Positions 1 to 45,009 of a stretch of DNA of 45,009 nt are shown piece by piece. The stretch is from Bacteroidales bacterium (GTDB lineage: Bacteria; Bacteroidota; Bacteroidia; Bacteroidales; UBA932), in NCBI GenBank assembly GCA_017618115.1, contig JAFZUX010000019.1:1-45009 (forward strand), given 5' to 3'. Numbering within the stretch: the stretch's first letter is position 1; each line of letters opens with the position of its first letter. The notes under the pieces are model-generated. The model saw nothing but the letters and a program-made list of their open reading frames with translations, made no database searches and was not told where the DNA came from. Position numbers and translations under genes: made by a program.

Positions 1-287
1 GTGAGACAGTTCGGTCCCTATCTGTTGTGGGCGTTGGAAATTTGAGGGGGGCTGTCCTTAGTACGAGAGGACCGGAATGGACGCACCTCCAGTGTACCGG
101 TTGTGGCGCCAGCTGCATTGCCGGGTAGCTATGTGCGGTTTAGATAAGCACTGAAAGCATCTAAGTGCGAAGCTAGCCTCAAGATGAGATTTCCTTATAG
201 GGTCGTGGTAGACTACCACGTTGATAGGTTGCAGGTGTACAGGCAGAAATGTCAAAGCCGAGCAATACTAATAGCCCGAAGACTTCA
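1..287 (+). rRNA. rrl: 23S ribosomal RNA, 3' end (partial)
   Basis: This is the last ~290 nt of a 23S rRNA; the 5' part lies outside the window. The universally conserved sarcin-ricin loop (AGTACGAGAGGACCGG, starting near 60) and the conserved 3' stretch around 125-185 (GCTGAAAGCATCTAAG-like) are directly visible. The 3' boundary near 287 is set by analogy with other 23S genes and may be off by several bases. It is followed by an 80-nt spacer and the 5S gene, the standard rrl-rrf order. Short ORFs over this region are artefacts. Confidence 0.97.
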
Positions 288-370
288 TACGATACAATTT
301 TCTTTTAGTTCTCTGACTGTTTTTCTCTCTACGATTTACCGGTTAATTAACACCGAGTTAGAAAGTTAAT

Positions 371-485
<115 letters not shown>

Positions 486-488
486 AAA

Positions 489-523
489 AAGCCTCATCAG
501 TTACGACTGATGGGGCTTTTTTT
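489..523 (+). terminator. Intrinsic terminator of the rRNA operon
   Basis: A 12-bp stem (AGCCTCATCAGT with ACTGATGGGGCT, one G-T pair) closes a TACG loop and runs into a T7 tract. It starts about 4 nt after the 5S end. Confidence 0.93.
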
Positions 524-586
524 GTTGGCGGCTGGCAGCCACATTCTTTACGCCGCTTTAGAGGTGATTATTGTAAGAATATTTCT

Positions 587-594
587 TATATTTG
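587..594 (+). promoter_or_regulatory. Predicted Bacteroidetes -7 element for the parDE pair
   Basis: TATATTTG matches the Bacteroidetes TAnnTTTG -7 consensus and lies 24 nt before the antitoxin ATG, downstream of the rRNA terminator. No clear -33 TTTG is seen. Confidence 0.6.
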
Positions 595-617
595 TGGTAA
601 CAAACAGATTTTTAATT

Positions 618-860
618 ATGGGAAGAACGGTTACAGTTGCATTGGGTCCTCATTATGAGGATTTTATTAAGACTAGTATTGAAGGAGGCCGATATAACAA
701 CGTAAGTGAGGTTATTCGTGCCGGATTACGCCGATTGGAGGAAGATGAATCCAAGCTTTCTGCTCTTCGTGCAGCTCTTGATGAAGGAGATTCTAGTGTT
801 GATGTTGTTGATTTTGATGGGGAGAAATTCCTTCAAGAGTTGAATGCGGAGGTGAGGTAA
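618..860 (+). CDS. ParD-like type II antitoxin
   Basis: This is an 80-residue protein. The open frame extends upstream to 375 across the 5S gene and terminator, so the ATG at 618 (MGRTVTVALGPHYEDF), 24 nt after a -7 promoter element, is the sensible start. The N-terminal half fits the ribbon-helix-helix antitoxins of the ParD/CopG class: a short beta strand (RTVTVAL), then helices containing the family hallmark YNNVSEVIRAGLRRLEE. The acidic C-terminal tail (EGDSSVDVVDFDGEKFLQEL) is the usual toxin-binding extension. By family knowledge it neutralises the ParE toxin encoded 1 nt downstream and represses its own promoter. No perfect operator palindrome is obvious to me. Confidence 0.9.
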   Translation: MGRTVTVALGPHYEDFIKTSIEGGRYNNVSEVIRAGLRRLEEDESKLSALRAALDEGDSSVDVVDFDGEKFLQELNAEVR

Positions 861-861
861 T

Positions 862-1158
862 ATGGCAGATTATATTCTATCTCAGAGAGCAAAGGGAGAT
901 TTAAGAAACATTTGGATTTACACCAAAGAGACATGGTCTGTAGAACAGGCTAATAAATACTATCGTAGTATTCTGCTTGATATTGACCAGATTACAGAAA
1001 AACCAACTATCTCCGGAGTTTCATACGATTATGTGCGAAGCGGAGTGAGAGGTGTACGTTCAGGTAAACACATTATTTTTTATAGAATACTCAGTAGCAA
1101 CAAAATACGAGTAGTAAGAATATTACATGAAAGAATGGATTATTATAAACACTTGTAA
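862..1158 (+). CDS. ParE-family toxin (RelE/ParE superfamily)
   Basis: This is a 98-residue protein starting 1 nt after the antitoxin stop, so the two are translationally coupled. The sequence follows the ParE plan: an N-terminal strand (YILSQRAKGDL), the helix hairpin containing IWIYTKETWSVEQANKYY, a central GVRSGKHIIFYRIL strand pair and a C-terminal strand ending VVRILHERMDYYKHL. The RILHERMD motif is a ParE signature. Characterised ParE toxins poison DNA gyrase, but members of this fold vary in target, so that is only an inference here. The pair sits between an rRNA operon and a dipeptidase gene whose ATG is only 6 nt further on, suggesting insertion into a pre-existing gap. Confidence 0.9.
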   Translation: MADYILSQRAKGDLRNIWIYTKETWSVEQANKYYRSILLDIDQITEKPTISGVSYDYVRSGVRGVRSGKHIIFYRILSSNKIRVVRILHERMDYYKHL

Positions 1159-1164
1159 TTCTAT

Positions 1165-2835
1165 ATGAAACGGCTTTTAATACTCACGATGGTTCTTTTT
1201 GGAGCCATGGCCTATCCTGTTGAAACGGAAGGCTGTACAAATCTTATTGTTGGAAAGAAGGCCTCTGTGGACGGCAGCGTAATCTGTACATACAACTGTG
1301 ACGGATTCGGATATGCTGCATCTCTGACCTATTCTCCTGCCGGAATGCACGCTGCGGGGGAGATGATTAACGTAAGAAACTGGTTCTCTCCAAAGAAGGA
1401 TGATATGCTTATTCCGCAAGTCCCTTACACGTACGGAGTTATGGGCCTTATGAATGACCATCAGGTATCTATTGTTGAGACCACCTGGGGCGGACGTGAG
1501 GAACTGAGAAACAAAGAGGGTTGGCTCGGATACTTTACTCTTATGCAGATTGCACTTCAGAGAGCTGCAACCGCAAGAGAGGCCATTGCAGTTATGCATC
1601 AGTTGGTTCAGGAGTACGGATATAATGATACGGGTGAGTCCTTTGCAGTATGTGATAAGGATGAGGCTTGGATTATGGAACTCATTGGAAAGGGTGAGGG
1701 AAGAAAGGGTGCAGTTTGGGTAGCAAGACGAGTTCCGGATGACTGCATTACCGCTTACGCCAACTCAAGCCGCATTCGTAAGTTCCCTCAGGCTAAGAAG
1801 ATAGACAAGAAACTCGGATTCTATGTTGTAGAGAACGAGTGTATGTACTCTCCGGATGTAATCTCCTTTGCAAGAGAGATGGGATACTTTAACGGAGAGG
1901 ATAAAGATTTCTCTTTCCGTGAGGCTTACGGACCAATGAATTTCACTACCATAAGATATTGCGAGGCAAGAGTTTGGAGTTTCTTCCGTCACCACTATGA
2001 CAAGGCTGTTATAGACAGTTATCTTCCTTTCATTGACGGAAAGATGGAGATCTGTGATGAACTTCCTCTGTGGATCAAACCGGAGAAACCTGTTAGCGTA
2101 AGGGATATAATGAACGATATGAGAGACCATTACGAGGGTACTGCTTTGGATATGACAGCAGATATAAGTGCAGGTCCTTGGGGCTCTCCATACCGTCATC
2201 AATCTATAAATCTCTACACCAGTGATTCTACTAAGTTATTCAGAGAGAGACCTATAGGCTGCCAGCAGAGTGCAATGACAATGGTGTGCCAGATGAGAGA
2301 CTGGCTCCCAGATGAGGTTGGCGGAGTAACCTACTTCAATCTTGACGATGCAACTATGGTTGCGTATGTGCCTGTATATTGCGGAAATACATACGTTCCG
2401 GAACCGTTCCGCAGAGAGAACAACAACATTATGGAGTTCAGCACTGAGAGTGCTTTCTGGATGAATAACTTTGTTGCAAACATGATTTATCCAAGATGGA
2501 GTGCAATGATTCCGGATCTTCTGGAGGCTCAGAAAGAGCTGGAAGATTTCTATGCGGAAGATCAGAAGAAGGTAGAGGAGGCGTGCGCTAAAATGACTCG
2601 TAATGAGAGGGTTGACTTCCTCAACCATAAAACCGAGAAGTACACGGATATGATGATGAAACGTTGGGACAAACTTGCAAGACTGCTTATTGTAAAACAC
2701 AATGACCAGACTATGCAACCTTCAAAAGACGGAGTTGTAGTTCCGGGCAGAAGGACGGCTCCTCAGTACTCTCCTGTATTCAACGATGCCATTAAGAAGC
2801 ATACCGGAGACCGCTACGTTATGCCAAAAGATTAA
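1165..2835 (+). CDS. C69-family dipeptidase, secreted
   Basis: This 556-residue protein belongs to peptidase family C69 (dipeptidase A/PepD type). An N-terminal hydrophobic signal (residues 1-16, KRLLILTMVLFGAMA) is followed by a short linker and CTNLIVGKKASVDGSV; Cys24 is the expected N-terminal nucleophile after maturation. Family blocks such as TWGGREELRNKEGWLGYF and NDTGESFAVCDKDEAWIMELIGKGEGRKGAVWVARRVPDD (both near residues 110-195) are present. These enzymes cleave dipeptides with broad specificity, here probably in the periplasm or at the surface. The gene lies 6 nt behind parE without its own obvious promoter, so it may be read through from the toxin-antitoxin promoter. Its stop overlaps the convergent miaA stop by 4 nt. 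Confidence 0.93.
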   Translation: MKRLLILTMVLFGAMAYPVETEGCTNLIVGKKASVDGSVICTYNCDGFGYAASLTYSPAGMHAAGEMINVRNWFSPKKDDMLIPQVPYTYGVMGLMNDHQVSIVETTWGGREELRNKEGWLGYFTLMQIALQRAATAREAIAVMHQLVQEYGYNDTGESFAVCDKDEAWIMELIGKGEGRKGAVWVARRVPDDCITAYANSSRIRKFPQAKKIDKKLGFYVVENECMYSPDVISFAREMGYFNGEDKDFSFREAYGPMNFTTIRYCEARVWSFFRHHYDKAVIDSYLPFIDGKMEICDELPLWIKPEKPVSVRDIMNDMRDHYEGTALDMTADISAGPWGSPYRHQSINLYTSDSTKLFRERPIGCQQSAMTMVCQMRDWLPDEVGGVTYFNLDDATMVAYVPVYCGNTYVPEPFRRENNNIMEFSTESAFWMNNFVANMIYPRWSAMIPDLLEAQKELEDFYAEDQKKVEEACAKMTRNERVDFLNHKTEKYTDMMMKRWDKLARLLIVKHNDQTMQPSKDGVVVPGRRTAPQYSPVFNDAIKKHTGDRYVMPKD

Positions 2836-3728
2836 AGAGTTATCCAACGGATAGATTTATCTCTTCCCCAATAGGACACCTGCCGTTTAGCATAACGGCG
2901 GGTGTTCATTTTTATAGCCTCTACCGCACTCTCCAGGTCAGTTTTACCGTCCAGATAATCAAAGAGTTCCCGGTATCCTACAGTTCTCAGTGAAGGGATG
3001 TGTTCCAGGTCTGCCTTCAGTTCTCCGTTAACGTAACGGAAATGGTCCAAAGATTTTACCTCATCAAGCAAACCTTCACTCATCATCTTGTCAACCCTTT
3101 GGTTTATACGGCCGTACAGTTTCTCTCTATCCATTGTAAGACCTATCTTCTCAATATCAAAAGGACGCTCCTTTGCTCCGCTCTTCCATTCCGAGAACTT
3201 TTTACCGGTTTGAAGTGTAACTTCCAGAGCCCTTACAATCCTCTGAGGGTTAGCAATATCCAGCGCTGCGTAAGATTCGGGATCCAGTTGTTTTAATTCA
3301 TATCTCAAAGATTCCAATCCCTCCTCCTTAAGACGGTTGTTGAGAGTGTGACGCAGTTTGAGGTCCGCCTCAGGAAAGGCGTCAAGTCCGTTACATACGG
3401 CATCTATATAGAGTCCGCTGCCTCCGCACATAACTATTCTGTTTTGCTCTTTGAAGAGTTCCTCAAGAAGAGCCAGTGCCTCCAACTCATATTTCCCGGC
3501 CGTGTAATGCTCTGTGATTGAGTTGGTTTGAATGAAATAATGTTTTACCTCCTTAAGTTGTTCTTTGGAAGGGACTGCGGTTCCTATTGTAAGTTCTTTG
3601 AAGATTTGACGGGAGTCACAGTTGAGAATTGGAGAGCCAATCTCCTTAGCAAGTTTAATGGCATAATCCGTTTTTCCTACGGCCGTAGGACCCAGGATAA
3701 TTGTAAGAGTATTACGGTTTTGTGCCAC
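2832..3728 (-). CDS. miaA: tRNA dimethylallyltransferase MiaA
   Basis: This 298-residue protein transfers a dimethylallyl group to A37 of tRNAs that read UNN codons. The P-loop GPTAVGKT is at residues 13-20, followed by the NCDSRQIF motif (Asp38, Ser39) and GTAVPSKEQL; GGSGLYIDAVCNGLD and NPQRIVRALEV are further MiaA signatures, and YAKRQVSYW near the C-terminus is the tRNA-binding motif (usually RYAKRQxTW). It is the last gene of a three-gene minus-strand operon: its start abuts the stop of the pRiA4b-like gene (both at 3728). Its 3' end overlaps the convergent dipeptidase gene by 4 nt, and no intrinsic terminator separates them. Confidence 0.97.
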   Translation of the reverse strand: MAQNRNTLTIILGPTAVGKTDYAIKLAKEIGSPILNCDSRQIFKELTIGTAVPSKEQLKEVKHYFIQTNSITEHYTAGKYELEALALLEELFKEQNRIVMCGGSGLYIDAVCNGLDAFPEADLKLRHTLNNRLKEEGLESLRYELKQLDPESYAALDIANPQRIVRALEVTLQTGKKFSEWKSGAKERPFDIEKIGLTMDREKLYGRINQRVDKMMSEGLLDEVKSLDHFRYVNGELKADLEHIPSLRTVGYRELFDYLDGKTDLESAVEAIKMNTRRYAKRQVSYWGRDKSIRWITL

Positions 3729-4216
3729 TAGAAATCTGTATCGTTATCTTCCGGGTCCTCTTCTGTTTCAGTACCCAGTTCTTCAAAATCTGTGAAGTTG
3801 TCCAGGTTGTCCAGTTTGCTGGAGAACTGCCCCGGAGCTCTTCCCTTCTCCGCAGTAAGACGCGGATAGTGAATGTGCGGAATCTGCTCAACCTCACCCT
3901 CATACGTTAGAGTGAGGAACTTGTTTTTGCTAAGATCAAATACATATTGGAGGGTGGTCTCTCCTTTGGAAAGTGTCTTGGAAAGAGTAACTCCGTCTAT
4001 TGTTCCGCTTCCCAAATCAAAGAGTCCGTACAGGCCGGTCCTCTTTCCCTTCTCGTCAAATCCCCTGAATGCAATCATCTGATCCGGAGCAAAATCCAGG
4101 TCATTAACCAGGAATTTATTCAGTGCAAAGAGAGTCATATCATCAGAAAATTCATACTCTCTGAAGAAAACCTTGTTGGAAGGGAAGGTTACTTTGTATT
4201 TGATAATCTTTGCCAT
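3728..4216 (-). CDS. Plasmid pRiA4b ORF-3-like protein
   Basis: This is a 162-residue soluble protein without signal or membrane segment. The opening (IIKYKVTFPSNKVFFREYEFSDDMTLFALNKFLV) and the following region fit the family named after pRiA4b ORF-3, whose biochemical function is unknown to me; in other bacteria similar sequences ride on IS1096-type elements, but no mobile element is visible here. The C-terminal 30 residues are highly acidic (ETEEDPEDNDTDF). Its start lies inside the 3' end of the acyl-CoA reductase gene (28-nt overlap) and its stop touches the miaA start, so all three are probably co-transcribed and translationally coupled. Confidence 0.72.
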   Translation of the reverse strand: MAKIIKYKVTFPSNKVFFREYEFSDDMTLFALNKFLVNDLDFAPDQMIAFRGFDEKGKRTGLYGLFDLGSGTIDGVTLSKTLSKGETTLQYVFDLSKNKFLTLTYEGEVEQIPHIHYPRLTAEKGRAPGQFSSKLDNLDNFTDFEELGTETEEDPEDNDTDF

Positions 4217-5184
4217 AATTCATTCACAGTGTTAATTCCGTCCATCCACTCGTCAATCTTGGGACGCTGCGCTATCCCAAATTTAGTGAATATTTTCTGT
4301 ATTTGCTCTGCGTGTTGCTTGCAGAATTTTTCTACATCCTCTTTACTCTCATAAAATGAGAAGTTTACGCAGCCCATTTGAGGAAACACTGAAGGAGTGT
4401 TTCTCATAATAAAGAATCCGCCCTCTATAAATTCTTCTCCCTCCATTGTCAAAAGAGCACGCTGACGGATTACAGAATTTGCAAAGGCGGAGATTTCAGA
4501 GACCATCTTCATCTTTTGAGCGGCCTTTATTAGAGGCTTAAAATCAAACCCTTTGGGAATAAGAAGATAACTTATGCTTCGGCATCCCAGTCCGCAGTAA
4601 AGAAACATATCCTCCGCCAAACCTTCAAGTTCTTCTTCACTTTCCTTCCCGGTAAGGACTCCGCAACTAAATCTGGAACCGCGTGCAATAAGCGGAACTC
4701 CCTTAAATTCAGAGGAGAGCATGGCTTTGTTTTCATCCGAGCCGCTGAAGAGAATCACATCCGGTTTATATGAATTGAGTTCCGTTGCAGGTGATTCAAG
4801 TGGAAGGAATTTGACGCGATTATAAATATCAGTGCTGAGATTCTTTATCTCCTCCATCATTGCAGGAATCAGATAACGATCTTTGGAAGAGAGTTTTACT
4901 ACAACGTTGGCTCCGGTGGAAAGAGAGGAGAGCAGATCGTGAAAACCAACTGCGGGTATATTGCCCGCCATAATGATTCCAACGGTTTTACCCTTCAGCA
5001 TCTCTCTTTTACCATCGGAAAAAGAGAGAAGGCGCTTCAGTGCCGCTTCTGTCAGATATTCCTCCGCAATGGCGGTAAGGGCCCTTCTCTGCATATAGTC
5101 CGCCTTGGGGAATCTATCGCGGAGCAAAACCGCTAACCTGCTGAAACTCTTTATGAAGTTCTCTTCAAAGCTCATTTGCGCCAT
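4189..5184 (-). CDS. Acyl-CoA reductase, LuxC-like
   Basis: This 331-residue protein resembles the acyl-CoA reductase (LuxC) branch of the aldehyde dehydrogenase fold, which reduces activated fatty acids to aldehydes with NADPH. Supporting features are the nucleotide-binding-like segment GKTVGIIMAGNIPAVGFHDLLSSLSTGANVVVKLSSKD (residues 65-102, with the characteristic N-I-P-x-x-G), the DVILFSGSDENKAM segment, and CGLGCRS (Cys197/Cys201), where the nucleophilic cysteine is expected. At 331 aa it is shorter than Vibrio LuxC (about 480), so function is only partly transferable, and no luxE/luxD partners are nearby. It is the first gene of the operon with the pRiA4b-like gene and miaA; a TAnnTTTG element lies only 11 nt upstream of the ATG. 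Confidence 0.78.
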   Translation of the reverse strand: MAQMSFEENFIKSFSRLAVLLRDRFPKADYMQRRALTAIAEEYLTEAALKRLLSFSDGKREMLKGKTVGIIMAGNIPAVGFHDLLSSLSTGANVVVKLSSKDRYLIPAMMEEIKNLSTDIYNRVKFLPLESPATELNSYKPDVILFSGSDENKAMLSSEFKGVPLIARGSRFSCGVLTGKESEEELEGLAEDMFLYCGLGCRSISYLLIPKGFDFKPLIKAAQKMKMVSEISAFANSVIRQRALLTMEGEEFIEGGFFIMRNTPSVFPQMGCVNFSFYESKEDVEKFCKQHAEQIQKIFTKFGIAQRPKIDEWMDGINTVNELWQRLSNTK

Positions 5185-5195
5185 TTTTCTTATTG

Positions 5196-5203
5196 CAAAT
5201 TTA
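5196..5203 (-). promoter_or_regulatory. Predicted -7 element of the acyl-CoA reductase/miaA operon
   Basis: On the minus strand the sequence reads TAAATTTG, a full match to TAnnTTTG, ending 11 nt before the ATG at 5184. Transcription would start only a few nt before the start codon. Confidence 0.55.
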
Positions 5204-5232
5204 CCAAAAACAGACTACCTTAGCAACCCGGA

Positions 5233-5862
5233 ATGGGCACAGAGAAAAAGTCGAATCTTACAGGTCTTCCGGACAACTATCTAAGTATCGCCTCCCCTTG
5301 TGAGGGTCTTTACAAAGATAACGGCAGCCGTTTTCTCTCTCTTGCCTTCCCTTGTCAGAGCCCGGAAGAGGCGGAAGAAAGGGTCAAATCACTTAAAAAA
5401 GAGTACTTTGATGCAACCCATCACTGCTATGCGTACCGCATTGGGCAGAAGGGAGATTTATTCAGAATCAACGATGACGGTGAGCCCTCTTCCACCGCGG
5501 GAAGACCTATTTATGGAGAGATACTCTCCAGAAATCTGAGTGACATACTGGTAGTTGTAGTGCGCTGGTTCGGCGGCGTGAAGTTGGGTGTGCCCGGCCT
5601 TATAAAAGCCTATAAACAAGCCACTCAGGAGGCTTTGGACTCTGCAAAGATTATTACAAAAACGGCAACCCGTCCGCTCAAAATTCACTTCTCTTATCCT
5701 CAGACAGACCGCGTGCTAAAGGAACTACGAAAGAGAGGAATAAGTGAGAGCAACAAGGAGTTCGGAGTGGATTGCTCGCTTACGGCTCACACCCCGTTAA
5801 GTATGTGCAGTGAAATTGTGAGCGTGCTGGAAAAGATTGAGAGTGTTACAGTTACAGAATAA
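5233..5862 (+). CDS. YigZ/IMPACT family protein
   Basis: This is a 209-residue protein of the YigZ (UPF0029/IMPACT) family. The conserved block is directly visible: SRFLSLAFPCQSPEEAEERVKSLKKEYFDATHHCYAYRIG, then the family signature NDDGEPSSTAGRPI and the glycine-rich VVVVRWFGGVKLGVPGLIKAY. The C-terminal part is the usual ferredoxin-like domain. Its role in bacteria is not firmly established; eukaryotic IMPACT regulates translational stress kinase signalling. The gene is divergent from the acyl-CoA reductase (48-nt gap); TACCTTAG at 5216-5223 is a weak -7 candidate. It lies 17 nt upstream of pyrB and could be co-transcribed with it. Confidence 0.93.
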   Translation: MGTEKKSNLTGLPDNYLSIASPCEGLYKDNGSRFLSLAFPCQSPEEAEERVKSLKKEYFDATHHCYAYRIGQKGDLFRINDDGEPSSTAGRPIYGEILSRNLSDILVVVVRWFGGVKLGVPGLIKAYKQATQEALDSAKIITKTATRPLKIHFSYPQTDRVLKELRKRGISESNKEFGVDCSLTAHTPLSMCSEIVSVLEKIESVTVTE

Positions 5863-5879
5863 ACTAATAATTCAATAAT

Positions 5880-6785
5880 ATGCCTAAGAGTTTAATTTCT
5901 ATTTCGGATTTTACCAAAGAGGAGATGCTCCACATCCTGGATGTTGCGGGCGAATTTGAGAAGAACAAATCTCAAAACTTTCTTCACGACAAAGTGATTG
6001 CATGTCTCTTCTTTGAACCTTCCACAAGAACCAGGCTCAGCTTTGAAACGGCATCTAACCGCCTGGGTGCAAGGGTTATCGGGTTCTCCGATGTGGCTAA
6101 CACAAGTGTCTCAAAGGGAGAGACACTCAAAGACACAATCAAGATGGTCTCCAACTATGTAGACCTGATTGTTATGCGCCATCCTCTTGAGGGTGCCGCT
6201 CGTTATGCAAGTGAAGTTGCCTCTGTTCCTGTGATTAACGCAGGTGACGGCGCCAACCAACACCCAACTCAGACAATGCTGGATATGTACACAATCAAGC
6301 AGACTCAAGGGCACCTGGAGAATATGAACATCAACATGGTGGGAGACCTCAAGTACGGCCGTACCGTTCACTCTCTCATTCAGGCAATGAGCTATTTCTC
6401 ACCTAGTTTCGTCTTTACCGCTCCCCCTGAGCTCAAGATGCCTCAGGAGTATAAAGATTTCCTAACATCAAAGAAGATTCCTTTTACGGAAACGGAAGAT
6501 TTGATGGAACATATCAACGATACGGATATCCTCTATATGACTCGCGTTCAGCAGGAGAGATTTACAGATCCTATGGAGTATGAGAAGGTTAAAAATTGTT
6601 TCCGCCTGACAGCCTCTATGCTTGGCGGCTGCAAAAAGAACATGAAGATTCTCCATCCTCTTCCTAGAGTGGGCGAGATAACTCAGGATGTTGATGATAC
6701 ACCGTTTGCTTACTACTTCCGTCAGGCAGGTAACGGAATGTTTGTAAGAATGGCAATAATAGCTTACCTGCTGGGAGCCAGATAA
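5880..6785 (+). CDS. pyrB: Aspartate carbamoyltransferase catalytic subunit
   Basis: This 301-residue enzyme condenses carbamoyl phosphate with aspartate, the committed step of pyrimidine synthesis. The carbamoyl-phosphate motif [11 protein letters not shown] is at residues 46-56, the SKGETLKDT loop at 78-86 supplies Ser/Lys to the neighbouring subunit, [11 protein letters not shown] is at 128-138, and the C-terminal HPLPRVGEI motif is present. Length matches the family (about 300-310). The regulatory subunit gene pyrI starts 15 nt downstream, so an E. coli-like class B c6r6 holoenzyme is expected. Confidence 0.98.
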
Positions 6786-6800
6786 TTAAAAAGCATAATT

Positions 6801-7277
6801 ATGGGAACTGTTAAGAAAATCACAGAAAAGACACTCCAGGTAAACGCCATTGAGAACGGCACCGTACTGGATCATATACCGGCAGATCAACTCTTTAAGG
6901 TAATTCAGATTCTGGGTCTGGATAAAGAGTGCAAGAATCAGATAACTTTCGGAACCAATCTGGAGAGCAAAAAACTTGGCCGCAAAGCCATTATCAAGAT
7001 AGCAGACAGAGTTTTTAAACCTAAGGAAATTAATAAGATAGCACTCGTTGCTCCGGATGCTAAGATTAACATCATCAAAGACTTCAAAGTAATTGAGAAA
7101 AAGGTCATAAGCATTCCTAAGGAGATTGTGGGTATTGCAAAATGTATGAACCCGGCCTGCATAACCAACCATCAGCCGGTTCCAACCCGCTTTACCACAA
7201 GCTACGAGAACAAACACCTTAAACTTCTCTGCCACTACTGCGAGAAGACCACAGACGGCGAGAACCTGCAGTTGTAG
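6801..7277 (+). CDS. pyrI: Aspartate carbamoyltransferase regulatory subunit
   Basis: This 158-residue subunit binds allosteric nucleotides in its N-terminal domain and contacts PyrB through a C-terminal zinc domain. Four zinc cysteines are visible as Cys115-x4-Cys120 (CMNPAC) and Cys144-x2-Cys147 (CHYC), corresponding to the spacing of the E. coli protein. The N-terminal region contains GTVLDHIPADQLFKVIQILGL, matching the family start IENGTVIDHIPA. The gene follows pyrB by 15 nt and is followed by an intrinsic terminator, making a compact unit. Confidence 0.98.
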   Translation: MGTVKKITEKTLQVNAIENGTVLDHIPADQLFKVIQILGLDKECKNQITFGTNLESKKLGRKAIIKIADRVFKPKEINKIALVAPDAKINIIKDFKVIEKKVISIPKEIVGIAKCMNPACITNHQPVPTRFTTSYENKHLKLLCHYCEKTTDGENLQL

Positions 7278-7311
7278 GTTCACCGATAGATTTTGAGGTT
7301 TTTTCAGAACT

Positions 7312-7350
7312 GAGGGAGGGGGACAAAGGTCCTCCTCCTTTTATTTTTTA
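7312..7350 (+). terminator. Intrinsic terminator after pyrI
   Basis: A 10-bp stem (GGAGGGGGAC with GTCCTCCTCC, one G-T pair) with an AAAG loop is followed by a T-rich tract (TTTTATTTTTT). Confidence 0.88.
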
Positions 7351-7390
7351 CAAAAAGTGCCCTTTTAGGTTAAAAATTCAAAATAATTTG

Positions 7391-7398
7391 TATATTTG
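7391..7398 (+). promoter_or_regulatory. Predicted -7 element of the serC operon
   Basis: TATATTTG matches TAnnTTTG 30 nt upstream of the serC ATG and just downstream of the pyrI terminator. No clear -33 element. Confidence 0.6.
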
Positions 7399-7428
7399 TT
7401 GAATACGAATTGAACAAAATATTGAGAT

Positions 7429-8529
7429 ATGAAAAAAGCTTATAATTTCTTTGCAGGCCCTTGCGTTTTGCCGGAGCAGGCTATAGATTCAACAATTGAC
7501 GCCCTTAAAGATTTTGCAGGTACGGGCATACCTGTAGTTTCAATTTCACACCGCAGTAAGGAGTGGGAGATGGTAATGAACGAGTGCCGTCAGCTCTGGA
7601 GAGAGCTTCTCGGTATTCCTGATAACTATCAGATTCTCTTCCTCGGTGGCGGTGCATCTTTGCAGTTCCTCTATGTTGCAATGAACCTCTTTGAGAAGAA
7701 GGCCGGATATCTCGAGACCGGTGTTTGGGCAAAGAAGGCTCTGAAGGAGGCACAGGGAATAGCAAAGAGCAGAGGACTGGGTGCAGATGCTGCTTTTGCA
7801 GTTGCATCTTCTGCAGACAAGACTTACTGCTACATCCCTAAGGATTTCACAGTTCCTACAGATTTGGATTACTTCCACATCACAACCAACAATACCATCT
7901 ACGGTACTGAGATTAAGTACGATATGGACTGCCCTGTAACTTTGGTTGCAGATATGTCTTCAGACATTATGAGCCGTCCTGTAGACGTTACCAAGTACGG
8001 CCTTATCTACGGCGGTGCACAGAAGAACGTAGGTCCTGCAGGTGTATCATTTGCAATTGTAAGAGACGATGTTCTGGGTAAGGTTTCCAGCTACATCCCT
8101 ACAATGTTGGACTACAGAACTCACATTGAGAAAGAGAGTATGTTCAACACTCCTCCTGTATTTGCAATCTATATTATGACTCAGACTCTCAAATGGTTGA
8201 GAAGCATTGGCGGAGTTGAGAAGATTAACAAGATCAACAACGAGAAGGCAGAGATGCTTTATGAGGAGATTGAGCGCAACAAGATGTTCGTAGGTACTGC
8301 AAATCCTGAGGACCGTTCAATCATGAACGTATGCTTTGTTATGGCTCCTGAGTACAAAGAGCTGGAGGCTAACTTCTTAGAGTTTGCTAAGTCTAACGGC
8401 ATGATGGGTATTAAGGGTCACCGTTCAGTTGGCGGATTCAGAGCATCCATCTACAACGCTTGCCCTGTAGACAGCGTTAAGGCTCTCATTAAGTGCATGA
8501 AAGAATTTGAGAAAAACAATACAAAATAA
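7429..8529 (+). CDS. serC: Phosphoserine aminotransferase
   Basis: This 366-residue PLP enzyme converts 3-phosphohydroxypyruvate and glutamate to O-phosphoserine and 2-oxoglutarate. It starts with the family motif [13 protein letters not shown] (usually NFxxGPAxLP), has the HRSKEW segment at 41-46, [10 protein letters not shown] at 71-80 and the PLP lysine in [11 protein letters not shown] (Lys199, equivalent to E. coli Lys198). The C-terminus contains [15 protein letters not shown], binding the substrate phosphate. It leads a three-gene operon with serA and a DUF1015 gene. Confidence 0.98.
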
Positions 8530-8534
8530 GTGTT

Positions 8535-9458
8535 ATGAAAATTCTTATCGCCACAGATAAACCTTTCTCAGCCAAGGCTGTAGAGGGTATCAAAAATATC
8601 GTTGAGAGTGCAGGTCACACCTTTGCAGCTCTTGAGAAATACGGAACGGAAGATAAACTTCTGGCAGCGGTTGCAGATGCAGACGCACTGATAGTCCGTT
8701 CAGACAAAGTTACCAAGGCGGTAGTTGACGCAGCTAAGAATCTGAAGATTGTAGTACGCGCCGGCGCAGGTTTTGACAACCTTGATCTTCAGGCACTTTC
8801 AGAGAGAAAGATTGTTGCTATGAATACTCCCGGTCAGAACTCCAACGCTGTTGCAGAGCTGGCTATAGGTATGATGATTTACATCTCCAGAAACCAGTTT
8901 ACTCCGGGTACCGGAAGCGAGCTCAAGGGTAAGACTTTGGGAATTCAGGCTTACGGAAATGTAGGAAGATTGGTTGCAGAGCATGCAAAATCTTTCGGTA
9001 TGCAGATTATGGCATTTGATCCTTTTGTTCCAAAAGAGAAGATGGAGGCAGAGGGTGTCATCGTTGCAAAAGATTTGGACGAGCTCTATTCAAAGAGCAA
9101 CTTCATCTCTCTGCATATCCCTGCAAATGAGCAGACTAAAGGCTCCATCGGTTATGCTCTTCTGAGCAAGATGCCAAAGGGTGGCTGTCTTGTAAATACT
9201 GCAAGAAAAGAGGTTATCAACGAGCCGGAACTTGAGAAAGTTTTGGAGGAGAGAGAGGACCTCAAGTACATCACAGATATTGCTCCTGCAAACATTGAAG
9301 TTCTCAAAGAGAAGTTTGGCAAGAGAGTATTTGCAACTCCTAAGAAACAGGGTGCGGAGACAGCAGAGGCTAACCTCAACGCAGGTCTTGCAGCAGCAAA
9401 TCAGATTTGCGAGTTCTTTAAGAACGGTTGCACCAAGTTCCAGGTTAACAAATTCTAA
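8535..9458 (+). CDS. serA: D-3-phosphoglycerate dehydrogenase, short ACT-less form
   Basis: This is a 307-residue NAD-dependent dehydrogenase of the D-2-hydroxyacid family that starts serine synthesis by oxidising 3-phosphoglycerate. The Rossmann region GKTLGIQAYGNVGRLVAEHA lies at 132-151 (Gly-x-x-Gly at 141-144), the substrate arginine is expected in NTARKEV (Arg224), and there is no C-terminal ACT regulatory domain. The position normally holding the catalytic His (TPHxG) reads TPKKQGAET, with Lys at 270. From memory, this Lys-bearing short type occurs in Bacteroidales and in Entamoeba; I cannot check it here. The gene starts 5 nt after serC. No serB (phosphoserine phosphatase) is in the operon. 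Confidence 0.95.
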   Translation: MKILIATDKPFSAKAVEGIKNIVESAGHTFAALEKYGTEDKLLAAVADADALIVRSDKVTKAVVDAAKNLKIVVRAGAGFDNLDLQALSERKIVAMNTPGQNSNAVAELAIGMMIYISRNQFTPGTGSELKGKTLGIQAYGNVGRLVAEHAKSFGMQIMAFDPFVPKEKMEAEGVIVAKDLDELYSKSNFISLHIPANEQTKGSIGYALLSKMPKGGCLVNTARKEVINEPELEKVLEEREDLKYITDIAPANIEVLKEKFGKRVFATPKKQGAETAEANLNAGLAAANQICEFFKNGCTKFQVNKF

Positions 9459-9474
9459 ATCAGAGCATTGAATT

Positions 9475-10728
9475 ATGGTAAAAGTAAAACCGTTTGCAGC
9501 TATCCGTCCTCCTAAGGAGATAGTTAAAGAGGTTGCTTCACGCCCATACGATGTCCTCAATTCCAAAGAGGCAAAGGCTGAGGCAGGTGAAAAATCTTTG
9601 CTTCACATTATCAAACCTGAGATAGATTTTGATCCTATTGCCGGAGAGCACGAGCAGAGAACATACGACAAAGCTGTAGAGAACTTTAAGAAGTGGCAAG
9701 AGAAGGGCTGGCTCAAGCAGGATGCTAAAGAGCAGTACTACGTTTACGCTCAGACCATGGACGGAAGAACTCAGTACGGCCTTGTAGTTTGCGCCAACAC
9801 AGATGATTACATGAGCGGCGCAATTAAGAAGCACGAGCTCACCCGCAAAGAGAAAGAGGATGACCGTATGATCCACGTAAGGATTCAGAACGCCAACGTT
9901 GAGCCTGTATTCTTTGCTTATCCGGACAATGCGGAGATTAATGCAATAGTTGAAAAGACCGTTAAAGAAAAACCTGCAGAGTATGACTTTGTTGCAGAAG
10001 ACGGCTTTGGTCATAAGATGTGGGTGATTGATGACGATGCAACCATTGCAAGAATCACGGAGATATTCTCTACAATTCCTGCTTTCTATGTAGCTGACGG
10101 TCACCACCGTACAGCTGCTGCAGGAAGAGTGGGCGCAGAGAAGAGAGCACAGAATCCTAACCATACAGGCAATGAGGAGTACAACTACTTTATGGCTGTT
10201 GTATTCCCGGAGAGCCAGCTTAAGATTATAGACTACAACAGAGTAGTTAAGGATCTTAACGGTATGAGCAAAGAGGAGTTCATTAAGAGACTTGAGGAGT
10301 TCTTCACAGTTGAAAAGAAGGGTGCTGAGATTTACCGTCCTGCAGCTCTTCACAACTTCTCTATGTACATTGGCGGAGAGTGGTATTCACTTACCGCTAA
10401 GCCTGGTACATACGATGACAATGACCCTATCAAGGTTCTGGACGTTTCTGTCTTCTCTGAGTACATTGCAGATAAACTTCTGGATATCAAAGACCTCAGA
10501 ACTTCCAACAGAATTGATTTTGTTGGCGGAATCAGAGGACTTGGTGAATTGAAGAAGAGAGTGGACAGCGGAGAGATGGTTGCGGCATTTGCGCTCTATC
10601 CTGTCTCTATGCGTCAGCTCATAACCATTGCAGACACAGGCAACATTATGCCTCCAAAGACTACCTGGTTTGAGCCGAAACTCCGTTCAGGTATCACTAT
10701 CCATTCACTTGCAGACTTCAAGAAGTAA
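9475..10728 (+). CDS. DUF1015 family protein
   Basis: This is a 417-residue soluble protein of the DUF1015 family. Visible family features are the opening VKPFAAIRPP with ASRPYDVLN (residues 22-29), the HIIKPEIDF stretch near 44-52, and the motif YVADGHHRTAAA (Asp208-Gly-His-His-Arg212) that resembles the ParB/sulfiredoxin-type nucleotide-binding motif. The biochemical function is not established to my knowledge. It is the third gene of the serC-serA operon (16 nt behind serA), which points to a role around serine or phosphoserine. The ParB/Srx superfamily includes free serine kinases (SerK, SbnI), so a phosphotransfer role on serine is a reasonable but unproven hypothesis. A strong terminator follows. 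Confidence 0.9.
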   Translation: MVKVKPFAAIRPPKEIVKEVASRPYDVLNSKEAKAEAGEKSLLHIIKPEIDFDPIAGEHEQRTYDKAVENFKKWQEKGWLKQDAKEQYYVYAQTMDGRTQYGLVVCANTDDYMSGAIKKHELTRKEKEDDRMIHVRIQNANVEPVFFAYPDNAEINAIVEKTVKEKPAEYDFVAEDGFGHKMWVIDDDATIARITEIFSTIPAFYVADGHHRTAAAGRVGAEKRAQNPNHTGNEEYNYFMAVVFPESQLKIIDYNRVVKDLNGMSKEEFIKRLEEFFTVEKKGAEIYRPAALHNFSMYIGGEWYSLTAKPGTYDDNDPIKVLDVSVFSEYIADKLLDIKDLRTSNRIDFVGGIRGLGELKKRVDSGEMVAAFALYPVSMRQLITIADTGNIMPPKTTWFEPKLRSGITIHSLADFKK

Positions 10729-10748
10729 GCTGCAATCTGCTGAATTTA

Positions 10749-10785
10749 AAAAGGATGAACAATTTGATTGTTCATCCTTTTTTTA
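10749..10785. terminator. Bidirectional intrinsic terminator between convergent operons
   Basis: A perfect stem (AAAGGATGAACAA with TTGTTCATCCTTT, loop TTTGA-like) is followed by a T tract on the plus strand and preceded by an A tract, giving a T tract on the minus strand. It serves the serC operon and probably also the convergent recQ-dcu operon. Confidence 0.9.
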
Positions 10786-10793
10786 TTGTTGCT

Positions 10794-10922
10794 AAGATTG
10801 TAAGCCTACTCATCTGAGCCGTGGCCGCCCATGGCCATTATGAATGGGTGCCCGGCTTGCCCGGGCGGGATGAAGCGACGCTTTAGCGGAGCGGAAGGCG
10901 AAGAGAGTAGGCTTACAATCTT
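10794..10922. repeat. Structured 129-bp element bounded by an 18-bp perfect inverted repeat
   Basis: AAGATTGTAAGCCTACTC (10794-10811) is repeated as its exact reverse complement at 10905-10922. The 93-nt interior is much more GC-rich than its surroundings and holds further pairings: CCCAT/ATGGG (10828-10832 with 10844-10848), GCCCGG-CTTGC-CCGGGC (10850-10866) and CGCT-TT-AGCG (10879-10888). The whole can fold into a closed multi-branched hairpin on either strand. It lies between a bidirectional terminator and the stop codon of the dcu gene (6 nt away), with no coding potential. It may be a MITE/REP-like mobile repeat or a 3' RNA structure; I cannot tell which without copies elsewhere in the genome. 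Confidence 0.75.
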
Positions 10923-10928
10923 TACCCA

Positions 10929-12314
10929 TTAATGTATGAACCCGGCAAAGTAGTTGGAGAAGACGGTGCTTGTGAGGAGGTAACCTACAACTGTTGAGAC
11001 TCCGACGGAGATCAAGCCCGGAATCATAAAGCTGTGGTTCAGCAGGTATTTACCGATGACCGTTGTACCGCTTCTGTCAAAGTTGACCGTTGCAATATCT
11101 GACGGATAGTTGGGAATGAAGAAATAACCGTAAACACTTGGAAGTACGCCAAGTAGAACAGGTCCTGCAATTCCGAGTTCGTATGCCAGAGGAAGCATAG
11201 CAACTACAACCGCTCCCTGAGAATTTATCAATACAGACACTAAGAAGAAGACCAGAGCAATAGACCAAGGATATTCAGAAACCAATTCTGCAAGCATCAC
11301 CTTCATATCCTCCATATAGTGGCTGAAGAAAGTATCTGCCAACCAGGCAATTCCGTAGATTGCAATAACGGCAACCATTCCGCTCTGCCATACCGGTCCG
11401 GCAACGGCCTTCTTTGGCTCAGCCTTGCAAAACATTATGTTACAAGCAGCTGCAACCAGCATGATAATCTGAATGATGATGTTCATCTTAGGAATTCCCA
11501 TTGCTTTTGCAAGTGTAACGCTCTCATCTCCTTTGGTTACGTGAATCATCTGGCAGAATGCAAAGAGAACAATTACAAGCAGAGAGCCCAGGAAGATATA
11601 AACGGAAGCCTTTGCCTTACCGGAAATCTTCTTATTCAAAGTGGTAACATCACTGTCATATATATACTTCTTCTGCTCAGGGTCTTTCAGCTTTGCCTGG
11701 AATAACGGATCCTTATCCAAATCCTTTCCTCTGTGATAAGAGAAGAGGGCTGCACAAAGCAGACCGCACATGCAGGCGGGTATTGTAACCATCAAAACCT
11801 GAGGAATTGCCACCATAAATCCGTTGGCGTTGGAGATTGCAACAAAGGCCACAACCGCAGCGGCAATAGGTGAGCAGGTGATACCAACCTGAGATGCTAT
11901 TGAAGCAACGGCGCAAGGTCTCTCCGGACGGATTTTCTCCTTTAATGAGATATCACAAATGATAGGCATCAGAGTGTAAACCACATGTCCCGTTCCAACC
12001 AAAACGGTAAGGAAGAAGGTGGTGAAAGGGGCCAGCATAGTGATTCTTGCGGGATGCTTACGGAGCATCTTTTCAGCCACTTGAATCATCCAATCCATAC
12101 CTCCCGATGCCTGCAGGGTTCCGGCACAGGTAACCGCCGCAATTATGATGTAAATAACATCTGTTGGAGGAGTGCCGGGTTTCATTCCAAACCCGAATAC
12201 AAGAATGGCCAATCCTATTCCCGATATGGCACCAAGTGCCAAGCTACCGTAACGGGAGCCTACATAGAGAGCCGCCAATACAATCAGCAACTCAATTATC
12301 ATCAGTGTACTCAT
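10929..12314 (-). CDS. Anaerobic C4-dicarboxylate transporter, DcuA/DcuB family
   Basis: This is a 461-residue polytopic inner-membrane protein of the Dcu family, which exchanges fumarate, malate or aspartate for succinate during anaerobic fumarate respiration. The N-terminus is a hydrophobic helix pair (MSTLMIIELLIVLAALYVG), and the family segments GTGHVVYTLMPIICDISLKEKIRPERPCAVASIASQVGITCSPIAAAVV (about 108-157) and NYPSDIATVNFDRSGTTVIGKYLLNHSFMIPG (near 400-430) are clear. Length fits DcuB (446) slightly extended by a charged cytoplasmic loop around 196-232. It lies 8 nt downstream of recQ on the same strand and is probably co-transcribed. I cannot separate DcuA from DcuB by eye. Aspartate released by asparaginase or used by PyrB is a possible metabolic link. 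Confidence 0.94.
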   Translation of the reverse strand: MSTLMIIELLIVLAALYVGSRYGSLALGAISGIGLAILVFGFGMKPGTPPTDVIYIIIAAVTCAGTLQASGGMDWMIQVAEKMLRKHPARITMLAPFTTFFLTVLVGTGHVVYTLMPIICDISLKEKIRPERPCAVASIASQVGITCSPIAAAVVAFVAISNANGFMVAIPQVLMVTIPACMCGLLCAALFSYHRGKDLDKDPLFQAKLKDPEQKKYIYDSDVTTLNKKISGKAKASVYIFLGSLLVIVLFAFCQMIHVTKGDESVTLAKAMGIPKMNIIIQIIMLVAAACNIMFCKAEPKKAVAGPVWQSGMVAVIAIYGIAWLADTFFSHYMEDMKVMLAELVSEYPWSIALVFFLVSVLINSQGAVVVAMLPLAYELGIAGPVLLGVLPSVYGYFFIPNYPSDIATVNFDRSGTTVIGKYLLNHSFMIPGLISVGVSTVVGYLLTSTVFSNYFAGFIH

Positions 12315-12322
12315 ATAATAAA

Positions 12323-14545
12323 TTAATAACCGTTGGCAACCTCTGTAAGGAACTTGATGCGGATAAGGCGGATCTCCTCCTCCGTGTAGTCACGGCCGAG
12401 GGCTTTCATTGCATCCATAACCGAGTCTGACTCCGCCTCCTCTTTGAAGTAGTCATAGATATCCTCTATCTTGTCTTCATCTACCGCCTGACGGATGTAA
12501 TAGTCTATCTTAACCTTATTTCCGGCGGCAACCATTGCCTCAATCCTGGTAAGAAGTTCATCCATATCCAGGTTCTTCATACGGGCAATCTCATCCAGAG
12601 GGATGTGCATATCCAGACCGTGGACAATGAAGCGGGTCATCTCCGTCTTGTCTCCGCCTATGCTGCGGATTTTGACATCAATATCTGTAGGACGCTCTAT
12701 CTCATTCTCCTCCACATACTTCTTTATGAGATCCACAAACTCTTTTCCGTACTTCTCCGCCTTGCCCTCTCCAACACCGGAACAGTTGGTAAGTTCCTTA
12801 AGGGTAATAGGATAGAAGATGGTCATATCCTCAATTGCAGGATCCGTGAAGATGATGTAAGGAGGAAGGTTGAGTTTGCGGCTCATATCTTTGCGCAAAT
12901 CTTTAAGTATGGCCAGAAGTGTCTGGTCTCCACCGCCGCCGCCCTTCTTTCCGCCGGCCATCATATCCTCATCTACGTCATCTCCCTCACCGCCGTCTTC
13001 AAACTTGCGGTCTTCCATAAGCATTATGGAGTAAGGCTTTGCAAGGAACTCTTTTCCCTTATCTGTCAGAGAGATAAGGCCGTACTGCTCAATATCTTTT
13101 TTGAGGAACTGACCAACGCAGGCCTGACGTATTACCGCCAGCCAGAACTTTTCATCCTTCTCTTTGTCTATGCCAAAGAAACGGCTGGTGTTATGGCGGT
13201 AAGAGGTTATCATTGCGTTGGTTACGCCGCCCAATATGTTGGCCAGATGGTCACTCTTAAAGTTCTCCTTGAGTGAACGAATGAGTTGGAAGAGAGTGAC
13301 AAGGTAATCTTTGCCCTCAAAGGTTGGCTGTTTGTGGAGACAGTTGTCACAGTTTCCGCAATCATCTTCCGGATAGATTTCTCCAAAGTAATTCAACAGA
13401 GTCTTTCTTCTGCACTGGTTGCTCTCCGCGTATGCTACGGTCTCAGTAAGAAGCTGTTTTCCAATCTCTTGCTCGGCTACAGGTTTGCTCTGCATAAACT
13501 TCTCCAGTTTGAGAATATCGTTGAAACTGTAGAAGGCAATGCACTGTCCCTCTCCGCCGTCTCTTCCCGCTCTTCCGGTCTCCTGATAGTAACCCTCCAG
13601 AGACTTTGGTATGTTGTAGTGAATGACGAATCTTACATCAGGTTTGTCTATTCCCATACCGAATGCAATGGTTGCAACAATGACATCAATCTCCTCCATC
13701 AGGAACTTGTCCTGGTTCTCCGCTCTGGTTGCAGCGTCCAGGCCGGCGTGGTAAGGAGCCGCCTTTATTCCATTGACATTCAGTAGTTGAGCCATCTCCT
13801 CCACCTTCTTTCTGGAGAGGCAGTAGATGATGCCGCTCTTGCCCGGGTTGTTGCGGATGAACTTAATGATCTCCTTCTCTGCGTTAACCTTAGGACGGAT
13901 TTCATAGTAGAGATTAGGTCTGTTAAATGATGATTTAAAGACCTTTGCATCTGACATGCCGAGGTTCTTGAGAATATCTGACTGAACTTTAGGAGTTGCG
14001 GTTGCGGTTAAAGCAATGATAGGGGCCTTTCCAATCTCATGAACTATCGGGAGAATGCGGCGGTACTCCGGGCGGAAATCGTGACCCCACTCGGAGATAC
14101 AGTGCGCCTCGTCAATGGCATAAAAGGAGATTTTGCACTGCCTTAAGAGTTGGATGTTCTCCTCCTTTGTGAGGGACTCCGGCGCAACGTACAAAAGTTT
14201 GGTTACGCCCTTCAGCAGGTTGTCTCTAACCTCCTGAACCTGAGCCTTGTTCAAAGAGGAGTTGAGGAAGTGGGCAATGCCCTCCTTTTCAGATACGAAG
14301 CCGCGGATTGCATCCACCTGGTTTTTCATAAGGGCAATCAGAGGGGAAACCACCACCGCCGTGCCCTCCATCAAAAGTGCAGGGAGTTGATAACAAAGGG
14401 ATTTGCCGCCGCCGGTAGGCATAAGGACAAAACAGTTGTTACCCCTCACCAGATGCTTGATGATATCCTCCTGCATCGGTTTGAAAGTGGAAAAGCCAAA
14501 GAATTCTTTAAGCTGCTTGCGCAGAACCTCTGATGTTATGTTCAT
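12323..14545 (-). CDS. recQ: ATP-dependent DNA helicase RecQ
   Basis: This 740-residue superfamily 2 helicase unwinds DNA 3' to 5' in recombination and fork repair. Walker A MPTGGGKS is at 42-49, the DEAH box (Asp145-His148) sits in the RecQ-specific AIDEAHCISEWGHDFRPEY loop, and motif VI is QETGRAGRDG (321-330). The RQC zinc site is formed by Cys378, Cys396, Cys399 and Cys402. A Gly/Asp-rich linker (around 525-550) precedes an HRDC-like domain (about 550-630), then a ~110-residue C-terminal helical extension that makes it longer than E. coli RecQ (about 610); this larger architecture is usual in Bacteroidetes. It is the first gene of a unit with the Dcu transporter and is divergent from the arabinose-5-phosphate isomerase gene. 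Confidence 0.97.
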   Translation of the reverse strand: MNITSEVLRKQLKEFFGFSTFKPMQEDIIKHLVRGNNCFVLMPTGGGKSLCYQLPALLMEGTAVVVSPLIALMKNQVDAIRGFVSEKEGIAHFLNSSLNKAQVQEVRDNLLKGVTKLLYVAPESLTKEENIQLLRQCKISFYAIDEAHCISEWGHDFRPEYRRILPIVHEIGKAPIIALTATATPKVQSDILKNLGMSDAKVFKSSFNRPNLYYEIRPKVNAEKEIIKFIRNNPGKSGIIYCLSRKKVEEMAQLLNVNGIKAAPYHAGLDAATRAENQDKFLMEEIDVIVATIAFGMGIDKPDVRFVIHYNIPKSLEGYYQETGRAGRDGGEGQCIAFYSFNDILKLEKFMQSKPVAEQEIGKQLLTETVAYAESNQCRRKTLLNYFGEIYPEDDCGNCDNCLHKQPTFEGKDYLVTLFQLIRSLKENFKSDHLANILGGVTNAMITSYRHNTSRFFGIDKEKDEKFWLAVIRQACVGQFLKKDIEQYGLISLTDKGKEFLAKPYSIMLMEDRKFEDGGEGDDVDEDMMAGGKKGGGGGDQTLLAILKDLRKDMSRKLNLPPYIIFTDPAIEDMTIFYPITLKELTNCSGVGEGKAEKYGKEFVDLIKKYVEENEIERPTDIDVKIRSIGGDKTEMTRFIVHGLDMHIPLDEIARMKNLDMDELLTRIEAMVAAGNKVKIDYYIRQAVDEDKIEDIYDYFKEEAESDSVMDAMKALGRDYTEEEIRLIRIKFLTEVANGY

Positions 14546-14559
14546 TCCTATTTTTTATC

Positions 14560-14567
14560 TACATTTG
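14560..14567 (+). promoter_or_regulatory. Predicted -7 element for the arabinose-5-phosphate isomerase gene
   Basis: TACATTTG matches TAnnTTTG 44 nt upstream of the ATG at 14612. It overlaps an in-frame GTG at 14567, which argues against that upstream start. Confidence 0.6.
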
Positions 14568-14611
14568 TGCTTACTAATGTACTCATAAGATTTTTTTTGT
14601 CCAAATTTTTT

Positions 14612-15583
14612 ATGAAAAAATCAAATGTAAAGATTGCAGACCTGGCTAAGAAGGTTATTACGCAAGAGGCTGAATGTGTGGCAAAACTGGCCTCATTCGT
14701 GGATGATGAGTTTGTGGAGGTGGTAGATCTGATTTTCAATTCCAAGGGACGTCTGATAATTACCGGCATAGGTAAGAGCGCCATCATAGGAACCAAGATA
14801 GTTGCAACAATGAACTCCACCGGAACCCCGGCAATCTTTATGCACGCGGCGGATGCCATTCACGGAGATTTGGGAATTGTTCAGCCGGACGATATTGTGC
14901 TCTGCATCTCCAAGAGCGGTAATACCCCGGAAATCAAGGTGTTGGTACCGCTTATCGCCCGCATGGGAAATAAAATTATCGCGATGGTTTCTTCTACTGA
15001 CTCCTTCCTTGCAACCCACGCAGACTATATCATAAGGGCAACCGTGGACAAGGAGAGTGACCCTAACAACCTTGCACCTACTTCCTCTACAACCACACAA
15101 CTTGTTATGGGTGACGCACTTGCAGTCTGCCTGCTGCAGAAGAGGGGCTTCTCACAGGAGCAGTTTGCAATGTACCACCCGGGAGGCTCTCTGGGCAAAC
15201 GCCTCTATCTGAGGGTTTCAGACGTTATGGATATGAACGTAAGACCTTTTGTTGGGCTTAATGAATCTATTCAGAAGACCATAATCAACATCTCTCAGAA
15301 CCGCCTGGGAGCAACGGTAGTTCTGGACGGCAAGGGAAATCTCAAGGGAATAATCACGGACGGTGACGTAAGAAGAATGCTGGAGAAGGGCCACCCTAAT
15401 GAAAAGACTGTGGCAAAGGAGATTATGAGCAAGAACCCTAAGCAGATAGATATTAATGACATGGCTGTAAACGCATTCAACATAATGCAGAAAAACAAGA
15501 TAACCTCCGTAGTTGTAATGAAGGAGGGGCGTTATGTTGGTCTTATTCATATTCACGATATCTTAAGAGAGGGAATCGTTTAA
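14612..15583 (+). CDS. kdsD: D-arabinose-5-phosphate isomerase, KpsF/GutQ family
   Basis: This 323-residue enzyme interconverts ribulose-5-phosphate and arabinose-5-phosphate, the first step to Kdo in lipopolysaccharide. An N-terminal SIS domain (about 30-175) contains LIITGIGKSAIIGTKIVATMNSTGTPAIFMHAADAIHGDLG and SKSGNTPEIK, and two CBS domains follow (about 200-323; DVMDMNVRPFVG and EIMSKNPKQIDIN begin the two repeats). The frame is open up to a GTG at 14567, but the ATG at 14612 (MKKSNVKIADL) gives the normal family length and lies behind the predicted promoter. The ureohydrolase gene begins 11 nt downstream. Confidence 0.95.
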   Translation: MKKSNVKIADLAKKVITQEAECVAKLASFVDDEFVEVVDLIFNSKGRLIITGIGKSAIIGTKIVATMNSTGTPAIFMHAADAIHGDLGIVQPDDIVLCISKSGNTPEIKVLVPLIARMGNKIIAMVSSTDSFLATHADYIIRATVDKESDPNNLAPTSSTTTQLVMGDALAVCLLQKRGFSQEQFAMYHPGGSLGKRLYLRVSDVMDMNVRPFVGLNESIQKTIINISQNRLGATVVLDGKGNLKGIITDGDVRRMLEKGHPNEKTVAKEIMSKNPKQIDINDMAVNAFNIMQKNKITSVVVMKEGRYVGLIHIHDILREGIV

Positions 15584-15594
15584 TCTGATTGTAT

Positions 15595-16734
15595 ATGGCT
15601 GATAAAAAGCAAGATATAGAGTTTGATGCATGCGGCGTGGGTGTTCCCAACGGCCGCTTTTTTGGGATGCCTTTTCCTAATGACGAGTGCCCTGTGGTTC
15701 TGATACCTGTTCCTTGGGACTCAACCGTTTCATACTCAGCGGGAACCGCAGAGGGCCCTGCAGCAATCATAGATGCCTCCGTTCAGGTGGATCTCTACGA
15801 TGAACTTTTGGAAGGCTCTGATTCCGTTAAGATTGGAACGGATGAGACGCTTATAGACCTGGACCGTGATGAAGGAGAAAAAGATTCCGATGATAAGATT
15901 CTTGCGTCAGATTACATTAAAGCCATCAATGAAGAGTGCCGTCCAAAGGCCTGCAAAATAATTGAGTGCCAGGCAATGGGAGATGAACTCAGTAAAGATC
16001 TTGAGAAGGAGTTGGAGGAGGTTAACCAGGCAAGCGAAGCGGTTAACTATCTGGTAGAACAGATTTGCAGCGGCTATCTTGCTCAGGGAAAGGTGCCCGG
16101 AGTTGTGGGAGGTGAACACAGCGTAACCTTTGGTGCCGTTAAGGCAGCCGCCGCCTCTCTGAAGGAGGGGGAAGAGTTGGGAGTTTTGCAGTTTGACGCC
16201 CACGCAGATTTAAGAATGGCATACGAGGGATTTGAACACTCCCACGCCTCAATAATGTTTAACATTCTCTCCAAGATACCGGGAATCAGCGCATTATGCC
16301 AGGTGGGCATAAGAGATTTCTCATCCGAGGAGCACAAGACTATAAGAGAAGAGGGGAGAATTACAGCCTTTACGGATACCCAGATTGCTCAAAGGTTGGC
16401 ACAGGGCGAGAACTGGCTCACAATTTGTGGAGAGATTGTCTGCCATCTTCCTCAGAACGTTTACATAAGTTTTGACATAGACGGCCTGGAGCCTTCACTC
16501 TGTCCTAATACGGGAACGCCGGTACCTGGAGGATTGACTTATAATCAGGCGGTTATACTGCTTAGAAAAGTGGCCGAAAGCCGCAGGATTGTAGGTTTTG
16601 ACCTCTGTGAAGTTGCCCCTGCAAGAGCAAAGGGAAAGGGTGCTGTTGGAGGAGAAGAGAACGAGTGGGATGCAAACGTTGGTGCCAGACTTCTCCATAA
16701 ACTATCCCTGCTCACAGCACTAAAGAGCAAGTGA
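15595..16734 (+). CDS. Ureohydrolase (arginase/agmatinase family)
   Basis: This is a 379-residue protein of the manganese-dependent ureohydrolase family. The metal ligands are in GGEHSVTFG (His175), QFDAHADLR (Asp201, His203, Asp205) and SFDIDGLEPS (Asp294, Asp296), so the binuclear site is complete. It is longer than typical agmatinase (about 300) because of an acidic, helical insertion around residues 80-155 ahead of the first metal ligand. Substrate (agmatine, arginine, formiminoglutamate or other guanidino compound) cannot be assigned from motifs. ATG 15595 is preferred over the TTG two codons upstream. The gene is 11 nt behind kdsD but has no evident functional link to it. Confidence 0.9.
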   Translation: MADKKQDIEFDACGVGVPNGRFFGMPFPNDECPVVLIPVPWDSTVSYSAGTAEGPAAIIDASVQVDLYDELLEGSDSVKIGTDETLIDLDRDEGEKDSDDKILASDYIKAINEECRPKACKIIECQAMGDELSKDLEKELEEVNQASEAVNYLVEQICSGYLAQGKVPGVVGGEHSVTFGAVKAAAASLKEGEELGVLQFDAHADLRMAYEGFEHSHASIMFNILSKIPGISALCQVGIRDFSSEEHKTIREEGRITAFTDTQIAQRLAQGENWLTICGEIVCHLPQNVYISFDIDGLEPSLCPNTGTPVPGGLTYNQAVILLRKVAESRRIVGFDLCEVAPARAKGKGAVGGEENEWDANVGARLLHKLSLLTALKSK

Positions 16735-16745
16735 TGAATTTTGAG

Positions 16746-16753
16746 TATATTTG
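16746..16753 (+). promoter_or_regulatory. Predicted -7 element for the FKBP lipoprotein gene
   Basis: TATATTTG followed by CGCC, a typical Bacteroidetes TAnnTTTG context, 36 nt upstream of the ATG. Confidence 0.65.
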
Positions 16754-16789
16754 CGCCGCTAAAAAGACAAACTAAATATTTATAAGAAT

Positions 16790-17509
16790 ATGAAAACTAT
16801 TAAGACAATTGTTGCTTGCGCTCTTTGCGCACTTATTTTTGCTTCTTGCGAGCCTAAGAGCAAACCACTTCCAGGAATCACTCAGGGTGAGGTTGACTCA
16901 GTTAGTACCGCAGTTGGCGTAGCTTTTGGTAACATGCTTAAAAGCTCTAACCTTGAGGGTCTTAACTATTCCAAGATAGTTGCAGCCATTAAGGGTGTTA
17001 TGGCAGGTGACACTACTCTTATCTTTGACGGTCAGAGTGCACCTATGTACATTCAGGAGTACATGATGAAGGTAACTGACGCTCTTGCAGTTCAGAAGGC
17101 TGAGGAGGAGAAGAAGTTCTTTGAGGAGAACAAGAAGAAAGAGGGCGTTCAGGAGACTGAGAGCGGCCTTCAGTACAAGATTGAGGTTGCCGGCAGCGAG
17201 GTTAAGCCTACAGAGAGAGATACCGTTGAGGTTAACTACAAGGGTATGCTTTTGGACGGTAAGGTATTTGACTCCTCATACGAGAGAGGCGAGACCGTTA
17301 AATTCCCTCTTAACTCAGTTATCAAGGGCTGGACTGAGGGTCTTCAGCTCATTGGCGAGGGTGGAAAAGAGACACTCTGGATTCCATTCAACATGGGTTA
17401 TGGCTCAAGAGATATGGGTCCTAACCTTCCTGCATTCTCAACACTCGTATTTGACGTTGAGCTCGTTAAGGTATTCCCTTACGTAGAGAAGGTAGAGAAG
17501 AAGAAATAA
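16790..17509 (+). CDS. FKBP-type peptidyl-prolyl cis-trans isomerase, lipoprotein
   Basis: This 239-residue protein begins with a lipoprotein signal ending in the lipobox IFASC (Cys20), so it is probably anchored in the envelope. Residues about 30-125 form the helical FKBP_N-type dimerisation domain with a long charged helix (AVQKAEEEKKFFEENKKKEGVQE), and residues 130-230 form the FKBP domain (VEVNYKGMLLDGKVFDSSYERGE; VIKGWTEGLQLIGEGGKETLWIPFNMGYG; FSTLVFDVELVKV). It resembles FkpA/Mip proteins, which assist folding of exported proteins. The gene has its own promoter and terminator and so is monocistronic. Confidence 0.95.
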   Translation: MKTIKTIVACALCALIFASCEPKSKPLPGITQGEVDSVSTAVGVAFGNMLKSSNLEGLNYSKIVAAIKGVMAGDTTLIFDGQSAPMYIQEYMMKVTDALAVQKAEEEKKFFEENKKKEGVQETESGLQYKIEVAGSEVKPTERDTVEVNYKGMLLDGKVFDSSYERGETVKFPLNSVIKGWTEGLQLIGEGGKETLWIPFNMGYGSRDMGPNLPAFSTLVFDVELVKVFPYVEKVEKKK

Positions 17510-17550
17510 TAAGAGCCCTAAAGGCGCCCCCAAGGCGGGGTAAAAGGAAT

Positions 17551-17590
17551 GGGGTGACCAAAACACTTTTGGTCACCCCCTCTTTTTTTA
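17551..17590 (+). terminator. Intrinsic terminator after the FKBP gene
   Basis: A perfect 13-bp stem (GGGGTGACCAAAA with TTTTGGTCACCCC, loop CAC) is followed by CTCTTTTTTT. Confidence 0.92.
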
Positions 17591-17615
17591 TTAAATTCGC
17601 ACGGATTATACACTT

Positions 17616-19895
17616 ATGAAAAAGGGGTCAAGAAAAATATATATCGCGATAGCGGCCTTACTCATACTTATTGTAGCTTTGCTGCTGATTTTCAGAACAA
17701 AAGGAGAGGAGGAGACAGAAGAGAGAGAGGTTAAGGTGCTCTCACCAAAAACAGAGGCGGCCTACAAGGCGGTGCCGAGCGATGCGGTTCTTATCTTTGA
17801 TTTTGAGCAGTTGGATCATATTGCCCCGCTTTTAAGGGATACCTCCAACTATCTCTACGGTCTTATAGACCCCTCTTCGGAACTGGTGAAGTTCCAAAAG
17901 AGGTTGCAGGATTTGGGTGCAGGGAATTGCCACACGCTCTACTCTCTTCACTATTCAGCAATCAACGAGGTAACTCTGCTTCAGATTGCAGACCTCTCGG
18001 ATGCCTCTTCAAAGGAGAGAATCTTAAAATATCTGGATTCCGTTCCTCACACAAAAAGAGAGTACAACCAGGCCTCAATGCTGGTTTACGATAATGACTT
18101 TAAGGTGGCCGTTAAGGATAACTACCTGCTGGCCAGCACTTCTACCATCTGCGTGGAAGGTTCTCTGCGCCACCTGGCTAACGGCTCCTCAGTGCTGGAC
18201 AATCAGGAGTTTTACTCAATGCTCCGCAGAACGGGTGGAGACGAGTGCCTCTATGTAAATCACAAACAGATAGGAAAACTCTTCTCCGGAAGCGTTACCT
18301 ACGGATTCCTCAAGTACTCGGATTTCATAATGAGGATGGCTACCTGGAGTGCCCTTATGATGAATCCGCGTCAGAAGAACTTTATAAGTTTTGAGGGCTA
18401 TCTTAAAGGGAATGAGGACCTTATAAACTTCTCCACAGTTCTCTCCGGACAGAAGGGAGAGAGTTTCCGCTCCGCAGAAATTCTGCCGGCAAGCACAATG
18501 TTTGCCATCTGTCTGAACATCTCCGGAGTTAAAAATTACCTTAAGGATTTCCAGAAGTATCTGGATGCCAACAAGAAAATCTCATCATACGCAGCAAGGA
18601 TGGAGAGGGTTTCCCTGCCTGATGCTCCTTCTCCTTTGGAGTGGGTTGCTTCTGAGGGCTTTACGGAGTTTGTATCAGCCTTTATTCTTGTGGGAAACAA
18701 ATATGAGTGGATGACCTTTGCTTACCACAACTCCCAAACCTGGCTGAACAAGATTACCGGAATTAAGGGAAAGAGAGAGATTACTGAGCCGCAACCCTAT
18801 ATCTACAAGGGCTATCTTGAGGCTCTCTTTGGCGAGTCATTCTCTCATACTCAGGAGGATATGTTCTGCAAGGTGGGAGACTGGACGGTAATAGGAAGCG
18901 CTCCTGCAGTTGCGGAATTTGCAAAGGGTAAGGCAAACGTTGTCTCTCTGGATGATTATCTCTCACATACTCCGGCCTCCTCTTTCTTCTCAGATAAGGC
19001 TGCAGTTAAGGCATTTGCAAACATAAAGGAGGGATCTGACACACTCTTCTCAGTTCTGAACAAATATTACAGAAAACGGTTTGCCTCCTCCATTCAGAAG
19101 AAGAACTTTGAGTATGCAACCTTGAGCGTTACTCCTAAGGGAAGTGATGTTCTTGCAAGTGTGAATTTCTATGCGGCACGTCTTTCAGAGGTTCCGCAAC
19201 TCTTTAATCAGGAGGAAGGAAATCAGGTATTTATAGACAGCACAATTAAGACCTTCTTTGGTCCGTTCCCATTGGTTGAGAACGGAGATACAACCTGGTT
19301 TGAGCAATCCAAGAAGTGGCTCTCCGTTGCTTACCAGGACCGTAACCATAAGGGAATCTGGGGAATACCAATGAAGGATACAATAAAGAACTACGCTTCT
19401 CTGGTTACCATGCCGGATGAGAAGAAACATATTCTCTTCATCCTTGGCAATAAACTCTATGCAATGAGCCGCAAGGGAGCACATTATACAGGTTATCCTA
19501 AGGAGTTGGATTGCGGAGTTGCGTTGGGTCCTAAGGTTGTGACAGAAAAGGGAGAGACACGCCTTATGATTCTTACGGATGAGAACATTGTGACCAAGAG
19601 AGATTTGGAGGGAAAGAGAGTGAGCGGCTGGGAAGATATTCACGCAGATGAGTTCACCCGCAACCTGCCGGACGAGATGACTCTCTTTGGACAGAAATAT
19701 CTGATTCTCAGAACAGTGGGTAAGACTCGCATATACCTTCCTAACGGAGAGGAGGTGACTGCAAAGAATCTTAAGAGACCAATCTCCAAGGAGAGTCCTA
19801 TTGTGGAGGCCGAGGAGGGTTATGTAAAAGTTATGGGGGTAGACGGAAAGGAATTTCTGTTCAACCTCCGCAGCGGAAGAATTAAAAAGTTGTAA
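17616..19895 (+). CDS. Large membrane-anchored protein of unknown function
   Basis: This is a 759-residue protein I do not recognise with confidence. Residues 8-27 (IYIAIAALLILIVALLLIF) form one transmembrane anchor with a short basic N-terminus, so the rest should be periplasmic. The segment from about 45 (PKTEAAYKAVPSDAVLIFDFEQL) to about 560 resembles DUF3352-type proteins in style (paired mixed alpha/beta units testing levels of a variable). The last ~190 residues are strand-rich with repeated motifs of the form HILFILGNKLYAMSRKG and EGYVKVMGVDGKEFLFNL, resembling beta-propeller blades. It leads a run with an MsbA-like exporter 6 nt downstream, suggesting an envelope role. TAAATTCG at 17592 is a weak -7 candidate. 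Confidence 0.85.
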   Translation: MKKGSRKIYIAIAALLILIVALLLIFRTKGEEETEEREVKVLSPKTEAAYKAVPSDAVLIFDFEQLDHIAPLLRDTSNYLYGLIDPSSELVKFQKRLQDLGAGNCHTLYSLHYSAINEVTLLQIADLSDASSKERILKYLDSVPHTKREYNQASMLVYDNDFKVAVKDNYLLASTSTICVEGSLRHLANGSSVLDNQEFYSMLRRTGGDECLYVNHKQIGKLFSGSVTYGFLKYSDFIMRMATWSALMMNPRQKNFISFEGYLKGNEDLINFSTVLSGQKGESFRSAEILPASTMFAICLNISGVKNYLKDFQKYLDANKKISSYAARMERVSLPDAPSPLEWVASEGFTEFVSAFILVGNKYEWMTFAYHNSQTWLNKITGIKGKREITEPQPYIYKGYLEALFGESFSHTQEDMFCKVGDWTVIGSAPAVAEFAKGKANVVSLDDYLSHTPASSFFSDKAAVKAFANIKEGSDTLFSVLNKYYRKRFASSIQKKNFEYATLSVTPKGSDVLASVNFYAARLSEVPQLFNQEEGNQVFIDSTIKTFFGPFPLVENGDTTWFEQSKKWLSVAYQDRNHKGIWGIPMKDTIKNYASLVTMPDEKKHILFILGNKLYAMSRKGAHYTGYPKELDCGVALGPKVVTEKGETRLMILTDENIVTKRDLEGKRVSGWEDIHADEFTRNLPDEMTLFGQKYLILRTVGKTRIYLPNGEEVTAKNLKRPISKESPIVEAEEGYVKVMGVDGKEFLFNLRSGRIKKL

Positions 19896-19901
19896 CGAGA
19901 T

Positions 19902-21752
19902 ATGAAAAGTTTTTGGAGGCTTCTCAACTATGCAAGACCATTTCACAGGTTCTGGCCGGGATATATAATTCTGGCTCTTCTGAGTGTAATCTTCGGAGTT
20001 GTGAATTACACCCTGATCTCCCCTGTGTTGAACCTGCTCTTTGAGTCTCCATCTCAGGCGGAAGTAACCGCCCAGATGGCAACCCTGGCGGAGAATACCA
20101 AGGAGTTTGCCTTTACAAAGGACTGGTTTATAGACACTTTCCAGTACTATCTGGATAAGGTCTTCTTGGCTCACGGAGCACTTAAGGCGCTGCTCTTTGT
20201 CTGCGCCCTTTTGGTGGGAGCCTCAATGCTTTCCAACCTTGCAAGATATCTTAGCCAGACCATTCTGGTGAGAATGAGAACCCACATTATGAAGAACATC
20301 CGTACGGATCTTTTCCATAAGGTCTCAACTATGGACGTAGGCTTCTATCACACTCAGCAGAAGGGAGATATCTTAAGCAGAATCTCCAATGACGTAACCG
20401 AGGTACAGAACGGAGTGGCGGACAGTTTCCACATGATTTTCAGGGAACCTCTCTTAATCATAGGTTTCCTCTCAGCCTGCTTTATTATCTCACCGAGGCT
20501 CACTTTGATGACCCTTATAACCATCCCGATTTCCGCTCTGGTCATTGGCGGCATCACCAAGAAACTGAAGAAGAAAGCCGTTACTACTCAGACACTTATG
20601 GGAAGGATAGTGAGCCACTTTGACGAGGCCATATCGGGAATCAGAATAATAAAAGGGTTCAATGCGCAGAAGTATGTGCAGGAGAATTTTGAGGAGACCA
20701 ATATTGCTCACAAAAAGAGCAGCCGCAAGATGCTCTACCGCCAGCAGTTGGCCCATCCTCTCTCTGAGTTTTTAGGTATCACCATAGCTGCAGCGGTCTT
20801 GATGTATGCCGGCTGGCTCCAGATAGGAGGGAAGTTGGGAATGAGTATGAGCACCCTTATGGTTTACATCCTCTGCTACTGGAGAGTGCTGGAACCTGCA
20901 AAGAATATTGCAAACGCATACGCCAGCATTCAGAGAGGAATGGTGAGCGGAGAGCGTCTCTTTGCAATCTTGGATGCACACAACAATATTACGGAAAAGG
21001 TTGATGCAAAGACTCTTAAAGAGTTCACTACAAACATAGAGTACAAGAACGTAAACTTCTCATACGGCCAGACTCCGGTGCTTAAGAACATCTCCGTAAA
21101 TATTCCTAAGGGAAAGATGGTTGCACTTGTGGGACCGAGCGGCGCGGGTAAATCTACCTTTGCGGATCTGCTGCCGAGGTTCTATGATGTGGTTGGAGGT
21201 CAGATACTTATAGACGGAGTGGATATTAGGGATTACACTTTGGATTCCCTCACTTCCGTTATGGGAATTGTAACTCAGGAGTCCATTCTCTTTAACGATA
21301 CCATCTACAACAACATCACCTTTGGTATGAAAAACGTTAAGAGAGAGGATGTTATAGAGGCGGCCAGAATTGCCAACGCTCTGGAGTTTATTGAGCAGAT
21401 GCCGGAGAAGTTTGAGACCAACATAGGAGACAGAGGAGAGAACCTGTCGGGAGGACAGAGGCAGAGAATAGCAATAGCCAGAGCTGTTTTGAAGAACCCT
21501 CCAATCCTTATTCTGGACGAGGCTACAAGCGCGCTGGATACTGAAAGTGAGCGTCTTGTACAGGATGCACTTTATAAGTTGATGCAGAACCGTACATCTA
21601 TTGTGATTGCACACCGCCTCTCTACAATCAGATATGCAGATGATATCATAGTTCTCAAAGAGGGAGAGATTGTTGAGGAGGGTAACCACGATCAACTTAC
21701 CGCAAAAGGCGGAATTTATGCAGGACTCTGCGCTATGCAAGTATTTAATTAA
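19902..21752 (+). CDS. ABC exporter (MsbA-like permease-ATPase)
   Basis: This 616-residue half-transporter has an N-terminal ABC type-1 transmembrane domain (about residues 1-350, six predicted helices) fused to an ATPase domain (about 370-616). Walker A is GPSGAGKST, the signature is NLSGGQRQR, Walker B is ILILDEATSALD and the switch His is in IVIAHRLSTI. It is probably a homodimer that flips lipids or exports hydrophobic compounds; the similarity to MsbA suggests lipid A-core flipping, but several such paralogues exist in Bacteroidetes. The transmembrane domain has an unusually long first periplasmic loop (residues 45-85). It is 6 nt behind the unknown membrane-anchored gene and 22 nt before an acyl-activating enzyme. 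Confidence 0.94.
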   Translation: MKSFWRLLNYARPFHRFWPGYIILALLSVIFGVVNYTLISPVLNLLFESPSQAEVTAQMATLAENTKEFAFTKDWFIDTFQYYLDKVFLAHGALKALLFVCALLVGASMLSNLARYLSQTILVRMRTHIMKNIRTDLFHKVSTMDVGFYHTQQKGDILSRISNDVTEVQNGVADSFHMIFREPLLIIGFLSACFIISPRLTLMTLITIPISALVIGGITKKLKKKAVTTQTLMGRIVSHFDEAISGIRIIKGFNAQKYVQENFEETNIAHKKSSRKMLYRQQLAHPLSEFLGITIAAAVLMYAGWLQIGGKLGMSMSTLMVYILCYWRVLEPAKNIANAYASIQRGMVSGERLFAILDAHNNITEKVDAKTLKEFTTNIEYKNVNFSYGQTPVLKNISVNIPKGKMVALVGPSGAGKSTFADLLPRFYDVVGGQILIDGVDIRDYTLDSLTSVMGIVTQESILFNDTIYNNITFGMKNVKREDVIEAARIANALEFIEQMPEKFETNIGDRGENLSGGQRQRIAIARAVLKNPPILILDEATSALDTESERLVQDALYKLMQNRTSIVIAHRLSTIRYADDIIVLKEGEIVEEGNHDQLTAKGGIYAGLCAMQVFN

Positions 21753-21774
21753 CAGAAACTAAAACCTATTAACA

Positions 21775-23442
21775 ATGTTATACAGATCCGATTCAGTAAA
21801 CAAGATTATTGAGGAGAGCATTAAACATCACTGGGATCTTCCCGCTCTTTCTGATTACAAAGGCGTTACTCTCTACTACAGAGATGTTGCCCGCAGAATT
21901 GCAAAGATTCACATTGTCTTTGAAGAGGTGGGCGTTAAACGCGGAGACAAGATTGCCATCTGTTCCAGAAACCAGGCCAACTGGGCTGTGGTCTTTCTGG
22001 CCTCTCTTACATACGGAGCGGTTCCGGTTCCTATTCTGCACGAGTTTAAACCTAGTAGCGTAGAGCATATAGTAAACCATTCCGACAGTAAGATTTTCTT
22101 TGTAGGAAGTGCTGTTCTTGAGGGAGTTACGCTGACTCACATGCCTAAGCTGAGTGCAACTATTCTGCTGGATGATTTCTCTCTGGTTCACGCCAAGGAT
22201 CCTAAGGGTTTGGAGACTATGGAACATCTTAACGAACTCTTTGGAAGAAAGTTCCCTAAGAACTTCAAACAGGACAGCGTCTGCTATGATAAGGAGGATA
22301 GCCGTGATGAGCTTGCTATGATAAATTACACCAGCGGAACCAGCGGATTCTCCAAGGGAGTTATGATTCCTTACAGAGCAATTCTCTCCAACGTTCTCTT
22401 TGCTGCCGAGGTAATGCCTCAGGTTACGGATAAGTCCAACGTGGTATCTATTCTTCCTACCGCACACATGTACGGAATGATGTTTGAGTTCTTGTACGAA
22501 TTTACGGTAGGTGCTCACGTTCACTTCCTTACAAGAGTGCCAAGCCCTAGCGTAATAGTTAAGGCCTTTGAAGAGATTAAGCCAAAGATTATCATCTCCG
22601 TTCCTTTGGTAATTGAGAAGATTTACAAGAACCGCCTGCAGCCGTTCCTCAAGACTCCGGGCGTGAGATTCCTGCTTCGTTTACCTATCGCGGATAAGAA
22701 AATCAAGACACAGATTAACGATACGCTCACCAACTCCTTTGGCGGTGAGTTTGAAGAGGTTATCATTGGCGGTGCGGCTTTCAATAAAGATGCGGACGCC
22801 TTCTTTAACTCTATAGGCTTCAGATATACAGTTGGTTACGGCATGACAGAGTGCGCTCCTATTATTGCATACGCAGATTGGAAGGAGAAGAAAGTTGGCT
22901 CTTGCGGAAAGGCCGCTCCAAGGATGGAGATCAGAATAGATTCTGAAGATCCTATGAGAGTTCCGGGTGAGATTCACGTAAAGGGTGACAACACAATGCT
23001 GGGTTACTACAAGAACGAACAGGCTACAAAAGAGTCATTTACAGATGACGGCTGGATGAGAACCGGAGATTTGGGTCTTGTAGATGCAGACGGATTCCTC
23101 TACATAAAGGGAAGAAGCAAGAGTATGATTCTTGGTCCTAGCGGACAGAATATCTACCCTGAGGAGATAGAGAGCGTAATTAACAATATGCCGTATGTTG
23201 TTGAGTCATTGGTTATTGAAGATGACGGTAAGTTGATAGCTCTTATCTATCCGGATATTGAGTCTGCAATGAACGAGGGTCTTACAACTCAGGAGATGAT
23301 CCTTGCAAAGATGAAGGAGAACATAACCATTGTAAACGAGGAGATGCCTAACTACTCAAAGATTTCAGACGTAAGAATTATGCCTGAGGAGTTTGAGAAG
23401 ACACCAAAGAGAAGCATCAAACGTTACATATATCAGAACTAA
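21775..23442 (+). CDS. AMP-dependent acyl-CoA synthetase/ligase
   Basis: This 555-residue enzyme belongs to the ANL adenylating superfamily and should activate a carboxylic acid, probably a long-chain fatty acid, as acyl-AMP and then acyl-CoA. Motif A3 is NYTSGTSGFSKGVM (about 184-197), motif A5 is GYGMTECAP, A7/A8 are GWMRTGDLGLVDADGFLYIKGRSK and the C-terminal catalytic Lys is in TPKRSIKRYIY. No separate carrier domain is present. It is co-directional with and close to the ABC exporter (22 nt) and dCMP deaminase (15 nt) genes. Substrate cannot be read from the sequence; activation of exogenous fatty acid for lipid synthesis is the plain guess. Confidence 0.93.
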   Translation: MLYRSDSVNKIIEESIKHHWDLPALSDYKGVTLYYRDVARRIAKIHIVFEEVGVKRGDKIAICSRNQANWAVVFLASLTYGAVPVPILHEFKPSSVEHIVNHSDSKIFFVGSAVLEGVTLTHMPKLSATILLDDFSLVHAKDPKGLETMEHLNELFGRKFPKNFKQDSVCYDKEDSRDELAMINYTSGTSGFSKGVMIPYRAILSNVLFAAEVMPQVTDKSNVVSILPTAHMYGMMFEFLYEFTVGAHVHFLTRVPSPSVIVKAFEEIKPKIIISVPLVIEKIYKNRLQPFLKTPGVRFLLRLPIADKKIKTQINDTLTNSFGGEFEEVIIGGAAFNKDADAFFNSIGFRYTVGYGMTECAPIIAYADWKEKKVGSCGKAAPRMEIRIDSEDPMRVPGEIHVKGDNTMLGYYKNEQATKESFTDDGWMRTGDLGLVDADGFLYIKGRSKSMILGPSGQNIYPEEIESVINNMPYVVESLVIEDDGKLIALIYPDIESAMNEGLTTQEMILAKMKENITIVNEEMPNYSKISDVRIMPEEFEKTPKRSIKRYIYQN

Positions 23443-23457
23443 CTGAAAGAGAGTAAA

Positions 23458-23916
23458 ATGGATAAACAGTTACAGTTTGATTTAAGTTATCTGCAAATGG
23501 CCGGTGTTTGGGCCAGAAACTCATACAGCAAACGTCTTCAGGTGGGTGCGCTGCTGGTTAAAGACCGTATGATTATATCAGACGGTTACAACGGTACACC
23601 ATCGGGATTTGAAAACGTATGTGAAGATGAGAACGGAGTGACAAAGCCATACGTTCTTCATGCAGAGGCGAATGCAATCACAAAGGTTGCAAAGAGCAAC
23701 AACTCTTCAGAGGGTGCAACGCTCTACATTACCGCCTCCCCTTGTATGGAGTGCTCCAAACTCATCATTCAGAGCGGTATACGCAGAGTGGTCTACAGAG
23801 ACGCTTACCGTTTGGATGACGGTATCAAACTTTTAAAGCGTGCCGGCATTGAGGTTGAGCAGATTGACAGAGAAAAGATGGCGGAGTTGGAAAAAGAGTT
23901 AAAAGAGAAGGAATAG
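23458..23916 (+). CDS. Deoxycytidylate (dCMP) deaminase family protein
   Basis: This 152-residue zinc enzyme has the cytidine/deoxycytidylate deaminase site His68-Ala-Glu70 (LHAEANAI) and Cys96-x2-Cys99 (PCMECSK). The segment SDGYNGTPSGFENVCEDENG and the overall length match the dCMP deaminase/ComE group, which makes dUMP for thymidylate synthesis. It is in the housekeeping run, between the acyl ligase and the S41 protease (15-nt gaps). Confidence 0.94.
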   Translation: MDKQLQFDLSYLQMAGVWARNSYSKRLQVGALLVKDRMIISDGYNGTPSGFENVCEDENGVTKPYVLHAEANAITKVAKSNNSSEGATLYITASPCMECSKLIIQSGIRRVVYRDAYRLDDGIKLLKRAGIEVEQIDREKMAELEKELKEKE

Positions 23917-23931
23917 TTAAAGAGAAGAGAG

Positions 23932-25581
23932 ATGCCTGAGAAATTAAAAGAACTGTTAGACAATCCCTGGTTTAAGGGGTTCTTGATATTGCTTCTTGCC
24001 GCCTTTCTTTTGGGTCACGCCAGAAGATGTTCAAGGACGGTAAAGCCCATTCCTACAGGAGATAACGCCAAGTGGAGCAAGTTGATGCTGGTGATTGACC
24101 AGATAGAGAAAAACTATGTGGATACCATCAGTTACAAAGATATAATTGAGAAGGCCATTCCTTCACTGCTGGAGAGTTTGGATCCTCACTCGGTTTATCT
24201 TCCTCCTACAGACCTTCAGAGAGCGGACGAGTCTCTGATTGGCAACTTCTCAGGCATTGGTATTGAGTTCAACGTTCCTAATGATACTGCGGTGGTAGTG
24301 AGCGTAATACCGGGAGGTCCGTCCAGCCGCGCAGGACTTCACAGCGGAGACCGCATCATTAAAATTGATGAGAGAACCGTTGCAGGTGTGAACATTCCTC
24401 AGGACTCTCTTATCAGATTGCTCAGAGGACCAAAAGATACCAAGGTTACCGTAGAGATTCAGAGAAACGGAGTTAACGAACTTATTCCGTTTGAGATAAC
24501 CAGAGGTGTAATTCCAATCAACAGCCTGGATGCTGCAGTTATGATTACTCCTACTCTGGGTTACATTAAACTTTCAACCTTCTCACTCACAACGCATTTG
24601 GAGTTCTTAAAGGCGGCCCTTGAACTTAAGGCGCAGGGAATGAAGACTCTGCTGTTGGATCTCAGAGACAACCCGGGCGGATTTATGGAGCAGGCGGTTC
24701 TCATTTCCAACGAGTTCCTCAATAAGGGAGATAAGGTTGTCTATATGCAGGGAAGGATGCGTAAGAGAGAGGATTATAAGGCAAGAGGAACCGGAAGACT
24801 TAAAGACATTAAGCTGTATGTTGCTATAAATGAGACCTCTGCTTCATCATCAGAGATAGTTGCCGGAGCAATTCAGGACAACGACCGCGGAACAATCATA
24901 GGCCGCCGTTCATTTGGTAAGGGACTGGTTCAGGAGCCAATACGCTTCTCAGACAGCAGCGGAATCCGCCTTACCGTTGCCCGCTTCTACACACCGTCCG
25001 GCAGATGCATTCAGAAACCTTACACAAAGGATTATAACTATGACATTTTGGGCAGATACCAGAGAGGTGAGATGCGCAGCGCAGACTCAATAAAAGTGAA
25101 CGACTCCCTCAAATACACCACAGTAGGAGGGCGTACCGTTTACGGAGGCGGTGGCATTATGCCGGATGTATTTGTCCCGATAGATACCGTGGGAGTTACG
25201 GATTTCCTTATCAAAGTGAACCGCAAGAGTCTGCTTATGAAGTTCTCATCTCACTTTGCAGATCTTAACAGAGCCGCTTTGGATACTGCAAAATCTCTGG
25301 ATGATCTTGAGGAGATTTTCAACCGCGAACATCTTCAGAATCAGTTCCTTCTCTATGCCGCATCCGAGGGTATACGTCCTAAGGGATATGAGTGGGAGCA
25401 GAGCGGATTCATTGTGCTTCAGCAACTTAAGGGACTCATTGGACGCTACTCCGCAATGAAGGAGGATGCGGTTTATCCTTACGTTCTCAAGATAGACAAC
25501 CTTGTAGATAAGGTTAAAGAACTTGAAGGAGTGGAAGATACGGAAAAGCCGGAGGAAAAAACGGTAAAAGCGGATAAGTAA
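23932..25581 (+). CDS. S41 family C-terminal processing peptidase
   Basis: This 549-residue envelope protease has an N-terminal transmembrane or signal-anchor helix (residues 14-26, GFLILLLAAFLLG), a PDZ domain (about 95-180; FSGIGIEFN ... GPSSRAGLHSGDRIIKIDE) and the S41 catalytic core. The Ser is in ETSASSSEIVAGAIQDNDRG (around 303-307) and the general-base Lys is Lys330 in RSFGKGLVQE, so the Ser-Lys dyad is intact. A ~150-residue C-terminal domain follows, ending with a charged tail rich in Glu and Lys. It resembles CtpA/Tsp proteases that trim C-termini in the periplasm. The gene is 15 nt behind the dCMP deaminase gene. Confidence 0.94.
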   Translation: MPEKLKELLDNPWFKGFLILLLAAFLLGHARRCSRTVKPIPTGDNAKWSKLMLVIDQIEKNYVDTISYKDIIEKAIPSLLESLDPHSVYLPPTDLQRADESLIGNFSGIGIEFNVPNDTAVVVSVIPGGPSSRAGLHSGDRIIKIDERTVAGVNIPQDSLIRLLRGPKDTKVTVEIQRNGVNELIPFEITRGVIPINSLDAAVMITPTLGYIKLSTFSLTTHLEFLKAALELKAQGMKTLLLDLRDNPGGFMEQAVLISNEFLNKGDKVVYMQGRMRKREDYKARGTGRLKDIKLYVAINETSASSSEIVAGAIQDNDRGTIIGRRSFGKGLVQEPIRFSDSSGIRLTVARFYTPSGRCIQKPYTKDYNYDILGRYQRGEMRSADSIKVNDSLKYTTVGGRTVYGGGGIMPDVFVPIDTVGVTDFLIKVNRKSLLMKFSSHFADLNRAALDTAKSLDDLEEIFNREHLQNQFLLYAASEGIRPKGYEWEQSGFIVLQQLKGLIGRYSAMKEDAVYPYVLKIDNLVDKVKELEGVEDTEKPEEKTVKADK

Positions 25582-25587
25582 AACATT

Positions 25588-26034
25588 ATGGCAAAGAAAG
25601 TTATTGTTGGAATGGCGTCAGACCACGCCGGTTACAAACTTAAGGAACATCTAAAACCTTTCCTGGAGAAGATGGGTTACAAGGTTAAGGACTTCGGAAC
25701 TCACTCCGAGGAGAGCATGGACTACCCGGATACCGCTCATCCATTGGCATTTGCAGTGGAGAACAAGGAGGTGGATTTTGGTGTTGCAATGTGCGGAAGC
25801 GGTAACGGAATCACAATGACTTTGAACAAACACCAGGGAGTGCGCGCCGCCCTCTGCTGGACTCCGGAACTTGGAGCTTTGGCAAAGCAGCACAACAACG
25901 CAAACGTTCTCTCTCTCCCTGCAAGATTTATCTCAGAGTCTGAGGCTGAGGAGATTGTGAAGGCCTACCTGAACGCAGAGTTTGAAGGCGGCCGCCACCA
26001 GAGAAGAATAGACAAGATTCCTGTATGCCAATAG
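25588..26034 (+). CDS. rpiB: Ribose-5-phosphate isomerase B
   Basis: This 148-residue enzyme interconverts ribose- and ribulose-5-phosphate. The RpiB/LacAB hallmarks are present: GMASDHAGYKLKEHL near the start, the active-site CGSGNGITMTLNKHQGVRAALCW (Cys71-like nucleophile), and HNNANVLSLPARF. Its stop overlaps the truB start by 10 nt, so translation of the two is coupled. The ribulose-5-phosphate produced is also the substrate of the KdsD encoded upstream, although the two genes are not in one operon. Confidence 0.97.
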   Translation: MAKKVIVGMASDHAGYKLKEHLKPFLEKMGYKVKDFGTHSEESMDYPDTAHPLAFAVENKEVDFGVAMCGSGNGITMTLNKHQGVRAALCWTPELGALAKQHNNANVLSLPARFISESEAEEIVKAYLNAEFEGGRHQRRIDKIPVCQ

Positions 26035-26897
26035 AGCCTGTTGTAATAGATGCTCATAGCTCTTCAAAGCTGGAGAGAGACCTTGCGGCCTATCCTCAGG
26101 GTATAATCTTTCCGGTAGACAAACCCTACAAATGGACCAGTTCAGACGTTGTTCGCAAGATAAAGTATGCCCTGCGTAACTACTTTGATACCAAGAATAT
26201 AAAGATAGGGCACGCCGGAACGTTGGACCCTCTTGCAACCGGCCTTCTGATTATCTGCGTGGGCAAAGCCACCAAACTTTCAGAATCTCTCCAGGCGGAA
26301 AAGAAGGAGTATATTGCGGAGTTCACACTGGGAGCAACCACTCCCTCCTTTGACCGCGAACATCCCATAGACGCTCTCTATCCAACAGACCATATAACTC
26401 CCGATAGTTTACAAAGAGCTGTTTCTCAGCTTAAAGAACAGACGGAGCAACTGCCTCCCGTCTTCTCTGCAAAATATGTCAACGGTACCCGTTCATACTT
26501 TTTAGCCCGCCACGGAGAGGAGGTTGAACTAAAACCTGCACCCATAAAGATTTATGAAACAGAGCTGTTGGCAACAGACGGAGACTGGGGTCTGGAAAGG
26601 CCGTCGTATGGCTCTGATGCTGAGCATAATACCTTTATGGTGAAGAAACGCATAGCAAGTCAGGAAGACAATCCAATCCCGTTATACACTGAAAACTCGC
26701 TTCTTACGCCGGAGCAGATTAACGCACTGCCAAGAGCGGTTGTAAGAATTGAGTGCAGCAAGGGGACCTATATCCGTTCCGTTGCCAGAGATTTTGGGCT
26801 GTCACTGGGCAGCGGAGCCTTTATGTCCGCTTTAAGAAGGACCGCCTCCGGTGGTTTCCGTGTGGAGGATGCCATAAAAATTCATACTTTTTTGTAA
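26025..26897 (+). CDS. truB: tRNA pseudouridine-55 synthase TruB
   Basis: This 290-residue enzyme makes pseudouridine 55 in the tRNA T-loop. The catalytic Asp68 lies in the family motif IGHAGTLDPLATGLLIICVGKATK, and the DKPYKWTSSDVV segment (usually DKPxGxTS) is at about 28-39. The later motif VRIECSKGTYIRSVARDFGLSLGSGAFMSALRRTASGGF is also complete. A small insertion around 188-220 separates the two conserved parts. The start overlaps rpiB by 10 nt. It is followed by another tRNA-modification gene, queA, 69 nt downstream. Confidence 0.97.
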   Translation: MPIEPVVIDAHSSSKLERDLAAYPQGIIFPVDKPYKWTSSDVVRKIKYALRNYFDTKNIKIGHAGTLDPLATGLLIICVGKATKLSESLQAEKKEYIAEFTLGATTPSFDREHPIDALYPTDHITPDSLQRAVSQLKEQTEQLPPVFSAKYVNGTRSYFLARHGEEVELKPAPIKIYETELLATDGDWGLERPSYGSDAEHNTFMVKKRIASQEDNPIPLYTENSLLTPEQINALPRAVVRIECSKGTYIRSVARDFGLSLGSGAFMSALRRTASGGFRVEDAIKIHTFL

Positions 26898-26966
26898 CCT
26901 TTTCCCTTGTACTACGTATAATCTTTTGCCTATCGTGTATGGGCAACACGTACAAAAGCGTTATTT

Positions 26967-28031
26967 ATGAAGTTATCACAGTTTAAATTCCCGTTTAGAA
27001 CGGAACTTATTGCCAAGGAACCTCCTCGCTTCAGAGATGAGTGTAAACTTATGGTAATGCGCAGAATCTCAGGCAAAATTGAGAACAAACTATTTAAAAA
27101 TATCTTGGATTACGCCCGTGAGGGAGATATCTTTGTTTTGAATGACACTAAGGTATTCCCGGCACGTCTTCACGGAAAGAAGGAGAAGACGGGTGCGGAT
27201 ATTGAGGTATCACTCTTAAGAGAACTTAACAGAGAGCAGCGTCTTTGGGACGTACTGGTAGATCCGGCTCGTAAAATCAGAATTGGTAATAAGCTCTATT
27301 TTGGTGAGGATGAGGCTCTTGTAGCTGAGGTTATAGACAACACAACCTCCAGAGGAAGAACTCTCCGTTTCCTCTATGACGGTAGTTATGAGGATTTCCG
27401 CAACACTCTTTTCAGCGTTGGAGAATTCCCAATTCCAAAGGAGATACGTCTGCACCCTAACGAGTCTGACGTAGAGAACTTTAACACCATCTTTGCAAAG
27501 CACGAGGGTGCCGTTTCCGCACCTGCTGCAGGATTGCACTTCAGCCGTGAACTCTTTAAGAGAATGGAAATTAAGGGAGTAGATTACACCTTTATCACCT
27601 CTCACGTTGGTCTCAGCCACTTTGGAGGAGTAGACGTTGAGGATCTTTCAAAGCACAAGATGGGCTCTGAGAGAATGATTATCTCTGAGGAGAGTGCGGA
27701 GAAGATTAACAAGGCTAAGGATGAGGGTCACAAGGTATTTGCAATTGGTATTACCGTAGCAAGAGCACTTGAGACTCCGGTAACTACCACCAACCGCGTT
27801 AAGCCTTTTGACGGTTGGACCAACAAGTTCATCTTCCCTCCTTACGACTTTAAGATTGCAGATGCACTTGTAACAAACTTCCATCATCCTCTCTCCACTA
27901 TGCTTATGTGCCAGGCGGCATTTGGTGGCTATCAGAAGGTTATGGCAGCTTACAAGCAGGCTATGCATGGAAAGGACGCCAAGGATATCTACAAATTTGG
28001 CGTTTACGGAGATGCAATGCTGATAGTTTAA
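26967..28031 (+). CDS. queA: S-adenosylmethionine:tRNA ribosyltransferase-isomerase
   Basis: This 354-residue enzyme transfers the ribosyl group of SAM to 7-aminomethyl-7-deazaguanine in tRNA to form epoxyqueuosine. Family markers are DIFVLNDTKVFPARLHGKKEKTGADIEVSLLRE, the GAVSAPAAGLHFSRELF motif, and TSHVGLSHFGGVDVEDLSKHKMGSE; the C-terminal TNFHHPLSTMLMCQAAFGG is also typical. Residue length fits the family (about 340-360). A 69-nt gap to truB contains no convincing promoter. A structured spacer with a hairpin and T tract follows before dprA. Confidence 0.97.
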   Translation: MKLSQFKFPFRTELIAKEPPRFRDECKLMVMRRISGKIENKLFKNILDYAREGDIFVLNDTKVFPARLHGKKEKTGADIEVSLLRELNREQRLWDVLVDPARKIRIGNKLYFGEDEALVAEVIDNTTSRGRTLRFLYDGSYEDFRNTLFSVGEFPIPKEIRLHPNESDVENFNTIFAKHEGAVSAPAAGLHFSRELFKRMEIKGVDYTFITSHVGLSHFGGVDVEDLSKHKMGSERMIISEESAEKINKAKDEGHKVFAIGITVARALETPVTTTNRVKPFDGWTNKFIFPPYDFKIADALVTNFHHPLSTMLMCQAAFGGYQKVMAAYKQAMHGKDAKDIYKFGVYGDAMLIV

Positions 28032-28103
28032 AGGACTCTCTAACCGGTACAAAATCAGAGGAATAAAAACTTCTTGAGTCAAATGTACCGGATGGTAACC
28101 GGT

Positions 28104-28142
28104 TACGGCGGCGGATGATTATCTTGCCGCCGTTTAATTTTT
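28104..28142 (+). terminator. Terminator-like hairpin between queA and dprA
   Basis: ACGGCGGC (28105-28112) pairs with GCCGCCGT (28126-28133) and is followed by TTAATTTTT that runs straight into the dprA ATG at 28143. An additional 8-bp inverted repeat (CCGGTACA, 28044-28051, with TGTACCGG, 28084-28091) lies upstream. It can be a terminator for queA or a hairpin that limits dprA translation. Confidence 0.6.
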
Positions 28143-29300
28143 ATGGATGTGAGAAAAGAAGCGTTGATTTGTGCCATGAGCCGGTTGCTTATAAACCACC
28201 CTTTAACCGGCCGCAGATTGATTGAGGCCTCAGCCAAAAAAGGAGAGGGAGAGGAGGGGTTGGAGGGACTGCTTTCGGGCGGGGAATCTTTTGTTATAGA
28301 GACACTTGGAAAGGATAACGGCAAGGGAATCGCCTCCGAACTCTTCTCAAGGGAGATGATTGATTGGGCTCAGGAGGAGGCGGAGTGGTATCTTAAGAAG
28401 AGGGTCTTGATTATCCCCATAACTTCTCCTCTCTATCCCCCTCTTTTAAGGGAGTGTGCGGATGCCCCTTTTGCCCTCTATTACAAAGGGGTAAGAAGTG
28501 ACGGAGAGGTTGACTGTAAGATCTTTGGGCGGAGGATGCTTAGCGTTGTTGGAACCCGCCTGGCCTCTCAGTATGGCAGGGAGTGTTGCACTTTAATCAT
28601 TTCAGAACTAGCCAATCATGTCCCTAAACTGCAGATTATAAGCGGACTCGCAATGGGGATAGACGGCTGCGCCCACCTTGCCGCACTTGATAACTCTCTG
28701 GAAACCTTTGCGGTACTTCCCTGCGGCATAGATCAGATTTACCCTGCCGCTCACAGAGATATGGCTGTGAGAATATTGGAGCAGGGAGGTGTCTTGACGG
28801 AATACCCAAGAGGGATTAAACCCCTGAGGAGAAACTTCTTACAGCGTAACCGCATAATCTCCGGAATGAGTGACGCGCTGCTGGTTGTGGAGAGCCGCGT
28901 CAGCGGCGGGTCTATGAGTTCAGTGGAGTACGCCTCCGGTTACAGCAGAGACATCTTTGCCGTTCCGGGGAGGATGAGCGATGCCAACTCCTACGGGTGT
29001 AACTATCTTATAAACAGGAATGTTGCGCAACTGGTCCTCAACGGAACCTCCATTGTAAACTCAATGGGCTGGGCCAAAGACAAAATCTCAGACATTCTGC
29101 AGCAGCCAACTCTCTTTTCCGCCACCCGGGAGTTGAAGGCAAAATTATTACTATCTTTATCATTTGTTAAAGGAAGAGATGAAGAGTCACTTATCCAAGA
29201 GAGCGGAGCGGAGGTAGGGGATGTGAGTCTTGCTCTGTTGGAGTTGGAACTGGAGGGGAAGATACGCAAGGTAGCTTCCGGAGGATGGATTAAGTGCTAA
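28143..29300 (+). CDS. dprA: DNA-processing protein DprA (Smf)
   Basis: This 385-residue protein is a DprA/Smf: it binds incoming single-stranded DNA and loads RecA during natural transformation. The Rossmann-like core contains LSVVGTRLASQYGRE, IISGLAMGIDGCAHLAALD, GGVLTEYPRGIKPLRRNFLQRNRIISGMSDALLVVES and GRMSDANSYGCNYLI. An N-terminal ~100-residue helical domain with NHPLTGRRLIEAS and a C-terminal winged-helix-like tail (about 320-385) complete the usual three-part plan. DprA is widespread also in bacteria not known to be competent, so presence alone does not prove transformation. Confidence 0.95.
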   Translation: MDVRKEALICAMSRLLINHPLTGRRLIEASAKKGEGEEGLEGLLSGGESFVIETLGKDNGKGIASELFSREMIDWAQEEAEWYLKKRVLIIPITSPLYPPLLRECADAPFALYYKGVRSDGEVDCKIFGRRMLSVVGTRLASQYGRECCTLIISELANHVPKLQIISGLAMGIDGCAHLAALDNSLETFAVLPCGIDQIYPAAHRDMAVRILEQGGVLTEYPRGIKPLRRNFLQRNRIISGMSDALLVVESRVSGGSMSSVEYASGYSRDIFAVPGRMSDANSYGCNYLINRNVAQLVLNGTSIVNSMGWAKDKISDILQQPTLFSATRELKAKLLLSLSFVKGRDEESLIQESGAEVGDVSLALLELELEGKIRKVASGGWIKC

Positions 29301-29319
29301 ATGTTTATAATTTAAGAAA

Positions 29320-30096
29320 TTGGAACAGTTGAGATTCATAGATACCCACACTCATCCATACGATGAGGCCTTTGATGAGGACCGTAGTGAGGCCCTCCAA
29401 AGAGCGCTGGATGCCGGAGTGGAAAGGTGGATATTCCCCGGCATAGACTCCTCTACCTACAAGATTCAGAGAGAGTTGGCCACTTGTTACACGGGCACGG
29501 CCTTTATGGCAATGGGGCTCCATCCAACATCCGTCTCCTCTAACTGGAGGAAGGAGTTGGAGTTTGCCCTCAGAAAACTGGAGGAGGATGGGGACTATGT
29601 GGCTGTGGGTGAGATAGGTTTGGACGGTTACTGGAGCCGCGAGTTTATAAATGAGCAGAAGCAAGTGCTTGAGGCTCAGTTAGATTACGCTGTCAAAAAA
29701 TCTCTTCCGGTGATTATCCATGAGAGGAGCACAACGGAGGAGATGCTGGATTTGATGGAAAAGTACCGCGGAAAACTATCGGGAGTATTCCATGCATTTA
29801 CCGGCAGCATAGAGACTTACAGGAGAATTCGCCGCTTGGGCTTTAAGGTAGGAATAGGGGGAGTGGTGACATTCAAGAATGCGGGAGTGGCAAAAACGGT
29901 GGTGGAGATTCCGCTAGAGGAAATTCTGCTTGAGACGGATTCTCCGTGGCTGACGCCCGCACCGCACCGCGGAACAAGAAATGAGAGTTCATATATTCCG
30001 CTGATAGCAAATAAGATAGCGGAGTGTAAAAATATTCCTCTGAGCCAGGTAGCGGCCGTTACCACCCGCAACGCAGAGGAACTGTTTAAGTTGTAA
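29320..30096 (+). CDS. TatD family metal-dependent hydrolase
   Basis: This 258-residue TIM-barrel hydrolase of the TatD family (3'-5' exonuclease type in studied members) shows the metal-binding IDTHTHPYDEAF at residues 7-18, the glutamate in VGEIGLDGYW, HAFTGS and the ETDSPWLTPAPHRG motif. The frame has an in-frame stop (TAA at 29308) and no ATG before the conserved HTH motif, so the TTG at 29320 is the only plausible start; a second TTG at 29329 is the alternative. It lies 19 nt behind dprA and 15 nt before the asparaginase gene. Confidence 0.94.
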   Translation: MEQLRFIDTHTHPYDEAFDEDRSEALQRALDAGVERWIFPGIDSSTYKIQRELATCYTGTAFMAMGLHPTSVSSNWRKELEFALRKLEEDGDYVAVGEIGLDGYWSREFINEQKQVLEAQLDYAVKKSLPVIIHERSTTEEMLDLMEKYRGKLSGVFHAFTGSIETYRRIRRLGFKVGIGGVVTFKNAGVAKTVVEIPLEEILLETDSPWLTPAPHRGTRNESSYIPLIANKIAECKNIPLSQVAAVTTRNAEELFKL

Positions 30097-30111
30097 AGAG
30101 AGCAACAAGAT

Positions 30112-31146
30112 ATGAAAAGGAAAATTTTGATGATTTACACCGGTGGAACCATCGGGATGAAGCAAGATGAAAAGTCAATGGCATTGGTGCCGGTAGACAT
30201 CAGCCAGATTCAGGAGGAGGTGCCGGAACTCAAGAAGTTCGGTTATAGCATAGACACCTATTCCTTTGATCCTGTGATAGATTCCAGTGATATCACGCCT
30301 GCATTCTGGGTAAATCTGTGCAACCTCATTAAGAAGAACTATGAGAAATATGACGGCTTTGTAATTCTGCACGGCACTGATACTATGTCATATACGGCCT
30401 CCGCCCTCAGTTTTATGATGGAGGATCTGGCTAAGCCGGTGGTCCTTACGGGAAGCCAACTCCCTGTGGGAATGCTCAGAACGGACGGAAAGGAGAACAT
30501 CATTTCATCCATCGAGATAGCGGCGGCGGTAGACGAGACGGGCCACGCAATGGTGCCTGAGGTCTGCATATACTTTGAAAGTCAGCTATATAGAGGTAAC
30601 CGCACCACCAAATACAATGCGGAAAACTTCCGCGCCTTCCGCTCCGCAAACTATCCGGTTCTGGCGGACGTGGGAATCCATATCAAGTTCAACCGCTCTC
30701 TGATTCAGTACCCTAAGAGGTGGGATCTGCCGCTTAAAGTGAGGACAAAACTGGACACCAACGTGGCAATTCTGAAGATTTTCCCGGGCATCACGCCTGC
30801 CGCCATAGATGCGGTTATGGGAACAAAGGGGTGCCGCGCCGTGGTTTTGGAGACATTCGGCAGCGGAAACGCACCAACCACCAAACAATTTGTCTCCACC
30901 ATCAAGAAGTGGGTGAAGAAGGGGCTGATTGTGGTAAATGTGACTCAGTGTCAGGCAGGTAAGGTGGATATGGGCGCATACGCAACCGGCGTTGCCCTCA
31001 GAGAGGCGGGAGTTGTGAGCGGCTATGACAGCACTACAGAAGCCACTCTATGTAAGCTCTTTGTACTTCTGGGCCGCTATTCTTCCTCCGCGATGGTTAA
31101 AAAAGAGCTCCAGAGGTGTCTCTGCGGGGAGATTTCAATAAAATAG
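30112..31146 (+). CDS. ansA: Type I (cytoplasmic) L-asparaginase
   Basis: This 344-residue enzyme hydrolyses asparagine to aspartate and ammonia. The two catalytic threonine motifs are present: IYTGGTIGM (Thr near residue 13) and LHGTDTMSYTASAL (about 84-97). There is no signal peptide, which fits the cytoplasmic type I enzyme rather than the periplasmic type II. The TGSQLPVGMLRTDGKENI block and the C-terminal CQAGKVDMGAYATG are typical. It is 15 nt behind tatD, and ends the run before the TonB energising module. Confidence 0.95.
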   Translation: MKRKILMIYTGGTIGMKQDEKSMALVPVDISQIQEEVPELKKFGYSIDTYSFDPVIDSSDITPAFWVNLCNLIKKNYEKYDGFVILHGTDTMSYTASALSFMMEDLAKPVVLTGSQLPVGMLRTDGKENIISSIEIAAAVDETGHAMVPEVCIYFESQLYRGNRTTKYNAENFRAFRSANYPVLADVGIHIKFNRSLIQYPKRWDLPLKVRTKLDTNVAILKIFPGITPAAIDAVMGTKGCRAVVLETFGSGNAPTTKQFVSTIKKWVKKGLIVVNVTQCQAGKVDMGAYATGVALREAGVVSGYDSTTEATLCKLFVLLGRYSSSAMVKKELQRCLCGEISIK

Positions 31147-31268
31147 GGGGGCGAGTATTACGGAGTCAAAAAAATTGCTAACTTGCACCTTGATTCAGCG
31201 ACACGTTGAAACTTTAGAAAAATAATAACAGATAAACATTGTTTAATACTTTAATCACAACAAAATTT

Positions 31269-32078
31269 ATGAAAAAAATTTTCATGTTTTTGGCAGTTGC
31301 AGGCCTAATGGCTATCACTGCCCAGAACGCAGTAGCTCAGGATGAAACACAGGCTGAGAATGCAACAGAGCAGGTAGCTCCGGCAGCTCAGGACGAAGTT
31401 CAGGCACCTGTTGATGAGCAGAACATTTTCAACCAGAAGTCTGATAAGCCTCTTTATCAGCAGATTAAGACTAAGTTCATTGAGGGTGGTCCTGCTTTCA
31501 TGGTATGGGTTGTTCTCTGTCTTATCCTTGGTCTTGCAGTTGCAATTGAGAGAATTATCTACCTCAGCATGGCAACAACTAACACCAACAAACTTATAGG
31601 TGATGTTGAGGCTGCTCTTAAGGCTGGTGGCGTTGAGAAGGCAAAGGATGTTTGCCGTAACACCCGCGGTCCTGTAGCTTCTATCTTCTATCAGGGTCTT
31701 GACCACTACAATGAGGGTCTTGCAAGCGTAGAGAAGAACATTACTGCATATGGTGGAGTTCAGATGGGTAGATTGGAGAGCGGTCTTTCTTGGATTGCTT
31801 TGTTCATCGCTCTTGCTCCTATGTTGGGATTCTTGGGAACAGTTGTCGGAATGGTTAGCGCATTCGATGCTATCGAGGCAGCAGGTGATATTTCTCCAAC
31901 CGTTGTAGCTGGTGGTATTAAAGTGGCTTTGATTACAACCATCGCCGGTTTGATCGTTGCCGTTATTCTTCAGATTTTCTACAACATTATCGTTGCAAAG
32001 ATTGACTCCCTCGTTAACTCAATGGAGGATGCTTCAATCAACTTCGTAGACGTACTTACTAAATTCAATAATAAATAA
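31269..32078 (+). CDS. exbB: ExbB/MotA/TolQ family proton channel protein
   Basis: This 269-residue inner-membrane protein carries a cleavable-looking signal (residues 1-22, IFMFLAVAGLMAITAQNAVAQ), an acidic linker, a first membrane helix (about 67-85, AFMVWVVLCLILGLAVAIERI), and the paired helices of the ExbB/TolQ fold (about 168-235, WIALFIALAPMLGFLGTVVGMVSAFDAI ... GGIKVALITTIAGLIVAVILQIFYN) with the conserved GTVVGM. The long periplasmic N-terminal extension with its own signal is common in Bacteroidetes ExbB. ATG 31269 (MKKIFMF) starts the signal; the earlier ATG at 31239 would add an unlikely 10 residues. TAACTTGC near 31179 is an imperfect -7 match. Confidence 0.93.
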   Translation: MKKIFMFLAVAGLMAITAQNAVAQDETQAENATEQVAPAAQDEVQAPVDEQNIFNQKSDKPLYQQIKTKFIEGGPAFMVWVVLCLILGLAVAIERIIYLSMATTNTNKLIGDVEAALKAGGVEKAKDVCRNTRGPVASIFYQGLDHYNEGLASVEKNITAYGGVQMGRLESGLSWIALFIALAPMLGFLGTVVGMVSAFDAIEAAGDISPTVVAGGIKVALITTIAGLIVAVILQIFYNIIVAKIDSLVNSMEDASINFVDVLTKFNNK

Positions 32079-32093
32079 TCAGTTCAAAGAGTT

Positions 32094-32507
32094 ATGAAGA
32101 ACAAATCTTTGAAATTATTCTTTTATGTACTGCTGATTATCTCAGTTGTCATCGGCCTTGCGTTCCTTTTCTTCAACGGCGATGAGAACAGGATGGTCTC
32201 TCCAATTCTCAATTGGGCGTACATCCTTCTGTTCATCGGAATCGTATTGGCAGTAGTTCTGCCTTTGATTTTCCGCAGCGGAAGAGGTGGAAAGAAGACT
32301 CTTTGGGAACTGGTCATTTTGGTAGCAGTACTGTTGGTATCCTTCCTGCTCGCTTCAGGAAATTCAGTATCACTCTCTCCGAGTGTACCTGAGCCAACAC
32401 ACGGCACATTAAAGATGACGGACACCGTCCTCATTACATCTATTATCCTGCTGGTTGGTGCTATTTTGGCAACCATCTTCGGCAGCTTGTTAAGGAAAAA
32501 GTCTTAA
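32094..32507 (+). CDS. Small integral membrane protein of the ExbB-ExbD cluster
   Basis: This 137-residue protein is nearly all membrane: four hydrophobic helices at about 8-28, 38-60, 70-88 and 112-130. I do not recognise a named family. It lies between exbB (15 nt upstream) and two exbD genes (16 nt downstream), the same place where an uncharacterised membrane protein occurs in many Bacteroidetes ExbB-ExbD operons as I remember them. It may be an accessory subunit of the proton-channel complex; that is inference from position. Confidence 0.85.
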   Translation: MKNKSLKLFFYVLLIISVVIGLAFLFFNGDENRMVSPILNWAYILLFIGIVLAVVLPLIFRSGRGGKKTLWELVILVAVLLVSFLLASGNSVSLSPSVPEPTHGTLKMTDTVLITSIILLVGAILATIFGSLLRKKS

Positions 32508-32523
32508 ATTTTAGGTAAGTAAC

Positions 32524-33102
32524 ATGGCAAAGAAAACACCCGAGATCAATGCTTCCAGTCAGGCGGACATTGCGTTCTTGCTTTTGGTGTTCTTCCTGAT
32601 TACCACAACAATGGATGTGGATAAAGGTCTTCAGAGGAAACTTCCTCCGATGCCGGAAGAGAATCAGCAGCAGGACGAGGTGAAGATCAACCGTAGAAAC
32701 ATTGTGGTTGTTAAAATCAACGCACAAGACAGAATCATGGTTGGTTCAAAACCTACTGACGTTAGTGAGATCAAGGATCAGATAGTAGAGTTTTTGACCA
32801 ACCCTAATGATGACCCTAACAAGCCTGAGAAGGAGGTTAAGTTCATCAAAGGATTGGGTAATTACGCTGTATCCAAAGGTGTGGTTTCATTGCAGAATGA
32901 TAAGGGTACACTGTACAACACGTACATTCAGGTTCAGAACGAGATCGTTAGAGCAATCAACGAGATTCGTGACCAATTCTCTACCCAACATTACGGCAAG
33001 AAATTCGCACAGTTGGACGAAGATCATCAGAAAATTGTCAAAGAGGCTGTACCTCAGAACATTTCCGAGGCTGAGCCTAAGGACGTAAAAGCTAAGAAGT
33101 AG
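32524..33102 (+). CDS. exbD: ExbD/TolR family protein (first copy)
   Basis: This 192-residue protein has the ExbD plan: a short cytoplasmic N-terminus, one membrane helix with the conserved proton-relay Asp (SQADIAFLLLVFFLITTTMD, about residues 13-32), and a periplasmic domain. An ~35-residue C-terminal extension beyond typical ExbD (about 140-150) is Lys/Glu-rich. It partners ExbB to power TonB. The second ExbD gene begins 9 nt downstream. Confidence 0.93.
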   Translation: MAKKTPEINASSQADIAFLLLVFFLITTTMDVDKGLQRKLPPMPEENQQQDEVKINRRNIVVVKINAQDRIMVGSKPTDVSEIKDQIVEFLTNPNDDPNKPEKEVKFIKGLGNYAVSKGVVSLQNDKGTLYNTYIQVQNEIVRAINEIRDQFSTQHYGKKFAQLDEDHQKIVKEAVPQNISEAEPKDVKAKK

Positions 33103-33111
33103 GAGGTTATT

Positions 33112-33573
33112 ATGGGAAGATTTAGAAAAAGTGGAAAAAAGGTTGCACCTGCTATCAGTACTGCATCCCTTCCGGACATTGTCTTTATGCTTTTGTTCTT
33201 CTTTATGATATCCACCTCTTTCCGTCAGACGGATAAGCTGGTTCAGGTTAAACTTCCTGGAGCAACTGAGAACGTTAAGCTTGAGAGAAAGGATTTGACA
33301 TCCTATATCTATATAGGTTCTCCTATCCCTTCAAAACAGGCTCAGTACGGAACGGATTCACGTATCCAGCTGAACGATTCCTATAGGACAATCAACGAGA
33401 TTCGTGACTTTATCGCATCAGAGAGAGAGTCTCTTTCTGAGGCAGATAAGGCAGAGATGACCGTAGCTATCAAGGCTGATGAGAACGTCCGCATGGGTAT
33501 CATTACAGATGTAAAGCAAGAACTTAGACGTTGTTCTGCCCTCAAGATTATGTACGTTGCACGTCAAAAATAA
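33112..33573 (+). CDS. exbD: ExbD/TolR family protein (second copy)
   Basis: This 153-residue paralogue has the membrane helix with SLPDIVFMLLFFFMISTSFRQTD (about 19-40) carrying the conserved Asp, followed by a periplasmic domain of normal size. Paired ExbD genes behind one exbB are usual in this phylum, giving heteromeric complexes that energise TonB. A strong terminator closes the operon. Confidence 0.93.
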   Translation: MGRFRKSGKKVAPAISTASLPDIVFMLLFFFMISTSFRQTDKLVQVKLPGATENVKLERKDLTSYIYIGSPIPSKQAQYGTDSRIQLNDSYRTINEIRDFIASERESLSEADKAEMTVAIKADENVRMGIITDVKQELRRCSALKIMYVARQK

Positions 33574-33589
33574 TCTGAGGTAGAGTGAG

Positions 33590-33624
33590 AAAAAGCCGCA
33601 ACCGAAAGGTCTGCGGCTTTTTTT
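33590..33624 (+). terminator. Intrinsic terminator of the exbB-exbD operon
   Basis: A 9-bp stem (AAAGCCGCA with TGCGGCTTT, loop of 11 nt) is followed by a T tract. Confidence 0.9.
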
Positions 33625-33640
33625 GTACCCTCATTTTTAG

Positions 33641-33648
33641 TAAATTTG
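33641..33648 (+). promoter_or_regulatory. Predicted -7 element for the phosphatase-SGNH gene
   Basis: TAAATTTG matches TAnnTTTG 31 nt upstream of the ATG, behind the exbD terminator. Confidence 0.6.
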
Positions 33649-33679
33649 CATCTGATGTACCGAATAAATTCAAGTTGTT

Positions 33680-35602
33680 ATGAAATATAAATCATTTATA
33701 TCAAAGGCGGCCGTTGTGTTTGCTGCTTTAATGTTTTTGTTCTCAACATCTTACGCGCAGGAACATAAGCATTGCCAGAAAGAGGAACCCAACGCAAAGT
33801 ATGTTTTCTTATTTATAGGTGACGGAATGGGCTTTGCCCACGTTGCTCTTACTGAGGCATATAAGGCTGCCGTTAAGGGAAAGATCGGAAGCGAGCCGCT
33901 GCTCTTTACCCAGTTCCCTGTAATGGGTATGGCTACTACCTATTCCGCTTCAAATATTATAACCTGCTCATCTGCAGCTGCTACGGCACTTGCATCAGGC
34001 ATTAAGACATTTAACGGAGCGGTAGGTGTTTATCCGGATTCCATACCGGTTTATCAGATTTCATACAAACTGAAAGACCTTGGTTACAAGATTGGTATAA
34101 TGACATCCGTAACTATAGACCACGCAACTCCTGCCGGTTTCTTTGCTCACAACATAAGAAGGAATGATTACTTCAACATTGCAATGGAACTTCCTGAGTC
34201 CGGCTTTGATTTCTTTGGAGGCGGCGGATTTGGCGGAGCATCTGCAAAGGGAGTTGAGAACCCGGAGAAGCAGATTTATGACAAGGTTGCAAAGTTCGGG
34301 TACACAGTTGCTTACGGTGTAGATGACTACAAGGCTAAGAAGGGTTCAACCAATAAGATGATTCTCTTCCAGGCAGACAAAAAACAGAAGGACAAGATAC
34401 TTCCTTACGCAGTAGGAAGAACGGATAAAGACCTTACTCTCAAGCAGGTTGTGGAGTCTGCAATTGACTTCCTCTACACTCCGGAGGGCAAGGGTTTCTT
34501 TATGATGTGCGAGGGTGGAAAGATAGATTTTGCAGCACATAACAACGATGCCGCAGGTACTATTACTGAGACTATTGATATGGATGAGGCTATTGCAGTA
34601 GCATACGAGTTCTATAAGCAGCATCCGGATGAGACTCTGATTGTTGTAACCGCAGACCATGAGACCGGCGGTCTTACTCTTGGAAGAGAGAAGGGTTACA
34701 AGATGTATCTGAATGAGGTTGAGAAGGTTATAAACGAGGCTAAGAAATCTGACATCACCCTGGACAACTATATGACTAAGGATGTTAGAGATACTCTCTC
34801 CAAGAAGGCTCGCATTGGTTGGACCACCAGAAGCCACACTGGAATAGCAGTTCCTGTCTTTGCAGTCGGTTCTCACAGCAGCCTCTTTGCGGGAAGACAG
34901 AACAACATAGACATCCCTAAGAACATTATGAAGGCTATGGGTGCAACTGCTGAATATACAGACCATTACTATAAGAGAAAGGCTATATTTGACAAGGACG
35001 CTCCAATCAACTCAAATGATATTGTATTCCTTGGCAACTCTCTTACAGAGGGTGGAAAATGGAGTCAGTATTTTGCAGACGTAAATGAGAAACTTGCAAA
35101 GAAGGGCGGTGCAATCCGTAACCGCGGAATAGTTGGTGATACCTTTGGAGGTATAGACGCAAGATTGGATCAGATACTTCCGGGCCAGCCTAAGACCATC
35201 TTCTTCCTTACCGGTGCAAACGATGTAAGTCACAACCTTACAGCAGATTCCATTGCCAACGGAATCATTAACGTAGTAAGGAGAATTAAGAGAGAGAGTC
35301 CAAAAACCAAGATTTATCTTCAGAGTCTGCTCCCAATTAACGAGAGCTTTAAGAGATACAGACTTCTTACCGGAAAGACTGCAATGTTCTCTGAGATAAA
35401 CGCCAAACTGAAAGAGATGGCAAAGGAGGAGAAGGTTACCTTTATTGAGCTCTATCCGCTCTTTTTGACAAACGGACCTGAGGACTTGAAATTTCCTGCA
35501 TCTGAGCAGGTTCTGAATCCTAACATTACAAAAGACGGACTCCATCTTACACAAGACGGATATAAGATTTGGGCAGAAGCAATTAGAAAATACGTGAAAT
35601 AA
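33680..35602 (+). CDS. Alkaline phosphatase fused to SGNH/GDSL hydrolase
   Basis: This is a 640-residue secreted two-domain protein with a signal peptide (residues 1-26, ending TSYAQ). Residues about 40-420 are an alkaline phosphatase: FIGDGMG (Asp48), [14 protein letters not shown] (nucleophile aligned to Ser97), [11 protein letters not shown] (147-157), [14 protein letters not shown] (Glu278, Asp283, His287), TADHETGG (Asp326, His327) and the C-terminal His386. The residue aligned with E. coli Asp101 is Cys96. Residues about 445-640 are an SGNH hydrolase: block I GNSLTEGG (Ser454), Gly486, TGANDV (Asn514) and [10 protein letters not shown] (Asp619, His622), so its catalytic set is complete. 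I infer release of phosphate and acyl or acetyl groups from complex substrates. It has its own promoter; asnS starts 11 nt downstream. Confidence 0.92.
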
Positions 35603-35613
35603 ATTTAAGAGAT

Positions 35614-37011
35614 ATGGGAGAATTTACTAGAAAGAACATTAAGCAACTTCTTAAGGAAAAACCTGGATGTGAGGTTGTTGTAAAAGGATGGGTAAGAACC
35701 AAAAGAGGTAACAAGAATGTCTCTTTTATAGCACTGAATGACGGTAGTACTATAAACAATATGCAGGTTGTCTGCGCCGGAGATAAATTCAGCGAGGAGC
35801 AACTTAAAGATGTAACCACCGGAGCTTGCCTGTGCGTTAAAGGTCAGCTTGTTGAGAGCATGGGTAAAGGACAGAGCGTAGAGGTTCAGGCAACAGAAAT
35901 TGAAATCTTTGGAAAGGCAGATCCTCAGGATTATCCTCTTCAGAAGAAGGGTCACTCAATGGAGTTTTTGCGTGAGATTGCTCACATGAGAATGAGGACC
36001 AACACCTTTGGTTGCGTTATGAGAATCCGCAACGCAATGGCCTTTGCAATTCATAAGTACTTTAACGAGCACGGCTTCTATTATCTTCATACTCCGCTTA
36101 TTACAGAGAGTGACTGTGAGGGTGCAGGTGAGATGTTCCAGGTAACTACAATGGATCTGAAGAACATCCCTATCTCCAAAGAGACAGGTGAGGTAGATTA
36201 CTCTTCAGACTTCTTTGGAAAGCAGACCGCTCTTACCGTAAGCGGACAGTTGGAGGGCGAGTTGGGAGCAACCGCACTTGGAAAGATTTACACATTCGGT
36301 CCTACTTTCCGTGCAGAGAACTCCAACACTCCTCGCCACCTTGCAGAGTTCTGGATGATAGAACCTGAGATGGCTTTCTATGACAACAATGATAACATGG
36401 AACTTGCAGAGGACTTCATTAAGTCCCTGGTTAACTACGCTTTGGAGAACTGCCAGGAAGACCTCCAGTTCCTCAACGATATGTTTGACAAGGGACTCAT
36501 AGAGAGAATGAAGAGCGTTACCCAGACAACATTCCAGAGAGTAACTTACACTGAAGCCATAGATATCCTTGAGAAGAGCGGTGAGAAGTTTGAGTTCCCT
36601 GTTCACTGGGGCACGGACCTTCAGAGCGAGCACGAGAGATATCTTGTGGAGAAACACTTTGGTAAACCGGTGATTCTGACAGACTTCCCTAAGGATATAA
36701 AGGCATTCTACATGAAGCAGAATGATGACGGAAAGACCGTTCGCGGAATGGATGTCCTCTTCCCTAAGATTGGAGAGATCATTGGCGGAAGTGAAAGAGA
36801 GCCTTCATACGAGAAGATAATGAAGAGAATAGAGGAACTCAAGATGGATACCAAGAACCTCTGGTGGTACCTGGATACCCGTCGTTGGGGAACCTGTCCT
36901 CACGCAGGATTCGGACTCGGATTTGAGCGTCTGCTTCTCTTTGTTACAGGAATGCAGAACATTAGAGACGTGATTCCGTTCCCAAGAACTCCAAAGAACG
37001 CAGAATTCTAA
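35614..37011 (+). CDS. asnS: Asparaginyl-tRNA synthetase
   Basis: This 465-residue class IIb synthetase attaches asparagine to its tRNA. An N-terminal OB-fold anticodon domain (about 15-105, [25 protein letters not shown]) precedes the catalytic core with motif 2 [25 protein letters not shown] and motif 3 [29 protein letters not shown], the latter typical of AsnRS/AspRS with the AsnRS-specific ending. Length fits AsnS. It lies 11 nt after the phosphatase fusion gene and 19 nt before udk. Confidence 0.97.
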
Positions 37012-37030
37012 CAGACAAAAAACTATAGGT

Positions 37031-37654
37031 ATGTTAATAATAGGAATAGCCGGCGGTACCGGAAGCGGAAAGACAACGGTAGTCCGCAAACTTAAGAAAC
37101 ACTTTAAGAATGAGGATTTTGTAGTTGTCCCTCAGGATTCATACTACAAGGACAGCAGTTATATGACTCCGGAACAGAAGGCTGCAAACAACTTTGACCA
37201 CCCTAACTCCGTAGACTTTGATCTGCTTATTTCAGATCTTAAAAAACTTAAGAGCGGACAGAGTGTTGAGCAACCGGTATATTCCTATATAACATGCTCA
37301 CGCTCAACCACGGAGACGGTTCACGTAGAGCCTGCAACCATCATCATTGTTGAGGGTATTCTCATCTTTACAAATGAGGAACTCAGAAATATGTTTGATA
37401 TCCTCATCTATGTAGATGCAGATGCAGATGACCGCCTGGGCCGTGTAATTCAGAGAGATATAGAGGAGAGAGGTAAGACGGTTCAACAGGTTTTGAAGCG
37501 TTACCAGGAGACCGTCAAACCAATGCACCTTCAGTTCATAGAACCAAGCAAGCGTTACGCAGATATCATTGTTCCGCAAGGTGGCCATAACACGGTGGCT
37601 ATAAGCATTTTGATAGCAACCATTGAGAAAGCTCTCCTTACCAAGGGAGAATAA
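37031..37654 (+). CDS. udk: Uridine kinase
   Basis: This 207-residue kinase phosphorylates uridine and cytidine for pyrimidine salvage. The P-loop GIAGGTGSGKTTV is at residues 4-16, FDHPNSVDFDLL and PVYSYITCSR follow, and VEGILIFTNEELRNMFDILIYVDADADDRLGRVIQRDIEERG is the family middle block. It ends one nt before the ATG of the TonB-like gene (TAAT-ATG), so they are coupled. Confidence 0.97.
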   Translation: MLIIGIAGGTGSGKTTVVRKLKKHFKNEDFVVVPQDSYYKDSSYMTPEQKAANNFDHPNSVDFDLLISDLKKLKSGQSVEQPVYSYITCSRSTTETVHVEPATIIIVEGILIFTNEELRNMFDILIYVDADADDRLGRVIQRDIEERGKTVQQVLKRYQETVKPMHLQFIEPSKRYADIIVPQGGHNTVAISILIATIEKALLTKGE

Positions 37655-37655
37655 T

Positions 37656-38384
37656 ATGGACAACAAAGATAAGCGTAGCAGGCGTATAGGTCTCTATATC
37701 ACTGCAATATTCCATCTGCTTTTAATCATAATCCTTCTTATCCTTTCCATCTCCTACGTGAGAAGGGAGGAGGTCTCCTTTATTACGGACAGTGAAGGAA
37801 GGATTGCCAAAGAGAGACAACTCCTTGAGGAACAGAAACAAGAGGAGATTAAAGCCATGGCTAAAAGCCAGTTGGAAGAGCAGATGGCGGCAACTCCTCA
37901 AAACCTCAAAGCCATCCCCGTTTCATCCAACACTTCAAATTTAAAGGATGACCGCAATACGGACACCAAGCAACTTAAGGAGGATATGGACCGCCTTTCC
38001 GGAAAGGTTAAGGAGATGGCAGCCATCGAGAGTCCTAAAGGGGTAGACGATGTGCCTAATGCAGGGCCTGTTACAAGCCAGGAGCCTCCAAAGAAAATCT
38101 ACATTGGTCCTTCAGTGCTCAACTGGTCTTTGGAGGGTAGAAGGGCCTTCTCTCTCCCTATCCCGGTCTACAAGTGCAAGGGGGGAGGAGATGTTACCGT
38201 CCGCATTTACGTTCAAAGAAACGGATACGTGCAAAAGGCTCAGGTTGAAGAGAATGCATCCGTCCCGGACGGTTGCATAAGAAATGCCGCCCTGGCCGCT
38301 GCTAAAAAATCCAGATTTTCAATGTCCGATACGGCACCTGAACCTCAGATAGGTCAGATCACCTACAGATTTATCTCCCAGTAA
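37656..38384 (+). CDS. TonB-like energy-transducing protein
   Basis: This 242-residue protein has one N-terminal membrane helix (about 12-35, LYITAIFHLLLIIILLILSISYV), a charged, Glu/Lys/Gln-rich extended region (35-135), and a C-terminal globular domain (about 140-242). The end (GDVTVRIYVQRNGYVQKAQVEENASVPDGCIRNAALAAAKKSRF) matches the TonB C-terminal style, and the layout is that of TonB/TolA proteins that span the periplasm. ATG 37656 (MDNKDKRS) is preferred to the upstream ATG at 37623, which lies inside udk. It would use the ExbB-ExbD complex encoded at 31269-33573. It converges on galE with 11 nt between the stops and no clear terminator. Confidence 0.85.
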   Translation: MDNKDKRSRRIGLYITAIFHLLLIIILLILSISYVRREEVSFITDSEGRIAKERQLLEEQKQEEIKAMAKSQLEEQMAATPQNLKAIPVSSNTSNLKDDRNTDTKQLKEDMDRLSGKVKEMAAIESPKGVDDVPNAGPVTSQEPPKKIYIGPSVLNWSLEGRRAFSLPIPVYKCKGGGDVTVRIYVQRNGYVQKAQVEENASVPDGCIRNAALAAAKKSRFSMSDTAPEPQIGQITYRFISQ

Positions 38385-38395
38385 AACCCACAGAT

Positions 38396-39472
38396 TTACA
38401 GAGTCTTCTGCCAGTTCCAAGCGGAACGCAGCACGTCCTCAATAGGGGTGTCTGCACTCCAACCCAGTTCTCTCTTTGCTTTTGAAGGATCTGCCCACAC
38501 CTGCTCAATATCTCCCGCTCTTCTTGGTGCAATCTCATATTTCAGATTAACTCCCGTTGCAGAGATAAACCCTCTAACAAGCTCAAGGACAGAGAGTCCG
38601 CGGCCCGTACCCAAATTGTATACAAACCACCTTCCCGTCTTTGCAGCATCTACATACGTTGGCTCATCTATAACCTCAGGCACTGTAACTCTCTCTTCCA
38701 TAAGCTTATCTATAGCCTTAACGTGTGCCTTTGCCAGGTCCACCACATAGATGTAATCTCTGATGCAGCTTCCGTCCGGAGTATTGTAATCATCTCCGAA
38801 CACATTCAGATGATCTCTGATTCCGGCAGCGGTTTGAGTGATAAAAGGTACAAGGTTCTGAGGCACTCCTCTTGGAAGCTCTCCAATGAGTGCAGAAGGG
38901 TGTGCTCCTATAGGATTGAAGTAGCGCAATGCGCACACTTTCACGTTGTTATAAGCAATCACGCTGTCTGACAAAATCTCCTCTGCCATCTGTTTGCTCT
39001 TGCCGTAAGGGGAGAGTGACCTCTTGAGCGGTGCGTTCTCCGATATAGGAAGATGCTCCTTATCCGGCTGGCCGTAAACCGTTGCGGAAGAGGAGAATAC
39101 AATGTTTGCTCTCTTGCCGCAGTCTCTCATCAGCTCAATGAGGTTGAGCAGTGAGACCATGTTGTTTCGGTAGTAATCCAGCGGCTTTTCTATGCTCTCG
39201 CCCACCGCCTTGTATGCCGCAAAGTGAACCGCGCCAACAATATCGGGATGCTTCTCAAAGACCTTTTTGAACTCCTCCTTGTTGGAACAGTCTGCCTTTT
39301 CAAAGACAACTTCCTTCTTCACGATGGTTTCTATTCCTTTGAGTACCTTATCGTTGGAGTTATAGAAGTTGTCCACTCCAACTACATCATACCCTGCGTT
39401 GATGAGTTCAACCCAAGTGTGGGAACCTATAAATCCGGTACCGCCCGTAAGAAGAATTTTGCCTTTACTCAT
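38396..39472 (-). CDS. galE: UDP-glucose 4-epimerase
   Basis: This 358-residue short-chain dehydrogenase interconverts UDP-glucose and UDP-galactose for sugar catabolism and surface glycans. The NAD motif GGTGFIGSHTWVELI is at 9-23, the catalytic Ser in SSSATVYG, the Tyr-x3-Lys pair in SPYGKSKQ, and the substrate loop NPIGAHPSALIGE are present; GRGLSVLELVRGF and EQVWADPSKAKRELGW are typical C-terminal blocks. A minus-strand TAnnTTTG lies 29 nt upstream of its start. Confidence 0.97.
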   Translation of the reverse strand: MSKGKILLTGGTGFIGSHTWVELINAGYDVVGVDNFYNSNDKVLKGIETIVKKEVVFEKADCSNKEEFKKVFEKHPDIVGAVHFAAYKAVGESIEKPLDYYRNNMVSLLNLIELMRDCGKRANIVFSSSATVYGQPDKEHLPISENAPLKRSLSPYGKSKQMAEEILSDSVIAYNNVKVCALRYFNPIGAHPSALIGELPRGVPQNLVPFITQTAAGIRDHLNVFGDDYNTPDGSCIRDYIYVVDLAKAHVKAIDKLMEERVTVPEVIDEPTYVDAAKTGRWFVYNLGTGRGLSVLELVRGFISATGVNLKYEIAPRRAGDIEQVWADPSKAKRELGWSADTPIEDVLRSAWNWQKTL

Positions 39473-39501
39473 AATGTTTCAAAATAATTAAGTTGTAAGC
39501 A

Positions 39502-39509
39502 CAAATTTA
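39502..39509 (-). promoter_or_regulatory. Predicted -7 element of galE
   Basis: The minus strand reads TAAATTTG, 29 nt before the galE ATG, matching TAnnTTTG. Confidence 0.6.
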
Positions 39510-39529
39510 ACTAAAAAGAGTCAGATTCA

Positions 39530-39537
39530 TAACTTTG
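39530..39537 (+). promoter_or_regulatory. Predicted -7 element of the Cys-repeat lipoprotein gene
   Basis: TAACTTTG matches TAnnTTTG and is divergent from the galE promoter. The transcript would have a long (about 90-nt), A-rich leader before ATG 39636. Confidence 0.6.
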
Positions 39538-39635
39538 TTCTGTGAAAGGAGTGCAAGCAACTGACACAAAGCATGCATAACAGCATAAATAACTGGATAA
39601 TAAATCATTAACAATAACTTAAAAAACAATTTATT

Positions 39636-40502
39636 ATGAAAAAGATTTTTTTCAGCGTCTTCACAGCAGCCGGCATCGTTGCTATGTTGGCTTCTTGTTC
39701 AGCTAAGCCTGAGAAAGTTACCGCAATGGTAGCTCCCGGTGACAAAGTTGCCGCAGTTGTAGTTGAGTTCAACAAGGCAGTTTCTGCAGAGCAGATTTCA
39801 GCAGATGCTTTTGAGGTTGAAGGTCAGGAGGTTGTTGCAGCATTCGTATGCGACCAGGATCCAACCGTATGCCCTGAGCCAAAAGAGAAACCAGAGTGCA
39901 AGAAAGAGTGTGACTCTACAAAGGCAGAGTGCACAGAGGCAAAACCTGAGTGCAAAGAGGGTAAACCTGAGTGCGATGGCAAACATGAGTGCAAAGGTGA
40001 CAAACCAGAGTGCAAAGCAGAGTGCGACTCCACAAAGGCTGAGTGCCCGGAGGCAAAACCTGCAAAACCTGAGTGCAAAGGCAAGGACGGTAAGTTCGTA
40101 GTCCTCGTTCTGAAGCACGAGTGCCCAGAGGTAAAACCTGAGTGCGACTCAACAAAGGCTTGTCCGGAAGGAAAACCTGAGTGTGGCAAACCAGAAGGAT
40201 GCCCAGAGGCAAAGGCTGAGTGTGACTCAACAAAAGCTTGTCCTGAGGCAAAGGCTGAGTGCGATTCAACTAAGAAGTGTGAGAAACCTGAGATTGCTGT
40301 TCCTGAGGTATCTGTAAAGCAGGTTAAGGACATTGCAGCAGCAGACGGCACAACTCTTAAGGCTTGGAGCCAGGCATTCAAGGCTACAGCAGCAGCTCCT
40401 GCATTCATGGGTCCTAAAGGCCCTAAGGGTCCAAAGCACGCTTGCAAAGGTGAGAAACCTGAGTGCGAGAAAGCTTGCGAGAAAGCAGAGCCTGCAAAGT
40501 AA
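39636..40502 (+). CDS. Cysteine-repeat lipoprotein with an interrupted Ig-like domain
   Basis: This is a 288-residue lipoprotein (lipobox MLASC, Cys21) with 25 cysteines. Residues 28-72 look like the start of an Ig-like (SbsA/Big_5-type) domain (VTAMVAPGDK, VAAVVVEFNKAVS, ADAFEVEG). Two Cys/Glu/Lys/Pro-rich blocks (72-147 and 163-215) flank a single strand-like segment GKFVVLVLK (152-160) that looks like the next strand of the same fold. The blocks contain five copies of CDSTK and many KPEC or KAEC units, with cysteines spaced mainly 7, 6 and 4 residues apart. The C-terminus has GPKGPKGPK and three more cysteines. No family known to me fits; metal or redox binding is a guess. Own promoter and terminator; neighbours give no clue. 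Confidence 0.85.
   Translation: MKKIFFSVFTAAGIVAMLASCSAKPEKVTAMVAPGDKVAAVVVEFNKAVSAEQISADAFEVEGQEVVAAFVCDQDPTVCPEPKEKPECKKECDSTKAECTEAKPECKEGKPECDGKHECKGDKPECKAECDSTKAECPEAKPAKPECKGKDGKFVVLVLKHECPEVKPECDSTKACPEGKPECGKPEGCPEAKAECDSTKACPEAKAECDSTKKCEKPEIAVPEVSVKQVKDIAAADGTTLKAWSQAFKATAAAPAFMGPKGPKGPKHACKGEKPECEKACEKAEPAK
39867..40280 (+). repeat. Imperfect Cys-codon repeat array within the lipoprotein gene
   Basis: Units such as GAGTGCGACTCAACAAAGGC and CCTGAGTGCAAAG recur in phase with the cysteine spacing; five copies encode ECDSTK followed by A or K. One interruption (about 40077-40115) encodes the strand-like GKFVVLVLK segment. The repeats are coding, not a CRISPR: there are no unique equal-length spacers. 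Confidence 0.8.
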
Positions 40503-40525
40503 TTTGCCCAACGCTTAACTTAAAT

Positions 40526-40557
40526 TAACGGAGAGGTTAAACGCCTCTCCGTTTTTT
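40526..40557 (+). terminator. Intrinsic terminator of the Cys-repeat lipoprotein gene
   Basis: A 10-bp stem (AACGGAGAGG with CCTCTCCGTT) with a 7-nt loop precedes a T6 tract. The T tract lies directly before the next gene's promoter element. Confidence 0.9.
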
Positions 40558-40562
40558 ATAAC

Positions 40563-40570
40563 TATCTTTG
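40563..40570 (+). promoter_or_regulatory. Predicted -7 element of the AI-2E permease gene
   Basis: TATCTTTG, a full TAnnTTTG match, ends only 5 nt before the ATG at 40576, so the predicted transcript is leaderless or nearly so. Confidence 0.55.
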
Positions 40571-40575
40571 TCCTT

Positions 40576-41700
40576 ATGGAACGTAAGAAGATAACATTTG
40601 AGTCCTTTATCAGAGGCATCCTAATCACCCTGCTTATAGTTGGTATCTACTTTCTCATCCGTAGATTAAGCAGTGCATTGCTTCCGTTTGTAATTGGCTG
40701 GCTTATTGCCTACTGGATGTACCCGCTGGTACGCTTCTTCCAGTACAGATGCAAGATGAAGTTCAGATTGCTTGCAATGCTGGCAGCCTTTGCAGCGGTT
40801 GTAGGAGTCATCTGGCTAATTGTAGTCCTTATTGTTCCTCCAATGCTGGAAGACTTTGTGAAGGTAAAGGATATGTTAGTTTCATACGTTCAGGGCAACT
40901 ACAACACAAGCGGACTCTCTGCAACCATCCATCAGTTCCTAAGCGAGAAGCTCAATCTGGGCCAGTTTAAGGGCGGCAATTTTGATCTGGAGAGTTTCTC
41001 CGCCATGGCCAAAGAGATTATGCCAAAGGTCTGGAACGTTCTAAACTCCTCATTCAGGGCCGTATCCAGCATACTGAGCATTGTGATGATGCTTCTTTAC
41101 ATAGTCTTCATACTTTTAGACTACGAGAGACTTTCAGAGGGTTGGAAAGACCTTCTTCCAAAGAAAATACGCAAAGGCACCATCACCCTTGTAAGCGACG
41201 TGGAGACCGGTATGAACCGCTACTTCCGCGGCCAGGCACTTGTTGCACTCTGCGTGGGTATCCTCTTCTGCATCGGCTTTCTCATCATAGGTTTCCCTAT
41301 GGCTATCCCGATGGGTCTTATGATGGGCGCTCTTGCTATGGTGCCATACCTGCACTTTGCCGGCTTCATCCCAATCTTCATCCTTGCCGCCGTCAAATCT
41401 GCAGAGACCGGCCAGAGTTTCTGGCTCATTATATTGCTGGTAATCATTGTCTTCTCAGTCATCCAGGTTATTGAAGACGGCTTCCTCACCCCTAAGATCA
41501 TGGGAAAGGTAACAGGCCTCAGCCCTGCTATCATCCTTCTCTCCCTCTCCATCTGGGGCTCACTGCTGGGCATCTTGGGAATGATCATCGCTCTCCCAAT
41601 GACAACCATCCTACTTTCCTACTACAAGAACTACGTTCTCAACCAACCCGCCCCAACAGACCTGGAGAGTACAGACCACCAGGAAGATGTTAATGATTGA
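40576..41700 (+). CDS. AI-2E family transporter (PerM-like permease)
   Basis: This 374-residue polytopic membrane protein fits the AI-2E transporter family (TqsA/YdiK/PerM type). It has N-terminal helices (about 9-65), a pair around 72-98 (LAAFAAVVGVIWLIVVLIVPPML), a large soluble segment (about 99-155), and a C-terminal helix group (about 215-345) with the family pattern VIQVIEDGFLTPKIMGKVTGLSPAIILLSLSIWGSLLGILGMIIALPMTTIL. Members export diverse small molecules; substrate here is unknown. The next gene starts 2 nt beyond its stop. Confidence 0.92.
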   Translation: MERKKITFESFIRGILITLLIVGIYFLIRRLSSALLPFVIGWLIAYWMYPLVRFFQYRCKMKFRLLAMLAAFAAVVGVIWLIVVLIVPPMLEDFVKVKDMLVSYVQGNYNTSGLSATIHQFLSEKLNLGQFKGGNFDLESFSAMAKEIMPKVWNVLNSSFRAVSSILSIVMMLLYIVFILLDYERLSEGWKDLLPKKIRKGTITLVSDVETGMNRYFRGQALVALCVGILFCIGFLIIGFPMAIPMGLMMGALAMVPYLHFAGFIPIFILAAVKSAETGQSFWLIILLVIIVFSVIQVIEDGFLTPKIMGKVTGLSPAIILLSLSIWGSLLGILGMIIALPMTTILLSYYKNYVLNQPAPTDLESTDHQEDVND

Positions 41701-41702
41701 TT

Positions 41703-42092
41703 ATGGACAGATTAGAACACTCAGTTGAGGTAAAACATAATTATGGCTTGAATTGCTGCCAGGCAGTCCTCCTGGAGTTTGCTCCGGAGATTGAAAACGC
41801 CAGGCAGATGACCAAAGAGCAACTTCTCAACCTCGGTTCCGGATTCGGAGCCGGGATGGGCTCAATGAACGGCACCTGCGGAGCGCTTTGTGGTGCTGCA
41901 ATGGTCGTAGGCCTGCTCAATAACTCGGAAAACCCCACTACAGCCATCACCAGAGAGCTCTCCAACGCCTTCAAGGCCAAAGTGGGCGCCCTCACTTGCA
42001 GAGAAATTAAAGGCGCAGACACCAAACAGCCTCTCTGCTCCTGTGACAACTGCGTCCGCCACGCCGTCCGCCTCACAGAAACTGCCCTCTAA
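41703..42092 (+). CDS. C_GCAxxG_C_C family redox-type protein
   Basis: This 129-residue protein has the hallmark cysteine pattern of the C_GCAxxG_C_C family: NCCQAVLLEF near residues 18-27, GTCGALCGAAMVVGL around 57-71, and a C-terminal CREIKG ... CSCDNCVRHA with four more cysteines. The motifs suggest a redox or metal-binding role, which I do not know to be characterised. ATG 41703 lies 2 nt after the permease stop, so the two are co-transcribed; the in-frame TTG at 41697 overlaps the permease gene and is less likely. Confidence 0.88.
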   Translation: MDRLEHSVEVKHNYGLNCCQAVLLEFAPEIENARQMTKEQLLNLGSGFGAGMGSMNGTCGALCGAAMVVGLLNNSENPTTAITRELSNAFKAKVGALTCREIKGADTKQPLCSCDNCVRHAVRLTETAL

Positions 42093-42103
42093 AATTTATC
42101 TAT

Positions 42104-42121
42104 TTCACGTTAAAACGTGAA
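42104..42121. repeat. 8-bp perfect inverted repeat with a 2-nt centre
   Basis: TTCACGTT-AA-AACGTGAA lies 12 nt after the C_GCAxxG_C_C stop and 41 nt before the -7 element of the lipoprotein unit. It lacks a T tract, so it looks more like an operator for a dimeric regulator than a terminator. Confidence 0.55.
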
Positions 42122-42162
42122 TGTTACATTTATGTCAATTTTTCGCTTTTCCAAAAATTTTA

Positions 42163-42170
42163 TATCTTTG
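42163..42170 (+). promoter_or_regulatory. Predicted -7 element of the small-ORF/LRR-lipoprotein unit
   Basis: TATCTTTGCGGC is a classic Bacteroidetes TAnnTTTG context, 49 nt upstream of ATG 42220. Confidence 0.65.
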
Positions 42171-42219
42171 CGGCACTTTCCCAAAAACGAACAACGACTA
42201 TTTGCAGAGTAACAGAGTA

Positions 42220-42345
42220 ATGAAGAAACAATTTTACATAGCTCCACTTTCAGAAATTGTTGAAATTGTTCAAGAAAGTGGGTTGTGCATTACATTAAGT
42301 CAGGCAAGATTCATTGGTTTTTTAGAGGATGGAGGGGATTTGTAA
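42220..42345 (+). CDS. Short leader-like ORF upstream of a fimbrillin-like lipoprotein
   Basis: This 41-residue ORF (MKKQFYIAPLSEIVEIV ... FLEDGGDL) lies behind a good promoter and its stop overlaps the lipoprotein start by one base (TAATG), so translation is coupled. From memory, short ORFs of the form MKK-x-Y-x-x-P-x-x-E ending in a Gly/Asp-rich tail precede fimbrillin-like surface lipoproteins in Bacteroides and Prevotella; this one fits that pattern. It has no signal peptide, and function is unknown. The open frame continues upstream to 42121 but crosses the promoter, so the ATG at 42220 is chosen. Confidence 0.72.
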   Translation: MKKQFYIAPLSEIVEIVQESGLCITLSQARFIGFLEDGGDL

Positions 42346-44828
42346 TGAAAAGGTCTGTATTTAACAATATTCTTTTGAGAGTTGTTTTAATACTGCTCTC
42401 TGTTTGTGTTTTATCATGCACAAAAGAGGATAGATATGTGCCTGAAGAAGAGCCGGTTGTCATAGATAATTCGTTCCCATTTTCAATTACGGTGGGAACC
42501 GGTGCAAATACCAGAGCTGGCGTAAATTCTTCTGGTGAATATGTCTTCCGTGATGGAGATATGTTGTTTGTAGCCAATAGCGATCAGTCAATTCGAGGAG
42601 AGTTAACATTGACTTCAACTTCTGATGAGGGAAGGAAGGGGACATTTAGTGGCGCATTTAACGAAGAACCATCTGAGGGCACAACCTTTTATGTGACTTT
42701 GGTAAGTGGAGGAAACGACAAGATACATACATTAGTGGGTGAAGCACCTTACCGTTATGTTGCTGCAACTAGAACTTATCCTACAGGCGTACCGGCAACA
42801 CCGGGAGATCCACCCGTACAAGGAGCAATAGCTTCTTCATTGGAGGAAGCAATCAACTGGTATAGTGACTTTACTGGTTCCTTCAACTACGGAGAAACAA
42901 ATAGTTGCAATTTAAGTCAAGGCTCTACATTCATTGAATTTAATATTAGATACTTGGATATTTATGTAGATTCAAAATCGTTTGGAGAAGATGCCATAAT
43001 TGAATTTACTAATACTAATGGTGAATCCGAAATTACTGCTGATCATAGAGAGGGGGTAGTCGCTTTAACCGCCGATGAGGCTGGATATGCTTATTCACAA
43101 TGTTTTGTTGCTTTCCCAGGCGGAACTGTACTTGATGGTGCTGAAGTAACAATATCTTCGGATGATTTTCCAGATATGGATTTTTCAATTAAAGGTGCAA
43201 CTTTACAGAAAAGCAAGAAATACAATGTAAAGAGGGATGTAGTAGATGATTTTTCTATAGTGACGACAACGGATAATACTACTATAACCTTTAATAGTTA
43301 TTATCTTAGATCTGGAGCTGGTGTGCAATATCAAATTGCTCCTAGCGAAGACTGGTTGTCTTACACGGAGCCTCTAACTGGCTTGGCTGCAAATGTTGTT
43401 GTAAGTTTTCGTGCTAAGCGTGTTGATGTAGGAGCGGGGAAAGGTGTCTATGATAATCAGACTAATACAGATGCGCAAGGTCCTACCACATGGCCTAAGA
43501 GTGCAGGACGCCCAATTTTTACATTTTCTCAGCCGGTAAAGGTCTATGGAGACATAATGTCTTTACTATGTGACGCAAATTACAATAAAACTAACTATCT
43601 CAACAAACATGATTTTTCGGGGTCTTTTTGGAATGTTACCAATATGGATATTCATGAAGACCGTAACCTGGTTCTTTCTGCACAGGATCTCACTAGCGGT
43701 ACCAATCATTACCAAAACATGTTTAGACAAAGTTCCATAGTTAAGGGCAATCACATAGTTATTTCTGCTGTAACAATGGGTAATTATAGTTGCAATAGCA
43801 TGTTTAAGCAGTGCTATAGTATGACATCAGCTCCCGTACTTAAGTCAACAACTATGGCTCCTTATTGTTACCAGTCTATGTTTGAGAAATGCCGTAGTTT
43901 GACGGAAGTTCCAGAACTTAAGGCAAAGATTTTAGATACGAGTTGTTATAGGCAAATGTTTTGTGGAACAGGAGAAAACATGGTTTTGACATCTGTTCCG
44001 GAAGACCTGTTACCTGCAACTGAATTGGAACCGGATTGTTATTACCAGATGTTTTGTAATTGTAAAAATCTGGCAAACGCTCCAAAATTACCGGCTACAT
44101 CATTAGCGGAGAAGTGCTATTTTCAAATGTTTTATGGTTGCAAAAGTTTAACTTCCGCCCCAGAACTTCCAGCAACCATACTTGCAGACGTTTGTTATGA
44201 AGGAATGTTTCTTGATTGCACGAAACTGACTAGTGCCCCAGAACTTCCAGCAACCACACTTGCTCCTTATTGCTATCACAATATGTTCCGTGGTTGTATT
44301 CAGTTAACTGTAGTACCAGCACTGCCAGCCACTACTTTAGCTGATTTTTGCTACCGCAGAATGTTTGAAGGATGTACTAAAATAACAACTGCCCCAGAAC
44401 GACTGCCAGCAACGACACTTGCTCAATCGTGCTATGTGTCAATGTTTAAAAACTGCAATAAGTTAAAAACAGCGCCTGAACTTCCAGCGACTACACTTGC
44501 AGATAGTTGTTACTGTGAAATGTTCAGACTCTGCAAGATTATAACGGAATCGCCAGTACTTCCAGCTGAGACTTTGAAAAATTATTGTTATGATAGAATG
44601 TTTTATGATTGCTATGTATTAAAGACCGTAACTTGTTTAGCTACTAATCCAACTGATCCTAACGTAAAAGAACCAACTATTTCATGGTTGGCTGGAGTCA
44701 TTGTTACACAAGGAAGTAATGACCATACTTTTTATGTCAATGAAAATATTTTCGGACAAGATTTATGGGAGCGTGGTGATTCTGGAATACCTTATGATTG
44801 GATAATAGAACCATATAATCCAGAATAG
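42345..44828 (+). CDS. Fimbrillin-like lipoprotein with leucine-rich-type CY-MF-C repeats
   Basis: This 827-residue protein has a lipoprotein signal ending VCVLSC (Cys25). Residues about 40-300 resemble the N-terminal fold of fimbrillin/Mfa-like proteins (FRDGDMLFVANSD, GTFSGAF, and GATLQKSKKYNVKRDV at the end). After a linker domain (about 300-480), about eleven repeats of roughly 26 residues run from 483 to about 770, of the form CYxxMFxxCxxLTxAPELPATTLAxx, a BspA/DUF285-like leucine-rich repeat type. The end (LATNPTDPNVKEPTISWLAG ... YDWIIEPYNPE) is a cap. It is probably exposed at the surface and may bind host or partner molecules. The gene is visibly more AT-rich than its neighbours, and an IS follows 41 nt after the stop, suggesting acquired DNA. 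Confidence 0.88.
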   Translation: MKRSVFNNILLRVVLILLSVCVLSCTKEDRYVPEEEPVVIDNSFPFSITVGTGANTRAGVNSSGEYVFRDGDMLFVANSDQSIRGELTLTSTSDEGRKGTFSGAFNEEPSEGTTFYVTLVSGGNDKIHTLVGEAPYRYVAATRTYPTGVPATPGDPPVQGAIASSLEEAINWYSDFTGSFNYGETNSCNLSQGSTFIEFNIRYLDIYVDSKSFGEDAIIEFTNTNGESEITADHREGVVALTADEAGYAYSQCFVAFPGGTVLDGAEVTISSDDFPDMDFSIKGATLQKSKKYNVKRDVVDDFSIVTTTDNTTITFNSYYLRSGAGVQYQIAPSEDWLSYTEPLTGLAANVVVSFRAKRVDVGAGKGVYDNQTNTDAQGPTTWPKSAGRPIFTFSQPVKVYGDIMSLLCDANYNKTNYLNKHDFSGSFWNVTNMDIHEDRNLVLSAQDLTSGTNHYQNMFRQSSIVKGNHIVISAVTMGNYSCNSMFKQCYSMTSAPVLKSTTMAPYCYQSMFEKCRSLTEVPELKAKILDTSCYRQMFCGTGENMVLTSVPEDLLPATELEPDCYYQMFCNCKNLANAPKLPATSLAEKCYFQMFYGCKSLTSAPELPATILADVCYEGMFLDCTKLTSAPELPATTLAPYCYHNMFRGCIQLTVVPALPATTLADFCYRRMFEGCTKITTAPERLPATTLAQSCYVSMFKNCNKLKTAPELPATTLADSCYCEMFRLCKIITESPVLPAETLKNYCYDRMFYDCYVLKTVTCLATNPTDPNVKEPTISWLAGVIVTQGSNDHTFYVNENIFGQDLWERGDSGIPYDWIIEPYNPE
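43791..44660 (+). repeat. About eleven tandem 78-bp coding repeats
   Basis: TGT/TGC-TAT ... ATGTTT ... TGT units recur at about 75-81 bp (starts near 43791, 43866, 43944 and 44037 and on). The core CCAGAACTTCCAGCAACCAC is nearly identical in the central copies, while the outer copies are diverged, the usual pattern of unequal duplication within a repeat protein. Confidence 0.85.
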
Positions 44829-44869
44829 TGTTTTGATTGAGGTTTGAAAAAGAAAAAAGGGCTCGCCGG

Positions 44870-45009
44870 TGACATGAACCCCGAAAGTTAGACAAAAAAC
44901 TTTCGGGGTTATGTTATGCGAAAAAAGCATTCTTACGAAGATCGCCTCAAGTATATGAAGATGCTTGAGGCGGGGTATAGTGTACACTATATCCATGAGC
45001 ACTATGGAA
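44870..45009 (+). mobile_element. IS3-family (IS150-like) insertion sequence, left end, truncated by window
   Basis: TGACATGAACC followed by CCGAAAGTTAGACA resembles the terminal inverted repeat of IS150-group IS3 elements. A 12-bp perfect hairpin (44877-44888 with 44899-44910) lies just inside the end, directly before the transposase start, as is common where read-through transcription is blocked. The right end is outside the window, so target duplication and intactness cannot be judged. Confidence 0.75.
44916..45009 (+). CDS. IS3-family transposase OrfA, N-terminal fragment
   Basis: The frame opens at ATG 44916, six nt after the IS-end hairpin, and stays open to the window edge (31 codons). 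It reads MRKKHSYEDRLKYMKMLEAG and then YSVHYIHEHYG, matching the start of the helix-turn-helix OrfA of IS150-like elements (KKxYSxExKLxxVxxxLEGxSxxxIAxxxG). The gene is cut by the window end, so OrfB and the frameshift site are not seen. Confidence 0.75.
   Translation, partial: MRKKHSYEDRLKYMKMLEAGYSVHYIHEHYG

Follow-up and report, generated by a model that had tools for sequence, protein, structure and literature searches.

A Bacteroidales lipoprotein in which cysteine-rich arrays appear to split one EstA-type Ig-like domain

Within the window, by which we mean the whole 45,009-nucleotide stretch of Bacteroidales DNA that was analysed, one open reading frame encodes a cysteine-rich lipoprotein, hereafter the window protein (Table 1). 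Its gene lies between galE and a gene for an AI-2E-type transporter, and in the loci compared from the genus of the window (g1) it likewise sits beside galE; most of these loci also have the AI-2E-type transporter gene farther along. Promoters of Bacteroidota have the -7 consensus TAnnTTTG, and a putative element of this kind, TAACTTTG, is found upstream of the start codon; it is shared by the window and the two genomes nearest to it, and three other rows of the alignment are not aligned there. Elsewhere in the window, we observed a C_GCAxxG_C_C redox-type protein, seen at 3 of the 13 loci compared in g1, all three belonging to the window's clade, as well as a single protein that joins an alkaline phosphatase to a GDSL/SGNH hydrolase domain. 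A further neighbour is an 847-residue lipoprotein-like protein with 30 Cys, which had no Pfam or NCBIfam match at E up to 1 and carries ten CY..MF repeats, 26-31 residues apart, at positions 528-768.

Table 1. Positions in the window of the lipoprotein gene, its parts and its neighbours
Feature	Position	Strand	Details
Alkaline phosphatase-GDSL/SGNH hydrolase gene	33680-35602	+	640 aa
galE	38396-39472		divergent from lipoprotein gene
TAACTTTG, promoter-like -7 element	39530-39537	+	106 bp 5' of start codon; putative function
Lipoprotein gene	39636-40502	+	start ATG; 288-aa product
Signal peptide and lipobox LASC	39636-39698	+	residues 1-21, lipidated Cys21; read from sequence; LPAM_1 weak
Ig-like block 1	39717-39857	+	residues 28-74; PF18435 5-59; array-less profile 1-79 on residues 1-77, i-E 1e-16
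Cys array 1, loop 1	39858-40079	+	about residues 75-148; loop 1 without array in 36/51 sequences
Strand-like block 2, GKFVVLVLK	40089-40115	+	residues 152-160; array-less profile 86-104 on residues 147-165, i-E 0.1
Cys array 2, loop 2	40116-40286	+	about residues 161-217
Ig-like block 3	40287-40391	+	residues 218-252; array-less profile 116-150, i-E 3e-08
C-terminal tail	40392-40499	+	3 Cys; His-rich in many relatives
AI-2E-type transporter gene	40576-41700		other flank of lipoprotein gene
C_GCAxxG_C_C redox-type protein gene	41697-42092	+	
847-aa lipoprotein-like protein gene	42285-44828	+	

The lipobox of the window protein spans residues 18-21, as read from the sequence, and the Pfam model LPAM_1 matched weakly (11.5 bits against a cut-off of 20). 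There are 25 Cys residues (21, 72, 79, 88, 92, 99, 106, 113, 119, 126, 130, 137, 147, 163, 170, 176, 183, 189, 196, 202, 209, 215, 270, 277, and 281), and 84% of the Cys gaps between residues 73 and 216 measure 4, 6, or 7, a share equalled in none of 20,000 shuffles of that segment. CDSTK occurs five times (residues 92, 130, 170, 196, and 209) and KPEC eight times. In these respects, namely length, Cys number, lipobox, spacing, and CDSTK copies, a preliminary description of the locus is confirmed. The rows reported by Tandem Repeats Finder include repeats in the DNA at 39925-40017 and at 40125-40270. The five CDSTK copies are encoded by five different codon strings, so that at least these units are not fresh slippage copies; three codon strings serve the eight KPEC copies.

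Two profiles bear on the position of the arrays in the domain. The Pfam model EstA_Ig_like (PF18435) matched the window protein with 45.2 bits (curated cut-off 26.7) in two stretches, its positions 5-59 falling on block 1 and positions 61-119 on the product of 40062-40358, in the same order; the first Ig half, earlier put at residues 28-72, is thereby given by Pfam as residues 28-74. A second profile (A4), built from 13 relatives without arrays, matched in three ordered blocks, of which the middle one is weak by itself, and the arrays occupy two loops, one each side of the strand-like GKFVVLVLK. With A4, both outer blocks were found in 30/30 arrayed sequences (in G380 within one continuous match). 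The middle block was recovered in all 14 g1 rows, in 11 of them weakly and on its own (i-E 0.05-0.8), in three joined to a neighbouring block, and in 2 of the 16 arrayed sequences outside g1. Deleting the arrays from the window protein brought no gain in score (76.2 bits against 82.6 for the full protein, with local scoring). In G000, exchanging blocks 2 and 3 lowered the score by only about 3 bits and scrambling both by about 24 bits, and the block order therefore rests on match positions and not on score. Profile-profile comparison aligned block 1 only between A4 and A5, and blocks 1 and 3, with the array in between, between A4 and A6. At E up to 0.01, PF18435 was matched by 18 of 19 A2 members and by all nine A6 members, the first of which reached 21.8 bits and so lies below the cut-off. 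These sequence matches support one Ig-like domain split by arrays in the window protein, much as the preliminary description had proposed.

PF18435 is the Ig-like N-terminal domain of esterases, solved in the Thermotoga esterase 3DOH/3DOI. The family profile matched 3DOH weakly (E 0.057), and a true esterase with this domain is present in the relative L060, which matches 3DOH at 3.4e-35 and whose Ig part forms a separate match (i-E 0.00014). The window protein shares PF18435 with the EstA esterases and differs from them in being a lipoprotein that stands alone, in carrying arrays of Cys in two loops, and in having Cys in its tail; it ends after that tail, no alpha/beta-hydrolase follows the Ig-like domain, and no hydrolase family matched at E up to 1 in Pfam. 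No PDB chain was matched by the window protein at E up to 1 (phmmer). It also resembles lipoproteins from its own bacterial family that are EstA_Ig-like but have no arrays (for example L054, L055, and L061); these have the same core and mostly the same lipoprotein layout. Array-less relatives measure 154-164 aa in 17 of 21 cases and 178-261 aa in the other four, and they differ in having no Cys in the loops and tail, with medians of 15 aa for loop 1, 22 aa for loop 2, and 8 aa for the tail. A different fold in homologues with no arrays was a prospect raised in the preliminary description; by sequence, these relatives match the same domain. We also observed an array-less relative without the lipobox Cys (L058:1450-2232), the loops of which are rich in Gly, Arg, Met, and Pro and hold no Cys arrays.

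As for a family name, which the first description could not supply, the domain does have one in EstA_Ig_like, but for the array-bearing form we found no family name in Pfam, NCBIfam, or PADLOC. Nor was such a protein described in the mostly open-access literature searched, part of which concerned side questions and which included passages of PMC5080379 and PMC10352776. Judged from sequence, the array-bearing lipoprotein is a real, unusual, and well-kept variant of a known domain.

In the window's genus, many genomes of which are incomplete, the gene is carried by 15 of 39 genomes (the search gave 16, including the later dropped G004). A galE at least 80% identical to that of the window is found in 16 genomes (in G029 as a partial match, 84%), and 15 of these have the lipoprotein gene; the sixteenth, G032, has other genes beside galE and no lipoprotein gene. 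The reading frame is intact in 14 of the 15 carriers and split by contig ends in G005, so the frameshifted state that had been contemplated for relatives was not what we found. In the bacterial family, profile A1 matched 32 and profile A2 34 of 398 genomes, and A2 matched 37 of 400 genomes in a second genus (g22); the genomes drawn for the family and for g22 are partly the same, and among those counted are an esterase and some array-only matches. Wider searches, resting on a loose first look that can miss distant forms, gave no member besides the window among 393 genomes of the order (A1) once L066 and L067 had been dropped, as these show no Ig core and several overlapping open frames in periodic DNA, and matched only the window among 316 genomes of the phylum (A2). 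Of the four named records, one is without a source, and the other three belong to uncultured Bacteroidales that come from the reticulum of water buffalo, the rumen of yak, and the abomasum of goat. We rejected a mobile element, with no match on plasmids or viral contigs and the gene beside galE in the g1 loci compared, and a defence gene, with no PADLOC match at E up to 0.1.

For comparison of the arrays, we used 51 intact sequences of one bacterial family, the window included, and counted as an array any loop with at least 4 Cys. Dropped from this set were G004 (568-aa frame in which the match is limited to residues 1-77), G005 (array interrupted by contig ends, which leaves the gene in two pieces), contig-end fragments (G887 and G890), a full esterase (G320), a second G281 match (558-aa frame), array-only matches in G027:C5 (88-aa frame) and G050 (one with a stop), and L066 and L067. 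The G005 assembly breaks inside the array (L015 end, L022 start), with near-identical GEKHDCGKAA repeats on one contig, and array length may for this reason be underestimated in short-read genomes.

Arrays are absent from 21 of the 51 sequences, confined to loop 2 in 15 and to loop 1 in one (G358), and present in both loops in 14, all of them in the window's genus; G397 holds one array-less and one arrayed copy. A tree of the core (51 rows, 91 columns, poorly resolved) groups the two-loop proteins with support of 93/90 and calls for at least three changes between array and none, or at least five among the four states. Nevertheless, we do not claim multiple origins, because AU tests do not reject a single one (p 0.069 for the arrayed rows and 0.111 for loop-1 arrays). 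The unit types differ by lineage (KPEC, CDSTK, CDGKHAD, CGEKHE, CEKHEG, and GEKHDCGKAA), with Cys, an acidic residue, and often His being kept. Moreover, relatives with loop-2 arrays have 0-7 Cys in the core, where Cys is present in 14 of 15, and among the 21 array-less relatives core Cys is found solely in G1013 (one Cys).

Array length varies between close relatives, as had been anticipated. In 11 close pairs within the window's genus, which share genomes and are not independent, 56 of 70 gap events lie in the arrays, 12 in the tails, and one each in the core and the signal peptide, with the frame open throughout. The omega values of these pairs range over 0.025-0.20 for arrays and 0.067-0.128 for the core, the arrays being higher in 6/11; silent divergence is greater in the arrays than in the core in all 11, perhaps because units were shuffled or repeats were misaligned, and this makes the omega values rough. 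In the protein alignments of nine pairs, which favour the pairing of Cys, no array residue is conserved better than Cys (0.99 of 318, followed by Lys at 0.88), and Cys again ranks first in a nucleotide-alignment control of nine pairs with 21 out-of-frame codons dropped (0.93 of 326, next best 0.84). On these alignments, the amino acids of the arrays are under purifying selection with Cys kept best, and the low omega together with the retention of Cys points to selected coding arrays and not to decay.

The same data bear on a view in which the loops would be hypervariable insertion sites, the arrays a low-complexity tether, and the Cys incidental. The clustering of indels in arrays is compatible with it, as are long loops of other make-up in some array-less relatives, these being non-Cys loops in G296 and G254 and a 48-residue loop 2 in G1022 and G397a. 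However, the low array omega, a conservation that is highest on Cys, and the occurrence of Cys arrays, built of differing units, in one loop or the other as well as in the tail all argue against a mere spacer, which we judge quite improbable. By comparison of sequences, we are highly confident in the lipoprotein signal, the split domain, the array positions, the in-frame length variation, and the purifying selection, taken jointly.

With regard to function, we propose that the product would be a membrane-anchored lipoprotein outside the cytoplasm, in which a single EstA-type Ig-like domain serves as the folded anchor, and two loops and the C-terminal tail are extended into probably disordered arrays of Cys, Glu, Lys, and Pro. 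Under the reducing conditions of the gut, the thiolates of the arrays, together with nearby Asp or Glu and His, would most likely bind and buffer soft or borderline metal ions, candidates being Zn, Cu, Cd, Ni, or similar. The outcome would be a metallothionein-like sponge built into loops, with a capacity that would depend on how many units there are and change by in-frame indels. The most likely, if unproven, role suggested by the sequence is that of a sponge, located outside the inner membrane, for binding metal or thiols; to extracytoplasmic thiolate binding of metal by the arrays in particular we would give an even chance.

We regard metal or thiol binding as the likeliest role because the arrays combine Cys with Asp or Glu and some His and contain hardly any aromatics; the Cys in the core of most loop-2 relatives also speaks for soft metals. 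Over 3324 array residues the composition is 19.2% Glu, 18.8% Lys, 15.8% Cys, 9.6% Pro, 6.6% Asp, and 2.5% His, with Phe and Tyr at about 0. At least three His in loops and tail are found in 27 of 30 arrayed and in 0 of 21 array-less sequences, a contrast confounded by loop length and kinship; it comes down to three independent pairs, too few to reach significance, and in most ways of pairing all three go in the same direction. Against metal binding, the window protein itself has no more than three His in these parts, and no metal transporter, regulator, or chaperone is among the annotated neighbours.

Metallothioneins are Cys- and Lys-rich and aromatic-poor, with cysteines typically clustered as CXC or CC. 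The window protein is alike in composition and, by analogy, likely in forming metal thiolates. It differs in its putative extracytoplasmic lipoprotein nature, in having arrays in the loops of a folded domain, and in the near absence of CXC: across 480 array gaps in the 30 arrayed sequences, CXC accounts for one and CC for 63, and neither is found in the window protein. Metallothionein models in Pfam and NCBIfam gave no match to it at E up to 1, which, like the scarcity of CXC, speaks against metal binding.

Alternatively, the Cys might cross-link within or between lipoprotein molecules as disulfides, stiffening the envelope or forming a coat. The regular 6-7 residue spacing (288 of 480 array gaps), the extracytoplasmic location indicated by the lipobox, and the strong Cys conservation would suit such cross-links. 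Against this, Cys numbers after the lipidated Cys show no excess of even values (17 even versus 13 odd, n=30), spacing and unit type differ among relatives, and ruminant stomachs are strongly reducing. On the surface coat, the preliminary description was not borne out. According to PMC5080379, the surface export signal following the lipidated Cys is C-X-K-(D/E)2-X or SDDDD. The window protein has C-S-A-K-P-E, and SAKPE, at mature positions +2 to +6, matches neither of these signals, although the rule in this bacterial family may differ. Surface display of the window protein thus finds no support from known export signals, and we consider disulfide cross-linking unlikely.

A third role for the thiols would be that of a redox or sulfur buffer, acting as a sacrificial thiol or as a persulfide or sulfide trap when the envelope is briefly exposed to oxygen or electrophiles. 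Arrays that are Cys-rich and otherwise featureless would be apt for this, three of the four named relatives come from ruminant stomachs, and the C_GCAxxG_C_C redox-type protein is encoded by the second gene downstream in the window. That neighbour is, however, limited to the 3/13 g1 loci given above, and a buffer would not need the enrichment in acidic residues and His; we hold this role to be rather doubtful, somewhat more so than the cross-links.

Lastly, we considered a radical SAM/SPASM enzyme of TIGR04133 (rSAM_w_lipo), which could cross-link the Cys arrays by thioethers before export. Two such gene products were tested and scored 468 and 462 bits against a cut-off of 425. Ten g1 loci from beyond the window's clade were compared: in seven, the enzyme gene adjoins the array lipoprotein gene, being convergent at 55-203 bp; in the others it is convergent at 1.3-1.4 kb (two loci) or on the same strand at 3.2 kb (one locus, partial at a contig end). 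We observed two TIGR04133 subtypes (loci L170-L188), both present in the window genome on contigs C19 and C25. The subtype found near the array lipoprotein gene, that on C25, occurs in 6 of 9 array-bearing genomes tested and in 2 of 6 array-less ones. On the other hand, the enzyme and lipoprotein genes form no operon and are not adjacent in the window's clade, the arrayed G324 and G289 have no TIGR04133 match, the arrayed G397 has the other subtype only, and the array-less G296 and G254 possess the C25 one. G032 even keeps that subtype beside galE without a lipoprotein gene, which lowers the odds of the thioether reading further. The other subtype lies next to a different lipoprotein, poor in Cys, in 6 of 11 loci, and no lipoprotein-partner model of NCBIfam, such as TIGR04134, was among the matches at E up to 5 for 16 members. 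The enzyme-lipoprotein link is weak and thioether cross-linking highly improbable. Were it nonetheless to occur, and we rate this just as low, thioether ladders on the Ig-like lipoprotein of this genus would represent a new kind of modified cell-envelope protein, the ladder length of which would evolve by gain and loss of units.

Returning to the metal-binding proposal, if the arrays bind metal, the protein would be an extracytoplasmic metallothionein-like device in gut Bacteroidales that is nameless in the family libraries searched. The family is also a clear example from nature of low-complexity arrays, specialised in their chemistry, that have been placed in the loops of one folded domain. 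Here, array-less, loop-1, loop-2, and two-loop relatives stand side by side and may serve as natural controls for capacity versus number of units.
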